Below, one piece after another: positions 1 to 64,000 of a stretch of 64,000 nucleotides of DNA. The DNA is from Bacteroidetes bacterium HLUCCA01 (GTDB lineage: Bacteria > Bacteroidota > Rhodothermia > Balneolales > HLUCCA01), in the NCBI GenBank assembly GCA_001314545.1, contig LIHN01000001.1:650180-714179 (forward strand), given 5' to 3'. Position numbers and translations under genes: made by a program. The notes under the pieces were generated by a model. It saw only the letters and a list, made by a program, of their open reading frames with translations, did not search any database and was not told the DNA's origin. Within the stretch, counting starts at the first letter, position 1. Each line of letters starts with the position of its first letter.

Positions 1-360
1 GTACCGGATGCGGCGGTTATCAAAGCGGGTCTGACCGATCAACTGGCCATGCACTTTAACCTGAAGCGGTTGAATTACAGCACCGATTTTCTGGTTGGGC
101 GTACCCGGTTTCATCCCGGGGCAACATCGTATCCCATTGAAAACATCCGGGAATACAAACCCAGGCAATTGAAGCAGGATCTGCGTGGATTGCGGGTACA
201 CATCCATCCGCGCAGCTTCCCCGAAGACACCCGGATGCTGTACCGAAGACTGGGTTTACAGATGGGTGAAGATGCCCACCTGTTCTTTACCCGGCTGGAG
301 GGAGGCATAGAAAACGGATTGATTGTAATTAAAACCGGTCCCGCCATTGCCTCGTCATGA
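1..360 (+). CDS. C-terminal part of a class I methyltransferase with THUMP-like domain (partial)
   Basis: The reading frame is open from base 1, so the gene begins outside the window and only about 119 C-terminal residues are seen. The start resembles the linker 'EPDAAxIRAGL' of SAM-dependent methyltransferases that carry a THUMP-like C-terminal domain. The rest has that domain's pattern: a 'hxPYKxxxLKxxL' stretch (IREYKPRQLKQDL), then 'VHIHPRSFPEDTRML', then 'LGLQMGEDAHLFFTR'. Such proteins are thought to modify nucleic acid, but the catalytic domain is not in the window, so the substrate is open. The assignment rests on pattern recall. It converges with the ATPase gene downstream. Confidence 0.6.
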   Translation, partial: VPDAAVIKAGLTDQLAMHFNLKRLNYSTDFLVGRTRFHPGATSYPIENIREYKPRQLKQDLRGLRVHIHPRSFPEDTRMLYRRLGLQMGEDAHLFFTRLEGGIENGLIVIKTGPAIASS

Positions 361-410
361 AAGAGCAGGATTGCTGACCCATCAGCGCGTAAACGGTATA
401 GCATCGGGCA

Positions 411-2120
411 TCACTGCCCCAAAGCAAACCGAAGGGTTTCGCAACGGGTAGTGAGTTCCTGTCGGGTCATGCTTCGGTAGGGTTCCGGCAGCAATTCCCG
501 CGAGGTGCACTCCATTACGGCAATCAGGGTCTGCAACTCTACCTCCTCGGGGTAGGATGGCGGTATGAAATCGGCGAAGGTTTCATCCAGTATTTCCGGG
601 GTAACCTGCTCACTGCCTGCTGTAGCTGCACGAAATTTCGCCCGGGTGAGGGCGGCCTCCATATCAGCACCCGAAAATGTAACAGCGCCCCCGGTAAGCA
701 ATTCGGGCACATAGGGCTCACTCAGATTAATCCGCGTCTTGCGGAGCATCGCGTCGTAGAGCTCCTGCCGCTCTTCCGGGGTGGATGGATACAGCAGTGC
801 GAGGTGTTCCTCGGCCCGACCCTGCCGTTTCAGATCGATGGGCATCAGGTCTGGTCGGGCGGTCATCAGAAACCAAACGATACGGCCACGATTCGCCGTG
901 TTGCTCATGAACTGTGCAATCTGGGCGAAGACCCGGCTTGAAACCCCGCTGTCACCGGACGCACTGCGGTCGCCAAGGTAGGCGTCGGCCTCGTCGATCA
1001 TGACAGCAACCGGTGCCATCGCGTCTAAAAGTGTGAGTATCTTTTCCAGATTCCCCTCGGTTACCCCCTGCCATTGCGACCTGAAATTCTTCAGTTTCAC
1101 CATCGGAATTCCAACTTCTCCGGCAAAACAGGTAACCATCCAGGTTTTCCCAGTACCCACCGGACCGGCAACCAGGTAACCCATGGGCATGACGTCCCTC
1201 CTGCCTGCACGCAGGTTGGCGGCGGCGGCTCTGAGGTGGGTTTTCACCCGCGCGTGACCGGCTACATCGTCCAGTGTGTATCGGGTATCTACAAACTCCA
1301 GGAGTCCGTACGCTTCAGCCTCAATAAGTTCCTTCTTGCTTTGCACCAGCGAGGCATAACTTAACCGGGTCTGATTTTCCATCGCTCCCGATATAATACT
1401 GCGGAGATTGATGCAGGAAAGACCGGCGGTCTGTTGGGCTAGAACCGGAAGCGGAACTTCCGAGAGCGTGTCAAAATCGGCACTTAGCGACTGAATAAAC
1501 GCCGTACGCTCCGCCTCGGCGGGAAGTTGTACCTTGATGGAGGATACAAAGGGGCTTTGGATGAGGCTTCGGTTCAGGTCGGTCACATTTTCGGCCAGCA
1601 GCAGTACGGTAAAATCGGCCGCAAGAAACAGAGGATCGTGCGACCATTTCTGCAGGGTTACCAGCACATTTCGGTCTTCAGAACCGGCTGCCCCCCCTTC
1701 ACTGACCGGAACGATGGTTTCAGCATAGTCAATGATGCATGCAATACTTTTTCCCTCACCCAGACGGAGCCGAAAAAAGTTCTCCAGAAGTGTGAGCACC
1801 CTGACCGGATCTTTGGGCAACTTGCCGGCAAAGTTGGTACCGGCATAGGCGTCGTATCCGGCTACGGCCCGCTGGAAGTCCTGCAGGCTGCCGGCATCGC
1901 GGAAACGTATACCGGAAGCACGGTCGTAGTACAGCACGATATCGCGGGAGCCGAACAGCTCATCGGAAATAAACGATTCAAAACGCATGAACTCGTAGTC
2001 ATCATCCCGCATAACCGGAACCATGTCACGGATGTTTCCATGAAGTACAAACTGATTCAGTGTTTTGCTGAAATATTTTTGGGCGAATTCCTGTGCCCAT
2101 AACGGATAATGCCTGTACAT
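411..2120 (-). CDS. AAA-family ATPase with degenerate N-terminal AAA-like half
   Basis: A 569-residue protein. The C-terminal half is a full AAA module: Walker A in 'GPVGTGKTW' (about residue 319), Walker B 'VMIDEADAY', sensor-1 region 'WFLMTARPDL' and a following arginine-rich 'KRQGRAEEH'. The N-terminal half has a Walker-B-like 'ACIIDYAET' and a sensor-like 'VLLLAENVTDLN' but no P-loop, so it looks like an inactive AAA copy, an arrangement also seen in Ycf46-like proteins. No transmembrane segment or protease domain is visible. It is a lone gene converging on the upstream methyltransferase. It is probably a remodelling ATPase, but the partner and substrate are unknown. Confidence 0.75.
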   Translation of the reverse strand: MYRHYPLWAQEFAQKYFSKTLNQFVLHGNIRDMVPVMRDDDYEFMRFESFISDELFGSRDIVLYYDRASGIRFRDAGSLQDFQRAVAGYDAYAGTNFAGKLPKDPVRVLTLLENFFRLRLGEGKSIACIIDYAETIVPVSEGGAAGSEDRNVLVTLQKWSHDPLFLAADFTVLLLAENVTDLNRSLIQSPFVSSIKVQLPAEAERTAFIQSLSADFDTLSEVPLPVLAQQTAGLSCINLRSIISGAMENQTRLSYASLVQSKKELIEAEAYGLLEFVDTRYTLDDVAGHARVKTHLRAAAANLRAGRRDVMPMGYLVAGPVGTGKTWMVTCFAGEVGIPMVKLKNFRSQWQGVTEGNLEKILTLLDAMAPVAVMIDEADAYLGDRSASGDSGVSSRVFAQIAQFMSNTANRGRIVWFLMTARPDLMPIDLKRQGRAEEHLALLYPSTPEERQELYDAMLRKTRINLSEPYVPELLTGGAVTFSGADMEAALTRAKFRAATAGSEQVTPEILDETFADFIPPSYPEEVELQTLIAVMECTSRELLPEPYRSMTRQELTTRCETLRFALGQ

Positions 2121-2166
2121 ACGATGTGAATTGAGTGAAGGGGTATTCAGGATGTCAAGATTTATT

Positions 2167-3459
2167 TCAGGGCTTGGGATAAAGCACCTGCAGCTTGACT
2201 ACTTCAATACGCGTTTGCGTGGCTTTTGTAATAATAAACTTGAAATCCTCGATGACAAGCTCTTCATTAAGCTTGGGTATGCGTCCGCATTTGTGGATAA
2301 TATAACCGGCGATGGTCTCGTAATCATCGTTTTCAGATTCAGCCAGATTCAATTGCGGCCAGGCTTCGGCCAGGTCTTCAATTTCAACACTACCGCTGAT
2401 CAGCCAGGTAGTATCATTGAGTTTCTTAATGAATTCATCATCTTCATCGTATTCATCCTGGATATCACCCACAACTTCTTCGAGAAGATCTTCAATAGTG
2501 ACCAATCCGGCCGTGCCGCCATACTCATCAATGACGATTGCCAGAGAGATATTTTGCTGGCGGAATTCAGCCAGCAGGGCTTTTGCACGCTGTGAACCGG
2601 GCACATGTTTGACAGGCCGGATAATATCAGAGAGTTTATCGGGCTCCCGAAACAGGTCATAGGCAAAAACCACGCCTATGATGTTGTCGATGCTGTCGTC
2701 GTAGACAGGAAGTTTCGAGAATCCGGTGGCGATAAATGCGTCGGTTGCCTCCCGCACGGTAGCTGATTTTTCCAATGCTGCAATTTCGGTGCGGGGAACC
2801 ATCGATTCTTTCACACGGATATTTTGAAGTTCCAGCACGTTGGTCAGAATTTCGGAATCATCGGCATCCAGACCACTTTCACCGTTGGTATCACTGCCTA
2901 TTTCACGGAAAAGGAGCTGGATATCAGATCGGCGAAAGTATTCCTCAACGCGGGCCGGTTCACGCTGCAGCAGATTGATAATAAATCGGGCGATCCCGTT
3001 GGTTATCGCCACAAATGGATAGAAAACCCAGCTCAGTATCCGAAGCGGAATGCTCAGGAAGGCCATGAACACATCCGGATAGGTGCGGAACATGGCCTTG
3101 GGGAGTACTTCCCCGAACACCATGATAATCAGGGAGGCAATGGTCGTCTGAATTACCAGCATGGCAGCCTCGCTGGGTTCGCCTCCTGTCCAGGTGAGAT
3201 AGAATGACTGAATGGGGGTGGTCAGAAACAGAGTCATCAAGGTTGCATAGGCCACATTGACGATGTTGTTACCTATCAGCGTAGTAGACAGGAACGAATC
3301 CGGATTGCGAACGAAGTACGACAAAAACCGGGCACTCAGGGTGTTTTTTCGGGCACGAAGTTCCAATTTGAGTCGATTTGCGCTCACATAGGCGATTTCA
3401 GACCCTGAAAAGAATCCACTGAGTAGAATTACAGCTACGATGAGGAGCCACTCATTCAT
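2167..3459 (-). CDS. CorC/HlyC-type (CNNM) membrane protein with CBS pair
   Basis: A 430-residue inner-membrane protein. The N-terminal DUF21 domain starts with 'LLSGFFSGSEIAYVSANR', typical of the CNNM/CorC family, and has about four hydrophobic segments up to residue 165. A pair of CBS domains follows from 'VKESMVPRTEIAALEK' to 'IEDLLEEVVGDIQDE', and a C-terminal CorC_HlyC domain ends at 'LQVLYPKP'. The family is linked to divalent cation (Mg/Co) efflux or homeostasis, and GldE of gliding Bacteroidota is a relative. The length is normal. It lies 42 bp upstream of nothing co-directional within the crotonase set, so it may be its own unit. Confidence 0.9.
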   Translation of the reverse strand: MNEWLLIVAVILLSGFFSGSEIAYVSANRLKLELRARKNTLSARFLSYFVRNPDSFLSTTLIGNNIVNVAYATLMTLFLTTPIQSFYLTWTGGEPSEAAMLVIQTTIASLIIMVFGEVLPKAMFRTYPDVFMAFLSIPLRILSWVFYPFVAITNGIARFIINLLQREPARVEEYFRRSDIQLLFREIGSDTNGESGLDADDSEILTNVLELQNIRVKESMVPRTEIAALEKSATVREATDAFIATGFSKLPVYDDSIDNIIGVVFAYDLFREPDKLSDIIRPVKHVPGSQRAKALLAEFRQQNISLAIVIDEYGGTAGLVTIEDLLEEVVGDIQDEYDEDDEFIKKLNDTTWLISGSVEIEDLAEAWPQLNLAESENDDYETIAGYIIHKCGRIPKLNEELVIEDFKFIITKATQTRIEVVKLQVLYPKP

Positions 3460-3501
3460 GGTGTGACTCCCGGTCTAGACGGAGGTTCCAAAATTTATGC
3501 G

Positions 3502-4290
3502 TTAGTTACCATTAAAAACCGGCGTACGCTTTTTCAGAAAAGCGTCTGTTCCCTCTTTAAAATCGCGGGTACCACACAGTGCTCCGAAAGCCTCGGCCTC
3601 TGCGATGTACCCCTTGCCAGGCTGGTCTGCAACGGCATTTACCGCTTCAATAGCTTTAGCTACGGCAACCGGACCTCGTTGCACTATCTGCCCCAGCACT
3701 TCACGCGTGGTGGCCATGCCCTCTGATGGATCGGTAACCCAGTTTACAAGACCCATTTCAAGGGCTTCCCGGGCTTTTACGGGTTTACCGGTCAGTATCA
3801 GCTGCAGCGCTCTGCCTTTCCCGACCAGCTGGGTCAGTCGTTGTGTACCCCCGTATCCGGGTATGAGTCCGAGTGTCACTTCCGGCAGACCGAATAGCGC
3901 GGTATCACTGGCAATCCGAAGATGACAAGCCATTGCCAGTTCACATCCACCTCCCAGCGCATATCCATTTACGTAGGCAACCATGGGCTTGGCCGAGTGC
4001 TCGATGAGCGAAAAAATTTGCTGGCCCCGCTCCGAAAGCGCCGTTCCGGTAAAGGTGTTGAGTCCGGCAAGCTCCTGAATATCGGCCCCGGCAACAAAAG
4101 CCCGGTTGCCAGCACCGGTAATGATGACCGCTTTGACCGCGGAATCATGACGCAATTTCATGATGGCTCCTTCCAGATCATTCATCACTTCTGCGTTAAG
4201 CGCGTTAAGCTTATCTGCACGATTGATGGTTAGAACTGCGATACCCTGCTCGTCGGTTTCCAGGGTGAGCGTCTGATAGGTCTGACTCAT
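3502..4290 (-). CDS. Enoyl-CoA hydratase (crotonase family)
   Basis: A 262-residue crotonase of normal length. Both catalytic glutamates of true enoyl-CoA hydratases are present: Glu117 in 'GGGCELAMA' and Glu137 in 'FGLPEVTLGLIPGYGGTQ'. The oxyanion-hole segment 'AFVAGADIQEL' lies near residues 64-74. It probably hydrates short-chain 2-enoyl-CoA in fatty acid or amino acid breakdown. Its ATG follows directly on the stop codon of the membrane coiled-coil gene, so it is the last gene of the PspA set and likely translationally coupled, although the function seems unrelated to envelope stress. Confidence 0.9.
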   Translation of the reverse strand: MSQTYQTLTLETDEQGIAVLTINRADKLNALNAEVMNDLEGAIMKLRHDSAVKAVIITGAGNRAFVAGADIQELAGLNTFTGTALSERGQQIFSLIEHSAKPMVAYVNGYALGGGCELAMACHLRIASDTALFGLPEVTLGLIPGYGGTQRLTQLVGKGRALQLILTGKPVKAREALEMGLVNWVTDPSEGMATTREVLGQIVQRGPVAVAKAIEAVNAVADQPGKGYIAEAEAFGALCGTRDFKEGTDAFLKKRTPVFNGN

Positions 4291-5163
4291 TCAGTTTTTA
4301 TTGCGTTGCCGTTGGGCCCGCTGCTGGTCGGCATCGGGTTCATCGGTAAAATTATCCATCTTTTCTATGATATTAAAGCCCGGCAGGATATTGTCGTCCA
4401 GGTCTTCAACAATAGATACGGTTTCTTCCACATCGGTCAGTAAGTGATCCAGCTGAAAGCCGATTTGCTCAGGATTTGTCATGGTTATGGACTGCTCGTA
4501 AATGTAGCGCATGGCATCTTCCATGGTTTCAAGCTGTGAAATACAAACCTGCAGTCTTTCTCTGGCAGCGGCCAGTTTGGATTTTCGCTTTTGAAGTATT
4601 TGCAGTCGTCTGGTTTTAATTTCACGGAGCTTCTCACTCTGTATCTGATTCAATTCATCCTGTACCGACTGGATTTCAGCTGCAAGTTGCTCCTGACGGG
4701 TAGTGCTGATATAGCTGTCATACCGCTCCCTGGCATCCAGCATGTAGATATAGTGTGTAAGCAGGCCTTTGATTTTAGCGCCAACCGGCCCGATGAAACC
4801 CTGACTGCTTTGCGGAAATTTGCTGAAATTCTGCTCAATTTTATCGGCTACACTTTTGAGAACCAGAAATTTCTTCTGGGCGGCCGGAGACAGATTATAG
4901 AACACCTCCTTCTCCTGGGTATCCCGGGGCCGACCGCGAAGGATACGCGCCAGGGTCAGCCGTTTAAACCCTTCCGTACGCGGAACAACGCCCAGATAAA
5001 CCAGCTCCGCCCCTATGGCCATGGTAAATATGATGTTGGCGAAGTTACCGATGTCATTTACAAAGAAGGCCGTCAGTGCCGACAAAAACAGAAAACCGAG
5101 ATTTATCGGGTGTACAAATGCTTCTCGTGTGTAATTTACCGATAATTCCGATGCAGGGGACAT
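4291..5163 (-). CDS. Two-TM coiled-coil protein of the PspA operon, function unknown
   Basis: A 290-residue protein. Two hydrophobic segments at about residues 20-40 and 42-60 ('LGFLFLSALTAFFV', 'IIFTMAIGAELVYLGVV') form a hairpin. The remainder is a long, charged, probably coiled-coil region (about residues 130-230, e.g. 'QDELNQIQSEKLREIKTRR'). The tail is acidic then basic ('DEPDADQQRAQRQRNKN'). I do not recognise a named family. Its place between pspA-type genes and a crotonase, 12 bp after the preceding stop, suggests a membrane anchor or partner for the PspA-like protein. That is inference from context. Confidence 0.7.
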   Translation of the reverse strand: MSPASELSVNYTREAFVHPINLGFLFLSALTAFFVNDIGNFANIIFTMAIGAELVYLGVVPRTEGFKRLTLARILRGRPRDTQEKEVFYNLSPAAQKKFLVLKSVADKIEQNFSKFPQSSQGFIGPVGAKIKGLLTHYIYMLDARERYDSYISTTRQEQLAAEIQSVQDELNQIQSEKLREIKTRRLQILQKRKSKLAAARERLQVCISQLETMEDAMRYIYEQSITMTNPEQIGFQLDHLLTDVEETVSIVEDLDDNILPGFNIIEKMDNFTDEPDADQQRAQRQRNKN

Positions 5164-5175
5164 AACAGTAGGGTG

Positions 5176-5637
5176 TTAAATTCGCGGACCAATTGTTTTG
5201 GTTGATGCAGATTGACCGGTTTTTTCCGAAGTTTCATCACGCTTTTCCCGGCCCACAGACTTGGTTACTTCCGGCAGGTCACTGAGTTTGTTTTCGATAT
5301 CCTGATGAACCAATCCCATTTCGGCCCGGATCTGCTCAATGGTTTGCCGGGCCTGTTCTTTATCCATCCATGCCTGCGTTTCCTCCTGCTCAGCACGCTG
5401 TGTATGGGAGTCTATGAAATGCTCAAGTTTTGCTTCAGCTCTGGCTAAGTGCACCTGCACGGTTTCAACGGCCTGATCGAGCCGCTCCACTACCGAGCGG
5501 TCACCGATTTTCTGCAGCGCTTCTTTGACAGAGGCTACGCGTCTTGCATTGACCGCCTTCTCCTTTAGTTCCCTGAGGGCACGGTAGTGCTCCTTGTAGG
5601 CTTCCTTGAGTTTTTCACGTTCCTCTTGAGTGTTCAT
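5176..5637 (-). CDS. Coiled-coil protein encoded next to PspA
   Basis: A 153-residue soluble, highly charged protein, largely helical, with heptad-like stretches ('EEREKLKEAYKEHYRALRELK', residues 5-25 region, and 'QARQTIEQIRAEMGLVHQDI'). The frame stays open upstream to 5856, but that part lies inside pspA in another frame and is low-complexity shadow. The ATG at 5637, 4 bp after the pspA stop, gives a sensible N-terminus. No known domain is recognised. It is probably a cytosolic partner of the PspA-like protein, since both are helical and translationally adjacent. Confidence 0.7.
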   Translation of the reverse strand: MNTQEEREKLKEAYKEHYRALRELKEKAVNARRVASVKEALQKIGDRSVVERLDQAVETVQVHLARAEAKLEHFIDSHTQRAEQEETQAWMDKEQARQTIEQIRAEMGLVHQDIENKLSDLPEVTKSVGREKRDETSEKTGQSASTKTIGPRI

Positions 5638-5641
5638 GGTT

Positions 5642-6394
5642 TCAGGATTTCGTCTTGGTACGACCCAACGTTTTGCCGGAGGAGGTCTCTTCCGGGGTAT
5701 TGTCCATGGCAGAGGGAGCCTGCGTGGTATCCGTTTGCTGCATTTCCAGCTTGAACTGTTTAACCAGCTCTGATGCCCGCATTTTTTCAGCGTCAATTTC
5801 AATTTCCATCGTTTTGGTGTCGACGCTGTCGAGCGCGATTTCCATACGGGCCTCATTTTTCGCCGTCTCCTCGTTGAGACGGTTAATCATCTCGGTGTGG
5901 GTAGAATCCACCCCACCCACCTCAAACTGCTCCAGCGTATCAGCGACCTTGGCCTGCCATGCGGCACGCTCACTGGCTCTGAGGGCTTCGCGGGCTTCCT
6001 GAATCTTGCGGTCTTTCTCACGCAGGAACGATTTTTTTACCTGGAGGGCTTTTTCATAGGCCTGCTCGGCATACGCCAGCTGCGACTTGGCAGACTCTAC
6101 ATTTTCACGGGTTTTCTGCAGTTGCAACGCGTAATTCTCAGCTATATCATCACGCTGTGCGTTGATAGCAGCCTTGATTTTCGAGGTAATTTCGTCCAGG
6201 TTTTTCTCGTAACGGGCAACTTCCTTGCGCAGCAGCATTACGTTGGCCTTAACGGTAGCAATATTTTCGTTCATGCGCGGAACCTGATCGTTAAGTTCCC
6301 GAATGTTTTGCTCGAGTATAAGCTTTGGATCTTCCATCGAGCTTACGACTCCGCCGAAAAGGGATTTAATGGCGCGTACAAATCGTTTCCACAT
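5642..6394 (-). CDS. pspA: PspA/IM30 (Vipp1) family envelope-stress protein
   Basis: A 250-residue protein beginning 'MWKRFVRAIKSLFGGVVSSM', an amphipathic N-terminal helix, followed by 'EDPKLILEQNIRELNDQVP', which is diagnostic of the PspA/IM30 family. Long coiled-coil helices run to about residue 215, and a low-complexity tail ends in basic residues. Family members assemble on the inner membrane as ESCRT-III-like rods or rings and protect it under stress. I chose the ATG at 6394 over an in-frame start 22 codons earlier because the amphipathic helix must be N-terminal. It heads a minus-strand set with two helical companions. No PspF-like regulator or PspB/C is nearby. Confidence 0.88.
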   Translation of the reverse strand: MWKRFVRAIKSLFGGVVSSMEDPKLILEQNIRELNDQVPRMNENIATVKANVMLLRKEVARYEKNLDEITSKIKAAINAQRDDIAENYALQLQKTRENVESAKSQLAYAEQAYEKALQVKKSFLREKDRKIQEAREALRASERAAWQAKVADTLEQFEVGGVDSTHTEMINRLNEETAKNEARMEIALDSVDTKTMEIEIDAEKMRASELVKQFKLEMQQTDTTQAPSAMDNTPEETSSGKTLGRTKTKS

Positions 6395-6456
6395 GGTTCT
6401 GTAATTTAGATGTAACGGGTAGTGTTGAGATAAAGGTAATTGGCCGGCGACAGGAT

Positions 6457-7797
6457 TCAAAGTTTATGCACGCCTTGTGCATCAACCCTGTGGGTAATCA
6501 TGGTCAGCGGACTTGGTTGGTTGTCCGTTATCTGTATGGCCGCCTGTAAACGCGAAACGGAAGCATCAATAATATCTTTGTTGTTCGTGTGAATGCGGGC
6601 AATTGTTTCACCACGCCTAAGGGGTTGTCCTGCCTTGCGTAGAAACTCGATGCCGGCCACAGGATCGATGGTATCTTCCTTGCGGATACGGCCTGCACCC
6701 AATTCAACGGCAGTCATGCCAATTTCATAGGAATCCATCGCGGCGATAAAGCCATCCTGTAATGCAGGAACATCCACGATGTGGGATGCAGCCGGATATC
6801 GCTGAGGATTCCGCAATAAGTCGGCATCCCCGCCCTGTTCTGTTACAATGTCGAGCAGCTTCTGAAATGCCGATCCATCCGCGATAGCCGCACGGCTCAT
6901 GGCTACGCCCTCCTCAACACTCCCGGCCCGGCCGCCCAGATAAATCATGGTACCGGACAGCATCAGTGTGACCTCCATCATGGCCGCCTCACCGTGCCCC
7001 TGCAGGGCCAGGGCACTTTCGCGCACCTCCAGCCAGTTACCAACGGTTTCACCCAGCGGCTGATCCATATTGGTAATGTACCCTATGGTTTTCTTGCCGA
7101 ATCGTTCGCCGATGGACACCAGTTTCTCAGCCAGTTCCAGGGCCTGTTCCGGGGTTTTCATAAACGCGCCGCTGCCGCATTTTACATCCAGAACCAGCGC
7201 GTCAATGCCCTCGGCGAGTTTCTTGCTCATGATACTGCCAGCAATCAGCGGGATGCACTCAACCGTAGCGGTTACATCACGCAGCGCGTACATGCGCTTG
7301 TCGGCCGGGGCAATATCTTCGGTTTGTCCGATGAGTACAAGGTTGTGTTTTCGCAGCACCTGTGCGTATTGTTCAAGATCCAGATGTACGTTGAAACCTG
7401 TTATGGATTCCAATTTATCAAGCGTTCCGCCGCTATGGCCAAGTCCGCGACCCGATATCATGGGTACCGGAACACCGCAGGCCGCCACGATGGGCGCCAG
7501 AATCAGCGAGAGTTTATCGCCCACGCCCCCTGTTGAATGCTTATCTACTTTGGTACCCGGAACATCTGACAAATCCACTACGATGCCGGAATGCAGCATC
7601 GCGGAGGTAAGGTCGGCCGATTCACGGTCATTCAGCCCGTTGAGAAAAATTGCCATGAGCAGGGAACTGACCTGATAATCGGGCAGTTCATCACGGGTGT
7701 ATGCTTTGATGATATAGTCAATTTCTTCGGTAGTCAGGCTCTGCCTCTCGCGTTTTTTTCGGATCAGAGAAACCATATTAAAAGGTGTTGAACTCAT
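6457..7797 (-). CDS. deoA: Pyrimidine-nucleoside (thymidine) phosphorylase
   Basis: A 446-residue enzyme that cleaves thymidine or uridine with phosphate to the base and (deoxy)ribose 1-phosphate. The family signature 'KHSTGGVGDK' lies at residues 86-95 and the phosphate/pyrimidine loop 'SGRGLGHSGGTLDKLE' at 115-130. The length equals DeoA/Pdp. The frame extends upstream to 7890, but the ATG at 7797 gives the normal N-terminus before 'NMVSLIRKKRERQSLT'. I cannot tell DeoA (thymidine) from Pdp (broad pyrimidine) by eye. It is divergent from the operon starting at 7944. Confidence 0.92.
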   Translation of the reverse strand: MSSTPFNMVSLIRKKRERQSLTTEEIDYIIKAYTRDELPDYQVSSLLMAIFLNGLNDRESADLTSAMLHSGIVVDLSDVPGTKVDKHSTGGVGDKLSLILAPIVAACGVPVPMISGRGLGHSGGTLDKLESITGFNVHLDLEQYAQVLRKHNLVLIGQTEDIAPADKRMYALRDVTATVECIPLIAGSIMSKKLAEGIDALVLDVKCGSGAFMKTPEQALELAEKLVSIGERFGKKTIGYITNMDQPLGETVGNWLEVRESALALQGHGEAAMMEVTLMLSGTMIYLGGRAGSVEEGVAMSRAAIADGSAFQKLLDIVTEQGGDADLLRNPQRYPAASHIVDVPALQDGFIAAMDSYEIGMTAVELGAGRIRKEDTIDPVAGIEFLRKAGQPLRRGETIARIHTNNKDIIDASVSRLQAAIQITDNQPSPLTMITHRVDAQGVHKL

Positions 7798-7943
7798 TGC
7801 AATTCTTTTTCGTAAACGGTTGTCTGCATATTTAACGTTAGCGCTGGCTTGCCGGCTGCACTGGTAATGACCGTGAATACCATAGTGCAAAGGATGCCGG
7901 CTTTGTATATCTTAAACCGGAAGATAAAGTAAATCCAGCTGAC

Positions 7944-8654
7944 ATGAATATCCCACTTTTTGAAATCCTCGTACTGATTTTTGTGCTTTGGCCGCTTATC
8001 CAGCGATTTCTGGAAAAGAACAAACCCAAGCCGGGTGCCGGTACGGACCTTGAAGTACCGTACGGTGAAAGTGAGGAACCCTTCGCGGAGTCGCCCCGAA
8101 GGTCCGAACAAAAACCGGACTGGGAAGAGGCTATGCGTGAACTGGAAATGATATTTACCGGTGAACGGCCTTCTCAGCCAACCCCCCGTGAAATTGAGGA
8201 AAGTTCACAGCGCCGCGCCACCATGGATCAGCGACGGCAAGACGGTACAGACCGTAGTGCGGCCTTGCGTGCACAGGCTGAACTGGGGTCGTCACGCAGA
8301 GAAAGTATGCTTCGTCAGCAGGATGTCACGCAACAGTCGCGCAGACTTAACCCAGATCTAGGCAACACGCGCAGAACGGATCTGGAACAAATGACTTCAC
8401 GCCGACTCATCAAGAAAACGGTCCGACCGGAGGAAATGGCCAGCGCCGAGGAGATGGTTGAGCAGCTCATGGAATCTGAAAATCCGATTTATACCAGCCT
8501 GAACGACGCCCCTGAAATTCAGACGGATGCCGCATCACGTTCATTTACTGTTTTTGACGATGTGCGTGATCCCCAGCGACTTCGGGAATTTTTTGTCATG
8601 AAGGAAATTCTGGACAAACCGGTATCACTTCGCCGCGTTCGCAACTTCGTCTGA
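7944..8654 (+). CDS. Membrane-anchored disordered protein, unknown
   Basis: A 236-residue protein with one N-terminal hydrophobic helix ('PLFEILVLIFVLWPLIQRFL', residues 4-23). The rest is a charged, Arg/Gln/Glu-rich and probably disordered region (residues 35-190). The last 35 residues are more ordered ('RDPQRLREFFVMKEILDKPVSLRR'), possibly a short binding module. I do not recognise a family. It is the first gene of a tight plus-strand operon: 9 bp to the PdxB-like gene, then two ABC genes. The N-terminal anchor suggests an inner-membrane protein with a cytoplasmic tail. Confidence 0.65.
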   Translation: MNIPLFEILVLIFVLWPLIQRFLEKNKPKPGAGTDLEVPYGESEEPFAESPRRSEQKPDWEEAMRELEMIFTGERPSQPTPREIEESSQRRATMDQRRQDGTDRSAALRAQAELGSSRRESMLRQQDVTQQSRRLNPDLGNTRRTDLEQMTSRRLIKKTVRPEEMASAEEMVEQLMESENPIYTSLNDAPEIQTDAASRSFTVFDDVRDPQRLREFFVMKEILDKPVSLRRVRNFV

Positions 8655-8663
8655 TATTCTGTT

Positions 8664-9845
8664 GTGATTACCCTTCTTGCGGACCGAAATATCCCGTATC
8701 TGAGCCATTTCATACACCCGGAGGTCAACCTGGTGTTATTTGATCCGGAGGAGCGGCTGCCCGGCCGGGTATCTGCCGATGCACTGATTGTGCGCACCGT
8801 CACTCGGATCAACAAAGAAACCCTGCCCAAACAACTTGAAAAAACACTGCGTTTTGTGGCCACCGCCTCAGCAGGTACAGATCATCTGGATCTGCCTTTT
8901 CTTGAAAAAAAGGGTATTCACGTGGCGAGTGCAGCCGGATGCAACGCACGGGCGGTAGCTGAATACGTAGCAACGGCATTGCTCCACTGGTGCTACTCCA
9001 ACGATGAATCCATCAAACGCACACAGGTTGGCATCATCGGCCTTGGTCATACCGGATCGGCCGTAGACCAGCTCCTCCGCAAGATTGGCTACCGAACCCT
9101 TTTGCACGATCCACCCCGAAAGAAGCGGGAAAAATCGTTTGACAATTCCTATCCGAAAAGTCTGATTCAATGCGACGTCCTCACGTTTCATGTACCCCTG
9201 ATTGACGTTACCTTAACCCCTCAGGGATACCGGCGAACCCGCAACTGGCTGAATGAAGAACGTATACGCAAAGGCGATTTCCGACTGGTTATCAATGCCT
9301 CGCGCGGCGGGGTGGTTGATGAGCGGGCCGTCAAAGACGCGTATATTACCGGCGATTTGAACGATTATATTTTTGATGTCTGGGAGCGTGAACCCTCACC
9401 TGCTCCTGCCGTGATTGAAGATGCCTGGCTGGCTACTCCTCACATCGCCGGTTACTCGATTCAGGCCAAAGTACGGGCCACTAGCATGGTCTGCGAAGCG
9501 CTGCACCATTTTTTCTCCATATCGTTTCAGCCTGAACCACTGAATCTGGACGATTTACCCTCGTTTGAGAAGGTCTTTGAGGTTGAACGGAAACTCGATG
9601 AAATCGCCAATATGCGTTCTGCATCGTTTCCTGAATCTCCCCTGCCAGTCCTGGAGACCATACACCCCATGTTTGGTTTATCGGCCCGCCTGAAGCAGTC
9701 GGCACATCATGATGAACAGGAGCTGCGTACGCTTTTTACCCGACTGCGAACCCGGGAACCCTTACGCAATGAATATCATACCTACCGGATTCCTGAAAGA
9801 ATTCTGAGCAAATTTCCGGTACTGGAGGCGCTGACATCATTATGA
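8664..9845 (+). CDS. pdxB: PdxB-like 4-phosphoerythronate dehydrogenase
   Basis: A 393-residue D-2-hydroxyacid dehydrogenase starting at GTG. The pattern fits PdxB: an N-terminal 'LLADRNIPYL', 'VATASAGTDHLDLPFLEKKG' before the cofactor domain, the Rossmann motif 'VGIIGLGHTGS' (about residues 116-126), catalytic-type Arg in 'VINASRGGVVDE', Glu in 'DVWEREPSP' and His in 'LATPHIAGYS'. PdxB oxidises 4-phosphoerythronate in DXP-dependent pyridoxal 5'-phosphate synthesis. The C-terminal extension, the PdxB dimerisation region, is present. The stop overlaps the next ATG by 4 bp. No other PLP gene is in the window. Confidence 0.82.
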   Translation: MITLLADRNIPYLSHFIHPEVNLVLFDPEERLPGRVSADALIVRTVTRINKETLPKQLEKTLRFVATASAGTDHLDLPFLEKKGIHVASAAGCNARAVAEYVATALLHWCYSNDESIKRTQVGIIGLGHTGSAVDQLLRKIGYRTLLHDPPRKKREKSFDNSYPKSLIQCDVLTFHVPLIDVTLTPQGYRRTRNWLNEERIRKGDFRLVINASRGGVVDERAVKDAYITGDLNDYIFDVWEREPSPAPAVIEDAWLATPHIAGYSIQAKVRATSMVCEALHHFFSISFQPEPLNLDDLPSFEKVFEVERKLDEIANMRSASFPESPLPVLETIHPMFGLSARLKQSAHHDEQELRTLFTRLRTREPLRNEYHTYRIPERILSKFPVLEALTSL

Positions 9846-11101
9846 AAGACACAGGGCACATCCTCACTACCCAGGGTCGGGCCGGATACGCACAGCTCGC
9901 TGCCCTAACGGCCACCGGGGCTCTGGCCGGTATCGGGGTGGCAACCGGCTACGAGGTTGACCAACTCATGGTAGTTTCGCGCTATCTGATGATTTTTTAT
10001 GCCGGGATACTTGCCTTTTCTGTGCCATGGGCGCTGTTTCCTCAGATACCCTTGTATATCTACCAGAGCCTGAATCCATCGTCTGTGCGCCTGAGCAGGG
10101 TACTTCGCGGCCGACTCGGTATCATCTGCTTACCGGCCCTGGCACTGTTTTCGGCGCTGAGTCTAACCTTTCTGGCTGAATCGCCCCTGGATGTACGTAT
10201 TTGGTTCATACTGATTGAGAACCTGGTTATGGTTACGGCGTTGACCTTGTATGCCTCCTACCGATACCTGCGGGTAGGTCAGATTTCTCAGGACTGGCAG
10301 GAAGGAAAAACCGGTGGAAATATTCTGAAATCACTGGAGCAGACCGGAAAAAGTACGGGAATTCCCGCCGGTTCAGTTCCAACACTGACCACCACGATTA
10401 TTGTGGCAACGGTGGGGATGCTGGCCGTTGTGTTGGGTGCCTGGCTGCAGGGAGCCTCAGGACTGTGGCTTAACAGCGCAGGAGGTGTGCTCATTGGGAT
10501 AACGGGACTTATAGGGTGGCTGAGCCGAAGGAATTCGGCCGATGTAATTTTTTATCAATCGCACAGCTTTTATCACGAGCTGTTTCGCAATCCCGGCGGG
10601 GTGGCCGACGGTGGGCGTGACCCCCTGCCCTATGCTGCATTATACTGGGTTCCGGCATCCATCCGCACCCAGGTATGGACCCTGCTCAGACAAATGGACC
10701 GAAAAGTACCCGTTGGTCGGCTGGTGATATCCGGTCTGGTACTCTACTGGGCCGTTCTGTACAGCGGGATGCAGGACGTGAGCCTGATAGCTGCCTTTCC
10801 GGCCGTGTTGATTACGGCCAAAAATGTCCTCCTGCTTCGCATTGGAGGACCGGCTTTCGCTCCTGCGGCATTTCAGCGACAGATGGGCAGTCCGGCCAGC
10901 TGGTGGGCAGCACGATTTTTTGCCGGCTTCCGGTGGAGCTTCCCCCTTCTGGGCGGACTGGCACTGGCCACCGTGTTTTCCCCGCTGCTGACTGCGGGTC
11001 ACCTGTGGTTCTGGCTCAGCACCGACCTTGTGACGCTCATCGTGGCGGGGTCGTATCTGAGCTGGCAAACCGACGGAAAAATTCGTTACCAATATAGATG
11101 A
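9842..11101 (+). CDS. Multi-pass membrane protein, probable ABC exporter permease
   Basis: A 419-residue protein with about ten hydrophobic segments (for example 'ALTATGALAGIGVATGY', 'LGIICLPALALFSALSLTFL', 'IIVATVGMLAVVLGAWL', 'LVISGLVLYWAVLYSGM'). The start overlaps the PdxB-like stop (ATGA), and an ABC ATPase begins 1 bp after its stop, so I infer that it is the permease of that exporter. I do not recognise a specific ABC-2 subfamily signature, and the substrate is unknown. Confidence 0.7.
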   Translation: MKDTGHILTTQGRAGYAQLAALTATGALAGIGVATGYEVDQLMVVSRYLMIFYAGILAFSVPWALFPQIPLYIYQSLNPSSVRLSRVLRGRLGIICLPALALFSALSLTFLAESPLDVRIWFILIENLVMVTALTLYASYRYLRVGQISQDWQEGKTGGNILKSLEQTGKSTGIPAGSVPTLTTTIIVATVGMLAVVLGAWLQGASGLWLNSAGGVLIGITGLIGWLSRRNSADVIFYQSHSFYHELFRNPGGVADGGRDPLPYAALYWVPASIRTQVWTLLRQMDRKVPVGRLVISGLVLYWAVLYSGMQDVSLIAAFPAVLITAKNVLLLRIGGPAFAPAAFQRQMGSPASWWAARFFAGFRWSFPLLGGLALATVFSPLLTAGHLWFWLSTDLVTLIVAGSYLSWQTDGKIRYQYR

Positions 11102-11102
11102 T

Positions 11103-11753
11103 ATGCAAAGTACCGGAACACTCAATGTACAAGCACTGCAAAAGCGCTACGGGGCCAATTCGCTGATTATTTCAGGAATGTCACACCGATTTGAGCCCGG
11201 CACGGCAACCGGTCTGATCGGGGCAAACGGGGCGGGGAAGACCACTTTTCTCAGGCTGCTCTCGGCGGCGGCCTTCCCGACCTCCGGGGAGGTAACCTAC
11301 AACGGGTTCAATATCCACAAGAACGTGCATCGTTACCTTGCCAACGTGGGCATCGTTAGTGATACGGGCGATCTGCCTCAATTTTTGACGGCTGAAGAGC
11401 TCGTTGAAGCCGTAATTCGAAGTCGTGGGCTCTGGAATGAACAGACTTCACCCGCGGAGAAACAACGGCTGTTCGACCAGGTGCAGCTGGATGAACGACG
11501 CAACGGTCTCATCGGCACCTATTCCAGCGGAATGATGCAAAAAACGATGATTGCGGCGGCCCTGGCCGGTAATCCGTCTGTTTTACTGCTGGATGAACCC
11601 TTCCGTGCATTGGATACCGACGCGGTAGACTCCGTAATGGACCTGTTGAAGGCATTTGTGCGGGACGGACGGATTCTGCTGATATCTTCGCATCAGAAAG
11701 CCTATCTGCAGGCGTTGTGCACCGACTACATCGAGTTTCCCTACGTCCGGTGA
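11103..11753 (+). CDS. ABC transporter ATP-binding protein
   Basis: A 216-residue nucleotide-binding subunit. Walker A is 'GANGAGKTT' at residues 40-48, the signature is a divergent 'YSSGMMQK' instead of LSGGQ, Walker B is 'SVLLLDEPF', and the H-loop is 'ISSHQKAYL'. The short length and the YSSGM signature resemble exporters of the CcmA/YxlF type. It is the last gene of the operon starting at 7944 and is paired with the membrane protein just upstream. Confidence 0.88.
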   Translation: MQSTGTLNVQALQKRYGANSLIISGMSHRFEPGTATGLIGANGAGKTTFLRLLSAAAFPTSGEVTYNGFNIHKNVHRYLANVGIVSDTGDLPQFLTAEELVEAVIRSRGLWNEQTSPAEKQRLFDQVQLDERRNGLIGTYSSGMMQKTMIAAALAGNPSVLLLDEPFRALDTDAVDSVMDLLKAFVRDGRILLISSHQKAYLQALCTDYIEFPYVR

Positions 11754-11912
11754 GGTTTGATTCGAGCGGGGCCGGTCGCAGCGGTGCGCCGGCAAACCGG
11801 TCACCGGGTTATTCTACGTGAAATCCGCATCAGGACACGTTGGTCATCTGGTCTGCATCGCACGGTAAGGCTTCAGACACCATACGCGCGACACAGACCC
11901 CGGTTCCGGGGG

Positions 11913-14867
11913 CTAGAACGGGATAACGGCCCGGATTCTGTAGTACACTTCCTCGTTGCGTGAGGATCCAAAATCAGGCACCGGTTGGGCATAGCCCAGA
12001 CTCTGAATTATTGACAGTCCGCCGATGGTGAGTACATTTTTCAGCTCTGCTCCGGCACCGGCACGGGATACAGCGTTATCATCCGGTGAGAACCCGTCAG
12101 TCCAGACAACGCCCCCATCGACAAACGCGGCAAGGGTGGTGCGTCCCAGGCTCAGAATTCCGAGCAGGCTGGTATTCAGGTCATCGGCAAAGGGCATCCG
12201 GTATTCGAGCGTGCCGAAAAGCATTCGGTTACCAATTACGTAATCGTTGTACCCTCGAACCCGCTCGGCATCGGCATACAGGAAATCCAGACCCTCCAGC
12301 GCGCCCCCGATCTGGATATCGTCAAATCGGGAGAAACCGATGTAATCCTGCGGGAAGCTGTCGCCCCACTGGGCGATGGCCCGACCGTAGAGGTAGAAAC
12401 GACTTTTGCCCAGACCCGGCAGGATGGTGTAGGCCATGACGTCCGGTCTGAGGTAGGAGGTCTCCCCTCCCAGGGCCTGGCTTGCCACGGTTACCCGTGC
12501 TTCAAGCCCTTTTCCGTCCAGGGGGTGAATCTGATTGTGCGCATAGGGTTTTGACTGCGTCATACGGAGGCCGACGCGAAGGTCGGTCTGCCATCCATCG
12601 GTCGGGGCGGGGAGCTGCGGATTATCAGGGACGGTAAAGAACCGACGGTCGTCGGTATACTCGGCACGCAGTCGGGTGTACAGACTGGTCCTGACAAATT
12701 GTGAATCAATCCAGTCGCGGGGCAGAACGCCAAGTACGTAGGCACCGGAATTGGTCGTAATCAAATAATCGCGCTCGTAGATGCGACCGGTAAAACTGTT
12801 CAGATAGGCGTTAAAACTAAGGCTCGTTTTGTAGTGGTTGTTGGTATAGCCGGCAAAAACGAGACTATTCTCGGCAAAATTGGCAAACGACAACGCTCCA
12901 ACGGCAGTAATCATGTGTTTACCCAAAGGTTCGCTCCACACACTCAGGGCACCCAGTCCGTAATCATCGCTGCTGCTGAAATACGGAAATGGCACCGTTG
13001 ACACATGGGTTATGTTGGACCATGAATTGTAGCGGTAGCGGTCCGTTATGAGGCCTGCATCGGGAGCGATGTGCACGGGCAGCGGATGGTCCGGTTTTTT
13101 TATGGTCCAGGCACCATACGAGGGGTTCACCTGCGGCAGATCGTACGCGGCGCGACGTGCCGCATCGATTCGGTACACCCCGAAGTCTGATTTGGTATCG
13201 GTTCCGGAGATGACCAGCGTTCCCCGGGCATGCACGGAGTCAGCCGGCAGCCACTGCCAGCCATCGGCTCCGGTAAACAGCATGGTCACCCGCTCTTCAA
13301 CGGGTTCCTGCTGAAAGGGATTGATCACAAAGATATTGGGCACATCGTCGCGAAGGCTGGTGTACGCCAGCATCTGACCGTCCGGACTCCAGACCGGGGT
13401 ACGGTCGTCAATCCGCGGATCAGTCAGCTCGCGGGTCGAACCATCCTGAAGATTGAGTACGGTAATCGTGCGATCACCATTGGCCGCAAATTTCGCATAG
13501 GCGAGGTGTGTGCCTTCGGGGTGAAGATCGAAATGCCCGATCTGGGTATCATCGGTGTAGGTCGTGAGCGGCTCATCGTGGCCGGAGCTGAGGTTTCTGC
13601 GAATCAGGTTCCCGGTTCCGTTCCTGTTTTGAACATACACGATATGGTCTCCTTCAGGGGTGTAGGCCGGTCGTGAGGCCCGGTAGTTGAACGTAAGACG
13701 TTCACGCTTACCCGACTCCGTGTCGATCCGGTACAAGTCATTGACAACAGCGCCATGCTCACCGCGGGCATAGGCAGCATAGACAATATGCCTGCCATCA
13801 GGACTCCAGCTGACCGGGGCGTTGATACTGCCTTCAAACAGCACCTTCGACTCCCCCGTTGAATCGTTGTTGACAATACGCAGCTGCGGTACCGGTCGTT
13901 CTGCCGATTCAGCTGCAATTACGGCGATGCGGGTAGTATCGGGACTGAAGCGGTACTCCTGAACCAGGAACCCGTCAATGGCAAGCGGGTCGGTTCCGAG
14001 GGAATCACTGCGTTCCATTTGGGAGGCGAGCGTGTGGTAATAAATATTCATGTGGCGTCGCCACTCATCTTCAAAATCATTGAACGATTGCCCGGTGACT
14101 TCCTCAAACCCCTCGCTGAAATTATGAACCGTAATGCGTCCGAAAAGCAGCGAATCACGATAAGCCAGAATCTTGGCTACGGTGGTATCGCCGTGAACCT
14201 GAGAGAAATACCGTAGCTGAGCGTTTCCGGATGCGTACATGAGCTGCCCGTTGAGAAACGACTCCCCATCGCGGAAAGAATACTTCCCGTCGTAGAAGGA
14301 TGTGCGGAGGAGTTGGTCGCCCCGGTAGGCATGCCAGGGCTCGGTCAGGTACTGGGCAATACCCTCGGTCCAGGGTACCGGTATGACCGGAGCCGTGGTG
14401 AGGGTTCCCAGTAAAGGCAGGTTGGACTTGATGGCCTCGAAATGGAAAATATGGGCAAGTTCGTGGGCCAATACCGTGCGCAGCCATTTTTCCGGTCCCG
14501 ACCAGGCAACGGCCACATCGTTGAGGTTTACCCAGATATTGGTGTAGGCGTTCCAGAACGGAACGGCGAATCCATTGATGATTTCATCCTCATCAGACAG
14601 ATAAATCCGGATTTTGAAATCGAAGGTTACATCAAGACCGGCAGACAACGCGGTATAGGTTTCCTCGGCAATAGCCGCTGCCTGTGCCTCGATACCATCG
14701 AGGTAATCGGGATAGGTGATGATAAAATGCTCGGTTTCCGCTGAAACCCAGTTGATATGAGGCTTATTGCGTTCATTCGTCATATTGAATCCGAACGGGT
14801 GGTCCAACTGAGCAATAAGAGGTGAGGTTGCCAGCAGAAGAGCGGCCAGCGTGAAGATAAGTCTCAT
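11913..14867 (-). CDS. Secreted gluzincin-like metalloprotease with WD40/TolB propeller and outer-membrane barrel
   Basis: A 984-residue exported protein. Parts in order: signal peptide ('MRLIFTLAALLLATSPLIAQ'); a peptidase-MA-like domain (about 30-280) with zinc motif 'HELAHIFHFE' near residue 135; a TolB/WD40-like propeller (about 290-600) with repeats such as 'SPDGRHIVYAA', 'TPEGDHIVYVQ', 'HPEGTHLAYAK', 'SPDGQMLAYTS'; and a C-terminal beta-barrel ending in Phe ('YYRIRAVIPF'), as in BamA/TamA-like outer-membrane proteins. I take the ATG at 14867 because it starts the signal peptide. The HExxH residues are intact, so protease activity is plausible. It stands alone. Confidence 0.85.
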   Translation of the reverse strand: MRLIFTLAALLLATSPLIAQLDHPFGFNMTNERNKPHINWVSAETEHFIITYPDYLDGIEAQAAAIAEETYTALSAGLDVTFDFKIRIYLSDEDEIINGFAVPFWNAYTNIWVNLNDVAVAWSGPEKWLRTVLAHELAHIFHFEAIKSNLPLLGTLTTAPVIPVPWTEGIAQYLTEPWHAYRGDQLLRTSFYDGKYSFRDGESFLNGQLMYASGNAQLRYFSQVHGDTTVAKILAYRDSLLFGRITVHNFSEGFEEVTGQSFNDFEDEWRRHMNIYYHTLASQMERSDSLGTDPLAIDGFLVQEYRFSPDTTRIAVIAAESAERPVPQLRIVNNDSTGESKVLFEGSINAPVSWSPDGRHIVYAAYARGEHGAVVNDLYRIDTESGKRERLTFNYRASRPAYTPEGDHIVYVQNRNGTGNLIRRNLSSGHDEPLTTYTDDTQIGHFDLHPEGTHLAYAKFAANGDRTITVLNLQDGSTRELTDPRIDDRTPVWSPDGQMLAYTSLRDDVPNIFVINPFQQEPVEERVTMLFTGADGWQWLPADSVHARGTLVISGTDTKSDFGVYRIDAARRAAYDLPQVNPSYGAWTIKKPDHPLPVHIAPDAGLITDRYRYNSWSNITHVSTVPFPYFSSSDDYGLGALSVWSEPLGKHMITAVGALSFANFAENSLVFAGYTNNHYKTSLSFNAYLNSFTGRIYERDYLITTNSGAYVLGVLPRDWIDSQFVRTSLYTRLRAEYTDDRRFFTVPDNPQLPAPTDGWQTDLRVGLRMTQSKPYAHNQIHPLDGKGLEARVTVASQALGGETSYLRPDVMAYTILPGLGKSRFYLYGRAIAQWGDSFPQDYIGFSRFDDIQIGGALEGLDFLYADAERVRGYNDYVIGNRMLFGTLEYRMPFADDLNTSLLGILSLGRTTLAAFVDGGVVWTDGFSPDDNAVSRAGAGAELKNVLTIGGLSIIQSLGYAQPVPDFGSSRNEEVYYRIRAVIPF

Positions 14868-15002
14868 GATAGTATGGATGAAATTCGTGGAAAAATAAAC
14901 AGGCCGTCTTGACGGTAGCATGGCAGCTAAGTTACAATCTTTTTCAAGAGAATCTCATTTCATTAGAATAGCTGAACAGGTCGGCACAACGTTACCATGT
15001 AC

Positions 15003-15234
15003 CCCGCTGCAACCGCAATGCGCGCCTGGCCAACCCGGACAAGGTTGCGGTCGGTCTGTGCGGGATGCCGGTCGGCAAAACCCTGCTGCAACCGCGATAC
15101 GCGCCTGGCCAACCCGGACAAGGTTGCGGTCGGTCTGTGCGGGATGCTGGTCGGCAAAACCCTGCTGCAACCGCGATGTGCGCCTGGCCACCCCGGACAA
15201 GGTAATGGTCGGTCTGTGCGGGATGCCGGTCGGC
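15003..15234. repeat. Tandem repeat, 79-bp unit, about 2.9 copies
   Basis: The same 79-bp GC-rich unit occurs three times; the shared 'ctgca' anchor lies at 15007, 15086 and 15165, exactly 79 bp apart. The third copy breaks off after 'gtcggc' at 15234. Because 79 is not a multiple of three, every copy is in a different frame, so this is not a protein repeat. Each unit contains short inverted arms (caacc/ggttg). It fills most of the 459-bp gap between the divergent metalloprotease and tatD genes. The rest of that gap (14868-15002, 15235-15326) shows nothing else I recognise. Confidence 0.9.
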
Positions 15235-15326
15235 TGCGATGAGTGCATGCAGGGAAGGCAGCGCTTAACCTCCGGCTGAATTCCTGCCGTCATAGCCGTA
15301 TCTTTGACCAAAACAACCTCGCCGTT

Positions 15327-16079
15327 ATGATAGACACCCACTGCCATATTTACACCGATGCGTTTGATGAAGACCTCCCGGCCGTGCTCGACCGCGCTGC
15401 GGATGCCGGACTGACCGACATCATCATGCCTTCCATCGACCTGAATTCACGCGCCGCCATGCAGCGCATGTACCATGACAGGCTTCGGTTTCATCCGGTG
15501 GCTGGAATTCATCCGTGTGACGTCAAGGGACCGACAGACGAAATCGCCCTGTGGAAATGGGCAGGCGAAGATGACGTGGTAGCTGTAGGTGAATCCGGAC
15601 TGGACTACTACTGGAGCAGCGAGCACATCAGCGAGCAGAAAGCCTCCTTCCGCTTTCACTGCCGGATGGCGCGGGAACTGGATAAACCCCTGATCATTCA
15701 CAACCGCGAAAGCACCCATGACATGCTGCAGATACTCCGGGAAGAGCAGGATGGTCGGTTGCGGGGGGTGTGGCACTGTTTCAACGGCTCGGTAGAAGAA
15801 GGACTACAAGCTATCGATACCGGTTTTCATCTGGGAATCGGCGGGGTGGTGACCTTCAAAAATGCGGGTGTAGACAAGACTGTGTCGATGCTGCCGCCGG
15901 ACTGGATGCTGCTGGAAACCGACGCTCCGTACCTGTCGCCGGTACCCCATCGTGGAAAACGCAACGAGCCTGCCTACACCGCGCTGGTTGCCGTCAAGCT
16001 GAGTGCCCTCTTTGGGAAAACCCTCGCTGAAATCGATGCACTGACCACCGAAACAGCCAAAAATCTTTTCCGGATTTAA
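15327..16079 (+). CDS. tatD: TatD-family metal-dependent hydrolase (DNase)
   Basis: A 250-residue TIM-barrel metallohydrolase. Metal ligands are in place: 'DTHCHIY' at the N-terminus, Glu in 'VAVGESGLDYYW', His in 'PLIIHNRES', His in 'WHCFNGS', and Asp in 'LLETDAPYLSP'. TatD enzymes are Mg-dependent 3'-5' exonucleases or deoxyribonucleases. I chose the ATG at 15327, since the open frame upstream runs out of the repeat region and lacks family similarity. It probably starts an operon with the small membrane protein 2 bp downstream and the exonuclease gene. Confidence 0.9.
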   Translation: MIDTHCHIYTDAFDEDLPAVLDRAADAGLTDIIMPSIDLNSRAAMQRMYHDRLRFHPVAGIHPCDVKGPTDEIALWKWAGEDDVVAVGESGLDYYWSSEHISEQKASFRFHCRMARELDKPLIIHNRESTHDMLQILREEQDGRLRGVWHCFNGSVEEGLQAIDTGFHLGIGGVVTFKNAGVDKTVSMLPPDWMLLETDAPYLSPVPHRGKRNEPAYTALVAVKLSALFGKTLAEIDALTTETAKNLFRI

Positions 16080-16081
16080 AC

Positions 16082-16510
16082 ATGCAATACGGCTGGTTTC
16101 TGATCTACTATGCGGTGGTTGCGGTACTGGGTTTGTGGTATGGCAGCGGTTTCATCCGGCAACCCGAGGTATTCTCCCGCTACCTGGTTCGCTCAGCCGA
16201 GGGTCATCGTCCGCCCCGACTGCTGCTCAAGGTGCTTCGCTACACCCTGATTTTCAGTCTTATATCCGTGCTGCTCTCCTTCTATCCCTTTGCGGCCGCC
16301 GAGCTGGTCTTCTCAACCCTCATGCTGGGACTGGTCTTCGCCTCAGGCAGGGTACTTTTACTGTGGGACCAGCTGCGTGTCCGGCTGGTTGAGCGCCCGG
16401 AAAGCCTTCAGCGGTTATCGGTGAAGATGGGCTGGATTCTTGTCGGCGCGGCCGTTGCTGCCGCTGTGCTGTGGGTCCGGCTGCTGGCAAGGCAGGGAAC
16501 ATTACCCTAA
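16082..16510 (+). CDS. Small multi-pass membrane protein, unknown
   Basis: A 142-residue protein with four predicted membrane segments ('WFLIYYAVVAVLGLWYGSGF', 'YTLIFSLISVLLSFYPF', 'LVFSTLMLGLVFASG', 'GWILVGAAVAAAVLWVRLL'). No family is recognised. It starts 2 bp after tatD and ends 20 bp before the exonuclease gene, so it is part of the same transcript. Context gives no firm role. Confidence 0.7.
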   Translation: MQYGWFLIYYAVVAVLGLWYGSGFIRQPEVFSRYLVRSAEGHRPPRLLLKVLRYTLIFSLISVLLSFYPFAAAELVFSTLMLGLVFASGRVLLLWDQLRVRLVERPESLQRLSVKMGWILVGAAVAAAVLWVRLLARQGTLP

Positions 16511-16530
16511 GCATGGGGAGTTAACCAGCC

Positions 16531-17520
16531 ATGATAACCATCCAAAAACAGGGCTACGGCGGCATCGTGCTGCCCGCGTATGGCATCGGCCTGGATACAG
16601 ACCAGGCCATCGTTCCCCATGTGTTCATATCCCACGCCCATGCCGACCATGTGCCGCGCAACCGCCACATTCCGGTCTATGCAACCCCGGCTACGGCCGC
16701 GTTGATGAAAGCCCGTGGTTTTCAGGGGGAGGTCACTGAAACGCCCTTCTACTCCCCGGTTTCATTACCCGGCGATGTAACCGTGACGCTGTATCCGGCC
16801 GGTCACATTCTGGGTTCGGCCATGACCTATATTCAGACCCCGGAGGGATCGGTGCTGTACACCGGAGACTACCGAAATCCGGCATCCCCCTGCACCGAGG
16901 GGTTCGATTGTCCCGCGAAGGTCGACTATTTCATCACCGAAGCGACGTTCTCCCTGCCCATTTACCGATGGAAGTCGCACGAGAAGCTCTTCGACCGGCT
17001 GCGTACAACAGCTATTCAGGCCCGGGAGCGCGGCGAAGTTCCGGTTTTTCTGACGTACAATCTGGGTAAAGCCCAGGAAGTTATGATGGCCCTGGCCCCG
17101 ACCGGTATTCCGGTGCAGATACACGGGGCCGGCTATCCGCTTTGCGAGATTTACACCCGGTTTGGCATGGATCTGGGCGCCTACACCCGGTACAATCGCA
17201 AGAGCGTTACCGAAGGCGCACTGATAACACCCATGAGTACCCTGGACACCTCCATGGTTACTTCCATCCGGAAGAAATACCTCACCTACTGCAGCGGCTG
17301 GGCCGCATTGGAGTCCAGACGGGCCCAGCTCAATGTAGACCAGCTCATACCGCTCTCAGACCACATCGATTTTTTTGAACTGCTCGCCTTGTGCCGTCGA
17401 CTGGCACCCCGAAAGATTTACCTGACCCACACGCCCAATCCGGATGTACTGCTTCACTACCTCCGCAACGACGGACTGGATGCGGAAAGTCTGGATTTGC
17501 AGGGCAATGACGATGCCTGA
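16531..17520 (+). CDS. MBL-fold exonuclease of the DNA-ligase-associated type
   Basis: A 329-residue metallo-beta-lactamase-fold protein. The metal motif 'FISHAHADHVPRN' is near residue 32, 'PAGHILGSAM' near 91 and 'LYTGDYRNPASP' near 110; 'PLSDHIDFFEL' near 275 supplies a late His and 'IYLTHTPNPD' follows. This matches the exonuclease subunit that in many bacteria sits in a cluster with an ATP-dependent DNA ligase, an Lhr-type helicase and a phosphoesterase. The ligase is found 2.1 kb downstream; helicase and phosphoesterase are absent from the window. A GGGGAG sequence lies upstream of the ATG. Confidence 0.82.
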   Translation: MITIQKQGYGGIVLPAYGIGLDTDQAIVPHVFISHAHADHVPRNRHIPVYATPATAALMKARGFQGEVTETPFYSPVSLPGDVTVTLYPAGHILGSAMTYIQTPEGSVLYTGDYRNPASPCTEGFDCPAKVDYFITEATFSLPIYRWKSHEKLFDRLRTTAIQARERGEVPVFLTYNLGKAQEVMMALAPTGIPVQIHGAGYPLCEIYTRFGMDLGAYTRYNRKSVTEGALITPMSTLDTSMVTSIRKKYLTYCSGWAALESRRAQLNVDQLIPLSDHIDFFELLALCRRLAPRKIYLTHTPNPDVLLHYLRNDGLDAESLDLQGNDDA

Positions 17521-17699
17521 GCGTTAAAACATCGCATTCCTGCCGTGTTTTTGCTATTTTGGCCGTTAATCGTGCTTTCCTTTTACCGACAGCCAGGCGA
17601 TAATCTCAGACACTGCGTGCAATCCTGAATCGCCGCAGCGTGTTTCCGGGCCTGTACCGGCGGTCCTTAGCACAATAGCCGTTTTCAAATCCCCATCGT

Positions 17700-19658
17700 A
17701 TGAGTTCTGCCTCCTGCGGCTGTTCCACCTGCGGGTGCGATGTCAGCCAACCCACAACGCCCGGTCCGGAACCGACCACATCCTGGTTCCGTCGCCATCT
17801 GGATGCTACTGCCAGCGCCGTACTGTTGGGGATTGGTCTGCTCACCGATTTTCTTGCCCCTGAAGGGATGTTTACCGGTTTGCCGAGACTTTCCTGGTAC
17901 CTGGTTGCCTATCTTCCGGTAGCCCTGCCCGTGTTCCGGCAAGCCTGGGAGCAGCTGCGGGCCGGAAACGTATTCACCGAATTTTTCCTGATGGGCATCG
18001 CCACCATCGGAGCATTTTATATCGGTGAGTATCCCGAGGGGGTCACGGTCATGCTTTTCTATGCCATCGGGGAGGCGTTTCAGCACAGTGCCGTTCAAAA
18101 AGCCCGGGGACGGATCAAAGCCCTGCTGGATGTACGACCGGAAAGTGCCCGGCTGGTACAGACCGATCAGGTTGAAACCGTACACCCGGAAGCCATTGCT
18201 GTAGGTCAGACCATACAGGTCAGACCCGGCGAACGGGTACCCCTCGATGGTGTTCTTGTTGACGGGGAAACCTGGCTGGATACCGCCGCACTCACCGGTG
18301 AAAGTGTTCCCCGCAGAGCCGTTCCGGGCGATCTGGTCATGGCCGGAACCATCAATCAGGAAACGGTCATTCAGGTCCGCGTCAGCAAGCCCTACGACCA
18401 GAGTGCCATATCCAGAATCCTTCACCTCGTGCAGGAAGCCTCGGGTCGCAAAGCCAAAACCGAACAGTTTATCCGTTCCTTCGCCCGCGTCTATACCCCT
18501 GCCGTTGTGGCGCTGGCCACGCTGCTGATCGTCATCCCCTACTTTGTGGTCAGTTCCTACGATTTCAACGACTGGCTGTACCGCGGACTGGTTTTTCTGG
18601 TTATTTCCTGTCCCTGCGCCCTGGTTATCTCCATTCCGCTGGGGTATTTCGGTGGTATCGGGGCCGCATCGCACCACGGTATTCTGGTGAAAGGATCCAA
18701 CTTTCTGGACGTGCTTCAACACACGGATACCGTGGTATTCGACAAAACCGGAACCCTGACCGAAGGCACCTTTACCGTAACCGATGTCCATTTACCGCCC
18801 GGATTTGAGCAGGACATCCTGCCCCGGGTGCTTGCCGCGGAGCAGCAGTCGACGCACCCTGTTGCCCGGGCGGTCGTCTCGTATGCCCGGAAACATGTTG
18901 ACGCTTCCCTCCCCGCGGTACAGGTCCGTACGCAGCAGGAATTGGCTGGTCGGGGTGTTAAAGCAGTAGCCGACGGCAAAACCCTGCTCATCGGCAACCG
19001 GACACTCCTCCTGCAGGAAGGCATAACGGTCCCTGAATTTCCCCCGCAAAGCGGCACCGTTGTGCACCTGGCGCTGGATGGCACCTACACCGGATGGATG
19101 CGTGTGGCCGACACGGTCAAACCGGATGCGGCCGCGGCCATCTCACGACTCAGGAAGGCCGGCGTCCGGCACCTGGTCATGCTCAGCGGCGACACCCCGG
19201 ATGAAGCGGATCGGATTGGCCGGCATCTGGGATTCGATCAGTCCATTGGCGGACTCCTGCCCGAAGACAAGGCCCGTGAATTTGAGCAGATTAAGTCGAA
19301 GGCGGCCGGCAAGGTTGCCTATGCAGGTGACGGAATCAACGACGCCCCCGTACTGGCACTGGCCGACGCGGGGATAGCCATGGGCGCATATGGCAGCGAT
19401 GCAGCCATTGAAACCGCCGATGTCGTCATCCAGACCGACCAGCCCTCCCGCATTGCAACAGCCATCGATATTGCCCGGGCAACCCGAAGCATTGTCTGGC
19501 AGAACATCGCGCTGGCCATGGGAATCAAACTGTTGTTTTTATCGCTCGGCGCGTTGGGCGTTGCCACATTATGGGAGGCTGTATTTGCCGATGTGGGCGT
19601 TGCCCTGCTGGCCATATTGAACGCCGTGCGCATACAGTCGCGCAATTTCGACCACTGA
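17700..19658 (+). CDS. P1B-type heavy-metal translocating ATPase (Zn/Cd/Pb type)
   Basis: A 652-residue metal efflux ATPase of the inner membrane. An N-terminal 'CGCSTCGC' motif (Cys 6, 8, 11, 13) replaces the usual HMA domain. Transmembrane metal site 'SCPCALVISIP', actuator 'LTGESVPRRA', phosphorylation site 'FDKTGTLTEG' and hinge 'YAGDGINDAPVLALADAGIAMG' are all present. The CPC motif followed by 'ALVIS' fits the Zn/Cd/Pb group (ZntA-like) rather than copper pumps. It is preceded by 179 bp without a gene that could hold its own promoter. The ligase starts 3 bp after its stop. Confidence 0.92.
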   Translation: MSSASCGCSTCGCDVSQPTTPGPEPTTSWFRRHLDATASAVLLGIGLLTDFLAPEGMFTGLPRLSWYLVAYLPVALPVFRQAWEQLRAGNVFTEFFLMGIATIGAFYIGEYPEGVTVMLFYAIGEAFQHSAVQKARGRIKALLDVRPESARLVQTDQVETVHPEAIAVGQTIQVRPGERVPLDGVLVDGETWLDTAALTGESVPRRAVPGDLVMAGTINQETVIQVRVSKPYDQSAISRILHLVQEASGRKAKTEQFIRSFARVYTPAVVALATLLIVIPYFVVSSYDFNDWLYRGLVFLVISCPCALVISIPLGYFGGIGAASHHGILVKGSNFLDVLQHTDTVVFDKTGTLTEGTFTVTDVHLPPGFEQDILPRVLAAEQQSTHPVARAVVSYARKHVDASLPAVQVRTQQELAGRGVKAVADGKTLLIGNRTLLLQEGITVPEFPPQSGTVVHLALDGTYTGWMRVADTVKPDAAAAISRLRKAGVRHLVMLSGDTPDEADRIGRHLGFDQSIGGLLPEDKAREFEQIKSKAAGKVAYAGDGINDAPVLALADAGIAMGAYGSDAAIETADVVIQTDQPSRIATAIDIARATRSIVWQNIALAMGIKLLFLSLGALGVATLWEAVFADVGVALLAILNAVRIQSRNFDH

Positions 19659-19661
19659 GTC

Positions 19662-21413
19662 ATGCCTGAAACAGCCCCCCTGTTCCTGGATTTTGCCGAA
19701 CTGGCACAGCGTCTGGCCGAAACCCGCAGCACTCGCAGCAAAATTGCGTTGTGTGCCGGGTATCTTTCCGGTCTTCAAAGCGATGCCGACCTCGACCGGG
19801 CCGTTCGGTTTTTGGGGGAAGGTGCCTTCAGCCGGTTATCCGGTAAACGGGCGGCGGTGGGTCACCGGACCATTGCCGTGAGTGCAGCCCGACACCTTGA
19901 CATTGATTATGAGCAGGTTTTCAGGCCCAGCAGAATAGCCACGGGCAGTGCTTCCGAGGCCATTGAAAAACTCCTGGAGAATCTGGAATCCGGCCGGCGC
20001 AAACGGCGGGAAGGAGCGCCGTTGTCGCTGGAATCGGTAGACCAGCGCTTCCGGTTGCTATCGGGTGCGCGCTCCCGGGAAGACAAGGAAGCCCTGCTGC
20101 AGGAAAATTTCTGTGAGCTCTCGCCCCTGGAAGTTAAATACTTCCTGCGGATTCTGGGGGGAGGGAGCCTGCGCATCGGTTTTGAGCTGCGCAGCATTCT
20201 GAACGCCATTGCCCGGGCCTTTGGCGCATCGCCCGAACAGGTTCGTTACACGCACATGATTACCGGAAGTCTGGGGAAAACGGCCGTGATGGCACGCAAT
20301 GGATCGCTGGATGAGGCGAGCTTCACCTTGTTTCAGCCGGTGGATTTCATGCTGGCCACGGCCCTGACCGACCCTTTCGGCCAGGTGGAAGGAGGGACTG
20401 CTCCCGCTGCGCTTACCGACTTCACCGGTTTCGTGGCCGAAGAGAAGTTCGACGGTATGCGCTGTCAGGTTCATGTTCAGTGTGAGCAGGTGGCCCTGTT
20501 CTCACGCGACCTCAATGATGTCACCTCTTCCTTTCCGGAAGTTGTGCAGTTCATGTCGGGGCTGAATCTGCCAGCCACCGTGCTTGACGGGGAGCTGTGT
20601 GTATACCTGGACCAGACCATACAGCCTTTTCAGTCGCTGCAAAAGCGCATGGGCGTAAAAAAGCCCGGGAAGTCCCTGCTGCAGCAGCATCCGGTACTCT
20701 TCATTGCTTTCGACCTGCTGCACCATGATGGTCACTCCTTCTTTGGCCGGTCGCTTAATCAGCGCCGGGGACTTCTCGAAGCGCTGTGCAAAGAAAACGG
20801 TATAGCGCGGGTTGACCAGTTCACAATCCGTGATGTGTTTCACCTGAAGGACTCCTTCACCCAGGCACTGGCCAATGGTAATGAAGGCCTCATCCTCAAG
20901 CGAACCGACGGCTTGTATGAATTCGGTCAGCGCGGAAAATCCTGGCTTAAGGTCAAGCAGCCCGGCGGATCGCTGGACACCGTCATCCTGTATGCCACGG
21001 CCGGCAGCGGCAAACGGGGCGGAACCTACTCGGACTTCACCCTGGGCATCCGGGTCAGCGACGATCCGCGGTACGAGCAGGATTTCGTGCCCATCGGCAA
21101 GGCGTACGGGGGCTACACGGACGAGGAACTCAAACGCCTGAATACCGCCATCAAGCCGCTCATCCGCGAACGGTTTGGCCCTACCCTGTCTTTAGAGCCA
21201 GCTATAGTTGTGGAAATCGAGTTCGATGAAATCCAGCGCAACAAGCGCACCAAAGCCGGCTATACGCTTCGTCTGCCCCGCTTCAGGGCCATACGCTGGG
21301 ACAAATTGCCCGGGCAGACCGACACCCTTGCCGAAGTGGAACGGCTTTACCGTGAAAAAATCGGTCGGAAGCGCCAGCCCGGCGCCGCTTTCTCCGCAAA
21401 TTCCGATAACTGA
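19662..21413 (+). CDS. ATP-dependent DNA ligase
   Basis: A 583-residue ligase. An N-terminal helical DNA-binding domain covers about residues 8-200. The nucleotidyltransferase domain has motif I 'EEKFDGMR' with Lys262 as the adenylated residue, 'VLDGELCVY', 'EGLILKRTDG' and 'SWLKVK'. An OB-fold domain follows, with 'GKRGGTYSDFTLGIR' and 'LRLPRFRAIRWDK'. The archaeal-like layout resembles bacterial ligases used in repair together with an MBL exonuclease, which lies upstream of the P1B ATPase. It is translationally coupled to the ATPase gene (3 bp gap), an odd pairing. Confidence 0.92.
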   Translation: MPETAPLFLDFAELAQRLAETRSTRSKIALCAGYLSGLQSDADLDRAVRFLGEGAFSRLSGKRAAVGHRTIAVSAARHLDIDYEQVFRPSRIATGSASEAIEKLLENLESGRRKRREGAPLSLESVDQRFRLLSGARSREDKEALLQENFCELSPLEVKYFLRILGGGSLRIGFELRSILNAIARAFGASPEQVRYTHMITGSLGKTAVMARNGSLDEASFTLFQPVDFMLATALTDPFGQVEGGTAPAALTDFTGFVAEEKFDGMRCQVHVQCEQVALFSRDLNDVTSSFPEVVQFMSGLNLPATVLDGELCVYLDQTIQPFQSLQKRMGVKKPGKSLLQQHPVLFIAFDLLHHDGHSFFGRSLNQRRGLLEALCKENGIARVDQFTIRDVFHLKDSFTQALANGNEGLILKRTDGLYEFGQRGKSWLKVKQPGGSLDTVILYATAGSGKRGGTYSDFTLGIRVSDDPRYEQDFVPIGKAYGGYTDEELKRLNTAIKPLIRERFGPTLSLEPAIVVEIEFDEIQRNKRTKAGYTLRLPRFRAIRWDKLPGQTDTLAEVERLYREKIGRKRQPGAAFSANSDN

Positions 21414-21550
21414 GACGGAATTATCATCATTTGAGACAGAATCCAAGGTTAGCTGAGTTAATTTAGCATAATCTCACAGCTTAGATGCTTTTTAGTCCAA
21501 AAAGCTCAATTAAGCCTGCTCCATCCGCCTGGTTTAACAAAACACTAAAA
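21408..21550. repeat. Left member of a diverged repeat pair flanking the hybrid kinase gene
   Basis: This AT-richer stretch starts with 'aactgagacg' and 'catttgaga', then has 'atgcttt' and ends with 'aacaaaacactaaaa'. The same landmarks in the same order recur at 23831-23941 after the kinase gene. Spacing differs (128 versus 95 bp), so the pair is diverged. It overlaps the last bases of the ligase gene. Most of 21414-21649 holds no other feature I can identify except a weak 7-bp hairpin (gcttttt/aaaaagc at 21487-21505). Confidence 0.4.
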
Positions 21551-21649
21551 AACGCCGGTTCATCTCAGGCGCAAACAAACAACCATGAACCATGGATGCA
21601 TGCAACGGCTACAGGTACGTTGAATGTATGATAATCTAACCCACTTCTC

Positions 21650-23776
21650 ATGCGGCAACAGGATAACACCCTAACGACTGATTCACTGATAGCATCCCTG
21701 ACGCCAATTTTACTCAGTGAAGTCAGTGCAAGTCAGGCAATTCAGAAGTCTCTGGACATGATTCTTGCGGTGACCGGAGTATGCCGCGTATACATGTTCG
21801 ATCTGCGCGAAGACCCCGTAAATGGCTACATCTCCTCCCAAAAGTTTGAGTCGTGCCGGGCTGATATTGAACCCCAGATTGACAACCCCAACCTGCAGGA
21901 CATCCCCGTGTACCCGGACTACCGGCGTTGGGTAGAAACATTTTTGCGTAACGAACCGGTGGTGGGACTTATCCGGGATTTTCCGGCATCTGAAAGGGAA
22001 TATCTTCAGGAGCAAGACATCCTTTCCCTGTTGATTCTGCCCATATTTTCAGCCGGAAAACCCATTGCATTTGTAGGTTTCGATGATACACAAACGGAGC
22101 GTGACTGGGACAATTACAAGGTCAATATCCTCTCGGAGGCCGTTATTCTGCTAGGCAGTCTTCTCATTCGCAATGAGCAGGAAGAAAAGCTTCGCCTGGA
22201 GCAGGAACAACGTGAACACCTTTTTGAACAAGTCCAGACGCAGCGTAAACAGCTGGTAAGCCTGACTGAAAATATTACGGATGGAATCTGGATGCGGGAT
22301 GCACAAGATTTCAGTCTTCTGTTCGCCAACAAGACCTTAACCGACATGTTCGGCATTCCGGGCGAGGTCCTGAAGATGGAAAATGGCGACCGATATCTGC
22401 AGTACGTGCATCCGGCTGATCGCGAACTGGTAGCCGAAAAGAATGAACTCCATCATCAAACCAGGAAAAACGTCGAAGTCGAATGGCGGCTGATTGGTGC
22501 CGACCAAAAAACACGCTGGGTCCGTGCCCGCCTGTTTACGGTATTCAACGAGGTAACCGGGGAGCCGCAGTACCATTGCGGAGTCTTAACGGATATTTCT
22601 GAACAGCGACGACAACTCACCATACTCAGAGAAGCTAAAAATCAGTCGGAAGAACTGAACCGAATCAAATCCAATATTCTGAGCAACATCCGTCATGAGT
22701 TCCGCACCCCGTTAACGGGAATTAAAGGTTTTGCGGACCTGATACAGATGGGAACCGATGACGACGAGCTCCATGAGTATTCAAAAAGTATTACCATCAG
22801 CGCCAACCGCTTACAAAACACTCTGGACTCCCTGCTGGACTTCTCCGTAGTGGATGCCGGTTTTGTAAAAGCCAATCCTTCCTGGATTTCGGTGGAAGAA
22901 ACCATTTTAGACCTGATCAAAACGCTGGAGAACAAAGCCCACAAAAAAGGGCTGCGCTTCGTACTGAACTTTTCGGGCAAAGACCGCAGAGTCTATCTGG
23001 ATGAACATATTTTGTACACGGTCACCCGGCAGCTGTTCGATAATGCAAGCAAATTTACCCGTCATGGTCAGATTGAAGTACGCATAGAGGTAGTCGCGGA
23101 GTACCTGAGCATGCAAATCGCTGATACCGGATGCGGAATTCCGGAGGATATACGCAACCGCTTATTCGAGCCGTTTCGTCAAGGCAGTGAAGGGGTACGA
23201 CGAACTTTTGAAGGAACCGGACTGGGGCTTCCCATTGTACACCGGTATTTGCAGATGGTTAACGGCACGATTCATTTTGAACCCAATGAACCATCCGGAA
23301 CCGTAGCGAAGGTATTGATACCGCTGTCCTATGTTCGGCAACAATCCATGCAACGTGTTGAAACATCGTATCAAGGCGGCCATACAGACACCGATGCAGC
23401 CAGAAAAGTATTATATGTTGAAGACAATGCTCTGATGCAAGGGCTCATGAAGCAGGCGCTGAAAAAGCACGCCCTCGACGTTGCGGGTACTGCGGAGGAA
23501 GCTATCGAACTCATTGGAAAAAACTGCTATGAAATCATGCTGGTGGATATCAACCTTGGTCCAGGAATGAGCGGTATTGAGTTCTGCAAGATTGCCCGAA
23601 AATCAAAAAACAACAGCAAGGCCTACATCGCAGCTGTGACGGCATCCAATCGTTCGGAGCTGGAAGGACATTTACATGCTAACGGTTTTGACCGCCTCAT
23701 TTCAAAGCCATTCAATATCAGAGAGGTCATCAGTCTGGTAGACGAACACGTGAGTCTACGAATGACTTCCGGTTAA
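21650..23776 (+). CDS. Hybrid sensor histidine kinase (GAF-PAS-HisKA-HATPase-REC)
   Basis: A 708-residue cytosolic kinase without membrane segments. Parts: GAF-like domain (about 20-190), a short coiled coil ('EEKLRLEQEQREHLFEQVQ'), PAS domain (about 205-325), HisKA with phospho-accepting His in 'NIRHEFRTPLTGIKGFADL', HATPase with N-box 'LFDNASKFT', G1 'IADTGCGIPEDI' and G2 'GTGLGLPIVHRY', and a C-terminal receiver with acidic pair 'YVEDN', phospho-acceptor Asp in 'MLVDINLGPGMSG' and Lys in 'LISKPFNI'. The signal is unknown. It has no adjacent response regulator gene and converges on a second hybrid system. Confidence 0.92.
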   Translation: MRQQDNTLTTDSLIASLTPILLSEVSASQAIQKSLDMILAVTGVCRVYMFDLREDPVNGYISSQKFESCRADIEPQIDNPNLQDIPVYPDYRRWVETFLRNEPVVGLIRDFPASEREYLQEQDILSLLILPIFSAGKPIAFVGFDDTQTERDWDNYKVNILSEAVILLGSLLIRNEQEEKLRLEQEQREHLFEQVQTQRKQLVSLTENITDGIWMRDAQDFSLLFANKTLTDMFGIPGEVLKMENGDRYLQYVHPADRELVAEKNELHHQTRKNVEVEWRLIGADQKTRWVRARLFTVFNEVTGEPQYHCGVLTDISEQRRQLTILREAKNQSEELNRIKSNILSNIRHEFRTPLTGIKGFADLIQMGTDDDELHEYSKSITISANRLQNTLDSLLDFSVVDAGFVKANPSWISVEETILDLIKTLENKAHKKGLRFVLNFSGKDRRVYLDEHILYTVTRQLFDNASKFTRHGQIEVRIEVVAEYLSMQIADTGCGIPEDIRNRLFEPFRQGSEGVRRTFEGTGLGLPIVHRYLQMVNGTIHFEPNEPSGTVAKVLIPLSYVRQQSMQRVETSYQGGHTDTDAARKVLYVEDNALMQGLMKQALKKHALDVAGTAEEAIELIGKNCYEIMLVDINLGPGMSGIEFCKIARKSKNNSKAYIAAVTASNRSELEGHLHANGFDRLISKPFNIREVISLVDEHVSLRMTSG

Positions 23777-23830
23777 CCATCGGGGAATGATATGGCATAA
23801 TACATGGATGAAAATCCCCGAATTATGCAG

Positions 23831-23941
23831 AACTGAGACGAATATCATACATATTGAGATGATTTCAGCTCCATATCAGCTTAAGTTTTCAACGAAAGCT
23901 CCGTTATGCTTTCAAACTGCGTATCAACAAAAAACACTAAA
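23831..23941. repeat. Right member of a diverged repeat pair flanking the hybrid kinase gene
   Basis: It has the landmarks 'aactgagacg', 'catattgaga', 'atgcttt' and 'aacaaaaaacactaaa' in the same order as 21408-21550. It lies in the 250-bp gap downstream of the kinase stop, before the terminator. The similarity is patchy and was judged by eye. Confidence 0.4.
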
Positions 23942-24001
23942 GCACTTGGGCGTGAATAAGACACACTAAACGTTGAATATTGGTTAAGAGTGACCCATGC
24001 G

Positions 24002-24045
24002 AATCGGCACCTGATGGAATTGAAATTCAGGTGCCGATTTTTTTT
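24002..24045 (+). terminator. Rho-independent terminator of the hybrid kinase gene
   Basis: A perfect 13-bp inverted repeat, aatcggcacctga (24002-24014) and tcaggtgccgatt (24027-24039), with a 12-nt loop, is followed by eight T residues on the plus strand. The right arm contains the stop codon of the oppositely oriented gene at 24027, so the terminator is shared with its 3' end. On the minus strand there is no T run after the stem, so termination should act mainly on rightward transcripts. Confidence 0.85.
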
Positions 24046-27000
24046 AACTCCGATGGCGCTTGTTTGAATTCTTTACGGAATAAGCCGGCAAAATAGCCTG
24101 CATCACGAATTCCAACGGAAATTGCTGCCATTTTGACCGTGTAGCCTTCCTGCCCTATAAGTTTACGTGCTTCCTGGAGCCTGATTTTCAGGATAAACTT
24201 TTTCAAGGTTGCCGGCATCACCTTTTTCCAGTCACGGTATAAGGTAGCTCTGCTGGTGTGCAGCGCATCGGCCAGCATTTCGGGTGAGAGCTGCGTGTTG
24301 CCAATATGGCGATAAATGAGTTCCGTGACCTGCCGTACCAGCTCATGCTCTTTCTCTGCTTCATGTACCAGTACATCGGCGTTACGAAGGCGTTCTTCTC
24401 TTTGAAACAGCACCTGGATTTGCGTTCGTACTACCTCGGTGGATACCGGTTTGGTAAGGTATACATCGGCACCGCTTGATAAACCTTTCTGCACAAATGA
24501 ATCGTGTGCATTTCCTGAGAGGAAAATAACCGGCAATGTTCTGAATTGGTCCATGCTCCGGATCGTTCTGACCAGCGTATGGCCATCCATTCCGTCCATA
24601 TTGACATCGGATAGTATAAGGTCCGGCTTAAACTCGGTAACCATCTGCGTAGCAGCCATACTACTGCTGCAGCTCAGCAGCTGATAGTCGGTACGGAGCT
24701 GTTCAACCATATAAGCAGCGTATTCTTCATTGTCATCCACAATCATAACCTTCGGTCGATCCGCATGATTCATCAGCGTATTCAGGTTATGAGTTTCGGT
24801 TTCAGCTGGAAGATCAGGCTGAACAGCCACCGATACCGCTGCTTGTAACTGCGTATTCGCAGCACGTAAACGCACAACCAATACGGTACCTTCATGTCCG
24901 GTTGACTCCACCCTTATAGTCCCTTTCATGCGATGGACCAGCTCCCGTACCAGGTACAGGCCTATACCCGATCCCTGCGAGTCGGAACCCTTTGATTTGT
25001 AATCAAAAAGTCTTGGAATCAAATCCGGATTGATACCCTGACCGAAGTCCCGAAAGCGTACTTCCGCGTGGCCGGTATGTCTGCGAAAAGATATCTGAAA
25101 ACCTTTTGTACTGTAAGCATGCTGCCATGCATTTTCAATAAGGTTAATGACCACCCGCTCCCAGGCGTCACGTTCGATAAGAGCGTACAGCGAATCCGCA
25201 TTGATTTCGAGGTGAATGGGAAAATTAGTATAGCCGGGCTGATCCAGTATGTGACCGATGATCTGACGGGTGAATTCCTGAAGGTCAAACGGTTTGAGTC
25301 GGAACGGGGTCTCACTCCCTTCCAAATGGGTTACCTCTTCCATCTGATTGATCAGGTTTTCCATCCTTTGGGCATTTCGGTTAATCATAGTAAGGTAATG
25401 GCGTACCCACTCATCGGATTTTAACCGATTGGTTTTTAACAAGAGCTCGAGGGGACCCATAATCAAGGTCAGTGGTTGACGCAGATCGTGGGTTATACCT
25501 GCATAAAAACGATCCCGTTGCTCAGAATAACGTTGAAGCTGCAGGGTTTGACGGTCTACCAGTTCCTGAATATGACCAAACCGGAGTTGTTGTTCCTCCC
25601 GGTAACGTATGATGCCAAAGACTGCAACGGCTGCGAATATCATCATCAACCCCGAAAACCATCTGGTTTCATAGAAGAAGTGCGGTACGTCCAGAAACAG
25701 GTAGGAGGTACGCAGGTTTCCATCAGCTTGAACGGCTCTGAGCTGAAACCGGTACCGACCGGGACGTAAATCCGTATAACGGGCAATGAAATAATCCTCC
25801 ACCTGCTGCCATCGGGTGTCAACGCCAGACATCATGTAGGCTATCTGTAGGGTATGCGAATTACGATGTTTGGGAACCGCAAACCGGATGTTGAACGTCC
25901 TTTCACCCAGAGGTAGTTTAAGCTGATTGTTTACAGGAAACACGTTGCGCTTATCCGGAAGCTCAAGTTTTTCAATTACCGGCACAGGTACTGTGAAATC
26001 CAGGGCTTCGTAAAACTGGTCCGGGTCAATACGGGTTATTCCTCGTTGATTTGGAATCAACAGGTCACCGCTGGAGGTAAAGGTACCCGCGTTTCCCACT
26101 CCCCCATTGGCTTCCCGGTTAATCATACCCGCACTTTCGTTGATTACAACCATCACGAGCGGGATGTCCGGGTGGTCTGCCGTACGGTTAAGGTGGTACA
26201 GATTTGTGAGCATGATGCCCATACTGGAACTAATCCAGATGCGTCCCTGACCATCAGCAATCATTCGATGGGTGCCATTATACAGGAGCCCTTGCTGAAC
26301 CGTAACCTGCCGGATTTCTGCGGGTTTGTTCCCGCGAAGAACAATCCGGTTCAGTCCCATAGATTCTGTAACTACCCATAGTGTATCTGCTGACTGCGTA
26401 AAAATATCACGGATGTAATCACTTCCGAGTCCGTCTTGCTGGGTCAATTTCCAGGTCAGGTTCAGATCTTCGTCCAGAGCCAGCAATCCGCCTCCAGCTG
26501 TTCCGGCAAGCAGCTCACCGGATGGGAGTCTGGCAAAGGAACGGACCTGGGGTATTCCGGAATTGTCAATGGTATTGATGGTGTACCAGCCTGTTGAATC
26601 CTGCACTACCAAACCGACGTTGGTTCCGAAGATTAGCCGGTCTGTTTGCTGCCTGCCATCCGGTTTGATATCATGGTACAACGCATTGACGGTTACCTGG
26701 TCGTTCAGAATGCCATTTGACTGCTCAGACATCGGCACCCACTCTTCCTGCTCGTTCAGACGGTGCAAGCCCTGACCAAATTCGCTGGCGTAGATTCTGC
26801 CATAACCATCCTCTCCGACAAACCAGACAAATCCTGTTCTTAATTTATTGTTGGCCTGATTCCAGACCGTTACTTGACTGTCGTTCCAGCGGAAAACACC
26901 CCGGTTATAGCTGGCGGCCCAATATTCACCGGGACGAAAAGCAGACTCGAAAATCGAATAAACGTTACTGATGGGATGTCCGCCAAGGTCGGTGATATTT

Positions 27001-28130
27001 TCCAAATATACCTGTTCAATTTTATACAGGCCGTGCGACTGTGACATAACCCAGATAATACCTTCCTGGTCTTCAAAAATACCGGAAGGGTGCCGCAATC
27101 CAGAGATCTCCGTATCACCGATGTAAACGGCATCATTCCCAAGGTGAACGAAGGCATTATTTCTGGTAGTCAGGTGCCGGCGGGTCCATATCAGGTGATT
27201 AATCTGAACGGCAATGCGTTTTTGTTCCAGTGTAGCGGCATTTACAAAGTCATAGCCATCGTCTAGCATGAGCAGATACTCATTGGACTCCGCGAGGTAA
27301 TCAACCACTTTACCCACACCATCCATATCCGGCAGGTTGATAACTTCCTGCATATCAGGCAGTTTAAACAAGAAGTAATTTCTGGATGTTGAAATCCACA
27401 GGTGTCCGTTTCGGGGGAAAGCCGTCATTTCAAAGAGTCGGAATGTCTGCAAATGATCCGGCAGATTTCCAAGAAAACGGTATGTTCCATCTTTTTTGTG
27501 CCAGAATCCGCTGGTTGCGGCCAGATAAATCTCACGTTGCGAAATCGGGGATATCCCTTGAATTCTGCCAACACCCTCTGGCAAATTGAGTTTATAGAAC
27601 GTTTCCTCGCCATGATCATATCGATATACCCCCTGATCAGCCATAACCCACATCGATCCATCGCCACCAGACCGGACACGGGGTACATTCCCTAGCAGGT
27701 CGTGATAGGATATCAGACGTTCCGCAGACGGGTCGAACCGAGCAAGCAAACGGTTTTGAAATTGCAACCACAGATTTCCGTGTGCATCGTAATACAGGTA
27801 CGAAATGCGGTTGTTGGGAAAGCTTGCGTTATTGGAGGTACTGAATACCGTCATGTTGAAACCATCATAGCGTACCAGACCTTCATTGGTAGCCAGGTAC
27901 ACATAGCCGCTGGTATCCTGTGCAATATCATTGACGGCATTGAGTGGCAGGCCGTCATCCAGGCCATAACGGGTGACTTTGAAGGAGGTATTTCCGGCGG
28001 TAAAAATACCCGGTACCGGCTCTCTGATTTCAGGATCTGTGGCCTGATTGGTTACGGACTGCGTGAATCCATCGATTGCAGTCGTTAACAGTACCAGTAT
28101 TGTAGCGATGATGCAGCTGGATGTTGACAT
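24027..28130 (-). CDS. Hybrid two-component system: periplasmic propeller, kinase, receiver, AraC output
   Basis: A 1367-residue one-protein signalling system. Parts: N-terminal signal sequence; a periplasmic ligand-binding region of two propellers with 'Reg_prop'-like repeats (e.g. 'DTSGYVYLATNEGLVRYDG', about 30-700); a Y_Y_Y-type domain ending 'LRPGRYRFQLRA'; one membrane helix ('WFSGLMMIFAAVAVFGII'); HisKA with 'GITHDLRQPLTLI'; HATPase with 'GSGIGLYLVRELV'; receiver with 'MIVDDNEEYA' and 'ILSDVNMDGMDG'; and an AraC helix-turn-helix ending near 'AGLFRKEFKQAPSEL'. Relatives in Bacteroidota mostly control glycan-use loci, but no SusC/D or glycosidase gene is in the window, so its target is elsewhere. 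Confidence 0.93.
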   Translation of the reverse strand: MSTSSCIIATILVLLTTAIDGFTQSVTNQATDPEIREPVPGIFTAGNTSFKVTRYGLDDGLPLNAVNDIAQDTSGYVYLATNEGLVRYDGFNMTVFSTSNNASFPNNRISYLYYDAHGNLWLQFQNRLLARFDPSAERLISYHDLLGNVPRVRSGGDGSMWVMADQGVYRYDHGEETFYKLNLPEGVGRIQGISPISQREIYLAATSGFWHKKDGTYRFLGNLPDHLQTFRLFEMTAFPRNGHLWISTSRNYFLFKLPDMQEVINLPDMDGVGKVVDYLAESNEYLLMLDDGYDFVNAATLEQKRIAVQINHLIWTRRHLTTRNNAFVHLGNDAVYIGDTEISGLRHPSGIFEDQEGIIWVMSQSHGLYKIEQVYLENITDLGGHPISNVYSIFESAFRPGEYWAASYNRGVFRWNDSQVTVWNQANNKLRTGFVWFVGEDGYGRIYASEFGQGLHRLNEQEEWVPMSEQSNGILNDQVTVNALYHDIKPDGRQQTDRLIFGTNVGLVVQDSTGWYTINTIDNSGIPQVRSFARLPSGELLAGTAGGGLLALDEDLNLTWKLTQQDGLGSDYIRDIFTQSADTLWVVTESMGLNRIVLRGNKPAEIRQVTVQQGLLYNGTHRMIADGQGRIWISSSMGIMLTNLYHLNRTADHPDIPLVMVVINESAGMINREANGGVGNAGTFTSSGDLLIPNQRGITRIDPDQFYEALDFTVPVPVIEKLELPDKRNVFPVNNQLKLPLGERTFNIRFAVPKHRNSHTLQIAYMMSGVDTRWQQVEDYFIARYTDLRPGRYRFQLRAVQADGNLRTSYLFLDVPHFFYETRWFSGLMMIFAAVAVFGIIRYREEQQLRFGHIQELVDRQTLQLQRYSEQRDRFYAGITHDLRQPLTLIMGPLELLLKTNRLKSDEWVRHYLTMINRNAQRMENLINQMEEVTHLEGSETPFRLKPFDLQEFTRQIIGHILDQPGYTNFPIHLEINADSLYALIERDAWERVVINLIENAWQHAYSTKGFQISFRRHTGHAEVRFRDFGQGINPDLIPRLFDYKSKGSDSQGSGIGLYLVRELVHRMKGTIRVESTGHEGTVLVVRLRAANTQLQAAVSVAVQPDLPAETETHNLNTLMNHADRPKVMIVDDNEEYAAYMVEQLRTDYQLLSCSSSMAATQMVTEFKPDLILSDVNMDGMDGHTLVRTIRSMDQFRTLPVIFLSGNAHDSFVQKGLSSGADVYLTKPVSTEVVRTQIQVLFQREERLRNADVLVHEAEKEHELVRQVTELIYRHIGNTQLSPEMLADALHTSRATLYRDWKKVMPATLKKFILKIRLQEARKLIGQEGYTVKMAAISVGIRDAGYFAGLFRKEFKQAPSELKKIGT

Positions 28131-28258
28131 ACTTAAAAATCAGCACGCAACCGGCTGCGCAGACATTAATTAAGCTTTTTTAATATTGCGTATATTGAGC
28201 CTCTTCGGTTCACTTTATCCATAAACTTGGCCACAGTCCAGCCGATATACCTCCATCC

Positions 28259-28624
28259 GTGAAACAAACCCTGAAATACCACATGCTCCGTCGACGGCAA
28301 AATGTACTCTACCTGGCGATTATTCTGACCGGGTTTTTCCTGCACCTGCTGCTGTGGGACCAGGATTTCCTGCAACGGTTGGGTCGCAGTCTGAGCAGCT
28401 GGTCGGCCTTTACCGCAATGACCGATGCCATCTTTGCCTGGGTCCGGTTTTATCTGATACGTGGTATCGGTGTCTGGATGGTCATGATGGCGGTATTTCT
28501 GCTGTTTGTGGTTCTGCCGATGCTCTCCCGCTGGAAGTATCTGCCCATCAAACCCAGTCCCCTGCTGGCGGTCACGGTCTCCGTGTACTTTTTCCTGGCG
28601 ATGAAATTGTTGGGCGTGTATTGA
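28259..28624 (+). CDS. Small membrane protein, unknown
   Basis: A 121-residue protein from a GTG start (an ATG lies eight codons later at 28283). It has three hydrophobic segments ('LYLAIILTGFFLHLLLW', 'GVWMVMMAVFLLFVVLPML', 'SPLLAVTVSVYFFLAMKLL'). No family is recognised. It is divergent from the hybrid regulator at 28130 with 128 bp between, and is followed by the glycosylase gene 41-68 bp downstream, so both may share a transcript. Confidence 0.6.
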   Translation: MKQTLKYHMLRRRQNVLYLAIILTGFFLHLLLWDQDFLQRLGRSLSSWSAFTAMTDAIFAWVRFYLIRGIGVWMVMMAVFLLFVVLPMLSRWKYLPIKPSPLLAVTVSVYFFLAMKLLGVY

Positions 28625-28692
28625 TGTTTTCGGAGTAAACCATCCTGTTAACCAGCCCTGACGGCGTGTCGGGGCCTCTTGCCCAAGCTTCT

Positions 28693-29652
28693 ATGCAACA
28701 CTGGACCATCGCCTCCATCGCCCCGCACGACTTCTTCCTGTGCCTGGACATTGACCCTTATTTCGATCATGAACATGATCCCATGCTGATTTTTGAGCAG
28801 GGATTCACCCGACCTATTCCCGTGGGTGACCGTGATGTGCTCATGACTATCCGGTTCAACGGCGATCCCGAGGCGCCGGAGTTTACCGTTTCGGCACACG
28901 ATTTGATTAGCGCCGGAGAGCGGGAAACGGCCACCACGGCAATTCGCCGGATCCTCGGCTGCGATATCGACCTGAAACCATTGTATGAAGCCGCCGAATC
29001 CGACCCGGTACTGACCCCGAAAATCCGGGAGCTTTATGGATTCAAGCGTATGGCCCGGGCCAGTTTTTTTGAAGATGCCATGAACCGTGTGATTCAGACG
29101 CAGATTTCCCACAAGCCAACGGCCCGAAAAATGGTGTATGGGGTTCGTGAAGCCTACGGGCAGCGGCTGGATGGTCCGGGCGGACCTATTGCGAGCTGGC
29201 CGCGACCCGAGCAGCTGGTGGGTGCCGATCCGGAGGCCATGAAAAAACACGGACTTTCGCTGCGAAAAGGGGAGTATGTGGTGGGTTTGGCCCACGAAGT
29301 CTTATCCGGCAATCTGGATGTGCAGGCACTGGAGGAGGCAACCCCGCAGGAATTCTACGAGCGGGTTACGCAGATTCGGGGCTTTGGTCCTACCACGGCG
29401 CAGGATCTCATGCTCTACCGGAACCGACCGGACGCGTTTTTTCCCAGTCGCATCGATAAGGGTGAGGAGCGCGGATTACGCTACTGGATTATCCGCAGCT
29501 ACGGCGGCGATCCGTCCGCCACATCGGAGGAGCAATTTCAGGGGATGATTGCAGCGTGGCAGGGGTACGAAGCCGCTGCGCTGGAATACCTGTTTGCCGA
29601 CTGGCTGCTCAGCGAGAAACGCCGTCGACTGGCGGCCCGCAAAAAGGGCTGA
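28693..29652 (+). CDS. AlkA-like DNA glycosylase (HhH-GPD family)
   Basis: A protein of 319 residues from the ATG at 28693; a GTG nine codons earlier is the alternative. It has an N-terminal AlkA-like domain followed by a helix-hairpin-helix GPD region: 'FEDAMNRVIQTQIS' opening the glycosylase core, 'VTQIRGFGPTTAQDLML' as hairpin, and 'FFPSRIDKGEERGL', where the Asp would be the catalytic residue. The spacing around that Asp is one residue longer than in AlkA, so activity is likely but not certain. It probably removes alkylated bases in base excision repair. Confidence 0.75.
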   Translation: MQHWTIASIAPHDFFLCLDIDPYFDHEHDPMLIFEQGFTRPIPVGDRDVLMTIRFNGDPEAPEFTVSAHDLISAGERETATTAIRRILGCDIDLKPLYEAAESDPVLTPKIRELYGFKRMARASFFEDAMNRVIQTQISHKPTARKMVYGVREAYGQRLDGPGGPIASWPRPEQLVGADPEAMKKHGLSLRKGEYVVGLAHEVLSGNLDVQALEEATPQEFYERVTQIRGFGPTTAQDLMLYRNRPDAFFPSRIDKGEERGLRYWIIRSYGGDPSATSEEQFQGMIAAWQGYEAAALEYLFADWLLSEKRRRLAARKKG

Positions 29653-29829
29653 CCAATCAAGCAGCCCGCATCTATCGGCAGCAGTCTCTTTCTGGCTGAA
29701 CAGCACAACCCCGGCCGGTTAACATGGCGGCCCGCAATAAAGGCTGATCGCCCATGCAGACCGCGTACACACGCATCGGATTCAGTCCGGCTCAGGCAAC
29801 CCACTGCCGACCAGCCTGTACGGCGATGG

Positions 29830-30081
29830 TCAGCGCAGCAAATGGTTGATTTCAGCGGCCAGCGCAGTGTCTTTTTCAGTGACCGTATGACCGGCATCGT
29901 GGGTGGTAAGTTTCACACGAACATGCTTGTATCCGTAGATATCGATATCCGGATGGTGCTGCGCGCGTTCAGCCAGAGGCAGGATGTTGTTGACAAACTC
30001 CACTGCTTCAACAAAATTGGCAAAGGTAAACTCGCGTGTGAGCAGGTGGTCTGTTTCGGTCCAGTGTTCGGGAATAGTCAT
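29830..30081 (-). CDS. 4a-hydroxytetrahydrobiopterin dehydratase (pterin carbinolamine dehydratase)
   Basis: A protein of 83 residues from the ATG at 30081; a TTG five codons upstream is less likely. The family motif is clear: 'ERAQHHPDIDIYGYKHVRV' with the catalytic His pair, then 'LTTHDAGHTVTEKD'. It dehydrates 4a-hydroxytetrahydrobiopterin; in some bacteria it also serves as an assembly factor for molybdopterin enzymes. No aromatic amino acid hydroxylase is adjacent. The 177 bp between the glycosylase stop and this gene hold nothing else recognisable. Confidence 0.88.
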   Translation of the reverse strand: MTIPEHWTETDHLLTREFTFANFVEAVEFVNNILPLAERAQHHPDIDIYGYKHVRVKLTTHDAGHTVTEKDTALAAEINHLLR

Positions 30082-30328
30082 AATCAGGTTTATCAAGGTG
30101 AGTTTTGGTGAAAAAACGACGGTACTGCGACCTCGTTACCTGAAACAACAAGGCACGGCCTGCCAAAGATTCCATCGCAGCCGATTTTGCTTTGAATAGT
30201 CGTGGAAAACCCGCAAATTACGACAATTCGCACCATGTAAGCGCTATCATTTTACGCCGGGAAGTCGAACCCTGTGCGGGCCTCCGGCCTGATTTCATTC
30301 ACAAGACCGTTAATTTTGCACCACCACC

Positions 30329-31816
30329 ATGCTTGAAATTCAACGAAAGTTAACCAACAGTTTTTATGCGCTTCTGGCGCTGCCGGCAACGGCGATGGGA
30401 TTTGCCTTGTCTGTACAGATTTCGGCGCTCAGCTGGATTCTGAGTACCCAATACGGTCTGGACATCAAAGACGTGGGCCTGGTCTGGGCCGCAGGACCTA
30501 TTGCCGGAATTCTGGGTCAGGTGATTGTAGGTATCATCAGCGACAAGGTGTGGTTCTGGGACGGTCGGCGCCGACCCTTTATTCTCATCGGGGGTGTGCT
30601 CTCCGCCCTGATGCTGCTGGCCCTGCCCAATATCGGGGTCATCTCTGCGGCCCTGGGTATTGACGGGATTCTGGGTGTGGCCATCACCATTGCCCTGATC
30701 CTGGACCTGGCAATCAATGTGAGTTTTAATCCCACCCGGTCCATTATTGCCGACGTGACCCCGGAAGGCAGGCCCCGCACCCGCGGTTACACCTGGATGC
30801 AGACCATTTCAGGATCTTTCGGGGTGCTGGCTTACGCAATCGGTGCTGTTTTCGGAAATTTCGCCCTGATTTACTTCGGAGTCTTCCTCGTACTGGCATT
30901 CTCCCTGGTTCCGCCATTTTTCATCAAGGAACCCCGTACGTTATCCGATGACGATGCGGTCGACCTGACAGCCGATGCAGCGGGTGGTCCCAGTCAGCAG
31001 GCCGCTGATGTTCCCGCGAATGCCCAGGCAACCTCGCCGGAAGAAATCTTCCGCATCATCTATCCGCTCTGGGGCTTTCTGGGCTACTCCATTTATGCCC
31101 TGGCTACCCGACTGGGTGCTCCTGCTGTGCCCTTCTACATCATGGAAATCATTTTTGGCGTGGCAACAATCCTGCTCATAACCCGTGCCTTGATGACTTC
31201 GGAAGAGGGACATTCCCGTGAAGTGGGAGGACTCATTGGTTTTCAGAAGGTACTGGCTGCGCACTCGTTTACGTGGATCGGCGTTCAGACGATGTTTATC
31301 TACCTGTATGCCTATGTTGACTACAGCTTTACTGATATTACCGACGCCCAGCTGGGTCGCATCGTATCCATCAGCTTTTTGTCGCTCAACCTGGTTGGCG
31401 CCCTGCTTCCTGCATTTGTGCTGGAGCCCTATGCGGCCAAAAACGGTCGGGTACGGACGCATATGCTCTCCATTGCGGTAATGGCGGTCGGGTATCTGGG
31501 GGTATTGTTTCTGGGGGTCAACGCCCTCATGATTTACCTGATGATGGCCGTTGTTGGTGTAGGCTGGGCTGCCACCATCTCCCTGCCCTTTGCCATTATG
31601 TCGCAGAAAATCCCGAAATCGAAGATGGGGCTGTATATGGGACTTTTCAATCTGAGTGTGGTGCTGCCCCAGCTGGTTGCCAGTTTAGGGGTGGGTGAGG
31701 CAATCAACAATACGGCAAGCAAAAGTCTGACCCTGTGGATCTGCGCCATAACCGTCGGCATCTCGGCCCTGGCATGGTCTATGGTTAAAGAACCCATCGA
31801 TCACGACTCCGAGTAG
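30329..31816 (+). CDS. MFS transporter, SLC45/sucrose-proton symporter-like
   Basis: A 495-residue, 12-helix transporter. The loop 2-3 motif 'GIISDKVWFWDGRRRPFIL' with its GRRRP core is typical of the SLC45/GPH-like sugar symporters, as are 'NPTRSIIADVTPEGRPRTRG' and the 'LSWILSTQYGL' first-helix region. Charged and disordered residues around 210-230 form the central cytoplasmic loop. It probably takes up a disaccharide with protons; the substrate cannot be read from sequence. It is a single gene ended by a clear terminator. Confidence 0.85.
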   Translation: MLEIQRKLTNSFYALLALPATAMGFALSVQISALSWILSTQYGLDIKDVGLVWAAGPIAGILGQVIVGIISDKVWFWDGRRRPFILIGGVLSALMLLALPNIGVISAALGIDGILGVAITIALILDLAINVSFNPTRSIIADVTPEGRPRTRGYTWMQTISGSFGVLAYAIGAVFGNFALIYFGVFLVLAFSLVPPFFIKEPRTLSDDDAVDLTADAAGGPSQQAADVPANAQATSPEEIFRIIYPLWGFLGYSIYALATRLGAPAVPFYIMEIIFGVATILLITRALMTSEEGHSREVGGLIGFQKVLAAHSFTWIGVQTMFIYLYAYVDYSFTDITDAQLGRIVSISFLSLNLVGALLPAFVLEPYAAKNGRVRTHMLSIAVMAVGYLGVLFLGVNALMIYLMMAVVGVGWAATISLPFAIMSQKIPKSKMGLYMGLFNLSVVLPQLVASLGVGEAINNTASKSLTLWICAITVGISALAWSMVKEPIDHDSE

Positions 31817-31846
31817 TATTTTTATTCATTTTATACTGCACTGACG

Positions 31847-31880
31847 AAGGCGACTATCGCAAAAGATGGTCGCCTTTTTT
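31847..31880 (+). terminator. Rho-independent terminator of the MFS transporter gene
   Basis: Arms aaggcgactatc (31847-31858) and gatggtcgcctt (31865-31876) pair over 12 bp with one G-U, and a T run continues to 31880. It lies 30 bp after the transporter stop. Confidence 0.88.
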
Positions 31881-31909
31881 ATGAGCAGCGGTTATATTGC
31901 ATAACGATG

Positions 31910-32515
31910 TTACTCAAATACGGTTTCAATCTGCTGCCAGAAATATCGGGGAACCAGCAAGATTTCATCGTGCATATCGGTGCGGATATATTGGTTGAGT
32001 CCCTGAACGGTGCGTTCCCCAAATTGAATGGCAACAACCGATTCACGGCCCCCCTCCTCACGAATGCCTACCCGCATACACCCGGTTGGCTGATCCAGTC
32101 CATACGACTCGGCAACATACTGAGGCTCGATGTGCGCATCCGGGGTCATATTGGAAAAAAACGTCTGCCAGCGTGCAAAAACCGGCGGATTATCCACCAC
32201 GGCAACCTGCCGCATCGCCGCGGCGTCACCCCCCGTTCCGGAGTCACACTGCACGGGACCTTCGTAAAAGCTGAGCCGGTCGGCGTCCAGTTGCAGCATA
32301 CGCCCGGCCTGCGGCCAGAACACCTCGATAAATACAATCTGCTCCGGCTCAACCCCTAAGACAGGCTGATACTCGGTATGTGAATGGTCGTGGTGATGGT
32401 GGTGGTGTACCAGCTCACCGGATCCGCCATGTTCGTGACTGTGCAGGGCCATGTAGGTGTAAATGCCCAGAGCGACCAACGCCAGCACCGCTAAAATTCG
32501 GGTAGAAACGGGCAT
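31910..32515 (-). CDS. Membrane-anchored auxiliary protein of a GldG-type ABC set, His-rich (DUF4340-like position)
   Basis: A 201-residue protein from the ATG at 32515. One N-terminal helix ('ILAVLALVALGIYTYMAL') is followed by a stretch with eleven His between residues 25 and 46, including six in a row. A globular part follows ('IVFIEVFWPQAGRMLQLD', 'LNQYIRTDMHDEILLVP'). Its location, 2 bp after the GldG-like stop, is the usual place of DUF4340 proteins, but I cannot confirm the domain by eye. The His run may bind metal. Start chosen to follow the preceding stop. Confidence 0.6.
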   Translation of the reverse strand: MPVSTRILAVLALVALGIYTYMALHSHEHGGSGELVHHHHHHDHSHTEYQPVLGVEPEQIVFIEVFWPQAGRMLQLDADRLSFYEGPVQCDSGTGGDAAAMRQVAVVDNPPVFARWQTFFSNMTPDAHIEPQYVAESYGLDQPTGCMRVGIREEGGRESVVAIQFGERTVQGLNQYIRTDMHDEILLVPRYFWQQIETVFE

Positions 32516-32517
32516 AA

Positions 32518-33885
32518 TCAGGCCCTCCTGCGTACCCACCACACCCCAATTCCTGCCAGCAGAAACAGGCCGGGCATCAGTGCGGTCGTAATCAGAAAGG
32601 TGAAGCGCATCTGGGAATTGGTCAGATTTACCAGCGGCAGCTCGTAGGTGGCAGCGGGTAAGTCGAGCCGGTCATCGGCCCCCATGAGCCAGTTGATGGT
32701 ATTGGACAACAGGCGTTGATTGCCCATCAGACTCAGGTATTCATTCGCGCCCACATCGCCGTCGCCGATGACGGCGATTTTCGTACGGTCGGAACCCGTG
32801 CCTGCCTCGCTGATCATCATCAGATCATACGACTGCACCGGAAGGTCGAGGGTGCGCAGTTGTTCAAGCTGTTCGGGTGAGGACACGGCCATACTGCGAG
32901 CGGTAGAGCTGAACAGGGTGGTTACGTTGATATGGTCGGGAAGGTTGTCGGCAACACGCAGCGACTGCGTGCCCGGATAAAAGGTCAACGGCAGGCGTTC
33001 GGTTACGGGGTGGCGGGTGTAGCGACCGGTAGCCGGAGCGGTCGCATCGTTCCAGAAGTGATTCCCGAAATCAACTACCAGATCGTTCTGGGGCACAATT
33101 CCGTAGTCGGAGAGCACCTGCCCTAGTCCGCCGTCACGGAAACCATCGAGCATGGCCAGCAGCTTGCCGCCCCCGGCCAGATAATTGCGAAGTGCATTCA
33201 GTGATTCGGGCGGGAACACCTCCGAGGGCGATACCACCACTACCAGGTCGGCATCATCGGGCACAGGCTGACCGGTCTGCAGGAAAAGCTCCTCCACCGA
33301 ATGTCCCATGAGTTCCAGCTGTTCGCGCAGTTTGCCAAGGCCCCGGGCCTCATGGATGAAAATAGGCCGGTCATGTTCCCCCTCGCCCTCCAGATGGTCT
33401 TCGGAAACCGTACTGTACAGGTCGTACTCACCATGGCCTGCCGTGAAATAGATGGTTCTGCCACCGGTGTTCAGCATCCGGTACAAGCCGTTGGTGATGC
33501 TCACCTCATCACCGCCGCTCACCTCCTCCACACGATCGCCCATCTTGATGACGGTGGTTCCCTGGAAGGTGACCCCCATACTGCGGGCTACCGAGGGATG
33601 GGTATTGATGTCGTAGGCGCGGGTGGTGATCAGCGGCTGGCGGCGTTCATACTCGGCCAGCAGCTCCAATGCCGGTCGGAAACGGGGATCGGCAGCAATG
33701 TAGAAATGGGTGATTTCAACGGGCTCCGTGATGCGCGCCAGGATGTCGTCGGAGACACGCGAAAGCGAATAGAGCCCCTCGCGGGTGGTGTCCAGCCGTA
33801 CGCCGGAGGCCTGCCCGATCAGGTTCACCAATACTACCACAGTCAGAGCCAGGGCTGCCGTCAGATAAATGTAACGTTGATTCAT
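32518..33885 (-). CDS. GldG-family ABC transporter auxiliary protein
   Basis: A 455-residue protein with an N-terminal helix ('YIYLTAALALTVVVLVNLI'), a large extracytoplasmic domain with the GldG/ABC-auxiliary pattern ('LDTTREGLYSLSRVSDDIL', 'YDINTHPSVARSMGV', 'IYFTAGHGEYD', 'LVVVVSPSEVFPPESLNAL', 'GGGKLLAMLDGF'), and a C-terminal helix ('LITTALMPGLFLLAGIGVWWV') ending in basic residues. Such proteins work with an ABC-2 permease and ATPase; in gliding Bacteroidota they form GldA/F/G. The full set lies upstream here. No other gliding gene is visible, so a gliding role is not implied. Confidence 0.85.
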   Translation of the reverse strand: MNQRYIYLTAALALTVVVLVNLIGQASGVRLDTTREGLYSLSRVSDDILARITEPVEITHFYIAADPRFRPALELLAEYERRQPLITTRAYDINTHPSVARSMGVTFQGTTVIKMGDRVEEVSGGDEVSITNGLYRMLNTGGRTIYFTAGHGEYDLYSTVSEDHLEGEGEHDRPIFIHEARGLGKLREQLELMGHSVEELFLQTGQPVPDDADLVVVVSPSEVFPPESLNALRNYLAGGGKLLAMLDGFRDGGLGQVLSDYGIVPQNDLVVDFGNHFWNDATAPATGRYTRHPVTERLPLTFYPGTQSLRVADNLPDHINVTTLFSSTARSMAVSSPEQLEQLRTLDLPVQSYDLMMISEAGTGSDRTKIAVIGDGDVGANEYLSLMGNQRLLSNTINWLMGADDRLDLPAATYELPLVNLTNSQMRFTFLITTALMPGLFLLAGIGVWWVRRRA

Positions 33886-34026
33886 ACGGGTCTTTTTTCC
33901 GGTTCAGGGTAAACGTTGGATTAACATGTTGGAACGTCGGTGGCGGGTTGCCTCAGGCAACGACCGATGCCGGCACCGCGCGAAAACGGGAGACTCACAG
34001 CCGGAATCCGGCCGGGGGAGCTGGAA

Positions 34027-34755
34027 TCAGGCGATGTAGCGCCGGCGGTAGACCGTAAACCAGCTAAGCGTGTAAAACAGCCCGATCAGACTCAGCATGT
34101 ACATGACCGAGGCCAGCGGCACGATGCCCCGCACAAACTCACCATGATGATGGGAAACCGAAAGCTGTCGAAACGAAATTCCCAGCTCGCCCAGCACATT
34201 GAAATTATCCAGGTAGGAGGCGAACCAGAGGATGATCAGGATACCGGTGGTGCCAACCGCGGCTACAATCTGGTTTTTGGAGGCCGATGAGACGAAAAGC
34301 CCGACAGCCAGGTACACACAACCGAGCAGGAAAATACCCAGATACCCCGCCAGAATCGGACCCGGATCCGGATCGCCGTAGGCGAACAGCGGAATCAGAA
34401 ACACCAGCGATCCCGCCAGTCCGATCAGAAGTACGGTTACAGCGGCCAGGTACTTGCCCAGTATAATGGTGCTGTAGGAAACGGGAAGGGTGAACAGCAA
34501 TTCCATCGAACCCGACTGATTTTCCTCAGCCAGCAGTCGCATGGTGATAGCCGGCGCCAGCAGGAGCAGCAGAATCGCCATATTATGAAACGCATTGGTC
34601 ATGGCGGCAACCTGCAGATAGAACAGGCTGAAGGAGAAAAAGTACCCGCTGACCAGCAGGAAAATCGGCAGTACGATGTAGGCGATGGGGCTCCAGAAAT
34701 AGTTGTAGAGCTCTTTTCGCCAGATAACGCCAAGGGTGCGGAAATACGAAGCCAT
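34027..34755 (-). CDS. ABC-2 type permease (GldF-like)
   Basis: A 242-residue permease with six hydrophobic segments. Typical ABC-2 sequence includes 'ELYNYFWSPIAYIVLPIFLL', 'LLLAPAITMRLLAEE', 'GSMELLFTLPVS' and a C-terminal 'FYTLSWFTVYRRR'. The stop of the ATPase gene lies 3 bp upstream of its ATG. A 141-bp stretch without recognised content separates it from the GldG-like gene. Confidence 0.88.
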   Translation of the reverse strand: MASYFRTLGVIWRKELYNYFWSPIAYIVLPIFLLVSGYFFSFSLFYLQVAAMTNAFHNMAILLLLLAPAITMRLLAEENQSGSMELLFTLPVSYSTIILGKYLAAVTVLLIGLAGSLVFLIPLFAYGDPDPGPILAGYLGIFLLGCVYLAVGLFVSSASKNQIVAAVGTTGILIILWFASYLDNFNVLGELGISFRQLSVSHHHGEFVRGIVPLASVMYMLSLIGLFYTLSWFTVYRRRYIA

Positions 34756-34758
34756 AAA

Positions 34759-35847
34759 TCAGTTTTTCATGTAGTGTAGAATGGTTTGTTCGAGTTCGCT
34801 TTCCCTGGGCATCACGCCAAGCACCGGTATTCCGGCGCCAAGGAGGCTGGAGAGTAACCGATTCTGCAAGCCATCATCGTCGGGCAGTTCGGCATAGATC
34901 CGTGCGATGTGCTCCCCGTTGCCGGCCCGGTTCTCGTCTGCCGAGCCGGTACCCTCCCGGGTGTCGACCGGGTTTGCCGATGCATTCCCGGAGCTGTCGG
35001 TGCTGCTGTGCGAGGGCACATCCATACCGACCGGTCCGGCGGAAGCGGTGTTTTCTGCTGCACCTTCGTGCATCGTCAGCCGCACGCCGTCCACCTCCTG
35101 CAGGGACGCGAGTGCCAGGGAAACGGCATCCATACCGGCAGCCGGAACCCGTACGCGGACCACCAGACTGCGACGGTCGTCACGGGCAACGGCGGTGCTT
35201 CGCAGCTGCTCGGCATAACGTACCCTGCCCTGGCGGATAACCACGATGCGGTTGCACAGGTGCTGGACTTCCTGCATGATGTGGGTGCTGAAAATAACGG
35301 CGGCATCGGTGGCACAATTCCGGATGATGGACCGGGTTTCATTGATCTGGCCGGGATCCAGGCTGGCGGTGGGTTCATCCAGCAGCAGAATTTTCGGGGA
35401 GGCGAGGAGGGCCTGGGCCAGCCCGACCCGCTGACGGTACCCCTTGGAGAGCTTGCCGATTTCACGACCGGTCATGGGCCCGAGTTTGCACTTATCGATG
35501 GCATCATCCATGGCCCTGCGCTGCTCGCCGGCGGGGATCTGTCGCATGGAAGCCATAAACCGGAGGTAATCACGCACTTTCATGAAGGGGTACAGCGGCG
35601 GGGTTTCCGGCTGGTAGCCCAAAATCCGGCGTATCTCCGCATCCTGCGTGCGCAGGTCGAGGCCGGCTATCCGGGCCGTTCCGCTGGTGGGAGCCGTGGC
35701 GCAGGCCAGCATACGCAGGGTAGTCGTTTTCCCGGCTCCGTTCGGACCGATAAAGCCCATAATTTCTCCGGGACCTACCTGAAAGGAAACATCCTGCACA
35801 ATGACATTCCCGTCAATTTTTTTGGTCAGCGACTGTACGTCAATCAT
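34759..35847 (-). CDS. ABC transporter ATP-binding protein (GldA-like) with long C-terminal tail
   Basis: A 362-residue subunit. Walker A 'GPNGAGKTTT' (about 33-42), signature 'LSKGYRQRVGLAQALL', Walker B 'ILLLDEPTASLDP' and H-loop 'STHIMQEV' are complete. After about residue 230 comes a regulatory domain interrupted by a Ser/Asn/Gly-rich linker of about 45 residues ('HSSTDSSGNASANPVD'), then a structured end ('IPVLGVMPRESELEQTILHY') typical of the DUF4162-like tail. It is the first gene of the ABC set. Confidence 0.9.
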   Translation of the reverse strand: MIDVQSLTKKIDGNVIVQDVSFQVGPGEIMGFIGPNGAGKTTTLRMLACATAPTSGTARIAGLDLRTQDAEIRRILGYQPETPPLYPFMKVRDYLRFMASMRQIPAGEQRRAMDDAIDKCKLGPMTGREIGKLSKGYRQRVGLAQALLASPKILLLDEPTASLDPGQINETRSIIRNCATDAAVIFSTHIMQEVQHLCNRIVVIRQGRVRYAEQLRSTAVARDDRRSLVVRVRVPAAGMDAVSLALASLQEVDGVRLTMHEGAAENTASAGPVGMDVPSHSSTDSSGNASANPVDTREGTGSADENRAGNGEHIARIYAELPDDDGLQNRLLSSLLGAGIPVLGVMPRESELEQTILHYMKN

Positions 35848-35894
35848 GAAACACGTTGATTACGATGGTGATAAATGCAACCGGCTACCGGCCC

Positions 35895-36953
35895 TCAGGG
35901 AGTCAGCACCGCCCGTCCGATGATTTTCCCGTCCCTGACCTGGTCGAGCAGTCGGGCGGCCTCATCCATAGGATACGTTTTTACCGGCACGGGACGAAGT
36001 TTTTTCTCCTTGATGATGGCAATGAGTTCGCGCAGTTCGGTCAGACTGCCTGTGTAGGAACCGCGGATGGTCAGGTTTTTCAGGGCCGGCACCGGTGTGG
36101 GGAAGCTGAGCTTACCGCCGAACAGGCCTACCATAACCATCTGCCCGTTTTTGGCCAGCATCCCGAAGGCCGAAGCAGCGGTATGCTGGTTATTAACGAA
36201 ATCGATGACCGCGTTGGCTCCTTTCTGTCCCGTCATTTCCATGATGGACGCAACCACATCACCGCCCGATGTGTTCAGGGTTTCAACGTCCGGCGTGAGT
36301 TCACGCACGGTCTGCAGCCGGGCGTCATCCACATCCAGCATGATCACCCGTGCATTGGTCAGTTCCCGGACTACCTGCACGGCCATCATACCCAGTCCGC
36401 CGGCACCGATGAGCACCAGGGTCTCGTCCCACTCCAGCGGCATGGATTTTTTCAGGGCACTGTAGGCAGTGAGTCCGGCACAGGCGTACGAGCATGCCTG
36501 CTCATCGGGAAGGCCGTCGATGTTCAGCAGATACTGCGAATCGGGCACCAGCACATGGCTGGCGTAGCCGCCGTTGGTGTACACGCCGAGGCTTCGGGGT
36601 TTGGAACACATCTGGGGCCGGTCGGAGCGACAATATTTGCAGGTTCCGCAGCCTACCCACGGGTAGATCAGCCGCTTGTCGCCGGGTTTCACCCCGGTGG
36701 CATCGGGTCCTGCAGCTTCCACCTCGCCCACCACCTCATGGCCCAGGGTAAGCGGCAGATCCACGCCCCGCTCTTTGACATAAATGCGTTCATCCCCGCC
36801 CAGCTCGTAATATCCCTCCCAGATATGCAGGTCGGAGTGGCATACACCGCAGGCCGCTACCCGCAGCAGCACTTCGCGGCCCTGAGGTTGGGGGGTTTCA
36901 TACTCTTTCCATTGCAGGGGTTTTCCGAATTCGGTGAGTTGTAAACTTTTCAT
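35895..36953 (-). CDS. Zinc-dependent alcohol dehydrogenase
   Basis: A 352-residue medium-chain dehydrogenase. Catalytic zinc ligands are in 'ACGVCHSDLH' and 'LGHEVVGEVE'; structural zinc cysteines are in 'GCGTCKYCRSDRPQMC'; the NAD(P) loop is 'VLIGAGGLGMMAVQ'. It oxidises an alcohol or reduces an aldehyde; the substrate is unknown. A strong Shine-Dalgarno (GGAGG) sits 8 bp before the ATG. It lies 12 bp after the aldehyde dehydrogenase, so the two are co-transcribed and likely act in sequence. It is the last gene of the catabolic block. Confidence 0.92.
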   Translation of the reverse strand: MKSLQLTEFGKPLQWKEYETPQPQGREVLLRVAACGVCHSDLHIWEGYYELGGDERIYVKERGVDLPLTLGHEVVGEVEAAGPDATGVKPGDKRLIYPWVGCGTCKYCRSDRPQMCSKPRSLGVYTNGGYASHVLVPDSQYLLNIDGLPDEQACSYACAGLTAYSALKKSMPLEWDETLVLIGAGGLGMMAVQVVRELTNARVIMLDVDDARLQTVRELTPDVETLNTSGGDVVASIMEMTGQKGANAVIDFVNNQHTAASAFGMLAKNGQMVMVGLFGGKLSFPTPVPALKNLTIRGSYTGSLTELRELIAIIKEKKLRPVPVKTYPMDEAARLLDQVRDGKIIGRAVLTP

Positions 36954-36965
36954 GGGTACCTCCGC

Positions 36966-38393
36966 TTATCCGTGGTTGATGATGACCGTTTTGGTTGTGG
37001 TTACATGGTGCAGGGCTTCGAAGCCTTTTTCACGACCAAATCCGCTTTGTTTCATGCCTCCGAAGGGCAGTTCAACCCCACCGCCGGCGCCGTAGCCGTT
37101 GACGAAGACCTGTCCGGCCCGGATGCCTTTGACCATACGGTGAGCGCGACCGTTATCGCGGGTCCACACCGCGGCCACCAGTCCGTAGGGTACGTTGTTA
37201 GCCAGATGCAGCGCCTCGGCTTCATCGCTGAAGGGAATCACCACCAGCACCGGTCCGAACACTTCTTTCTGGGCTACATCGTGGTTGTTGTCGATCGCTC
37301 CCAGCAGCGTTGGCGGGTAGAAATACCCCTCGCCATCGGGTCTGGCGGCCTGTGCCAGGATTTCAGCGCCGTTTTTCACGGCCATATCTACCAGCGAGGT
37401 GACCCGCGAGAGCTGTTTTTTGCTGATGATCGGACCGATATCCGGATCGGTTTCGGCCGGTCCCACCTTGATGGCATTGAACCGTTCTACCAGTCCGGCC
37501 ACCACGCGATCGTGCAGGGATTCATGCACCAGCAGCCGGGAGCCGGCCGAGCAGGTCTGACCGGCGTTCTGGATGATGGCCTTGACAATAACAGGCAGGG
37601 CCGCGTCCAGGTCGGCATCCTCAAAAACGATCTGGGGCGACTTCCCGCCCAGCTCCAGCACGACGGGCCGCAGGTTTTTGGCCATGGTTTCCATGACCAG
37701 CGTACCCACTTCAGGCGAACCGGTAAAGGCGAGGTGGTCGATGTCGCGGTTTTTGGACAGGGCTGCTCCCGCTTCATCGCCCCGACCGGTGACCAGATTG
37801 ATGGAGCCGGCCGGGAACCCGACTTCATCGAGCAATTCAAACAGGCGTACGATGGCCAGGCAGGCGTCTTCGGCCGGCTTGAGCACCGTGGCATTGCCTG
37901 CGGCCAGGGCCGGAGCCAGGGTGCGACCGGTCATCTGCAGGGGGTAGTTCCAGGGGATGATGTGACCGGTGACGCCATAGGGCTCGCGGGTGGTGTACAC
38001 GGTAAAGCCATTTTGATACGGGATGGTCTCCCCGTGGAGTTTATCGGCCGCGCCGGCGTAGAACTCGAAATACCGGGCCACCAGCTGGGCGTCAGCCCGG
38101 GCCTGGCTCAGGGGCTTGCCGGCATCGGCCGACTCAATCCGGGCCAGTTCTTCGGCATGTTCAAAGAGTTTCTGTGCCGCTTTCTGCAGGAGCCGACCCC
38201 GTTCAAAGGCCGGGGTTTGTCCCCACACTCCTTCAAAGGCGGCGCGGGCAGCGGCAACGGCCGCGTCCACATCCCGGTCGTCACTGCGGGCAATCTGCCC
38301 GATGACGGTATCGTGCGAGGGGTTGATCATGTCCATGGTTCCAAGCGAACCGTCTACCCATTTTCCGTTGATATAATTCTGTGCTTTGCTCAT
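36966..38393 (-). CDS. NAD(P)-dependent aldehyde dehydrogenase
   Basis: A 475-residue enzyme of the betaine-aldehyde-dehydrogenase-like type. Cofactor region 'HIIPWNYPLQM', glycine motif 'FTGSPEVGTLVMETM', catalytic Glu in 'VLELGGKSPQIV' and catalytic Cys in 'QNAGQTCSAGSR' are intact, and the C-terminal 'PFGGMKQSGFGREKG' is present. It oxidises an aldehyde to the acid. A clear AAGGAG lies upstream of the ATG. A 483-codon open frame opposite this gene is a GC-driven shadow. Neighbouring CoA-ester genes suggest that the acid product enters a CoA pathway. Confidence 0.92.
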   Translation of the reverse strand: MSKAQNYINGKWVDGSLGTMDMINPSHDTVIGQIARSDDRDVDAAVAAARAAFEGVWGQTPAFERGRLLQKAAQKLFEHAEELARIESADAGKPLSQARADAQLVARYFEFYAGAADKLHGETIPYQNGFTVYTTREPYGVTGHIIPWNYPLQMTGRTLAPALAAGNATVLKPAEDACLAIVRLFELLDEVGFPAGSINLVTGRGDEAGAALSKNRDIDHLAFTGSPEVGTLVMETMAKNLRPVVLELGGKSPQIVFEDADLDAALPVIVKAIIQNAGQTCSAGSRLLVHESLHDRVVAGLVERFNAIKVGPAETDPDIGPIISKKQLSRVTSLVDMAVKNGAEILAQAARPDGEGYFYPPTLLGAIDNNHDVAQKEVFGPVLVVIPFSDEAEALHLANNVPYGLVAAVWTRDNGRAHRMVKGIRAGQVFVNGYGAGGGVELPFGGMKQSGFGREKGFEALHHVTTTKTVIINHG

Positions 38394-38419
38394 AGCTGTT
38401 CTCCTTCGTGTTGTTCCTG

Positions 38420-39769
38420 TTAAAAATTAGGGTGCACCGCGGCTGGCCCATTCCAATAAAACCCGGGGATGACTTCCGCCCCGGGCAGTGCTTCTATGGC
38501 GCTGATCTGTGCCCCGGCAGCGGTTTCATCGAGGCCGGCATAGGCAAACTCGCCGCGAATTTTCGCTTTCAGCTCGTCCCGGTCCAGCGGCTTTTCGGGG
38601 TCACCACTGGCGGCGAACGTTTCGCCGGTGAGCACCTCGCCGCTGCGCAGGGTAAGTTCCACAGCCGAGCCCCATGCCACCGGATAGCGCCCGGTAAAGG
38701 CCGCATCGCTGATCGCCTCCGCCCGCTGAACGCGCGGATCACGGGCCGTGGCAGCCAGGCGGTCGCCCTCAAAGTCGGGCAGGACCGGAAAACCGTGTCG
38801 AAGCGCGGTGACCACGCAGTACTGGATGCTGAACTTGGCGGCAAAGGTGGTATCCGGCGACGGGTTGTCGGTTACCCGTTGGGAGGTATCATAGGTCCGG
38901 ATGCGAATGTGTTCCACCTCGTCGGTCGTGCGACCCTGCGCCAGGAGCTCCTCGCGCAGTTTCAGGGTCACGTCGATGGCCGGATGGGTGTGACGGCAGG
39001 ATGGATACGGTTTAACGGAGGTTTCTCCGATACGCCAGCCGGTTGCATCGGCGGTAACTGCATCCGGACGGGCATCCGGACACAGTGCCTTGAAAAAGCC
39101 TTTCTCACCTTCCAGAATCTGTTCCGGACCGGTAAATCCGCGGATGGCCAGCAGGGCGGCACGTACCCCGGCCTGGGCCGCATGCCCGGCATGCAGGTGT
39201 TTGCTCATGGTGGCGTCCACATTGAACTGCCAGAGCCCGGCCGCCTGGGTACCGGCATTGCCCAGCGCCCAGACCCACTGATCTTCACTGAGTTCCAGCA
39301 GGTAGGCCGCCGCCGCGGCCGATCCGAAAACACCCGCTGTAGCGGTATTATGAAAAATGCGGTAGTGCGCATCCCCCAGGGCGTCGCCTACGCGAATCAT
39401 GGCCTCGTAGCCCACCACGATGGCTTCCAGGGCCATTTTTCCGGTCAGCTCAAGATGTCGGGCCATTTCCAGGGCGGCCGGTATGACCACGCAGGCCGGA
39501 TGGGTCACCGAGCTTCGGTGCAGGTCGTCGGTTTCGGTGATATGACTCAGGGCGGCGGCAAGAAACACCTCCGATTCCACCCCCTGCAGCCCGTTGATCC
39601 GGTGATAGTCGATGAGTTTACGGCCCTGGGGGGTAACCCCGCCGGCGATGTAGGAGCCCAGCACATCCAGGGTGTAGTAGGTCGCTGTATGCACATCATC
39701 AGCGGTTATCAGCCCGTTTCGAAGTCGACGGGCCAGCTGGCGGGTGAGCGATGGTGCCGGAGTTGTCAT
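38420..39769 (-). CDS. MmgE/PrpD family protein
   Basis: A 449-residue protein with MmgE/PrpD hallmarks: 'YTLDVLGSYIAG', 'GSAAAAAYLLELSEDQWVWALGNAG', 'KHLHAGHAAQAGVRAALLA' and 'GWRIGETSVKPYPSCRHTHPAIDV'. The family includes 2-methylcitrate dehydratase, cis-aconitate decarboxylase (which makes itaconate) and several isomerases. I cannot choose among them by eye. Its gene overlaps the hydratase gene by 4 bp, with a GGAGGAGG sequence before the start, which ties it to the CoA pathway next door. Confidence 0.88.
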   Translation of the reverse strand: MTTPAPSLTRQLARRLRNGLITADDVHTATYYTLDVLGSYIAGGVTPQGRKLIDYHRINGLQGVESEVFLAAALSHITETDDLHRSSVTHPACVVIPAALEMARHLELTGKMALEAIVVGYEAMIRVGDALGDAHYRIFHNTATAGVFGSAAAAAYLLELSEDQWVWALGNAGTQAAGLWQFNVDATMSKHLHAGHAAQAGVRAALLAIRGFTGPEQILEGEKGFFKALCPDARPDAVTADATGWRIGETSVKPYPSCRHTHPAIDVTLKLREELLAQGRTTDEVEHIRIRTYDTSQRVTDNPSPDTTFAAKFSIQYCVVTALRHGFPVLPDFEGDRLAATARDPRVQRAEAISDAAFTGRYPVAWGSAVELTLRSGEVLTGETFAASGDPEKPLDRDELKAKIRGEFAYAGLDETAAGAQISAIEALPGAEVIPGFYWNGPAAVHPNF

Positions 39770-40647
39770 GGGGTTCCCTCCTCCCAGGTAAGTTCAGCCT
39801 GCATGGCGATGGCATTTTCCTGGCCGGAAACGACCATCGTTGTAACGCCTGCCCGGAACCCCTCCTTGTGTTCCTCCGGACCGTCGGTTCCGCCCACCTC
39901 CACCTGCTCGCCCAGGTAAACCGGTCCCATTGCGCGATAACGAATGGCGGTGATACATCGTGCGGGGTATTTTTCGGAGAAGTCGTGCAGAATCCTGTGC
40001 AGCAGAAGCGGACCGTGCACCACCACGTTCGGGTATCCCTCCACCTCTCTGCAGTAATCGGCATCGTAGTGGATGCGGTGGGCGTTGAAGGTGATCGCTG
40101 AAAACCGAAACAACTGGGTCGCGGTGGGTTCCCATCGTACCGACCAGTCGGGGCGCTGTTCAAGGGGCTGATTTCTTCGGGGGGCGATGCCGGCCGGGGC
40201 TGCCTCCCGGTACACAATATCCTGCTCCTCCTCCACGCAAAGCCGTCCTTCCTGCTCTACGCGATGTACCACGGTGATGAAACACAGCGCACCGGAGCGA
40301 CCTTGTTTGGGTTCAATTTTGGTAATGGTGGAGGTTTTGGTGGCGGGGGTTCCGGTCCGCAGGGGTGCCAGAGGTCGTACACGACCACCGGCCCACATCC
40401 GCCGGGGCAGGTCAATGGGCGGCAAAAAGTCGCCCTTATGCGGATGCCCGTCCTGCGCCAGTTCACCGAGCCGCTCCATGGGTGTGAAATAAAACCAATG
40501 GGCACAGGGTGTCAGCGGATCGTCATCCATGATCCGGGCGGGATCACGGTCCATGGTGGCTGCAAACCGTTTCATGGTCTCGGCGGCCATGCTGTCATAA
40601 TCCTGGCGGGTCCGGCCCGTCCAGTCTGTGTATTGCCGGGTTTTCAT
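39766..40647 (-). CDS. FAS1/MaoC-like dehydratase, mesaconyl-/itaconyl-CoA hydratase type
   Basis: A 293-residue protein. The N-terminal half resembles the FAS1-like dehydratase domain ('HWFYFTPMERLGELAQDGHP', 'DLPRRMWAGGRV'). The C-terminal half has the hot-dog hydratase pattern 'FRFSAITFNAHRIHYDADY' and 'EGYPNVVVHGPLLLHRIL'. This combination is characteristic of mesaconyl-C4-CoA hydratase and itaconyl-CoA hydratase relatives, which form citramalyl-CoA. The CaiB transferase and CitE-like lyase around it would supply the step before and after. The true substrate is inferred. Confidence 0.82.
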   Translation of the reverse strand: MKTRQYTDWTGRTRQDYDSMAAETMKRFAATMDRDPARIMDDDPLTPCAHWFYFTPMERLGELAQDGHPHKGDFLPPIDLPRRMWAGGRVRPLAPLRTGTPATKTSTITKIEPKQGRSGALCFITVVHRVEQEGRLCVEEEQDIVYREAAPAGIAPRRNQPLEQRPDWSVRWEPTATQLFRFSAITFNAHRIHYDADYCREVEGYPNVVVHGPLLLHRILHDFSEKYPARCITAIRYRAMGPVYLGEQVEVGGTDGPEEHKEGFRAGVTTMVVSGQENAIAMQAELTWEEGTP

Positions 40648-40703
40648 TATATACGGTTTCGGGTTGCCATTATAGTGGATGGTGGATGATTGCGGGTGCC
40701 GGG

Positions 40704-41852
40704 TTAATTTTCTGGTTGCGATGGATCGAACTCCCGGCGGATGGCATCGTTATGCTCGCCGAGGTCCGGAATACGACCGAATTCGCTGGTATAGCCCCCG
40801 AACCGGGCCGGCCGGTCGGCGATGTGGATGGTCCCTGCCCCGGATTCCACTTCCGTGAGGCGAAGCTGGGGATGGGCGGCAAAATCCTCCATGGTGTTCA
40901 GCCGGGCGTAGGCAATGGAGCCTTCCTGCAGCCGTTCCAGGACCTCGCTATGGGTGAGTTCGCCAAAAACCTGCTGAATGGTAGCGTTGAGGGCATCGCG
41001 ATTAGCCACCCGCGCGGAGTTGCGGATGTAACGGGGATCATCGGCTTTGACCGCATCCTGCAGCACCACCCTGCAAAAACGCTCCCATTCCCGCTCATTC
41101 TGGATGGCGATGACCACCTGTTTGTTCTCCCGGGTAGCGAAGGGACCGTACGGCGAGATGGCCGCATGGTGTACCCCGGTGCGCGAGGGAGCCCTGCCGG
41201 CGTAGGCCTGATGCAGGTACGGAACCATCATCCAGTCGGCCATGCAGTCGAACATGGAGATTTTCACCGCTACGCCCCGACCGGTATGATTGCGTTCGTG
41301 CAGGGCTTCCAGCACGGCGGAGTACGCATGCACGCCGGCGGAGATATCGGCAATGGAAATCCCGACCTTCGAGCGCACCTCGCCCTCACCGGTGACGTCA
41401 ACCAGGCCGCTTTCGCACTGCACCAGGTTGTCATAGGCCTTCATGGCCGCATAATCGCCCTCCTCGCCATAACCGGAGATGTCCACGGTGATCAGGCGCG
41501 GATTTCGGGCGCGCAGACTTTCGGAATCCAGCCCTATTTTTTCCAGGGCGCCGGGAGCCAGGTTCTGCACGAACACATCGGCCTGGTCTGTGATGCGCAG
41601 AAACAGGGCGCGGTCCGCCTCGTCTTTGATATTCAGCTGCACCGACTCCTTGCCGCGGTTGATCCACACAAAGTAGGTAGCCAGCCCTTTGACGGCCTCA
41701 TCATACTGACGGGCGAAGTCGCCGGTATCGCGTTCCACTTTAATAACGCGGGCCCCGGCATCGGCCAGCCTGCAGGTTGCATACGGCGCGGAGACCGCCT
41801 GCTCGATGGAGACCACGGTGACGCCGCGCAGGGGTTTGAAGGGTTTACTCAT
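40704..41852 (-). CDS. CaiB/BaiF family CoA-transferase
   Basis: A 382-residue family III CoA-transferase. 'LRGVTVVSIEQAVSAPYATCRLADAGARVIKVE' region (residues 8-40), 'NRGKESVQLNIKDEAD', 'DVFVQNLAPGALEKIGL', 'ISGYGEEGDYAAMKAYDNL' with the expected catalytic Asp in AYD, and 'VKISMFDCMADWM' are all present. Such enzymes move CoA between carboxylic acids, often from succinyl-CoA. Here it probably activates the acid that the hydratase then acts on, as Ict or Mct do in itaconate and mesaconate metabolism. Confidence 0.9.
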   Translation of the reverse strand: MSKPFKPLRGVTVVSIEQAVSAPYATCRLADAGARVIKVERDTGDFARQYDEAVKGLATYFVWINRGKESVQLNIKDEADRALFLRITDQADVFVQNLAPGALEKIGLDSESLRARNPRLITVDISGYGEEGDYAAMKAYDNLVQCESGLVDVTGEGEVRSKVGISIADISAGVHAYSAVLEALHERNHTGRGVAVKISMFDCMADWMMVPYLHQAYAGRAPSRTGVHHAAISPYGPFATRENKQVVIAIQNEREWERFCRVVLQDAVKADDPRYIRNSARVANRDALNATIQQVFGELTHSEVLERLQEGSIAYARLNTMEDFAAHPQLRLTEVESGAGTIHIADRPARFGGYTSEFGRIPDLGEHNDAIRREFDPSQPEN

Positions 41853-41854
41853 GG

Positions 41855-43018
41855 TTAGTACGATCGTGGCAGCCCCAGGACGTGTTCGCCCAGATAGGCC
41901 AGTATCATGTTTTTGGAGATGGGTGCTACCTGATACAGGCGGGTTTCACGGAATTTACGCTCAATGTCGTAGTCGGCATCAAAACCGCGACCACCGTAGG
42001 TCTGGATGGCCGCATTTCCGGCTTCCCAGGAGGCTTCGGAAGCCAGCAGCAGGGCCATATTGGCTTCTTCGCCCACTTTCTTGCCGGCGTCAAAGAGGGT
42101 GGTACCCTTGCGCACCATCATTTCGGCGGCTTTCATACTGGCGTAGGCACGGGCGATGGGGAACTGAATACCCTGATTCTGCCCTATTTTCCGGCCGAAC
42201 AGCTCCCGCTGGTTGGCCCAGCCGGTGGCACGTTCGATGAAAAAGCGGGCATCGCCCACACATTCACCGGCAATGAGCAGCCGTTCGGCGTTCATGCTGT
42301 CCAGGATGTAGCGGAAGCCCTTGCCCAGTTCCCCCACCAGGTTCTCCTCGGGAATGAACAGGTCGTTGATGTAAATTTCGGTCAGGGAATGGTTCATGGT
42401 GGTGCGGATCGGGCGGATGTCCAGCTCCTTGCCGCGCGATTCGCGCATGTCTACCAGGAAAATCGACAGCCCGTCGGTTTTCTTTTTGACCTGGTCGAGG
42501 GGGGTGGTGCGGGCCAGCAGCAGCATAAGATCGGAGTGCTGTCCCCGACCAATATAAAATTTGTGGCCGTTCACCCGAAATCCGCCATCGGTTTTTTCCG
42601 CGAAGGTTCGCAGTTTGGTGGTATCGGTGCCGGTGTGCTTCTCGGTAACACCGAAGACCTGCAGACGGAGCTCTCCGGAGGCAACGCGGGTCAGGTAGCG
42701 CTGTTTCTGATCTTCATTGCCATAGCGCAGCAGTGTACCCATGATGTACATCTGGGCGTGACAGGTGCCGCCGTTACAGCCGGCCGCCTGGATTTCCTCC
42801 ATGATTACCGCCGCTTCGGTCAGGGTTCTGCCCTCACCGCCGTACTGCTCGGGAATCAACGCAGAAAGCAGTCCGCTTTTACTGCATTCATCCACAAATT
42901 CGGAGGGATAGTTACGTTCGGCATCCAGCTCACGCCAGTAGGCATCGCCGTATTTACCAGTTATGGTGCGCACCCGGGCGCGCAGTTCGTCGAAATTAGT
43001 ACTCAGATCAATTTGCAT
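41855..43018 (-). CDS. Acyl-CoA dehydrogenase
   Basis: A 387-residue flavoenzyme of normal length from the ATG at 43018. An in-frame extension to 43159 runs into the lyase gene and is not credible. It shows 'ALIPEQYGGEGRTLTEAAVI', the FAD segment 'QVFGVTEKHTGTDTTKL', 'ELFGRKIGQNQGIQFPIA' and 'IQTYGGRGFDADYDIER', the usual C-terminal region. It introduces a double bond into an acyl-CoA such as methylsuccinyl-, glutaryl- or a branched acyl-CoA. The CaiB gene starts 2 bp after its stop. Confidence 0.9.
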   Translation of the reverse strand: MQIDLSTNFDELRARVRTITGKYGDAYWRELDAERNYPSEFVDECSKSGLLSALIPEQYGGEGRTLTEAAVIMEEIQAAGCNGGTCHAQMYIMGTLLRYGNEDQKQRYLTRVASGELRLQVFGVTEKHTGTDTTKLRTFAEKTDGGFRVNGHKFYIGRGQHSDLMLLLARTTPLDQVKKKTDGLSIFLVDMRESRGKELDIRPIRTTMNHSLTEIYINDLFIPEENLVGELGKGFRYILDSMNAERLLIAGECVGDARFFIERATGWANQRELFGRKIGQNQGIQFPIARAYASMKAAEMMVRKGTTLFDAGKKVGEEANMALLLASEASWEAGNAAIQTYGGRGFDADYDIERKFRETRLYQVAPISKNMILAYLGEHVLGLPRSY

Positions 43019-43043
43019 AGTATCATGTACAGGTTCACGGGTT

Positions 43044-43895
43044 TCAGGAGTTTCGTGCTGCCCGCTCGAGCAGCTTATATGCGTGCATAAGCACAGGTTT
43101 TTCAAGTACTTTACCCCGGTACACGGCCACCCCGCTGCCGGCTTGCTCAAAAGCCTCAATCATGGCACGGGCCCCGGCAACAGCGGCCTCATCGGGCTGC
43201 AGACAGGCATGGATCACGGGGATTTGATTGGGATGAATCGCGGCCCGACCGTCAAAGCCCATGGCTTGCAGTCTGTGGGTTTCGCTGCGAAGACCCTCGC
43301 TGTCATCCAGGTGAAACCAGGGCATGTCCAGGCAGCCTTTATCCGACCGGCGGGCGGCGCGCAGCAGCAGACTTCGGTACAGGTGCAGCGCATCCCAGGA
43401 CGTATCACTCCCCAGCTCCGCCGCCAGGTCGATACCTCCGAAGACCCCGCAGGGCACCAGGTCGTGGGCCATGATGGCATCGGCGTCATCCCAGACCGAA
43501 AGGGTTTCAAAAAGGGGGATGACCGGCATGACGCGGTCTACGTCTTCCATCCAGTCGGCCAGCAGATCCAGTTCCTCAACCGAACGGATTTTGGGCAGCA
43601 TGAGTGCATCGGGCAGGGTTTCGGTCTGCAGGAAGGCCAGCATGTCTTCAAGCCCCCCCAGCGATCGGATGCTGTTGATGCGAACCCCCACCGGCGCAGG
43701 CAGGGTCGCCAGGTCTGTTTCATCAAAAAAACGGGCAACCGCATCCCGCATGTCGTCTTTCAGGTCCGGGGCGATGCTGTCTTCCAGATCGATGACGATT
43801 AAATCGGGTCGTGATGCAGCCACCTGGGAGAGTTTTTCCAGTTTGGTAGCCGGCACGAACAACAGGGATCGAAGCAGGGATAAATCTGTGGTCAT
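43044..43895 (-). CDS. HpcH/HpaI-CitE family lyase (citramalyl-/malyl-CoA lyase-like)
   Basis: A 283-residue aldolase of the CitE-like group. 'RSLLFVPATKLEKL', 'LIVIDLEDSIAPDLKDDMR', 'VGVRINSI', 'LPKIRSVEEL' and 'RLQAMGFDGRAAIHPNQI' give the Mg-binding and CoA-binding landmarks. The family cleaves malyl-, citramalyl- or HMG-type CoA esters. With a hydratase and a CoA-transferase in the same strand set, citramalyl-CoA cleavage to pyruvate and acetyl-CoA is the best guess. The stop of the unknown 186-residue gene overlaps its start by 4 bp. Confidence 0.88.
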   Translation of the reverse strand: MTTDLSLLRSLLFVPATKLEKLSQVAASRPDLIVIDLEDSIAPDLKDDMRDAVARFFDETDLATLPAPVGVRINSIRSLGGLEDMLAFLQTETLPDALMLPKIRSVEELDLLADWMEDVDRVMPVIPLFETLSVWDDADAIMAHDLVPCGVFGGIDLAAELGSDTSWDALHLYRSLLLRAARRSDKGCLDMPWFHLDDSEGLRSETHRLQAMGFDGRAAIHPNQIPVIHACLQPDEAAVAGARAMIEAFEQAGSGVAVYRGKVLEKPVLMHAYKLLERAARNS

Positions 43896-44452
43896 AAGAT
43901 GGTTGAAGCGGCAGCTTCGAGTACGGGTTTAAGTTCAGGTCGACGGGCAAGGCGATAGGCGTTGGCGAAAAAATCTTCGAGTACCAGCCATTCCGTTTCG
44001 GGGAGACCTTCAATCGGAACGATGAGCACCCTGACATACACCAGCTCCGGCTCCTCAATGGTAATATCGTGGGAAAGCAGGAGTTTATTGCGATTGATTA
44101 CAATGGAGGTGAGCAAATCCCGGGCCTCCTGCCGGGCCTGTGGCGGACGCAACCGGAAGGGTATTACCTGGTGACCCGGAATGTCGAGGGTTTCCCGCTC
44201 CGGCACCGACTCCAGCCGGAGGCGCACCGGCCGAACCGCATCCACGGCAACCCGGTCGGCATGCACCTGCCCCCTTCGCAATGCGGTATCCATCCTTACC
44301 GTTGCCGCGCATACATACCACGGATACCACAATTCCATGGCAGACCGGAATGTCGGTCGCCGCAGCATAAACCGCAGCGGATGAAGCTGGCGGATGTGAT
44401 GTCGGATTTCGGCGTCGGGCCAGTGCTGAGCCGGCGCGCAGGGTAACTGCAT
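43892..44452 (-). CDS. Unknown protein of the CoA catabolic cluster
   Basis: A protein of 186 residues from the ATG at 44452; a TTG two codons earlier is possible. It has no signal peptide or membrane helix. It is Arg- and Leu-rich with visible blocks 'MELWYPWYVCAATVRM', 'IPFRLRPPQARQEARDLL' and 'LPETEWLVLEDFFANAYRLA'. I recognise no family. The 4-bp overlap with the lyase gene argues for a role in the same pathway, for instance as an accessory or regulatory subunit, but nothing in the sequence shows what it does. Confidence 0.6.
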   Translation of the reverse strand: MQLPCAPAQHWPDAEIRHHIRQLHPLRFMLRRPTFRSAMELWYPWYVCAATVRMDTALRRGQVHADRVAVDAVRPVRLRLESVPERETLDIPGHQVIPFRLRPPQARQEARDLLTSIVINRNKLLLSHDITIEEPELVYVRVLIVPIEGLPETEWLVLEDFFANAYRLARRPELKPVLEAAASTIL

Positions 44453-44539
44453 GAACAATGGGTTTCAGGTTGATGGGTGCCATCCGCACGACCCGCCGCA
44501 CAGGCGGGCCGGCATCGGCTCACACGTCAGTAGGTCGGC

Positions 44540-44571
44540 GAACCCACGGCAACGCCCGGGGCCGTGGGTTC
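44540..44571. other. Intercistronic hairpin between symporter and unknown gene
   Basis: Perfect 11-bp arms gaacccacggc and gccgtgggttc flank a 10-nt loop. There is no T run on either strand, so it is not a standard terminator. It lies between the symporter stop (44588) and the next gene start (44452) and could act in mRNA processing or stability. Confidence 0.6.
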
Positions 44572-44587
44572 GGCCAGGTCAGGTAGT

Positions 44588-46123
44588 TCAGGAATCCAGG
44601 GGCTCACGCAAATCCAGGGGCTCACGCACCGGCGAGAAAATCTCATTGAGCTTGTCTTCGGGCATGGGCTTGGTAAACAGGCTGACCACCACCATAACCG
44701 CGCTGCCCAACAGCGTACAGACACCGGCTACCGCAAAGGGATTCTGCCAGCCAATGATTACGTAAATCACGCCATAGGCGATGACGCCGGTGAGAAACGA
44801 GGCAATGGCCGCAGCGGGTGTTGACCGACGCCAGACCGACCCGATGAGCAGCGGACCGGCCGCGCCGGACATGATGCCGCCCACACCAATCCATAGTAAT
44901 ACCGCCAGAAACTGCGGTGGATTCCAGGCAATGGCAATGGCCGCCAGCACCGTAAATATGGTAGCCACACGCGAGATATTCAGGGCAAACCGATCAATTT
45001 CCTGCTGCGATTTATGCGGGTGAATACGTCGTGCAAAGGTCTTCCGGTATAAATCGTTACTGAAAATCACCGCGATGGAGACAAACAACCCGTCGGCGGT
45101 GGATACAATAGCCGACAAAATGGCAATACCCAGAAATCCAGCCAGGGCCGGGGGAAACAGTTCTACAAACAAAGCGGGAATAGCCGCATCGGGTCGCAGG
45201 TCAGGTCCCAGCAGGGCCCGGGCGTGCAGCCCGCCCAAAACGGCAAAACCCAGAATGGAGCCGATGGGAATGGCCAGCAGCAGGAAGGTACGCAGCTGTT
45301 TGGAGTCTTTCAGGGCAAAGGCCTTGTTGCCGATATGCGGATTCATGGAAAACGGCAGGTGGGCAATGAACATGAGCATCACCAGCAGAAAACTGCCGAA
45401 AATCGGGTCACCGGGTGAGAAGTAGTTGTTCCACCCCAGGGTCGGGTCCTGCGCCTCCAGGGAGGCATTCATCGCGGTCAGTCCTCCTCCGTCGAAACCC
45501 ACGCCAAAAATAAACAGGCCGGTGATGAGCAGGGCGATGAGCACCATCAGGAAGCCCTGAAAGGCATCGGTGAGGATGTCGGCATGCGACCCGCCGATGG
45601 TGATGTAAATTCCGATGACAATAACCGTCACGATGACGCCTAACCGGTAGTCAACGCCCAGCATTACCTCAAACGTAGTAGCCGCGGCAACCACCTGGGC
45701 AGCCACGTAGTAAATCAGCAGCAGGGAGAGCAGGGCGAACCCGATGCGCAGGAAATCGCTGTTGAAACGCTGGCCGAGGAATTCGGGCAGGGAGTTCGAC
45801 CGGAACATATCGCCGGCTCGTTTGATCAGCTGAACCGACAAGATCAGGCCGATGTAGATGCCGATAGGATAAATGGCCGGGTACCACAGGGCCGGAAAGC
45901 CTTTGGAATAGGCCATACCGGGAATTCCCATGAAGGTGGATCCGCTGGCCACGGTTGACGCCAGGGCCAGCACCAGCAGCCAGGGACCGTACGACTTACG
46001 GGCAACGGCAAAATCCTCGTCGGTTTTTGTTTTGGTCATGGCAAACAGACCGAGTCCCATGGTACCGGTGACAAAGAACACCAGCCAGAACCACGCCCAG
46101 TTACCAATACTGAATTCTTCCAC
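44588..46123 (-). CDS. Sodium:solute symporter (SSS family)
   Basis: A 511-residue transporter with about 13 helices, starting at GTG with an AGGAG 8 bp upstream. Family landmarks: 'SGSTFMGIPGMAYSKGF', 'LPEFLGQRF', 'ITIGGSHADILTDAFQGFLM' and 'AILSAIVSTADGLFVSIAV', with the conserved Ser-Thr of the sodium site. It probably brings the cluster's substrate into the cell with sodium. The last residues repeat (REPLDL, REPLDS) because of an 18-bp duplication. A 29-residue membrane peptide is encoded just upstream. Confidence 0.93.
   Translation of the reverse strand: MEEFSIGNWAWFWLVFFVTGTMGLGLFAMTKTKTDEDFAVARKSYGPWLLVLALASTVASGSTFMGIPGMAYSKGFPALWYPAIYPIGIYIGLILSVQLIKRAGDMFRSNSLPEFLGQRFNSDFLRIGFALLSLLLIYYVAAQVVAAATTFEVMLGVDYRLGVIVTVIVIGIYITIGGSHADILTDAFQGFLMVLIALLITGLFIFGVGFDGGGLTAMNASLEAQDPTLGWNNYFSPGDPIFGSFLLVMLMFIAHLPFSMNPHIGNKAFALKDSKQLRTFLLLAIPIGSILGFAVLGGLHARALLGPDLRPDAAIPALFVELFPPALAGFLGIAILSAIVSTADGLFVSIAVIFSNDLYRKTFARRIHPHKSQQEIDRFALNISRVATIFTVLAAIAIAWNPPQFLAVLLWIGVGGIMSGAAGPLLIGSVWRRSTPAAAIASFLTGVIAYGVIYVIIGWQNPFAVAGVCTLLGSAVMVVVSLFTKPMPEDKLNEIFSPVREPLDLREPLDS
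44593..44628. repeat. Perfect 18-bp tandem duplication at the symporter 3' end
   Basis: The sequence aatccaggggctcacgca occurs twice back to back (44593-44610, 44611-44628) within the symporter gene. It keeps the frame and duplicates six residues just before the stop. Confidence 0.95.
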
Positions 46124-46138
46124 GTAGGGCTCCTGTTT

Positions 46139-46228
46139 TTAGGTCCAGTCTTCTTTTTTATACACGTAAATCATCATAACGACCCAGTACACCGCAATGA
46201 TGAGGGTCAGCAGGGTGAGCAGATTCAT
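46139..46228 (-). CDS. 29-residue membrane peptide, symporter small accessory protein
   Basis: A very short gene: ATG at 46228, TAA at 46139-46141, 29 residues. It has one membrane helix (LLTLLTLIIAVYWVVMMIYV, residues 3-22) and a charged end 'YKKEDWT'. A strong GGAGG precedes the ATG by 7 bp. It lies 15 bp upstream of the symporter start, which has its own AGGAG. Very small one-helix proteins encoded directly upstream of SSS symporters are known as small accessory proteins; this fits in size, topology and position. The function is probably assembly or stability of the transporter. Confidence 0.75.
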   Translation of the reverse strand: MNLLTLLTLIIAVYWVVMMIYVYKKEDWT

Positions 46229-46243
46229 AGACCGCCTCCGGTT

Positions 46244-46281
46244 TAAAAAAAATGTGCCGGCTGTTCAGAACAACCGGCACA
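46244..46281 (-). terminator. Rho-independent terminator or attenuator between lactonase-like gene and symporter unit
   Basis: Arms at 46253-46266 and 46268-46281 pair over up to 14 bp with one G-U on the minus strand, followed on that strand by nine T residues (46252-46244). It lies 26 bp after the hydrolase stop. Only about 15 bp separate its T run from the start codon of the 29-residue gene, leaving no room for a downstream promoter. Confidence 0.85.
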
Positions 46282-46306
46282 TGCGATTCAGTGAGCTGGA
46301 TGATAA

Positions 46307-47170
46307 TCAATCGTAGTACTCGGGCAGATGTTTGAGCGAACTGTACATCTCCATGGAGTGCGAGAGGATGATCTGTCCGCCTTCTACGTCGCGGATGAGT
46401 TTCATACGCTCGATGGCATCCATGGCGGCTTCCACATTCCAGACGATACCGGGCACGGTACCCTGCAGGTTTTCAGCCATGTAGGCCGCATCCGAAGCCA
46501 GGATCATGGTTCCGCTGTTCGGCAGACGCACGACCATAGACTGGTGTCCCTTGGTATGGCCTTTGGTGTCGATGAGTTCGATGCTGCCGTCGCCGAACAG
46601 GTCCAGATCACGGGTGAGTTCCAGGATATTCAGACTGCGGGTGCTTTCGAAGTCGCTCATCACGTAAGCGGCACGCTGAAAGCGCTCGGGCCACCAGGCG
46701 TTCTGGAGTTCGGCTTTCCGGATAACATGGGTGGCGTTCGGGAACATGCTGATGTTACCCACGTGGTCCAGGTGCAGGTGAGAATGCACCACGTACTTAA
46801 CATCATCAACCGATTTGCCGATGCGCTGGAGCTGGCGGTCGATGGCCTGATCGCGCGACATGGTCGGGGTGAAGGCTCCGGCTACCGGTCCCCAGTACTC
46901 AGCACCGTTATCGGGTACTACGGCGATGTTCATACCGGTATCAAAAACCACCAGTCCTTCGGGGTGATCGATGATATACATCGGCACGGGGATGTCAATG
47001 CGGTTACCGTGATTATTCATGGCGGTCAGCCAGCCCTGATCGAGATTCAGTTCACCACTGCTGGTGATGTAGAGTTTCATGCCATCGGGCGACTGCGCCG
47101 CAGCCGGAGCTGCCACAGACATACCCATAGCGAGTAATGCCATGGCGGCAATACAGGATTTCATTTTCAT
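46307..47170 (-). CDS. Secreted metallo-beta-lactamase-fold hydrolase (lactonase-like)
   Basis: A 287-residue protein with a signal peptide (cleavage likely after 'APAAAQ', residue 26). The dinuclear zinc motif 'VVHSHLHLDHVGN', a further His in 'DTKGHTKGHQSM' and Asp in 'MILASDAAYM' match the N-acyl-homoserine-lactone lactonase group. It would act in the periplasm. It may open a lactone before uptake by the symporter or quench signal lactones; the catabolic context favours the first. The ATG is preceded by GAGGT. It is the promoter-proximal gene of the block after the regulator. Confidence 0.85.
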   Translation of the reverse strand: MKMKSCIAAMALLAMGMSVAAPAAAQSPDGMKLYITSSGELNLDQGWLTAMNNHGNRIDIPVPMYIIDHPEGLVVFDTGMNIAVVPDNGAEYWGPVAGAFTPTMSRDQAIDRQLQRIGKSVDDVKYVVHSHLHLDHVGNISMFPNATHVIRKAELQNAWWPERFQRAAYVMSDFESTRSLNILELTRDLDLFGDGSIELIDTKGHTKGHQSMVVRLPNSGTMILASDAAYMAENLQGTVPGIVWNVEAAMDAIERMKLIRDVEGGQIILSHSMEMYSSLKHLPEYYD

Positions 47171-47284
47171 AATTGACCTCGTCTTTGTGTTCGTGTTGTT
47201 TGCAATCCGTCTTTTTGTAGCTAAGAAGACCCTGGAAAAGCGCTTTCACGAAAGTAGCCAATGACGCGGGGCATCGCAAGAGGA

Positions 47285-47305
47285 AATTATGTTAAATTTT
47301 ATCGG
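47285..47305. promoter_or_regulatory. Candidate operator upstream of the lactonase-like gene
   Basis: The AT-rich stretch aattatgttaaattttatcg lies about 115 bp upstream of the 47170 start, in a 281-bp gene-free gap. It nearly repeats the sequence at 48361-48379 upstream of the GntR gene, with two extra T residues. This suggests one regulator for both promoters. The rest of 47171-47451 shows nothing else clear. Confidence 0.45.
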
Positions 47306-47451
47306 GGGTTTGACGGGTGCGCCGGACGGTATCGTTGTTGGGGCCTGCTGCCAGCGGGTTCGGGGGATGGATGTACAATAGCAAGCAGATGCCGGTGGGG
47401 TGTCACCGTGCCCGGGCCGGCGGATGTACCGCTGGGTGCAAGGTTGTGCAG

Positions 47452-48342
47452 TTAGTTTTCCCAGAGTTCTGCGCGGATGATTTCGGAGGTATTGGCTGAA
47501 ATCTGGTACTCAATGAGCATCCGTTTGCGTTCGGGAAGTGCCCGCTCGACCAGCGTTGCGCAGTCCGGCGTATACAGCAGCAGGTCGACATCCTTAACAA
47601 ACGGCGGCAGGAATCGCCCGTCGGTCACCCCGGCCATAATACTTCCCTGAAACTGCAGGGCGTGTTTGAGTTCGCTGGTCAGAACGGGCAACGAGTCCTG
47701 TTCGCGGGCCAGAAGACCGATATTCTGCACGGCCGAGCGGTCTGTGATGGCGATGAGCAAGGCGGCATCCAGGCTGTAAACCACCGGCAGGACCAGGCCG
47801 GAGTCTGCATCGCTGCGAAACTGCCGGACGTACTGTACCGGCACAAAAAGGGCGTCATAATTTACGGCTTTGGCCTGTTCGGTGATGGTCATCACCCGAC
47901 TTTTCACGCCGACCTGGGTGCGGATAGCGCGGGCCAGCATATCACCGGTCTCCCGGGTAGCCCCCACCGTAGCGCTGGTATTCAACCGGTCCGGCCATTC
48001 CATGAACATGAGTTGTTCCTCGAAAAGCGTCTCCACCTCTTCTTCATCCAGACCGTATCCCAGCAGTTCTTCGAGAACCGTGCGCAGTTTTTCCGCTCCC
48101 ATTTCAAGTCGGGCCGACTTATCCAGGAGGGTCGACTGGCGATGCACCACGTAGCCGCTTCCCGGTTCGCTGCGGATGAGTCCCTCGGCGGCCAGCATCT
48201 GGTAGGCCTTGCGCACGGTATGAAAGCTGGTGCTCAGCTGTTTACCCAGTTCCCGGGTAGATGGCAGGGTCTCCCCCACCTGAAACTGCTTGGTGGAGAT
48301 CATCAGCCGGATGCGGTCGGCAATGTGCTTGGCGGTTTTCAT
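47452..48342 (-). CDS. GntR-family transcriptional regulator
   Basis: A 296-residue regulator. The N-terminal winged helix (residues 1-70) is typical GntR: 'IADRIRLMISTKQFQVGETL', 'PSTRELGKQLSTSFHTVRKA', 'LAAEGLIRSEPGSGYVVHR'. The C-terminal 210 residues are an effector domain I do not recognise as FadR-, HutC- or MocR-type; it has an acidic segment 'YGLDEEEVETLFEEQLMF'. It sits at the head of the minus-strand catabolic block and most likely controls it in response to a pathway acid or CoA ester. Confidence 0.88.
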   Translation of the reverse strand: MKTAKHIADRIRLMISTKQFQVGETLPSTRELGKQLSTSFHTVRKAYQMLAAEGLIRSEPGSGYVVHRQSTLLDKSARLEMGAEKLRTVLEELLGYGLDEEEVETLFEEQLMFMEWPDRLNTSATVGATRETGDMLARAIRTQVGVKSRVMTITEQAKAVNYDALFVPVQYVRQFRSDADSGLVLPVVYSLDAALLIAITDRSAVQNIGLLAREQDSLPVLTSELKHALQFQGSIMAGVTDGRFLPPFVKDVDLLLYTPDCATLVERALPERKRMLIEYQISANTSEIIRAELWEN

Positions 48343-48360
48343 GGGGTAGAAAGTAGGGAG

Positions 48361-48379
48361 AATTATGTAAATTTATCCG
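48361..48379. promoter_or_regulatory. Candidate GntR operator (autoregulation)
   Basis: The sequence aattatgtaaatttatccg lies 19-37 bp upstream of the GntR start, in the 76-bp divergent gap shared with the ATP-grasp gene. It matches the element at 47285-47305. A further 'atttatcc' occurs at about 48402. Binding is inferred from recurrence only. Confidence 0.45.
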
Positions 48380-48418
48380 TTTTGAGCAATATAACCATCG
48401 AATTTATCCCTTCAGCCT

Positions 48419-49381
48419 GTGCGTATAGGTATTTGCTACGATCGAACGGAAGAGTACCCGCACATCGACGGTCCGGCCGACCGGTTCGCTGAGTTTGAAC
48501 CGGAGTCGACGATTGCGGCGATGCAGGCGGCAGTGCGCCGATGCGGGCACGAGCCGGTGCTTCTGGGCGGACCCTACGCCCTGCTGGCGGCCCGGCCCGA
48601 GGTGGACCTGATCTGGAATATTGCCGAGGGGTACGGCACCCGCAATCGCGAGGGATGGGTCCCTACCCTGTGCGAACTCTACGCCATCCCCTTCCTGGGC
48701 AGCGATGCCCTCACGCTCTCCTGGAGTCTGGATAAGGCGCTGACCAAGCAGCTGGCACGCTCGCTGGATATACCCACCGCCGACTGGCAGGTGCTTGGCT
48801 TTGACGGGTCGGATTTGGCTGGCCTGACGCCCTCGCAGGAAGCTCCATTGTTCATCAAACCCCGCTATGAGGGCACGGCCAAGGGTATCACCGAGTCGAG
48901 TATCGTGCATACTAGCAGGCAACTGGCCGCCGAGGCGGGGCGACTGCACGCGCTGTACCGCCAGGATCTGCTTGTTGAGCGGTTTCTACCGGGCGCCGAG
49001 TACACGGTTGCGGTAACGGGGGCTCCCCTTCGCTGTCATCCCGTGCTGGAGCGGGGCGTTGATGCGGCCACCGGCATCGGATATCATGTGATGGACGGGT
49101 TGGGTCGGGCCGGGGCCTACCGGCTGGAGAATCGGCTGGACGGTGCGCTGGAAGCGGCGCTGCAGGGATGGTCGCTTCGGCTGTGTGCAGCCATGGGCGT
49201 GCGACACTTCGCCCGGCTTGATTTCAAATGCGACGCCGGGGGGAATCCCTGCTTCCTGGAGATCAACCCCCTGCCAACGTTCGCCATCGACAACACCTTT
49301 GCCATCCTGGCTGAGCTGGAAGGGGTGTCCTACGAGGAATTTCTGGCCGGTATGCTTTCCGGGGCCTTATCCGCTCTGTAG
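48419..49381 (+). CDS. ATP-grasp protein related to D-alanine-D-alanine ligase
   Basis: A 320-residue ATP-grasp enzyme starting at GTG. 'VDLIWNIAEGYGTRNREGWVP' and 'PFLGSDALTLSWSLDKALTK' match the Ddl-like N-terminal and central regions. 'LVERFLPGAEYTVAV' and the metal site 'RLDFKCDAGGNPCFLEINPLP' complete the ATP-grasp fold. Stand-alone Ddl-like proteins of this sort often ligate other amino acids, so true D-Ala-D-Ala ligase activity is uncertain. It is divergent from the GntR gene. Confidence 0.8.
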   Translation: MRIGICYDRTEEYPHIDGPADRFAEFEPESTIAAMQAAVRRCGHEPVLLGGPYALLAARPEVDLIWNIAEGYGTRNREGWVPTLCELYAIPFLGSDALTLSWSLDKALTKQLARSLDIPTADWQVLGFDGSDLAGLTPSQEAPLFIKPRYEGTAKGITESSIVHTSRQLAAEAGRLHALYRQDLLVERFLPGAEYTVAVTGAPLRCHPVLERGVDAATGIGYHVMDGLGRAGAYRLENRLDGALEAALQGWSLRLCAAMGVRHFARLDFKCDAGGNPCFLEINPLPTFAIDNTFAILAELEGVSYEEFLAGMLSGALSAL

Positions 49382-49398
49382 GTTTAAAGCCATCTGCT

Positions 49399-50022
49399 TT
49401 ACTCATGCCCCCAGGGTGCCGGTGGTGGGTCAATGGGCTCGGTAAGGTCGAAATCGATTCGCCAGCTCCAGTCGTCCCCACGAACGGTGCCGTAGGTGTA
49501 ACGGACTCCCGGGTCGACTTCAAGTCTCCATCCACGGAAAATACCAGTTTCCTCGGTTCGTGGTACGGATTGAAAAATCTGCACACCTGCCTCGTTAACC
49601 CCGTACTGAAACCCGCCGTACATGGTTACTTCGTCGTGGCTGCCATTCGGCTTGCGGTGATCATGGCGCAGTTCGAGTCCGTCATCATGCCTGGTGATTA
49701 TCCAGGTGCGGGACCGGTCCCACTGACCGTCGGCAACGGTCTGAATATGAAACGGCACCTTGAGCACATCGTCACTGCACTCCCTGAAATGCACCACGAG
49801 GTGATCATCGAAGGTAATCATGTCGTCACCGGGAGGCATGGTGGTAAGACCGCCGGCATAGGCGTTGCCGCAATGAGAGGCCATAGCGGTGAACCACGCC
49901 TGGTAGGGCTCAGTGGGTGGAGGAGTGGTATGCTCCTCAGACTGACCGCAGGCAGAGAGTACGAGGACGATTAACAATACGGGCGAAAAAACGGCATTGG
50001 AGCGTTTTGAAAGTGACGACAT
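49399..50022 (-). CDS. Lipoprotein of unknown function
   Basis: A 207-residue protein from the ATG at 50022. A basic start (MSSLSKRSNAV), a hydrophobic helix and the lipobox 'LVLSAC' give a lipoprotein signal. The mature part begins with a Thr/Pro linker ('HTTPPPTEP') and continues with a beta-rich region ('WIITRHDDGLELRHDHRKPNG', 'YTYGTVRGDDWSW'). No family is recognised. It converges on the ATP-grasp gene with 17 bp between stops. Confidence 0.65.
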   Translation of the reverse strand: MSSLSKRSNAVFSPVLLIVLVLSACGQSEEHTTPPPTEPYQAWFTAMASHCGNAYAGGLTTMPPGDDMITFDDHLVVHFRECSDDVLKVPFHIQTVADGQWDRSRTWIITRHDDGLELRHDHRKPNGSHDEVTMYGGFQYGVNEAGVQIFQSVPRTEETGIFRGWRLEVDPGVRYTYGTVRGDDWSWRIDFDLTEPIDPPPAPWGHE

Positions 50023-50164
50023 ATGATTAGACCAATTTTTAAAATCATTATTCAGCAACAGAGTGAATATAGCACATCCGAGTGTCGGGTGGTACTTACT
50101 CAGCTGGCTTAAATATTTCGTATTTTGGAAGCGAACTTGTCACTAAAAAAGCCCCGTATATCCC

Positions 50165-51286
50165 GTGAATATCGCTGACGTACCCACTATTGACATCGCT
50201 GAACTCCAAGCCCGACCGGAGTGGTCGGACTGGAAATGGCAGCTTCGCAACCGCATCCGCACCGCCGAAGCGCTTGCCCGCTGGATTAACCTGACGGAGA
50301 GCGAACTGCAGGCCATTGAAGCCACGAAAGCCTATTTCCGATGGCAGATTACCCCGTACTATGCATCGCTCATGGACCGTGACGATCCGAACTGCCCGGT
50401 CCGCCGGCAGGTAGTTCCGCAAATGGACGAAATGGACGACGACTTCGACATCCTCTCCCTGGATCCCCTCGAGGAACTGGCCCATAGTCCGGTCAAGAAT
50501 CTGGTTCACAACTACCACGACCGCGTCGCGTTTTGTGTGGCCGCCGAGTGCGCGGTCTATTGCCGGTACTGCCTGCGCAAACGCATGGTGGGCGATGGCG
50601 AGTACGCCATGAACAAAACCGAGCTGCAGCAGGGCATCGACTACATCGCCGCCCACCCCGAAATCCGCGACGTGCTGCTCACCGGCGGCGACCCGATGAT
50701 TTTAAACGATGCCAACCTCGAATGGATCCTCTCCCGCCTGCGGGCCATCCCCCATGTAGAGCTTATTCGCATCGGCACCCGCTTTCCGGTGCTGAATCCG
50801 TACCGGTTCACCCCTGAATTCTGCGAAATGATCGGCAAATACCATCCGGTCTGGATTAATACCCATTATAACCATCCCAAAGAGCTCACCGCAGATGCCG
50901 CCCTGGCCTGCGACCGCATAACCCGTGCCGGAGCGCCGCTGGGCAATCAGACGGTCCTGCTCAAAGGCATCAACAACGATGCGGAGGTTTTAAAAACCCT
51001 GTTCAAGAATCTGGTCAAAATGCGCGTCCGGCCGTACTACCTGTATCAGGCCCAGCTCATCGGCGGCACCCGGCACTTCCGCACCACCATCGAAGAAGGT
51101 ATGGCCCTGATGGAGCAGTTGCGCGGTCGCATATCCGGTTTTGCCATTCCCACCTATGTGCTGGACACGCCCCACGGAAAGGTTCCACTCACCCCCAACG
51201 GGTTCAAAAAGCGTGATGGCGACTACATTGAAGTGCAGGCGTACGGCGGGCAGATCTGGCGGGAATACAATCCGGAAGAGGCGTAG
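50165..51286 (+). CDS. kamA: KamA-family radical SAM enzyme (lysine 2,3-aminomutase family)
   Basis: A 373-residue protein starting at GTG. The radical SAM cluster cysteines are Cys129, Cys133 and Cys136 in 'ECAVYCRYCLRKR'; the SAM motif is 'LLTGGDPMILND'; and the PLP-binding Lys is in 'LDTPHGKVPLTPNG'. The family moves the alpha amino group of lysine (or glutamate) to the beta position. It is shorter than clostridial KamA and close in length to EpmB-like proteins, so the substrate is open. Part of its 3' region is copied, in decayed form, 1.3 kb downstream. Confidence 0.85.
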   Translation: MNIADVPTIDIAELQARPEWSDWKWQLRNRIRTAEALARWINLTESELQAIEATKAYFRWQITPYYASLMDRDDPNCPVRRQVVPQMDEMDDDFDILSLDPLEELAHSPVKNLVHNYHDRVAFCVAAECAVYCRYCLRKRMVGDGEYAMNKTELQQGIDYIAAHPEIRDVLLTGGDPMILNDANLEWILSRLRAIPHVELIRIGTRFPVLNPYRFTPEFCEMIGKYHPVWINTHYNHPKELTADAALACDRITRAGAPLGNQTVLLKGINNDAEVLKTLFKNLVKMRVRPYYLYQAQLIGGTRHFRTTIEEGMALMEQLRGRISGFAIPTYVLDTPHGKVPLTPNGFKKRDGDYIEVQAYGGQIWREYNPEEA

Positions 51287-51353
51287 CGACATCAAAAAAC
51301 GCTTCTGACACGTTCAACAACGTTGTACAACGTCATTGCGGCCAAAGTGAAGC
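51278..51353. repeat. kamA 3' end and downstream flank, source of the duplicated segments
   Basis: Bases 51278-51328 (end of kamA and following sequence) recur at 52326-52377 with one inserted base and one change. Bases 51328-51353 (caacgtcattgcggccaaag...) recur exactly at 52713-52738. So sequence that is continuous here is split in the second copy by about 335 bp. Confidence 0.9.
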
Positions 51354-51552
51354 GAATGGGATAAGTGAGGTTGCAATACATACGACAGGATTTATGGTCG
51401 CATTTTCTGCACACGTAAACCGTATAAAACACTTCGAAAACAACCCCAGCCGATTTCGTACTGATCTGTCGTTTTAGTAATTTCAGTAGACGAATATTTC
51501 CAGTTATGCAATCGTTATCGTTTTGAGGTCGATAGATTATATTTTTAGAATC

Positions 51553-51765
51553 ATGAAAGAGATCACATTAAAAATTCCCGACCAAAAGCTTGAGTTTGCT
51601 GTTGAGCTCTTCCATCAGTTGGGTCTTGAAATAGTAGCAGAGCCGTCCATAACGGAAGAGCACAAAGCCATTGTGAGAGAGCGCATCGCGTCATTGAGTG
51701 AAGAAGAATTAATTCCGTGGGTTGAAGCCCGCAAACAGCTATCGTTCAAGAAATCCCGTGGATGA
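51553..51765 (+). CDS. Antitoxin of a type II toxin-antitoxin pair
   Basis: A 70-residue protein from the ATG at 51553; an in-frame start ten codons earlier is less likely. The sequence 'MKEITLKIPDQKLEFAVELF' followed by 'EEHKAIVRERIASLSEEELI' resembles small antitoxins with an N-terminal strand and helices. The stop overlaps the toxin start (ATGA), the usual arrangement. It lies within an AT-richer patch after kamA, unlike the GC-rich neighbours. Confidence 0.75.
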   Translation: MKEITLKIPDQKLEFAVELFHQLGLEIVAEPSITEEHKAIVRERIASLSEEELIPWVEARKQLSFKKSRG

Positions 51766-52073
51766 CCTACCAAGTTGTTCTTGATCATAGAGCATTGCAA
51801 GATATTCAGCAAGCAATCGATTATTATAACAAGCAAGAGCCTGGTCTGGGTGAGCGGTTTGAAAACACAATAAATGATGTGTTTCAAATTCTTGAAACGC
51901 ATCCATTCTATCAGATTCGATATGATAATGTTCGCTGTTTACCGCTCAAGTATTTCCCATTCATGATTCACTATACCCTCAACGAAGAAAACCAATCCGT
52001 TCAAGTGGTAGCGGTCTTCAACACCAGAAAAAACACCACAGAATGGAATAAAAGAATCCGAACTGATAAATAA
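51762..52073 (+). CDS. RelE/ParE-family toxin
   Basis: A 103-residue protein with the ParE/RelE fold pattern: 'YQVVLDHRALQDIQQAIDYY', 'PGLGERFENTINDVFQILE', 'HPFYQIRYDNVRCLPLKYFPF' and 'VQVVAVFNTRKN'. Family members inhibit gyrase (ParE) or cut mRNA on ribosomes (RelE); this sequence does not show me which. It is coupled to the antitoxin by a 4-bp overlap and probably autoregulated with it. Confidence 0.85.
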   Translation: MTYQVVLDHRALQDIQQAIDYYNKQEPGLGERFENTINDVFQILETHPFYQIRYDNVRCLPLKYFPFMIHYTLNEENQSVQVVAVFNTRKNTTEWNKRIRTDK

Positions 52074-52186
52074 CCGGGCATACATGTGCCACTCGTTGAC
52101 TACAGTACCATCTGATAGTGAACGAACCCAAGGAGACCGTGGAGTATCGCAATAGTAAGTAACACTGTTTACTCAAGTCTACGGGG

Positions 52187-52334
52187 TCCGGTCTGGATCA
52201 ATACCCATTATAACCATCCCAAAGAGCTCACCGCGGATGTCACCCTGGCCTGCGACCGCATAACCCGTGCCGGAGCGCCGCCGGGCAATCAGAAGGTCCT
52301 GCTCAAAGGCATCAACAACGATGCGGAGGCGTAA
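52187..52334 (+). pseudogene. Decayed fragment of kamA with internal deletion
   Basis: Bases 52187-52329 match kamA 50845-50987 with six changes in 143 bp (about 96%), four of them altering the amino acid (Ala-Val, Ala-Thr, Leu-Pro, Thr-Lys). At 'gagg' the match jumps to the kamA stop region (51278), a 294-bp in-frame deletion across a 4-bp microhomology, and reading ends at TAA 52332. No start codon or upstream half is present, so it is a remnant. The rest of 52074-52186 shows no recognisable feature. Confidence 0.9.
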
Positions 52335-52377
52335 GCGTCATCAAAAAACGCTTCTGACACGTTCAACAACGTTGTAC
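52326..52377. repeat. Second copy of the kamA 3' flank, left part
   Basis: It matches 51278-51328 with one inserted A and one substitution. After 'cgttgtac' the sequence departs into a 335-bp insert that carries the minus-strand antitoxin-like gene. Confidence 0.88.
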
Positions 52378-52384
52378 GATGATA

Positions 52385-52645
52385 TCACCTTGCTTGTACG
52401 TATCCATTTTCTACGAAAAAAGTGTCCCAGCCTTCATTTTCTTCTGTATTCCAGACCTCATCCATAGCTTTGGTGGATAGTTCGGTTAAATCATTGTCAG
52501 CAAATGAGAGCTCACTCTCCAGAATAAGTTTTTTCACTTGACGCCGAGTTCTTCCAGGCATCGCTTTGTAAAGCTCAAACATGGCCTTAGCCTGCAAATC
52601 AACTGTTTTTTTAGTTAGCATAGTCAACATTTTACCGTTATGCAT
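52385..52645 (-). CDS. Antitoxin-like small protein, no toxin beside it
   Basis: An 86-residue protein; alternative starts at Met6 and Met9. The N-terminal part 'TKKTVDLQAKAMFELYKAM' and basic 'GRTRRQVKKLILESE' precede an acidic end 'TKAMDEVWNTEENEGWDTFF', a pattern common in antitoxins paired with PIN or RelE toxins. The place where a toxin would start is taken by the kamA remnant, so it looks orphaned. It fills most of the insert that splits the second copy of the kamA flank. The assignment as antitoxin is a guess from pattern. Confidence 0.5.
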   Translation of the reverse strand: MHNGKMLTMLTKKTVDLQAKAMFELYKAMPGRTRRQVKKLILESELSFADNDLTELSTKAMDEVWNTEENEGWDTFFVENGYVQAR

Positions 52646-52712
52646 GCTTGAAATTGGATAATAATCAATATAACGATTTCATTGAGGTTTGCCGAATTTA
52701 ACCAGACCGGAG

Positions 52713-52738
52713 CAACGTCATTGCGGCCAAAGTGAAGC
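52713..52738. repeat. Second copy of the kamA 3' flank, right part
   Basis: It is identical over 26 bp to 51328-51353, starting caacgtcattgcggccaaag. Together with 52326-52377 it brackets the inserted antitoxin-like gene. Confidence 0.88.
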
Positions 52739-52763
52739 AAAGGGATGAGCAGAACGCACATTA

Positions 52764-52849
52764 TCGGTCTATGGACAGACCGATTTTTAGGTATATTCGG
52801 TCTGTGTACAGACCGATTTTTACGTATATTCGGTCTATATACAAACCGA
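52764..52849. repeat. Three palindromic repeats with 33-bp period upstream of the AAA ATPase
   Basis: Palindromes start at 52764, 52797 and 52830, exactly 33 bp apart. The middle one, TCGGTCTGTGTACAGACCGA, has perfect 9-bp arms; the outer two have one or two mismatches. Between them is the conserved spacer 'tttttaggtatat'. They lie just before the ATPase start (52878), where operators or a transcript hairpin series would act. A 60-codon frame across them is not convincing as a gene. Confidence 0.88.
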
Positions 52850-52877
52850 CTGACACTGGCATTGATTACCCATAACC

Positions 52878-54068
52878 ATGAATGTACTTTACGAAATCTC
52901 CGAACAACTCATAGAGCGTGTTCCTGAAACGACTATCAGAAACGCAATGTCGTGGCTGCATGAGAGTGGTCGATTTGTAGGCATTAAGGGCGGTCGGGGA
53001 GTTGGCAAGACTACGTTACTGCTCCAATATGCGAAACGGTATCTTCATGACCGAAAAAAACTGTACGTCAGCCTTGACGATATTGAATTCTCGAACCGAA
53101 GCCTGGTCAGTCTGGCTGATGAATTTGTTAAACTTGGGGGCGAGTATCTGCTCCTCGATGAAGTGCATAGTTACGCAAACTGGGCGCAGGAAATTAAGAA
53201 CCTACATGACCGATATCCGGATTTACAAGTACTGTTTACCGGTTCTTCGATGTTGCAACTTAACGAAGGCACGCACGATTTATCACGAAGGGCTGCATTT
53301 TATGAACTACAGGGTCTTTCATTGCGCGAATACATTCAGTTTTCAACCGGAATCGAATTCAGCACGGTTACGCTGACCGATATTTTCGAGCATCACGAAG
53401 CTCTCGCAAGGGGAATATGGAAAAAAATCAAACCCCTTCAGTATTTCAACGAATATTTACGGGGAGGGTATTATCCATTCTACTTTGAACACAAACCCAC
53501 CTACGAAATCCGACTACGCGAGACGATAACCAAAGTAATAGAGTCGGACTTATTGATAGCGACCGGCATTAGCGCTGACAATATGAAAAAAGTTAAGCTG
53601 TTGCTTCACATTATCAGCCAGAGTGTCCCATTTCAGCCGAATATCGACAAGTTGGCTGAAAGGATGGGTATTGGAAAGAATACGTTAAAAGACTACTTCA
53701 GATACCTTGAAATAGCCGGTTTAACCCGGTCTCTTTTCACACAGAAAAAAGGGGTTACACGCCTCACAAAACCTGAGAAAGTGTATCTGCGTCACCCGAA
53801 TTTAATGTATAGCTTGAATCCGGCTGATGTAAATATGGGTTCTGCCAGAGAATCTTTTTTACTGAGTCAGTTACCAGAAAAGCATGAGGTTCACTATCCG
53901 GAGAAGGGCGATTTTCTGATTGATCGTACTTTTTTGATTGAAGTTGGTGGAAAAAACAAGACCTCAGCGCAACTTGGGGATGTCCCGAATGGATGGATTG
54001 CAGCCGATGGAATTGAAGCGGGCGCCGGAAACCGTATACCGTTATGGCTGTTTGGCTTTCTGTATTAA
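52878..54068 (+). CDS. AAA ATPase with DUF4143-type C-terminal region
   Basis: A 396-residue protein. Walker A 'GGRGVGKTTLLLQY' (about residue 39), Walker B 'YLLLDEVHSY', and sensor-like 'VLFTGSSMLQLNEGTHDLSRR' match stand-alone ATPases of the AAA_14/DUF4143 type. The C-terminal part has a winged-helix-like 'AERMGIGKNTLKDYFRYLEIAGL' and a remnant nuclease-like end ('FLIDRTFLIEVGGKNKTSAQL'). The roles of such ATPases are poorly known. AT-rich codon use against GC-rich neighbours and the adjacent toxin-antitoxin genes suggest horizontal gain. Confidence 0.85.
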   Translation: MNVLYEISEQLIERVPETTIRNAMSWLHESGRFVGIKGGRGVGKTTLLLQYAKRYLHDRKKLYVSLDDIEFSNRSLVSLADEFVKLGGEYLLLDEVHSYANWAQEIKNLHDRYPDLQVLFTGSSMLQLNEGTHDLSRRAAFYELQGLSLREYIQFSTGIEFSTVTLTDIFEHHEALARGIWKKIKPLQYFNEYLRGGYYPFYFEHKPTYEIRLRETITKVIESDLLIATGISADNMKKVKLLLHIISQSVPFQPNIDKLAERMGIGKNTLKDYFRYLEIAGLTRSLFTQKKGVTRLTKPEKVYLRHPNLMYSLNPADVNMGSARESFLLSQLPEKHEVHYPEKGDFLIDRTFLIEVGGKNKTSAQLGDVPNGWIAADGIEAGAGNRIPLWLFGFLY

Positions 54069-54164
54069 TAAAACCCGGTTTGAGCTTCGTTAGCACCTGC
54101 ACAGGCAACCGTTCCACGTTAACCCGTTGGGCAACCCACCAACACCGCGACCTTGATCGCCCTT

Positions 54165-55526
54165 TTACCGCTCGGAGCGCAGGGTGAACTCCAGCGCGGC
54201 GGTTCCGCCGGCCGGTACGGGAACTTCAAACACCGCCTGCCCGGCAGTAGGCATGGTATGCGGCAACGAACTTTCGGTCACCCGCTGGGAGGTGTGAATG
54301 GGTCGTGATACCACCACGGTAAGGTCTTCATCGCCCTCATTGGTCAGCGTCAGTCGATTGGTCTGCTCACTGATGCGATCAGAGATCCGGTTCTGGCGCG
54401 TTACGTTTTCCTGCACCAGTACATTAAACGCAGCGCCTGTAGTGAGCCGGATGGTGCTTCCGGGCGCGGTATTGGCGAGCTGGTCCTGACCGATGACCTG
54501 CAGCTGCCCGTCCTGCCGGATGAACATACGCACCAGTCCGGCGGGCAGCACCCTACCCAGAGCCCCGTCGCGGGCATTGTCGATTTCAAACTGGACCTGA
54601 ACCAGTCCGCCGGCGGGAAGTTCCATGCGGCGATCGCTGCTGGTGTAGTGATAGCGTTTGCTCACCGGTACCTCCTGTTGCGGAATCAGAGCCCGTTTGG
54701 CCGTTTCAGCCGGATTCAGGGTGTAGGTTCCCGGCAGGGTAAAGCGCTCGTATTCAAACAACCCCGTCGACTCCTGCCCCCCGTCGAAGGCAACCGATTC
54801 GGCCACGGCGCGCATCATCATATCCGGTCGGGGACCACCCCCGCCCATGTTCAGATCGCCGGCTACCAGATGCACCGTCACATCCCGGAATACCTCGTCC
54901 GAACGGTTCTGCAGGATATTCCATCCGTTGAGCACGGCCATGGTTTCATCTTCGGAGATCTCCAGCGTGTATTCGGTTTCCCATCGCAGGGCATTCATCA
55001 GGTAGTACAGGCTCACGGATTGTTCACCGCGCCGGTCGGCCTGCAAATCGATGTTCAGACGGGGGTACGGTCGACCCACTTCGGGCAAATCACGGGCTGA
55101 AACCCGGTAGCCATCCAGTCCGGGAAGCACCACGCTGCTGCCATCCGAGAGTTCGATGATGATCAGGTTGCTGCGGTAGTGTGTGAGTGTCCCGGAAATG
55201 GAGCTCCCGTCGGTATGGTCGAGGCGGACCTGCCGGCCGACCAGATGCTGCATGACCGACTGAAATCCGGGCTGGCGCATATCGAGGGTGACTTCGGAAA
55301 CGCTTCCGTTTAGTACAGGGAGTACCGAGTTGAACTGCAGGGATGCGGGCAGACCGTACAGGGCAATCTGATTGCGACCCTCATCCAGGCTGAGCGATCG
55401 TGCGTCGTGCACCAGGGTTATCCCGTTCTGGTAGATGGTGAACGTCATTTCACCGTGGTGATCGTGCTGGGCGAGTACAGGCGTGGTCAGCCAGGTTGCA
55501 AGCAGTATCGTGAGCAGGGCTGCCAT
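54165..55526 (-). CDS. DUF4139-domain exported protein
   Basis: A protein of 453 residues from the ATG at 55526, which directly gives a signal peptide (MAALLTILLATWLTTPVLAQ). The frame stays open to 55661 (ATG) and 55703 (GTG), but these add a basic, Thr/His-rich stretch of 45-59 residues before the signal sequence. The body has DUF4139 features: 'SNLIIIELSDGSSVVLPGLDGY', 'VSLYYLMNALRWETEYTLEI' and 'RSDEVFRDVTVHLVAGDLN'. The function of this family is not established. It starts just before the TonB receptor stop, same strand. Confidence 0.75.
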   Translation of the reverse strand: MAALLTILLATWLTTPVLAQHDHHGEMTFTIYQNGITLVHDARSLSLDEGRNQIALYGLPASLQFNSVLPVLNGSVSEVTLDMRQPGFQSVMQHLVGRQVRLDHTDGSSISGTLTHYRSNLIIIELSDGSSVVLPGLDGYRVSARDLPEVGRPYPRLNIDLQADRRGEQSVSLYYLMNALRWETEYTLEISEDETMAVLNGWNILQNRSDEVFRDVTVHLVAGDLNMGGGGPRPDMMMRAVAESVAFDGGQESTGLFEYERFTLPGTYTLNPAETAKRALIPQQEVPVSKRYHYTSSDRRMELPAGGLVQVQFEIDNARDGALGRVLPAGLVRMFIRQDGQLQVIGQDQLANTAPGSTIRLTTGAAFNVLVQENVTRQNRISDRISEQTNRLTLTNEGDEDLTVVVSRPIHTSQRVTESSLPHTMPTAGQAVFEVPVPAGGTAALEFTLRSER

Positions 55527-55712
55527 CCGGTGTCCGGCCGAACGGTGGGTCGTACGCGCGGGATGGGTCGTATGGCAGCTGGTTGTCCGGGATAGGGCGT
55601 CGGGCTGGCCGGATGTTGCCTGGACGGGACGATGGACGGCGTGCCGGGTGGTGCTGTTCATGGGAAAAAGGTTGGTTTTCAGGTTGACCTCCCAAGAACG
55701 CACGGTGCAGGG

Positions 55713-58244
55713 CTAAAAGTACATGCGGTAGAGTAATTTAATGTTCCGGCCGGGTTCGGGCATGATGGATTTCACGCGCGACAGGTGCATGCGGTAGGTG
55801 GCGTTGGTCAGGTTTTCCAGGGTCAGCGAGAAGGTGTGCATGTGGGTACCGTGGGTGATGTGCCCTTGTAAAAACGCATCGTAAACCCCGAAACCATCGG
55901 TTGCTTCCTCGAATTCACCCAACCGGTTTTGCTCAGCGGCGAACCGGAGTGTGCTTCCGGCTGTGAAAACGCGCCAGGTGTATTTGACATCGAGCTTGCC
56001 GGTGAGCGGCGGGATAAAAGGCAGGGCTTCATCGCGTTCCGTCAGGTCGCCCTGCACATAGCTGAGGGTCGTGTTTACCGACAAGCCACGCACCGGTTCG
56101 GATTCGATCAGGAGTTCGGCTCCGGCTAATCGGGCGGAATCGCCGGTAAACTGGTAGATCGGCAGGGGCCGGCGAATGCTCTCCTCGCCGGTAGCGCGCG
56201 GATACAGATAGTTGCTGAAATCGTAATAGAATACCGAGGTCTGCACGCCCAGATGCTCCGTGGCGTAGCGCAGGGACACCTCCAGACCGTGGCCGACTTC
56301 CTCATTGAGCTCCGGATTGCCCACTTCAAAGGAATAAGCGGGCAGGTGCGGGCCTTCCGAGTAGAGCTCTTCACTGCCGGGCATGCGTACGGTCCGCATG
56401 GCAAAAAACGAGGTCTGAAGTTGGTCGGTAAGCGGGTAGGTGGCTTTGATACCACCGGAGATATTGGCCAGGGTGCGCTGACGCCGCAGGCCGATGGCCG
56501 TTTCCACCTCACGGACCGGAATCAGGGTGAATATATCACCGCGAAATCCGGTCTCTACATTCCAGTCGGCCATTCGGTGAGTCTGATAGGTGAACAACGC
56601 TGCCTGGTATTCGTTGGTGACCGGTGTGAAGGTGAAGCCTCCGGAATTGCTGAAACGATGCTGCAGTAAAACTCCCATCGTCCCCTTGTCTGCCAGTCCC
56701 AGCTCGTCATGGAAGAGTCGTGCGGAAAAGGTGTTGGTGACCAGTTCAGCGCTATAGCCCAGAATGTCAAAGGCTTGCCGGGCGGGGGAAAACTCGATTT
56801 CTTCGTGGTAGTAGTAGGAAAGGGTGTAGTCCAGCCGGAGCATACGTGCCCAGGGAATGAACTGCGGGGTTGTTTCCAGGCGAAGATCGCCCTGGTAGCG
56901 TTGCAGGTCGATTTTGACTCCATTGGGGTGGGAGCCGGTGAAATTGCCGGGAATGCCGTAGGAGGAGATGAAGGCGTTGGCGGAGGCGCCGAGCAGGCCG
57001 TTGTCTGTGATTCGGGAAGCGCCGAGGCCTCCGTGCAGGGTCTGGATGGCGGTGTTATCCAGCTGCCCTTCCGGGGTGTGGATGTCGGCGGCGGTACGCA
57101 TGCCGAAGTCGCCGCGCAGCGCGTAGCGTCCGACCGAGCTGTAGGTGGCTATTCCGGCGGTCATGCCCCGGTTGACGGTTTCCCCCTGAAAACTCGCCGC
57201 ACCGTGGAAGTGGGCGGGGAGCTCGGTGGGAATTTGTCCGCGGACCACGTTAACCACCCCTCCCACCGCGTTGGAGGTGTAGACCAGGGCGGCCGGACCG
57301 CGCAGGATTTCGATGTATTGGGAGTTGAGCGGGTCGATGGTGACGGCGTGATCGGGGGCTGAAGTGGATACATCACCGGTGGTGCGACCGTCTTCGAGCA
57401 GTACGAGGCGGTCGCCGCTGAGCCCGCGCAGAACAGGTCGTGCCGGTGCCGGTCCCATGGTACTTTGCACCATGCCCGGCTCGTTTTGCAGGGTTTCAGC
57501 GAGGGTCCGGCCGAGCTGCTGGCGTAGTTCAGGTCCGCCGATGTGCATTTCAGCGGTGACTACGTCATCGCCGTTGTAGCGACGGCCCGTGACTTCGATT
57601 GCGCGCGACTGAAACGCGCTGCTGCGCATGGTTATTTCAACGTGGAGGGTGTCGGAGGCGGGTATTTCCACCGCACGACTCACCGCGGTGTATCCAACCC
57701 TGTGTACGCGCAGGGTGTAGGTACCGGGCACTACATTGGGCAGGATAAAACGCCCGTCTTCATGGCCCGTGCCTGAGCGGTTGGTTTCAACAAGTACGAC
57801 GCTCACATAGGAAACCGGCTCACCGGTTTCGGCGTCGGTTACGCGGCCGGAAACTGCACCGCGGGTGTTCTGGCTGGATTCAATAACGTCCCGGGATGCC
57901 GCGTTTGCGGGTACGGTTTCATCGGGGTGCATTTGTGGCCCAACTGTGACCTGCATCGGTTGCGAAAGCGTTCCCGCTCCGGCATGTAAGGGAAGCAGCT
58001 GATCTTCTCCATCGGCCTGAACCGGAAGTGCGTGTACCCCCGCTCCGGCATGCAAGGGAAGCAGCTGATCTCCTCCATCGGCCTGAACCGGAAGTGCGTG
58101 TACCCCCGCTCCGGCATGCAAGGGAAGCCCCGAAAATGAAAGCAGAATAAAAAAAGTGACAGCAAGAATTCTCACTGCCACTTTGGGGGGATTTGTGAAC
58201 ACGTTCAAGAATCGCTTAGTTGGATAGCGACGCAACCCCGGCAT
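55713..58244 (-). CDS. TonB-dependent outer-membrane receptor
   Basis: An 843-residue receptor from the ATG at 58244. A signal segment ('VAVRILAVTFFILLSFSGL') is followed by an unusual tandem repeat of 22 residues (LPLHAGAGVHALPVQADG...), then a carboxypeptidase-regulatory-like domain ('SGRVTDAETGEPVSYVSVVL'), a plug domain ('RPVLRGLSGDRLVLLEDG', 'VEITMRSS') and a barrel ending 'NIKLLYRMYF'. The start overlaps the lipoprotein stop by 29 bp, so they are coupled. With that His/Asp-rich lipoprotein, metal uptake (zinc is my guess) is likely. Confidence 0.88.
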   Translation of the reverse strand: MPGLRRYPTKRFLNVFTNPPKVAVRILAVTFFILLSFSGLPLHAGAGVHALPVQADGGDQLLPLHAGAGVHALPVQADGEDQLLPLHAGAGTLSQPMQVTVGPQMHPDETVPANAASRDVIESSQNTRGAVSGRVTDAETGEPVSYVSVVLVETNRSGTGHEDGRFILPNVVPGTYTLRVHRVGYTAVSRAVEIPASDTLHVEITMRSSAFQSRAIEVTGRRYNGDDVVTAEMHIGGPELRQQLGRTLAETLQNEPGMVQSTMGPAPARPVLRGLSGDRLVLLEDGRTTGDVSTSAPDHAVTIDPLNSQYIEILRGPAALVYTSNAVGGVVNVVRGQIPTELPAHFHGAASFQGETVNRGMTAGIATYSSVGRYALRGDFGMRTAADIHTPEGQLDNTAIQTLHGGLGASRITDNGLLGASANAFISSYGIPGNFTGSHPNGVKIDLQRYQGDLRLETTPQFIPWARMLRLDYTLSYYYHEEIEFSPARQAFDILGYSAELVTNTFSARLFHDELGLADKGTMGVLLQHRFSNSGGFTFTPVTNEYQAALFTYQTHRMADWNVETGFRGDIFTLIPVREVETAIGLRRQRTLANISGGIKATYPLTDQLQTSFFAMRTVRMPGSEELYSEGPHLPAYSFEVGNPELNEEVGHGLEVSLRYATEHLGVQTSVFYYDFSNYLYPRATGEESIRRPLPIYQFTGDSARLAGAELLIESEPVRGLSVNTTLSYVQGDLTERDEALPFIPPLTGKLDVKYTWRVFTAGSTLRFAAEQNRLGEFEEATDGFGVYDAFLQGHITHGTHMHTFSLTLENLTNATYRMHLSRVKSIMPEPGRNIKLLYRMYF
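57977..58129. repeat. 66-bp in-frame tandem repeat in the receptor N-terminus
   Basis: Three copies start at 57977, 58043 and 58109, 66 bp apart (the anchor is ctccggcatg). They encode 22-residue units just after the signal peptide; the third is partial. The first two copies are nearly identical, so the expansion is recent. Confidence 0.93.
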
Positions 58245-58668
58245 CAAGGATGGTTACCGGTACTGGTCGTGATTCATAATCGTAATGGCCGGCGTGCATC
58301 AGACCGATGGTCAGGTTGACGGTTCCGGGTGTTTGACCCTGAACGGTGAAATCCATCCCTGTCACGGCAACGGAGGCTACGGTTTCATCGGAAGATACCA
58401 CACCCAGGCTGTAATCGTCATCGTGAATATGGATTTCGCTGCCATCAGCGTCCACAAACTCAACGGTCATGGAAGGACTGGTTTCTCCGGCACGGATGCT
58501 CAGGGTTCCGGTTACGGTGGTGCCTCGCTGGGAGAGCACGACCTCATTGTTTAGCAAGACGTCAAAGCCTGCGGCGTCCATGTGGTCATGGTCATGATCG
58601 TCTTCGCAGGCGGTGAATAAAAAGAGCGCGGAAACGGCAAAAACAGAGAGTTTAAGCAAATTTTTCAT
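58216..58668 (-). CDS. Acidic His/Asp-rich lipoprotein, probable metal binding
   Basis: A 150-residue lipoprotein: signal 'LLKLSVFAVSALFLFTAC' with the lipid Cys at 21, then 'EDDHDHDHMD', a likely metal-binding stretch. The rest is a beta-rich domain with 'EIHIHDDDYSLGV' and 'TIGLMHAGHYDYESRPVPV', which carries further His. It is the first gene of a two-gene unit with the TonB receptor and may hand a metal to it or sense it. No named family is recognised. Confidence 0.75.
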   Translation of the reverse strand: MKNLLKLSVFAVSALFLFTACEDDHDHDHMDAAGFDVLLNNEVVLSQRGTTVTGTLSIRAGETSPSMTVEFVDADGSEIHIHDDDYSLGVVSSDETVASVAVTGMDFTVQGQTPGTVNLTIGLMHAGHYDYESRPVPVTILDAGVASLSN

Positions 58669-58730
58669 CGTTGTAGATTAGACTGTGGTTTCAAGTGTGT
58701 GGGACAATAATACACAGCCTCCCAGCTAAA

Positions 58731-58745
58731 TGCAATTTAGTTGCA
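58731..58745. promoter_or_regulatory. Palindromic candidate operator of the lipoprotein/receptor unit
   Basis: TGCAATTTAGTTGCA has perfect 5-bp arms around a 5-nt centre and lies 63-77 bp upstream of the lipoprotein start. The place and AT-rich centre would suit a metal-responsive repressor such as a Fur/Zur protein. The rest of the 279-bp gap to 58947 shows nothing else clear. Confidence 0.35.
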
Positions 58746-58947
58746 AGTAAAACCGTGAAAAAAACGCGGTGGTGGATGGCAGGGCAATCCGGGATGGATG
58801 TGGTCCGGCATGAAGCGGTTTTACCCGGGCTGTTTATGGTCAGACGCCGGACCAGGCGGCCGGGTCGGCTGCGGCAGGTCATGCATCGAGGCGGCCCGGG
58901 GCCGGATTCAGGAGGCCGTCGGACCACCCGTCGGTCCGACACTCATT

Positions 58948-59664
58948 TCAGCGGGCTGCGAGGACCGGCTGCAGGTAGGTCCATACGGTTTCGGCCATAA
59001 TCTGATGCCCCTCGGGAGTCGGATGGATGCCGTCAGGCAGGTTCAGCTCGGGTATACCGGCTACATCTTCCAGCAAAAACGGGATGAGCACCGCATCGTT
59101 CTGTTCGGCGAGCTGTGGAAACAGATTGCGAAATGCTTCGGTGTAGTCTTGTCCGAGGTTGGGCGGCACCTGCATGCCGGCCAGAATGATCTGAACATCG
59201 GGATTTTTCTCGCGCACCCGGTCAATGATGGCCTGGAGGTTCTGTCGGGTCAGGGTCAGATCAACGCCGCGAAGTCCGTCATTGGCACCGAGCGCCAATA
59301 CGAGTACATCCACCGGCGAGCGAAGCAGCCAGTTGATGCGTCGAAGTCCTCCGCTGCTGGTTTCGCCCGATAATCCGGCGTTTACCACATTCCAGTCAAG
59401 GTTTTCCCCGGCAATCCGCTCCCTGATCAGTGATGGATAGGCCTGATTTTCATCGATCCCATAGCCGGCGGTCAGGCTGTCGCCCAGGAAAAGGATGGTT
59501 TTGGCTTCGCTTTGAGCCTGCACTACCAGAGATCCGGACAGCATGAAAATACCCAGCAACAAAACCGCCATTCGTGAGCGGTCGGCTTTCACGGGGATGG
59601 GGATGAGCACGGGTTTTTGTTCACTCAGCCAGTTTTTCAGCACATCCAGTAATTCTTTGAGCAT
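58948..59664 (-). CDS. tesA: SGNH/GDSL esterase (TesA/arylesterase-like)
   Basis: A protein of 238 residues from the ATG at 59664; an alternative ATG at 59571 would start directly at a hydrophobic signal segment ('MAVLLLGIFMLSGSLVVQAQ'). The four SGNH blocks are present: 'LFLGDSLTAGYG' (catalytic Ser), 'NAGLSGETSSGG', 'LALGANDGLRG' and 'LPDGIHPTPEGH' (catalytic Asp/His). It is a periplasmic lysophospholipase/thioesterase-type enzyme. It is divergent from a YbbA/YbbP-like ABC pair, as tesA is in E. coli. Confidence 0.9.
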   Translation of the reverse strand: MLKELLDVLKNWLSEQKPVLIPIPVKADRSRMAVLLLGIFMLSGSLVVQAQSEAKTILFLGDSLTAGYGIDENQAYPSLIRERIAGENLDWNVVNAGLSGETSSGGLRRINWLLRSPVDVLVLALGANDGLRGVDLTLTRQNLQAIIDRVREKNPDVQIILAGMQVPPNLGQDYTEAFRNLFPQLAEQNDAVLIPFLLEDVAGIPELNLPDGIHPTPEGHQIMAETVWTYLQPVLAAR

Positions 59665-59965
59665 TCGTCAGCAAGGGGTTGCACAGTCGGTCGCCTGAGC
59701 GGACAGACTGCAGGTGGTAGTTTCGTCGTTCTGCAAGCACATGCAATCTTCCGCCTGAACCTCCCTGATGCAATGAAACATCGGGTTTGACAGCGTTCTG
59801 CATGTGTGCACAATTATTACAACGCAAACGGAACCAATACAGATTCCGGTTTTGTTAGGATAAACGTAAAAAGTTACATCGCAAAGAGAAAGCCGGTTGT
59901 AAACAGACTTAAATCAGGCCCTCAGGCGTTGATCCGCTGTAAAATATTCATAGTAATTACTCTTT
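59665..59965. other. Divergent intergenic region between esterase and ABC pair
   Basis: This 301-bp gap should hold both promoters. A TTGACA occurs at 59787-59792, but no good partner box at the right distance is visible. No RNA gene, repeat or clear operator is seen. Confidence 0.4.
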
Positions 59966-60688
59966 ATGTTAAACGTAGAACAGATAACCAAAGTATATAA
60001 AAGCGGTGAACGCAGCCTGCAGGTGCTCCATGATATCAGTTTTGAGGTGCCGGACGGACAGATGTGCGCCATTGTGGGTCCGTCAGGAAGCGGAAAAACA
60101 ACGCTGCTGGGGCTCTGCGCCGGACTCGACTCCCCTACTTCGGGTACCATATCCATCAACGGCAGACGCCTGAACGGTCTGAGCGAAGATCAGTTGTCTA
60201 CGCTGCGCAATGAGCTGGTCGGGTTCGTATTTCAGAGTTTTCAGCTGATTCCAACCCTCACGGCCATCGAAAATGTGATGGTCCCCCTGGAGTTGCGGGG
60301 CGAAAAAAATGTGGACAAACGGGCGGGTGAACTGCTGGCGCGGGTGGGTCTTGGCGACCGCCTGCACCACTACCCCACCCAGCTGTCCGGCGGTGAACAG
60401 CAGCGGGTTGCCATTGCCCGGGCGTTTATCAACCGACCGGTGCTCATGTTTGCCGATGAACCCACCGGCAACCTGGATTCCGATACCTCGGAAAGCATTG
60501 TAGACCTGCTCTTTGAACTCAACCGTGATGCCGGTACTACGCTGGTTATGGTCACGCACGACCTTGAGCTGGCGGCGCGGACCCACCGGATTATCCGCCT
60601 GCGCAGCGGCCACATCCTGTCGGATGAGCCTACCGATAACGCACCGGCCGGCCACCCTGCATCAACCACTGAGGTCGTCAACGCATGA
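59966..60688 (+). CDS. ABC transporter ATP-binding protein (YbbA/LolD-like)
   Basis: A 240-residue subunit. Walker A '[12 protein letters not shown]', Q-loop '[17 protein letters not shown]', signature '[15 protein letters not shown]' and Walker B '[14 protein letters not shown]' are complete, the last typical of the LolD/MacB group. The stop overlaps the permease start by 4 bp. It works with the 844-residue permease in a YbbA/YbbP-like complex in the inner membrane. Confidence 0.93.
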
Positions 60689-63219
60689 GTTTTATCTGGA
60701 AAATGGCCTGGCGGGAGACCCGCAACAGCCTGCGTAAGCTTTTGTTATTTATTGCCGCCATTGTCATGGGTGTAGCCGCACTGGTTTCCATCACCTCCTT
60801 CGGGGAGAATCTGGACCAGGCCATAGAAGATCAGGCCAAAACCCTGCTCGGGGCCGACCTCGTCATTGATGGCAGGATGGCATTCAGCCCTGAAACCATC
60901 GCCCTGTTCGACTCCCTCGGCGGGGAGCAGTCCTACGAGGTTCAGTTTACCTCCATGGTCCAGTTCCCGGCTACCGGAGCCACCCGGCTGGGCCAGATTC
61001 GCGCCCTGCGCGGCGGTTTTCCCTTCTATGGGGTTCTTGAAACCGATCCGGCCGATGCGGTCGAGGCTTTCCGCGCCGACACCACCCTCGCCCTGGTGGA
61101 TGATACCATGATGCTGCAGTTTGGCATCGAAACCGGCGATTCCATCCGCGTGGGTAATGTGACCTACAAGATTGCGGGCAGACTGCTCTCCATTCCCGGA
61201 GAGAGCCTGGCGCAGGGACTGGCGGGTCCGAGAGTGTTCATCCCCGAGGCCACCCTGCCGGCAACCGGTCTGATACAGCGGGGCAGCCGGATTGAGTACA
61301 ATATGTATTTTCGCTTCGATGACAACCGGGATGTGGAGGCACTGGTTGCCAGCATAGACACGCAGCTTAACGAATACCGCATCGATGCCGACACGGTGGA
61401 AGACCGGAAAGCCTCGCTGGGTCGGGCGCTGACCAATTTAACCCGGTTTCTGAATCTGGTCGGTTTTATTGCCTTGCTGCTTGGCGGGGTGGGCATTGCC
61501 AGCGCCGTTCATGTGTACATCCAGCGCAAGGTCAATACCGTGGCCGTACTGCGGTGCATCGGGGTTACCACCCGGCAGGCCGTGAGTATCTACGTGATTC
61601 AATCGGTAGGTATGGGGCTGATCGGGGCGGGTTTCGGGGCGTTGATCGGGGTCGGGGTTCAGCGACTGGTCCCCATCGTTCTGGCAGATTTCCTGCCGGT
61701 CGACATCGAGTTTGGCATATCCTGGCTGGCCATCGCCACCGGATTTCTGATCGGGATGGTCGTCACGGCGCTCTTTGCCCTGCAGCCACTGCTGGAAGTG
61801 CGGCGTATCTCTCCCCTGCTGGCCATCCGCCGGCGATTTGAGTCGGCCGACGCATCCGGGCCGGCCGATCCCCTGCGGTGGGCGGTGTACGCCGTGGTGG
61901 CCGGCGGCATCCTGCTGACCTCCATCCTGCTCACAGACCGTCTGGATATCGGACTCGGGTTTTTTGGCGGGGTTATCGGCGCCTTTGCACTGCTCACCCT
62001 CATAGCCTTCGGACTCACCCGCGGATTACGACGCTGGTTTCCTGCCAACAGCCGCTATGTAGTCCGGCAGGGTGTGGCCAACCTGTACCGGCCCAACAAC
62101 CAGACCCTGGCCATGGTGGTCACGCTGGGTTTCAGCACCTTTCTGATCGCCACGTTGTTCATGAGTCGCGATATGCTTCTGGGCCAGCTGGATACCGGGT
62201 TTACCCAAAACCAATCCAATTTTGTGGCCTTCGACATACAGACCGACCAGCGCGAAGGGCTTCGCAGCATCATGGAGGCTGACTACGGGCTGGAAATCCG
62301 CCAGGATGTCCCCATCGTCACCATGCGGATGACGCATATCAACGGGGAGCGCGTGGAGGCCATTCAGGACAGCAGCGAAACCATTCGCATCCCGAACTGG
62401 CTGTATCAGCGGGAGGTGCGGGCTACCTACCGCAATGAAATCACCGACGCCGAACGCATTACCCGGGGTGAATGGATCGGCTATTTTGATGACTTTGAAG
62501 GACTGGTTCCCATTTCCATCGAGGAGGGTGTTGCCGGTGAGATGGGCATTGAACTGGGCGATGAATTCACGTTCAACGTTCAGGGAATTCCCATGCAGAC
62601 CTACGTGGCCAGTTTCCGGGAGGTCGACTGGCAGCAGGTACAGCCGAATTTCATCTTTACGTTTCCCTCCGGCGTGCTGGAGGAAGCTCCGCAGTTTCAT
62701 GTATTCGTGACCCGGGTACCTGACCGGCAGACCGGCGCCCGGCTGCAGCGCGATATCATCACCAAATTTCCCAACTTGTCGCTGATCGACCTCGACCTGG
62801 TGCTCGGAACAGTGGATGCCATTTTGAGCCGGGTCAGTTTCGTTATTCAGTTCATGGCCCTGTTCAGTGTGATAACCGGATTGATTGTGCTGACCGGTGC
62901 CGTGGTTTCCAGCCGGTTTCAGCGCATCCAGGAAAGTGTGTTGCTGAAAACACTGGGTGCGCAGGGTGCGCAGATACTGGGCATCATGAGCGTGGAGTAC
63001 CTGATTCTGGGACTTATTTCGGCACTCACCGGAGTTTTTCTGGCGTTTGCAGCCGCGTGGGGACTTTCTGTAGCTGTTTTTGAAACAGCTTTTGTTCCCG
63101 GCATGCTCACCATTTCCCTGCTGGTTGTGGCAGTCATGGGTATCACCCTGGTTATCGGTCTGGTAAGCAGCCGTGATATCTATCGAAGGAGTCCGCTGGA
63201 GGTCTTACGATCGGCATAA
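60685..63219 (+). CDS. FtsX-like ABC permease (YbbP-like)
   Basis: An 844-residue permease with two FtsX-type domains. '[27 protein letters not shown]' opens the first helix (residues 9-35 region). An extracytoplasmic domain follows. The first FtsX core is at about 245-370 ('[20 protein letters not shown]'), a second extracytoplasmic region at about 490-690, and the last core contains '[22 protein letters not shown]'. The length and layout match YbbP. The family is thought to move lipids or lipoproteins; the substrate is not known. Confidence 0.9.
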
Positions 63220-63319
63220 ACGTTTTTGTATCCGTGCCCATCAGTCTAACCGAGGTGCAAGACGTGAAAAACACCGGATCACTGACCGTATTCAGGCCGC
63301 ACACGCCCAAGGTATCGTA

Positions 63320-64000
63320 TCAGGTTGTATAGACCGAATTGAACAGCACATAATCGGTTGTGAGGTCCGTGCCCCAGGCGCGGGCCTCCTCCTGCCCTTC
63401 GTTCAGGTTCAGTTTGACAAAAATGTGCGACTCCCGCAGGAGTTTCTTCATGTAGTTACGATCGTACTCCACCGGCTTACCCTGGTCCAGCACCAGCACC
63501 AGCTCCTGCTCAATACCCAGGTACAAGTCGCAACGGGTGTAATCAAACGGCACGCCCGCGTTGCCGGCAGCGCAGATAATCCGGCCCCAGTTCGGGTCGC
63601 GACCAAACATGGCGGTTTTCACCAGAGACGATTTCGAAATACCCCGGGCCATGACACGGGCGTGTTCTTCACCGGGAGCGCCGGTTACGGTATACTGTAC
63701 AAATTTAGATGAGCCTTCCCCATCGCTGACAATGAGTCGGGCCAGGTGTTCCATCATCTCCAGAAGCCGTGCGTAGAACATCGCATACCCCTCGTCGGTC
63801 TCCTCACGCAGGGGCTCGTTTTCGGCAAGTCCGTTCGCCATCACCGCAACCATGTCGTTGGTGGACGTGTCGCCGTCAACGGTTATCATGTTGAACGTCC
63901 GGTCTACAGCGTTTTTAACCGATCGCCGGAGCAGATCCGGTTCAATAGCCACATCGGTCACGATAAACCCCAGCATGGTGGCCATATTGGGGTGTATCAT
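63320..64000 (-). CDS. argJ: ArgJ, glutamate N-acetyltransferase/ornithine acetyltransferase, C-terminal part
   Basis: The gene runs off the right edge, so only the last 226 residues are seen. The autocleavage site 'MIHPNMATMLGF' marks the alpha/beta junction; the Thr after Ala is the catalytic nucleophile. 'DGDTSTNDMVAVMANG' and 'GRDPNWGRIICAAGNAGV' are typical of the beta chain, and the chain ends 'DYVLFNSVYTT'. ArgJ transfers the acetyl group from N-acetylornithine to glutamate in arginine synthesis. It converges on the permease gene with 100 bp between, where I see no terminator. Confidence 0.93.
   Translation of the reverse strand: MIHPNMATMLGFIVTDVAIEPDLLRRSVKNAVDRTFNMITVDGDTSTNDMVAVMANGLAENEPLREETDEGYAMFYARLLEMMEHLARLIVSDGEGSSKFVQYTVTGAPGEEHARVMARGISKSSLVKTAMFGRDPNWGRIICAAGNAGVPFDYTRCDLYLGIEQELVLVLDQGKPVEYDRNYMKKLLRESHIFVKLNLNEGQEEARAWGTDLTTDYVLFNSVYTT

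Follow-up and report, generated by a model that had tools for sequence, protein, structure and literature searches.

The ATPase locus and its array of palindromes

The window, by which we mean the whole stretch of 64,000 nucleotides analysed from Bacteroidetes bacterium HLUCCA01, carries three 20-bp palindromes of the form TCGGTYT-N6-ARACCGA directly upstream of a gene for an AAA_14 ATPase. Palindrome 1 (TCGGTCTATGGACAGACCGA, 52764..52783), palindrome 2 (TCGGTCTGTGTACAGACCGA, 52797..52816) and palindrome 3 (TCGGTCTATATACAAACCGA, 52830..52849, with one arm mismatch) were defined from the letters together with a pattern scan, and are annotated without a strand. They follow each other at 33 and 33 bp, start to start, and 28 bp separate the end of the array from the ATG of the ATPase gene at 52878. 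A first-pass annotation had described three 33-bp palindromic repeats; all three are present, but the palindrome is 20 bp long and 33 bp is the period. This period amounts to ~3.1 helical turns, which agrees with the earlier view that the sites are about three turns apart and near helical phase. Five T residues, previously placed behind each copy, follow palindromes 1 and 2 only; after palindrome 3 the sequence reads CTGACACTGG. With up to three mismatches allowed, the fitting pattern is found in the 64-kb window only at the three array places (six strand hits), against a mean of 0.06 hits and a largest count of 2 in 100 dinucleotide shuffles. Without mismatch, CGGTYT-N5-CARACCG is listed at four places in the genome: the three array copies and one site on another contig.

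Further upstream lies a gene at 50165–51286, which we take to be lysine 2,3-aminomutase-like, followed at 51523–52073 by a small gene and a ParE-like gene (PF05016, E 4.5e-7), likely a toxin–antitoxin pair. Between the ParE-like gene and the ATPase gene, 52187–52377 contains duplicated fragments of the gene at 50165–51286 and of its end, one of 143 bp (95.8% identity) and the other of 52 bp (96%). In a sister genome (G001) the two flanking genes are ~120 bp apart and the 2.9-kb ATPase-bearing stretch (window 51287–54165) is missing at that position, reflecting either a gain here or a loss in the sister genome. The missing stretch holds both the ParE-like gene and the ATPase gene; pieces like 51620–51750 and 52000–52073 are found on the far side of the flanking gene in the sister genome.

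Among 40 loci, with flanks of at most 3 kb and many of these ending at contig ends, no neighbour gene was common to more than two, and the ATPase gene therefore appears to stand alone. An operon partner was considered and rejected: clusters that span three or four loci overlap with the gene under study, and the other listed clusters join two loci.

The ATPase and its predicted winged helix

The ATPase gene (52878..54068, forward strand) encodes a protein of 396 residues, in which an AAA_14 domain, a winged helix-turn-helix and a C-terminal domain are recognised from the open reading frame, Pfam and an AlphaFold2 model. The AAA_14 (PF13173) match covers residues 32–152 and scores 98.7 bits against a cut-off of 27; the only other Pfam hits at E 0.001 are two nSTAND models, which are below their cut-offs. 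Of the earlier designation as an AAA/DUF4143 ATPase, the AAA part is thus confirmed by Pfam and the DUF4143 part is not: DUF4143 (PF13635) is absent from the Pfam hits of this protein at E 0.001, and the PF13635 list of its own genome consists of four other genes. NCBIfam and PHROGs searches gave weak hits only, and a sequence search against solved structures returned a single glucosylceramidase hit (E 0.0095), which was taken as chance. A C-terminal motif, FEVGGKxK, is common among 31 aligned relatives and reads IEVGGKNK here.

The AlphaFold2 model, for which the input was the window's protein together with 30 relatives from named contigs, has a mean pLDDT of 90.2 and places helices at residues 256–263 and 267–279, the second of which would be the recognition helix. 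The predicted helix-turn-helix, up to the start of the wing, is encoded by codons 256–286 (53643..53735, forward strand). Lys267 (53676..53678, forward strand), singled out both by the model and by its association with the half-site described below, is the first residue of the predicted recognition helix. The best structural matches are SSO1545 (2fna) and PABY2304 (2qen), each with Z 16.1 and an rmsd of 4.4–4.5 over 262 residues, followed by CED-4 and the NLR resistosomes at Z about 14; this comparison hardly reached residues beyond 319. The modelled protein thus appears to have an AAA+ core followed by a winged helix, as in STAND and SSO1545-type archaeal ATPases, the similarity being one of fold only. 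Since these are its nearest folds, a nucleotide-driven assembly is plausible.

Upstream arrays among related genes

Related genes were gathered from named genome contigs, which gave 39 loci, and from whole genomes. Matches were present in 15 of 59 genomes of relatives at E 1e-30 and, at E 1e-60, in 55 of 394 genomes of the phylum and 29 of 244 of the class; two additional orders from that phylum, also at E 1e-60, gave 162 of 295 and 14 of 296. The loci analysed are the subset of these matches that was fetched. In each case the last 200 bp ahead of the gene and its first 20 bp were scanned for similar palindromes paired at a distance of 20–50 bp (31 spacings).

The best spacing was 32 or 33 bp in 173 of 263 related genes, compared with 8 of 134 regions ahead of other genes at the same loci and 7 of 108 downstream regions. 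In the first set a spacing of 33 bp was best in 47 of 111 genes and 32 bp in 24, while the second set gave 61 and 41 of 152; in the downstream regions the same spacings were best in 5 and 2 cases respectively, which is the level of chance. Forty-two of the 111 upstream regions scored above all 40 of their own dinucleotide shuffles, and only 2 of the 108 downstream regions exceeded those same upstream shuffles. A score of at least 33 was reached by 99 of the 263 family genes, 91 of them at 32 or 33 bp, but by none of the 134 upstream regions of other genes and by 0.26% of 760 base shuffles. A simpler test of self-similarity peaked at the same place (33 bp in 45 and 32 bp in 19 of 114 genes, with 5 downstream regions at 33 bp).

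The earlier note had named a survey of related ATPases as the way to check the array, and genes lacking it as evidence against a role. The same spacing is found in most relatives, while 90 of 263 have their best spacing elsewhere, so that the survey favours the array for the majority and goes against it for the remainder. Judged by these sequence comparisons, the window array is one instance of a widespread upstream architecture. In one family (f26) a 32- or 33-bp pair with a score of at least 30 was found in 2 of 25 genes; nearly all its loci (e.g. L080–L082, L084, L086 and L088) are without the array and offer a natural contrast for an operator role. Two other genes, L059 and L137, have a best spacing of 29 bp with clear half-sites, possibly a variant plan; this lag is seen in five genes scoring at least 33.

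A DUF4143 survey among relatives supplied 27 upstream regions; six of these scored at least 33 and five (L300, L301, L302, L305 and L316) had a best spacing of 32 bp, in a small set for which gene starts were guessed and at least one member, L322, resembles another gene. Self-operators may thus reach into the wider superfamily. Palindrome pairs 22–23 bp apart, perhaps a second operator plan, were seen at L296, L307, L312 and L313 of the same survey.

Register of the array with the promoter

The flavobacterial sigma-A −7 box is reported to be TANNTTTG, spanning −12 to −5 (PMC9723704). This box is present in 107 of 140 operator genes, against 18.9 expected, and its position is tied to the palindromes. 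In 39 of 124 box instances exactly 7.5 bp separate the G of the box from the centre of the 3′ palindrome that follows it, so that the palindrome opens with the TTG of the box. Within the period, 72 of the 124 instances fall in one 3-bp bin and 24 in the next. In 5 of the 107 genes the last box lies upstream of the 3′ palindrome; in the other 102 it lies no further upstream than that palindrome's left edge. Given the span of the box, transcription in those 102 genes would start inside or after the array, which places the array on the promoter and not in the RNA.

In the window, two putative boxes of sequence TATATTCG, one base off TANNTTTG, lie on the forward strand at 52792..52799, where the TCG is formed by the first three bases of palindrome 2, and at 52825..52832, on palindrome 3. 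Both stand in the same register as the boxes of relatives, and the window's transcription start is predicted to lie near 52837, inside palindrome 3.

Residue 267 and the half-site

In 51 genes, a set which includes some close relatives, making the p value optimistic, the identity of the recognition helix is associated with the half-site when identity in the rest of the protein is corrected for (partial r 0.288, permutation p 0.002), whereas the AAA and C-terminal parts show no such association; residue 267 ranks first among 330 columns, again with overall identity corrected for. Among 76 more strictly chosen representatives the recognition helix comes first of ten segments (partial r 0.125, p 0.01; segment 236–255 is close at 0.111). 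Residue 267 is top of 336 columns there, but its r of 0.24 lies within the spread of maxima from permutation, which average 0.17 and reach 0.30. The picture from a mutual-information scan of 112 representatives is mixed: 10 of the 30 top residue/half-site pairs are in residues 256–286, which make up 8.9% of columns; its top residue is 256, and columns 133, 201, 287 and 232, distant from the helix, are also high.

When the genes are sorted by residue 267, Lys is found with CG in 6 genes and TG in 1, and Arg with CG in 3 and TG in 99 (Fisher 3e-7, with 39 of 153 genes unclassed). Among the 112 representatives the corresponding counts are 4 and 1 for Lys and 2 and 70 for Arg (p 5e-5). Where position 267 is W, L, I, V, H or Y, the half-site G is present in 0 of 10 genes, against 116 of 137 with R, K or Q, in a half-site register that was picked with a preference for a G and with some of the non-R/K/Q rows possibly misaligned by an insertion, as seen in L060. 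A register-free count agrees, giving a G in 0.7 as against 3.3 of four half-sites.

The switch is visible at close range in the window's own ortholog group, where the Lys267 genes L009, L052, L053 and L054 have CGGTYT (L054 by eye) and the Arg267 genes L051 and L134 have TGGTTT. Elsewhere, L257, which reads GLNKNTV, has TCGCTTA, and several genes reading (I/L/V)NRNT have TTGCTTA. There are exceptions on both sides: among 12 Lys267 genes, L155 has TG, L154 and L195 have mixed arms, and L037 and L121 are without a clear CG by eye; among Arg267 genes, L104, L207 and L272 have CG, and the unclassed L010 and L067 read CGTATT by eye. The number of independent switches is small, with seven Fitch changes for each label. 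On these alignments the half-site appears to follow residue 267, Arg mostly going with TG and Lys mostly with CG. The suggestion made in the first-pass annotation, that the ATPase might bind the palindromes itself, is thereby strengthened: the survey was positive for most relatives, and the recognition helix tracks the half-site.

Variety of half-sites between genes and genomes

The plan of the palindrome and its spacing are kept among relatives while the half-sites vary, 46 distinct five-base cores being found in 128 genes; the commonest are TGCTT, TGTTT, TGACT and TGCAC. Orthologs keep their half-site, as with CGGTYT in L052, L053 and L064 (the last truncated by a contig end). Paralogs within a genome usually differ; one genome (G013) has TCGGTTT, TTGCTTA and TTGTTGA. 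There was no sign of extra selection for differing operators between paralogs in 45 within-genome pairs, for which similarity was 0.511 as against 0.478 in matched between-genome pairs (p 0.21). In G013 both exact occurrences of the TTGCTTA palindrome are at its own gene, and two more places match it with one mismatch. A role as a global regulator is disfavoured, because the sites are nearly unique in the two genomes scanned, with one stray exact match in the window's own genome (G000) besides the two one-mismatch places in G013.

A proposed model of autorepression

We think it probable that the array is the operator of the ATPase gene, and that the ATPase binds its own promoter and represses itself. 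The architecture, its conservation, the promoter-box register and the association with residue 267 are read directly from the sequence comparison; from these we infer the physical binding and the repression. In the model, a dimer of the ATPase would sit on each 20-bp palindrome by way of its winged helix-turn-helix; the first residue of the recognition helix, Lys267, would read the outer CG in both half-sites. Stacked at 33-bp intervals, the dimers would lie on almost the same side of the double helix, covering the promoter, and the bound ATPase would hold its own expression low. Release, brought about by nucleotide state, a ligand or titration, would then turn the gene on. The dimeric state, the sign of the regulation (repression rather than activation) and any such trigger are likewise inferred.

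The ATPase could also bind the array as an activator, or as a nucleotide-dependent switch that recruits RNA polymerase in the manner of the STAND regulator MalT, which recruits RNA polymerase. The fold, which is nearest to STAND-type ATPases, would suit such a role, as would the 36 of 124 box instances in which a palindrome centre lies 21–27 bp upstream of the box G, a place open to activators. In 39 instances, however, the palindrome overlaps the −7 box itself, where a bound protein would block polymerase, and we regard this reading as unlikely.

Slightly less credible still is a separate host regulator that binds the palindromes, the ATPase being merely the regulated gene. Palindromes suit any dimeric factor, and the whole-column tests favour the helix with moderate specificity only. 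Yet the half-site follows a residue of the ATPase's own, no neighbour gene is shared, the sites are almost unique in two genomes, and an identical called core occurs in just 1 of 45 same-genome paralog pairs.

The earlier note had also raised the possibility that the repeats act in RNA as serial hairpins, and hairpins or terminators in a leader would fit the TTTTT after copies 1 and 2, the ability of palindromes to fold, and the five of 107 genes in which the last box is upstream of the 3′ palindrome, which would then be transcribed. In the other 102 genes the register of the box speaks against this, as do the lack of a T run after copy 3 and the arm mismatches, which comprise 39 G–T and 33 A–C among 1680 arm pairs and have no clear RNA-strand bias. 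A search of 52300–53100 against Rfam 15 returned two weak hits far under the gathering threshold and no family above it, and RNA hairpins seem to us very unlikely. We give the same low probability to the repeats being iterons or marking the ends of a mobile element with one gene, whose ATPase would serve transposition or replication. The gene is missing at the same position in the sister genome and AAA+ ATPases are known to serve transposases (PMC11208146), but the spacing signal is upstream only, the sites are built on the promoter and there is no partner gene.

Comparison with known systems

The best fold matches of the window ATPase, the archaeal AAA+/STAND-like ATPases SSO1545 (2fna) and PABY2304 (2qen), share only 14–18% identity with it, and we know of no operator array for either. 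Several dimers at repeated sites are a feature of NanR, which binds a (GGTATA)3-repeat operator (PMC8012715); this is, however, a GntR-type repressor of sialic acid metabolism and not an ATPase. In a search of open-access PMC papers, covering titles and the openings of abstracts, none named operators of the present kind.

Among regulators of defence systems, CapW and BrxR are WYL-domain repressors of CBASS and BREX respectively (PMC9122588, PMC9122589), and CapW, as a winged helix-turn-helix dimer, binds palindromes of ~20 bp lying over the −10 site of a defence operon (PMC9122588). The autorepression proposed here resembles CapW in having a palindrome over the promoter box, in relatives and, with one mismatch in the box, in the window. 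It differs from both in that CapW and BrxR are separate WYL-domain regulators, whereas the regulator here would seem to be the ATPase itself, acting at two or more phased sites and with no partner gene. No WYL domain is among the Pfam hits of the window ATPase at E 0.001, and it is not a member of the CapW/BrxR family.

A further likeness is to PDC-S01. Six PADLOC profiles of this system match the window ATPase, the best at E 1.2e-25 over residues 31–341, and both consist of a single, very common ATPase gene. PDC-S01 is a phage-defence candidate reported to rank fourth in frequency among the defences of prokaryotes, experimental validation being pending for most such candidates (PMC12988326), and is reported to carry a C-terminal PD-(D/E)XK nuclease domain (PMC12988326, PMC13356809). 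On the strength of the profile matches we group the window ATPase with PDC-S01, hinting at a possible role in defence; its C-terminal domain would, by analogy, be a putative nuclease-like domain. The gene might even be a one-gene immune system, a reading with a small share of the probability, in which the array is a sensor as well as a thermostat and a STAND-like ATPase waits on its private operator. Loss of DNA binding, through a phage trigger, competing sites or nucleotide exchange, would then both de-repress the gene and free the protein to act via its C-terminal domain, each genomic copy having its own address. The descriptions of PDC-S01 in these sources, as far as they extend, are without an operator or regulation (PMC12988326, PMC13356809). 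If the array is indeed the operator of the ATPase, PDC-S01-type proteins would gain a definite target on DNA, a residue predicted to contact it and a one-residue/one-base switch that occurs in nature, together with a large natural set of regulator/operator pairs for the recognition code of the winged helix and possible regulatory parts for Bacteroidota.
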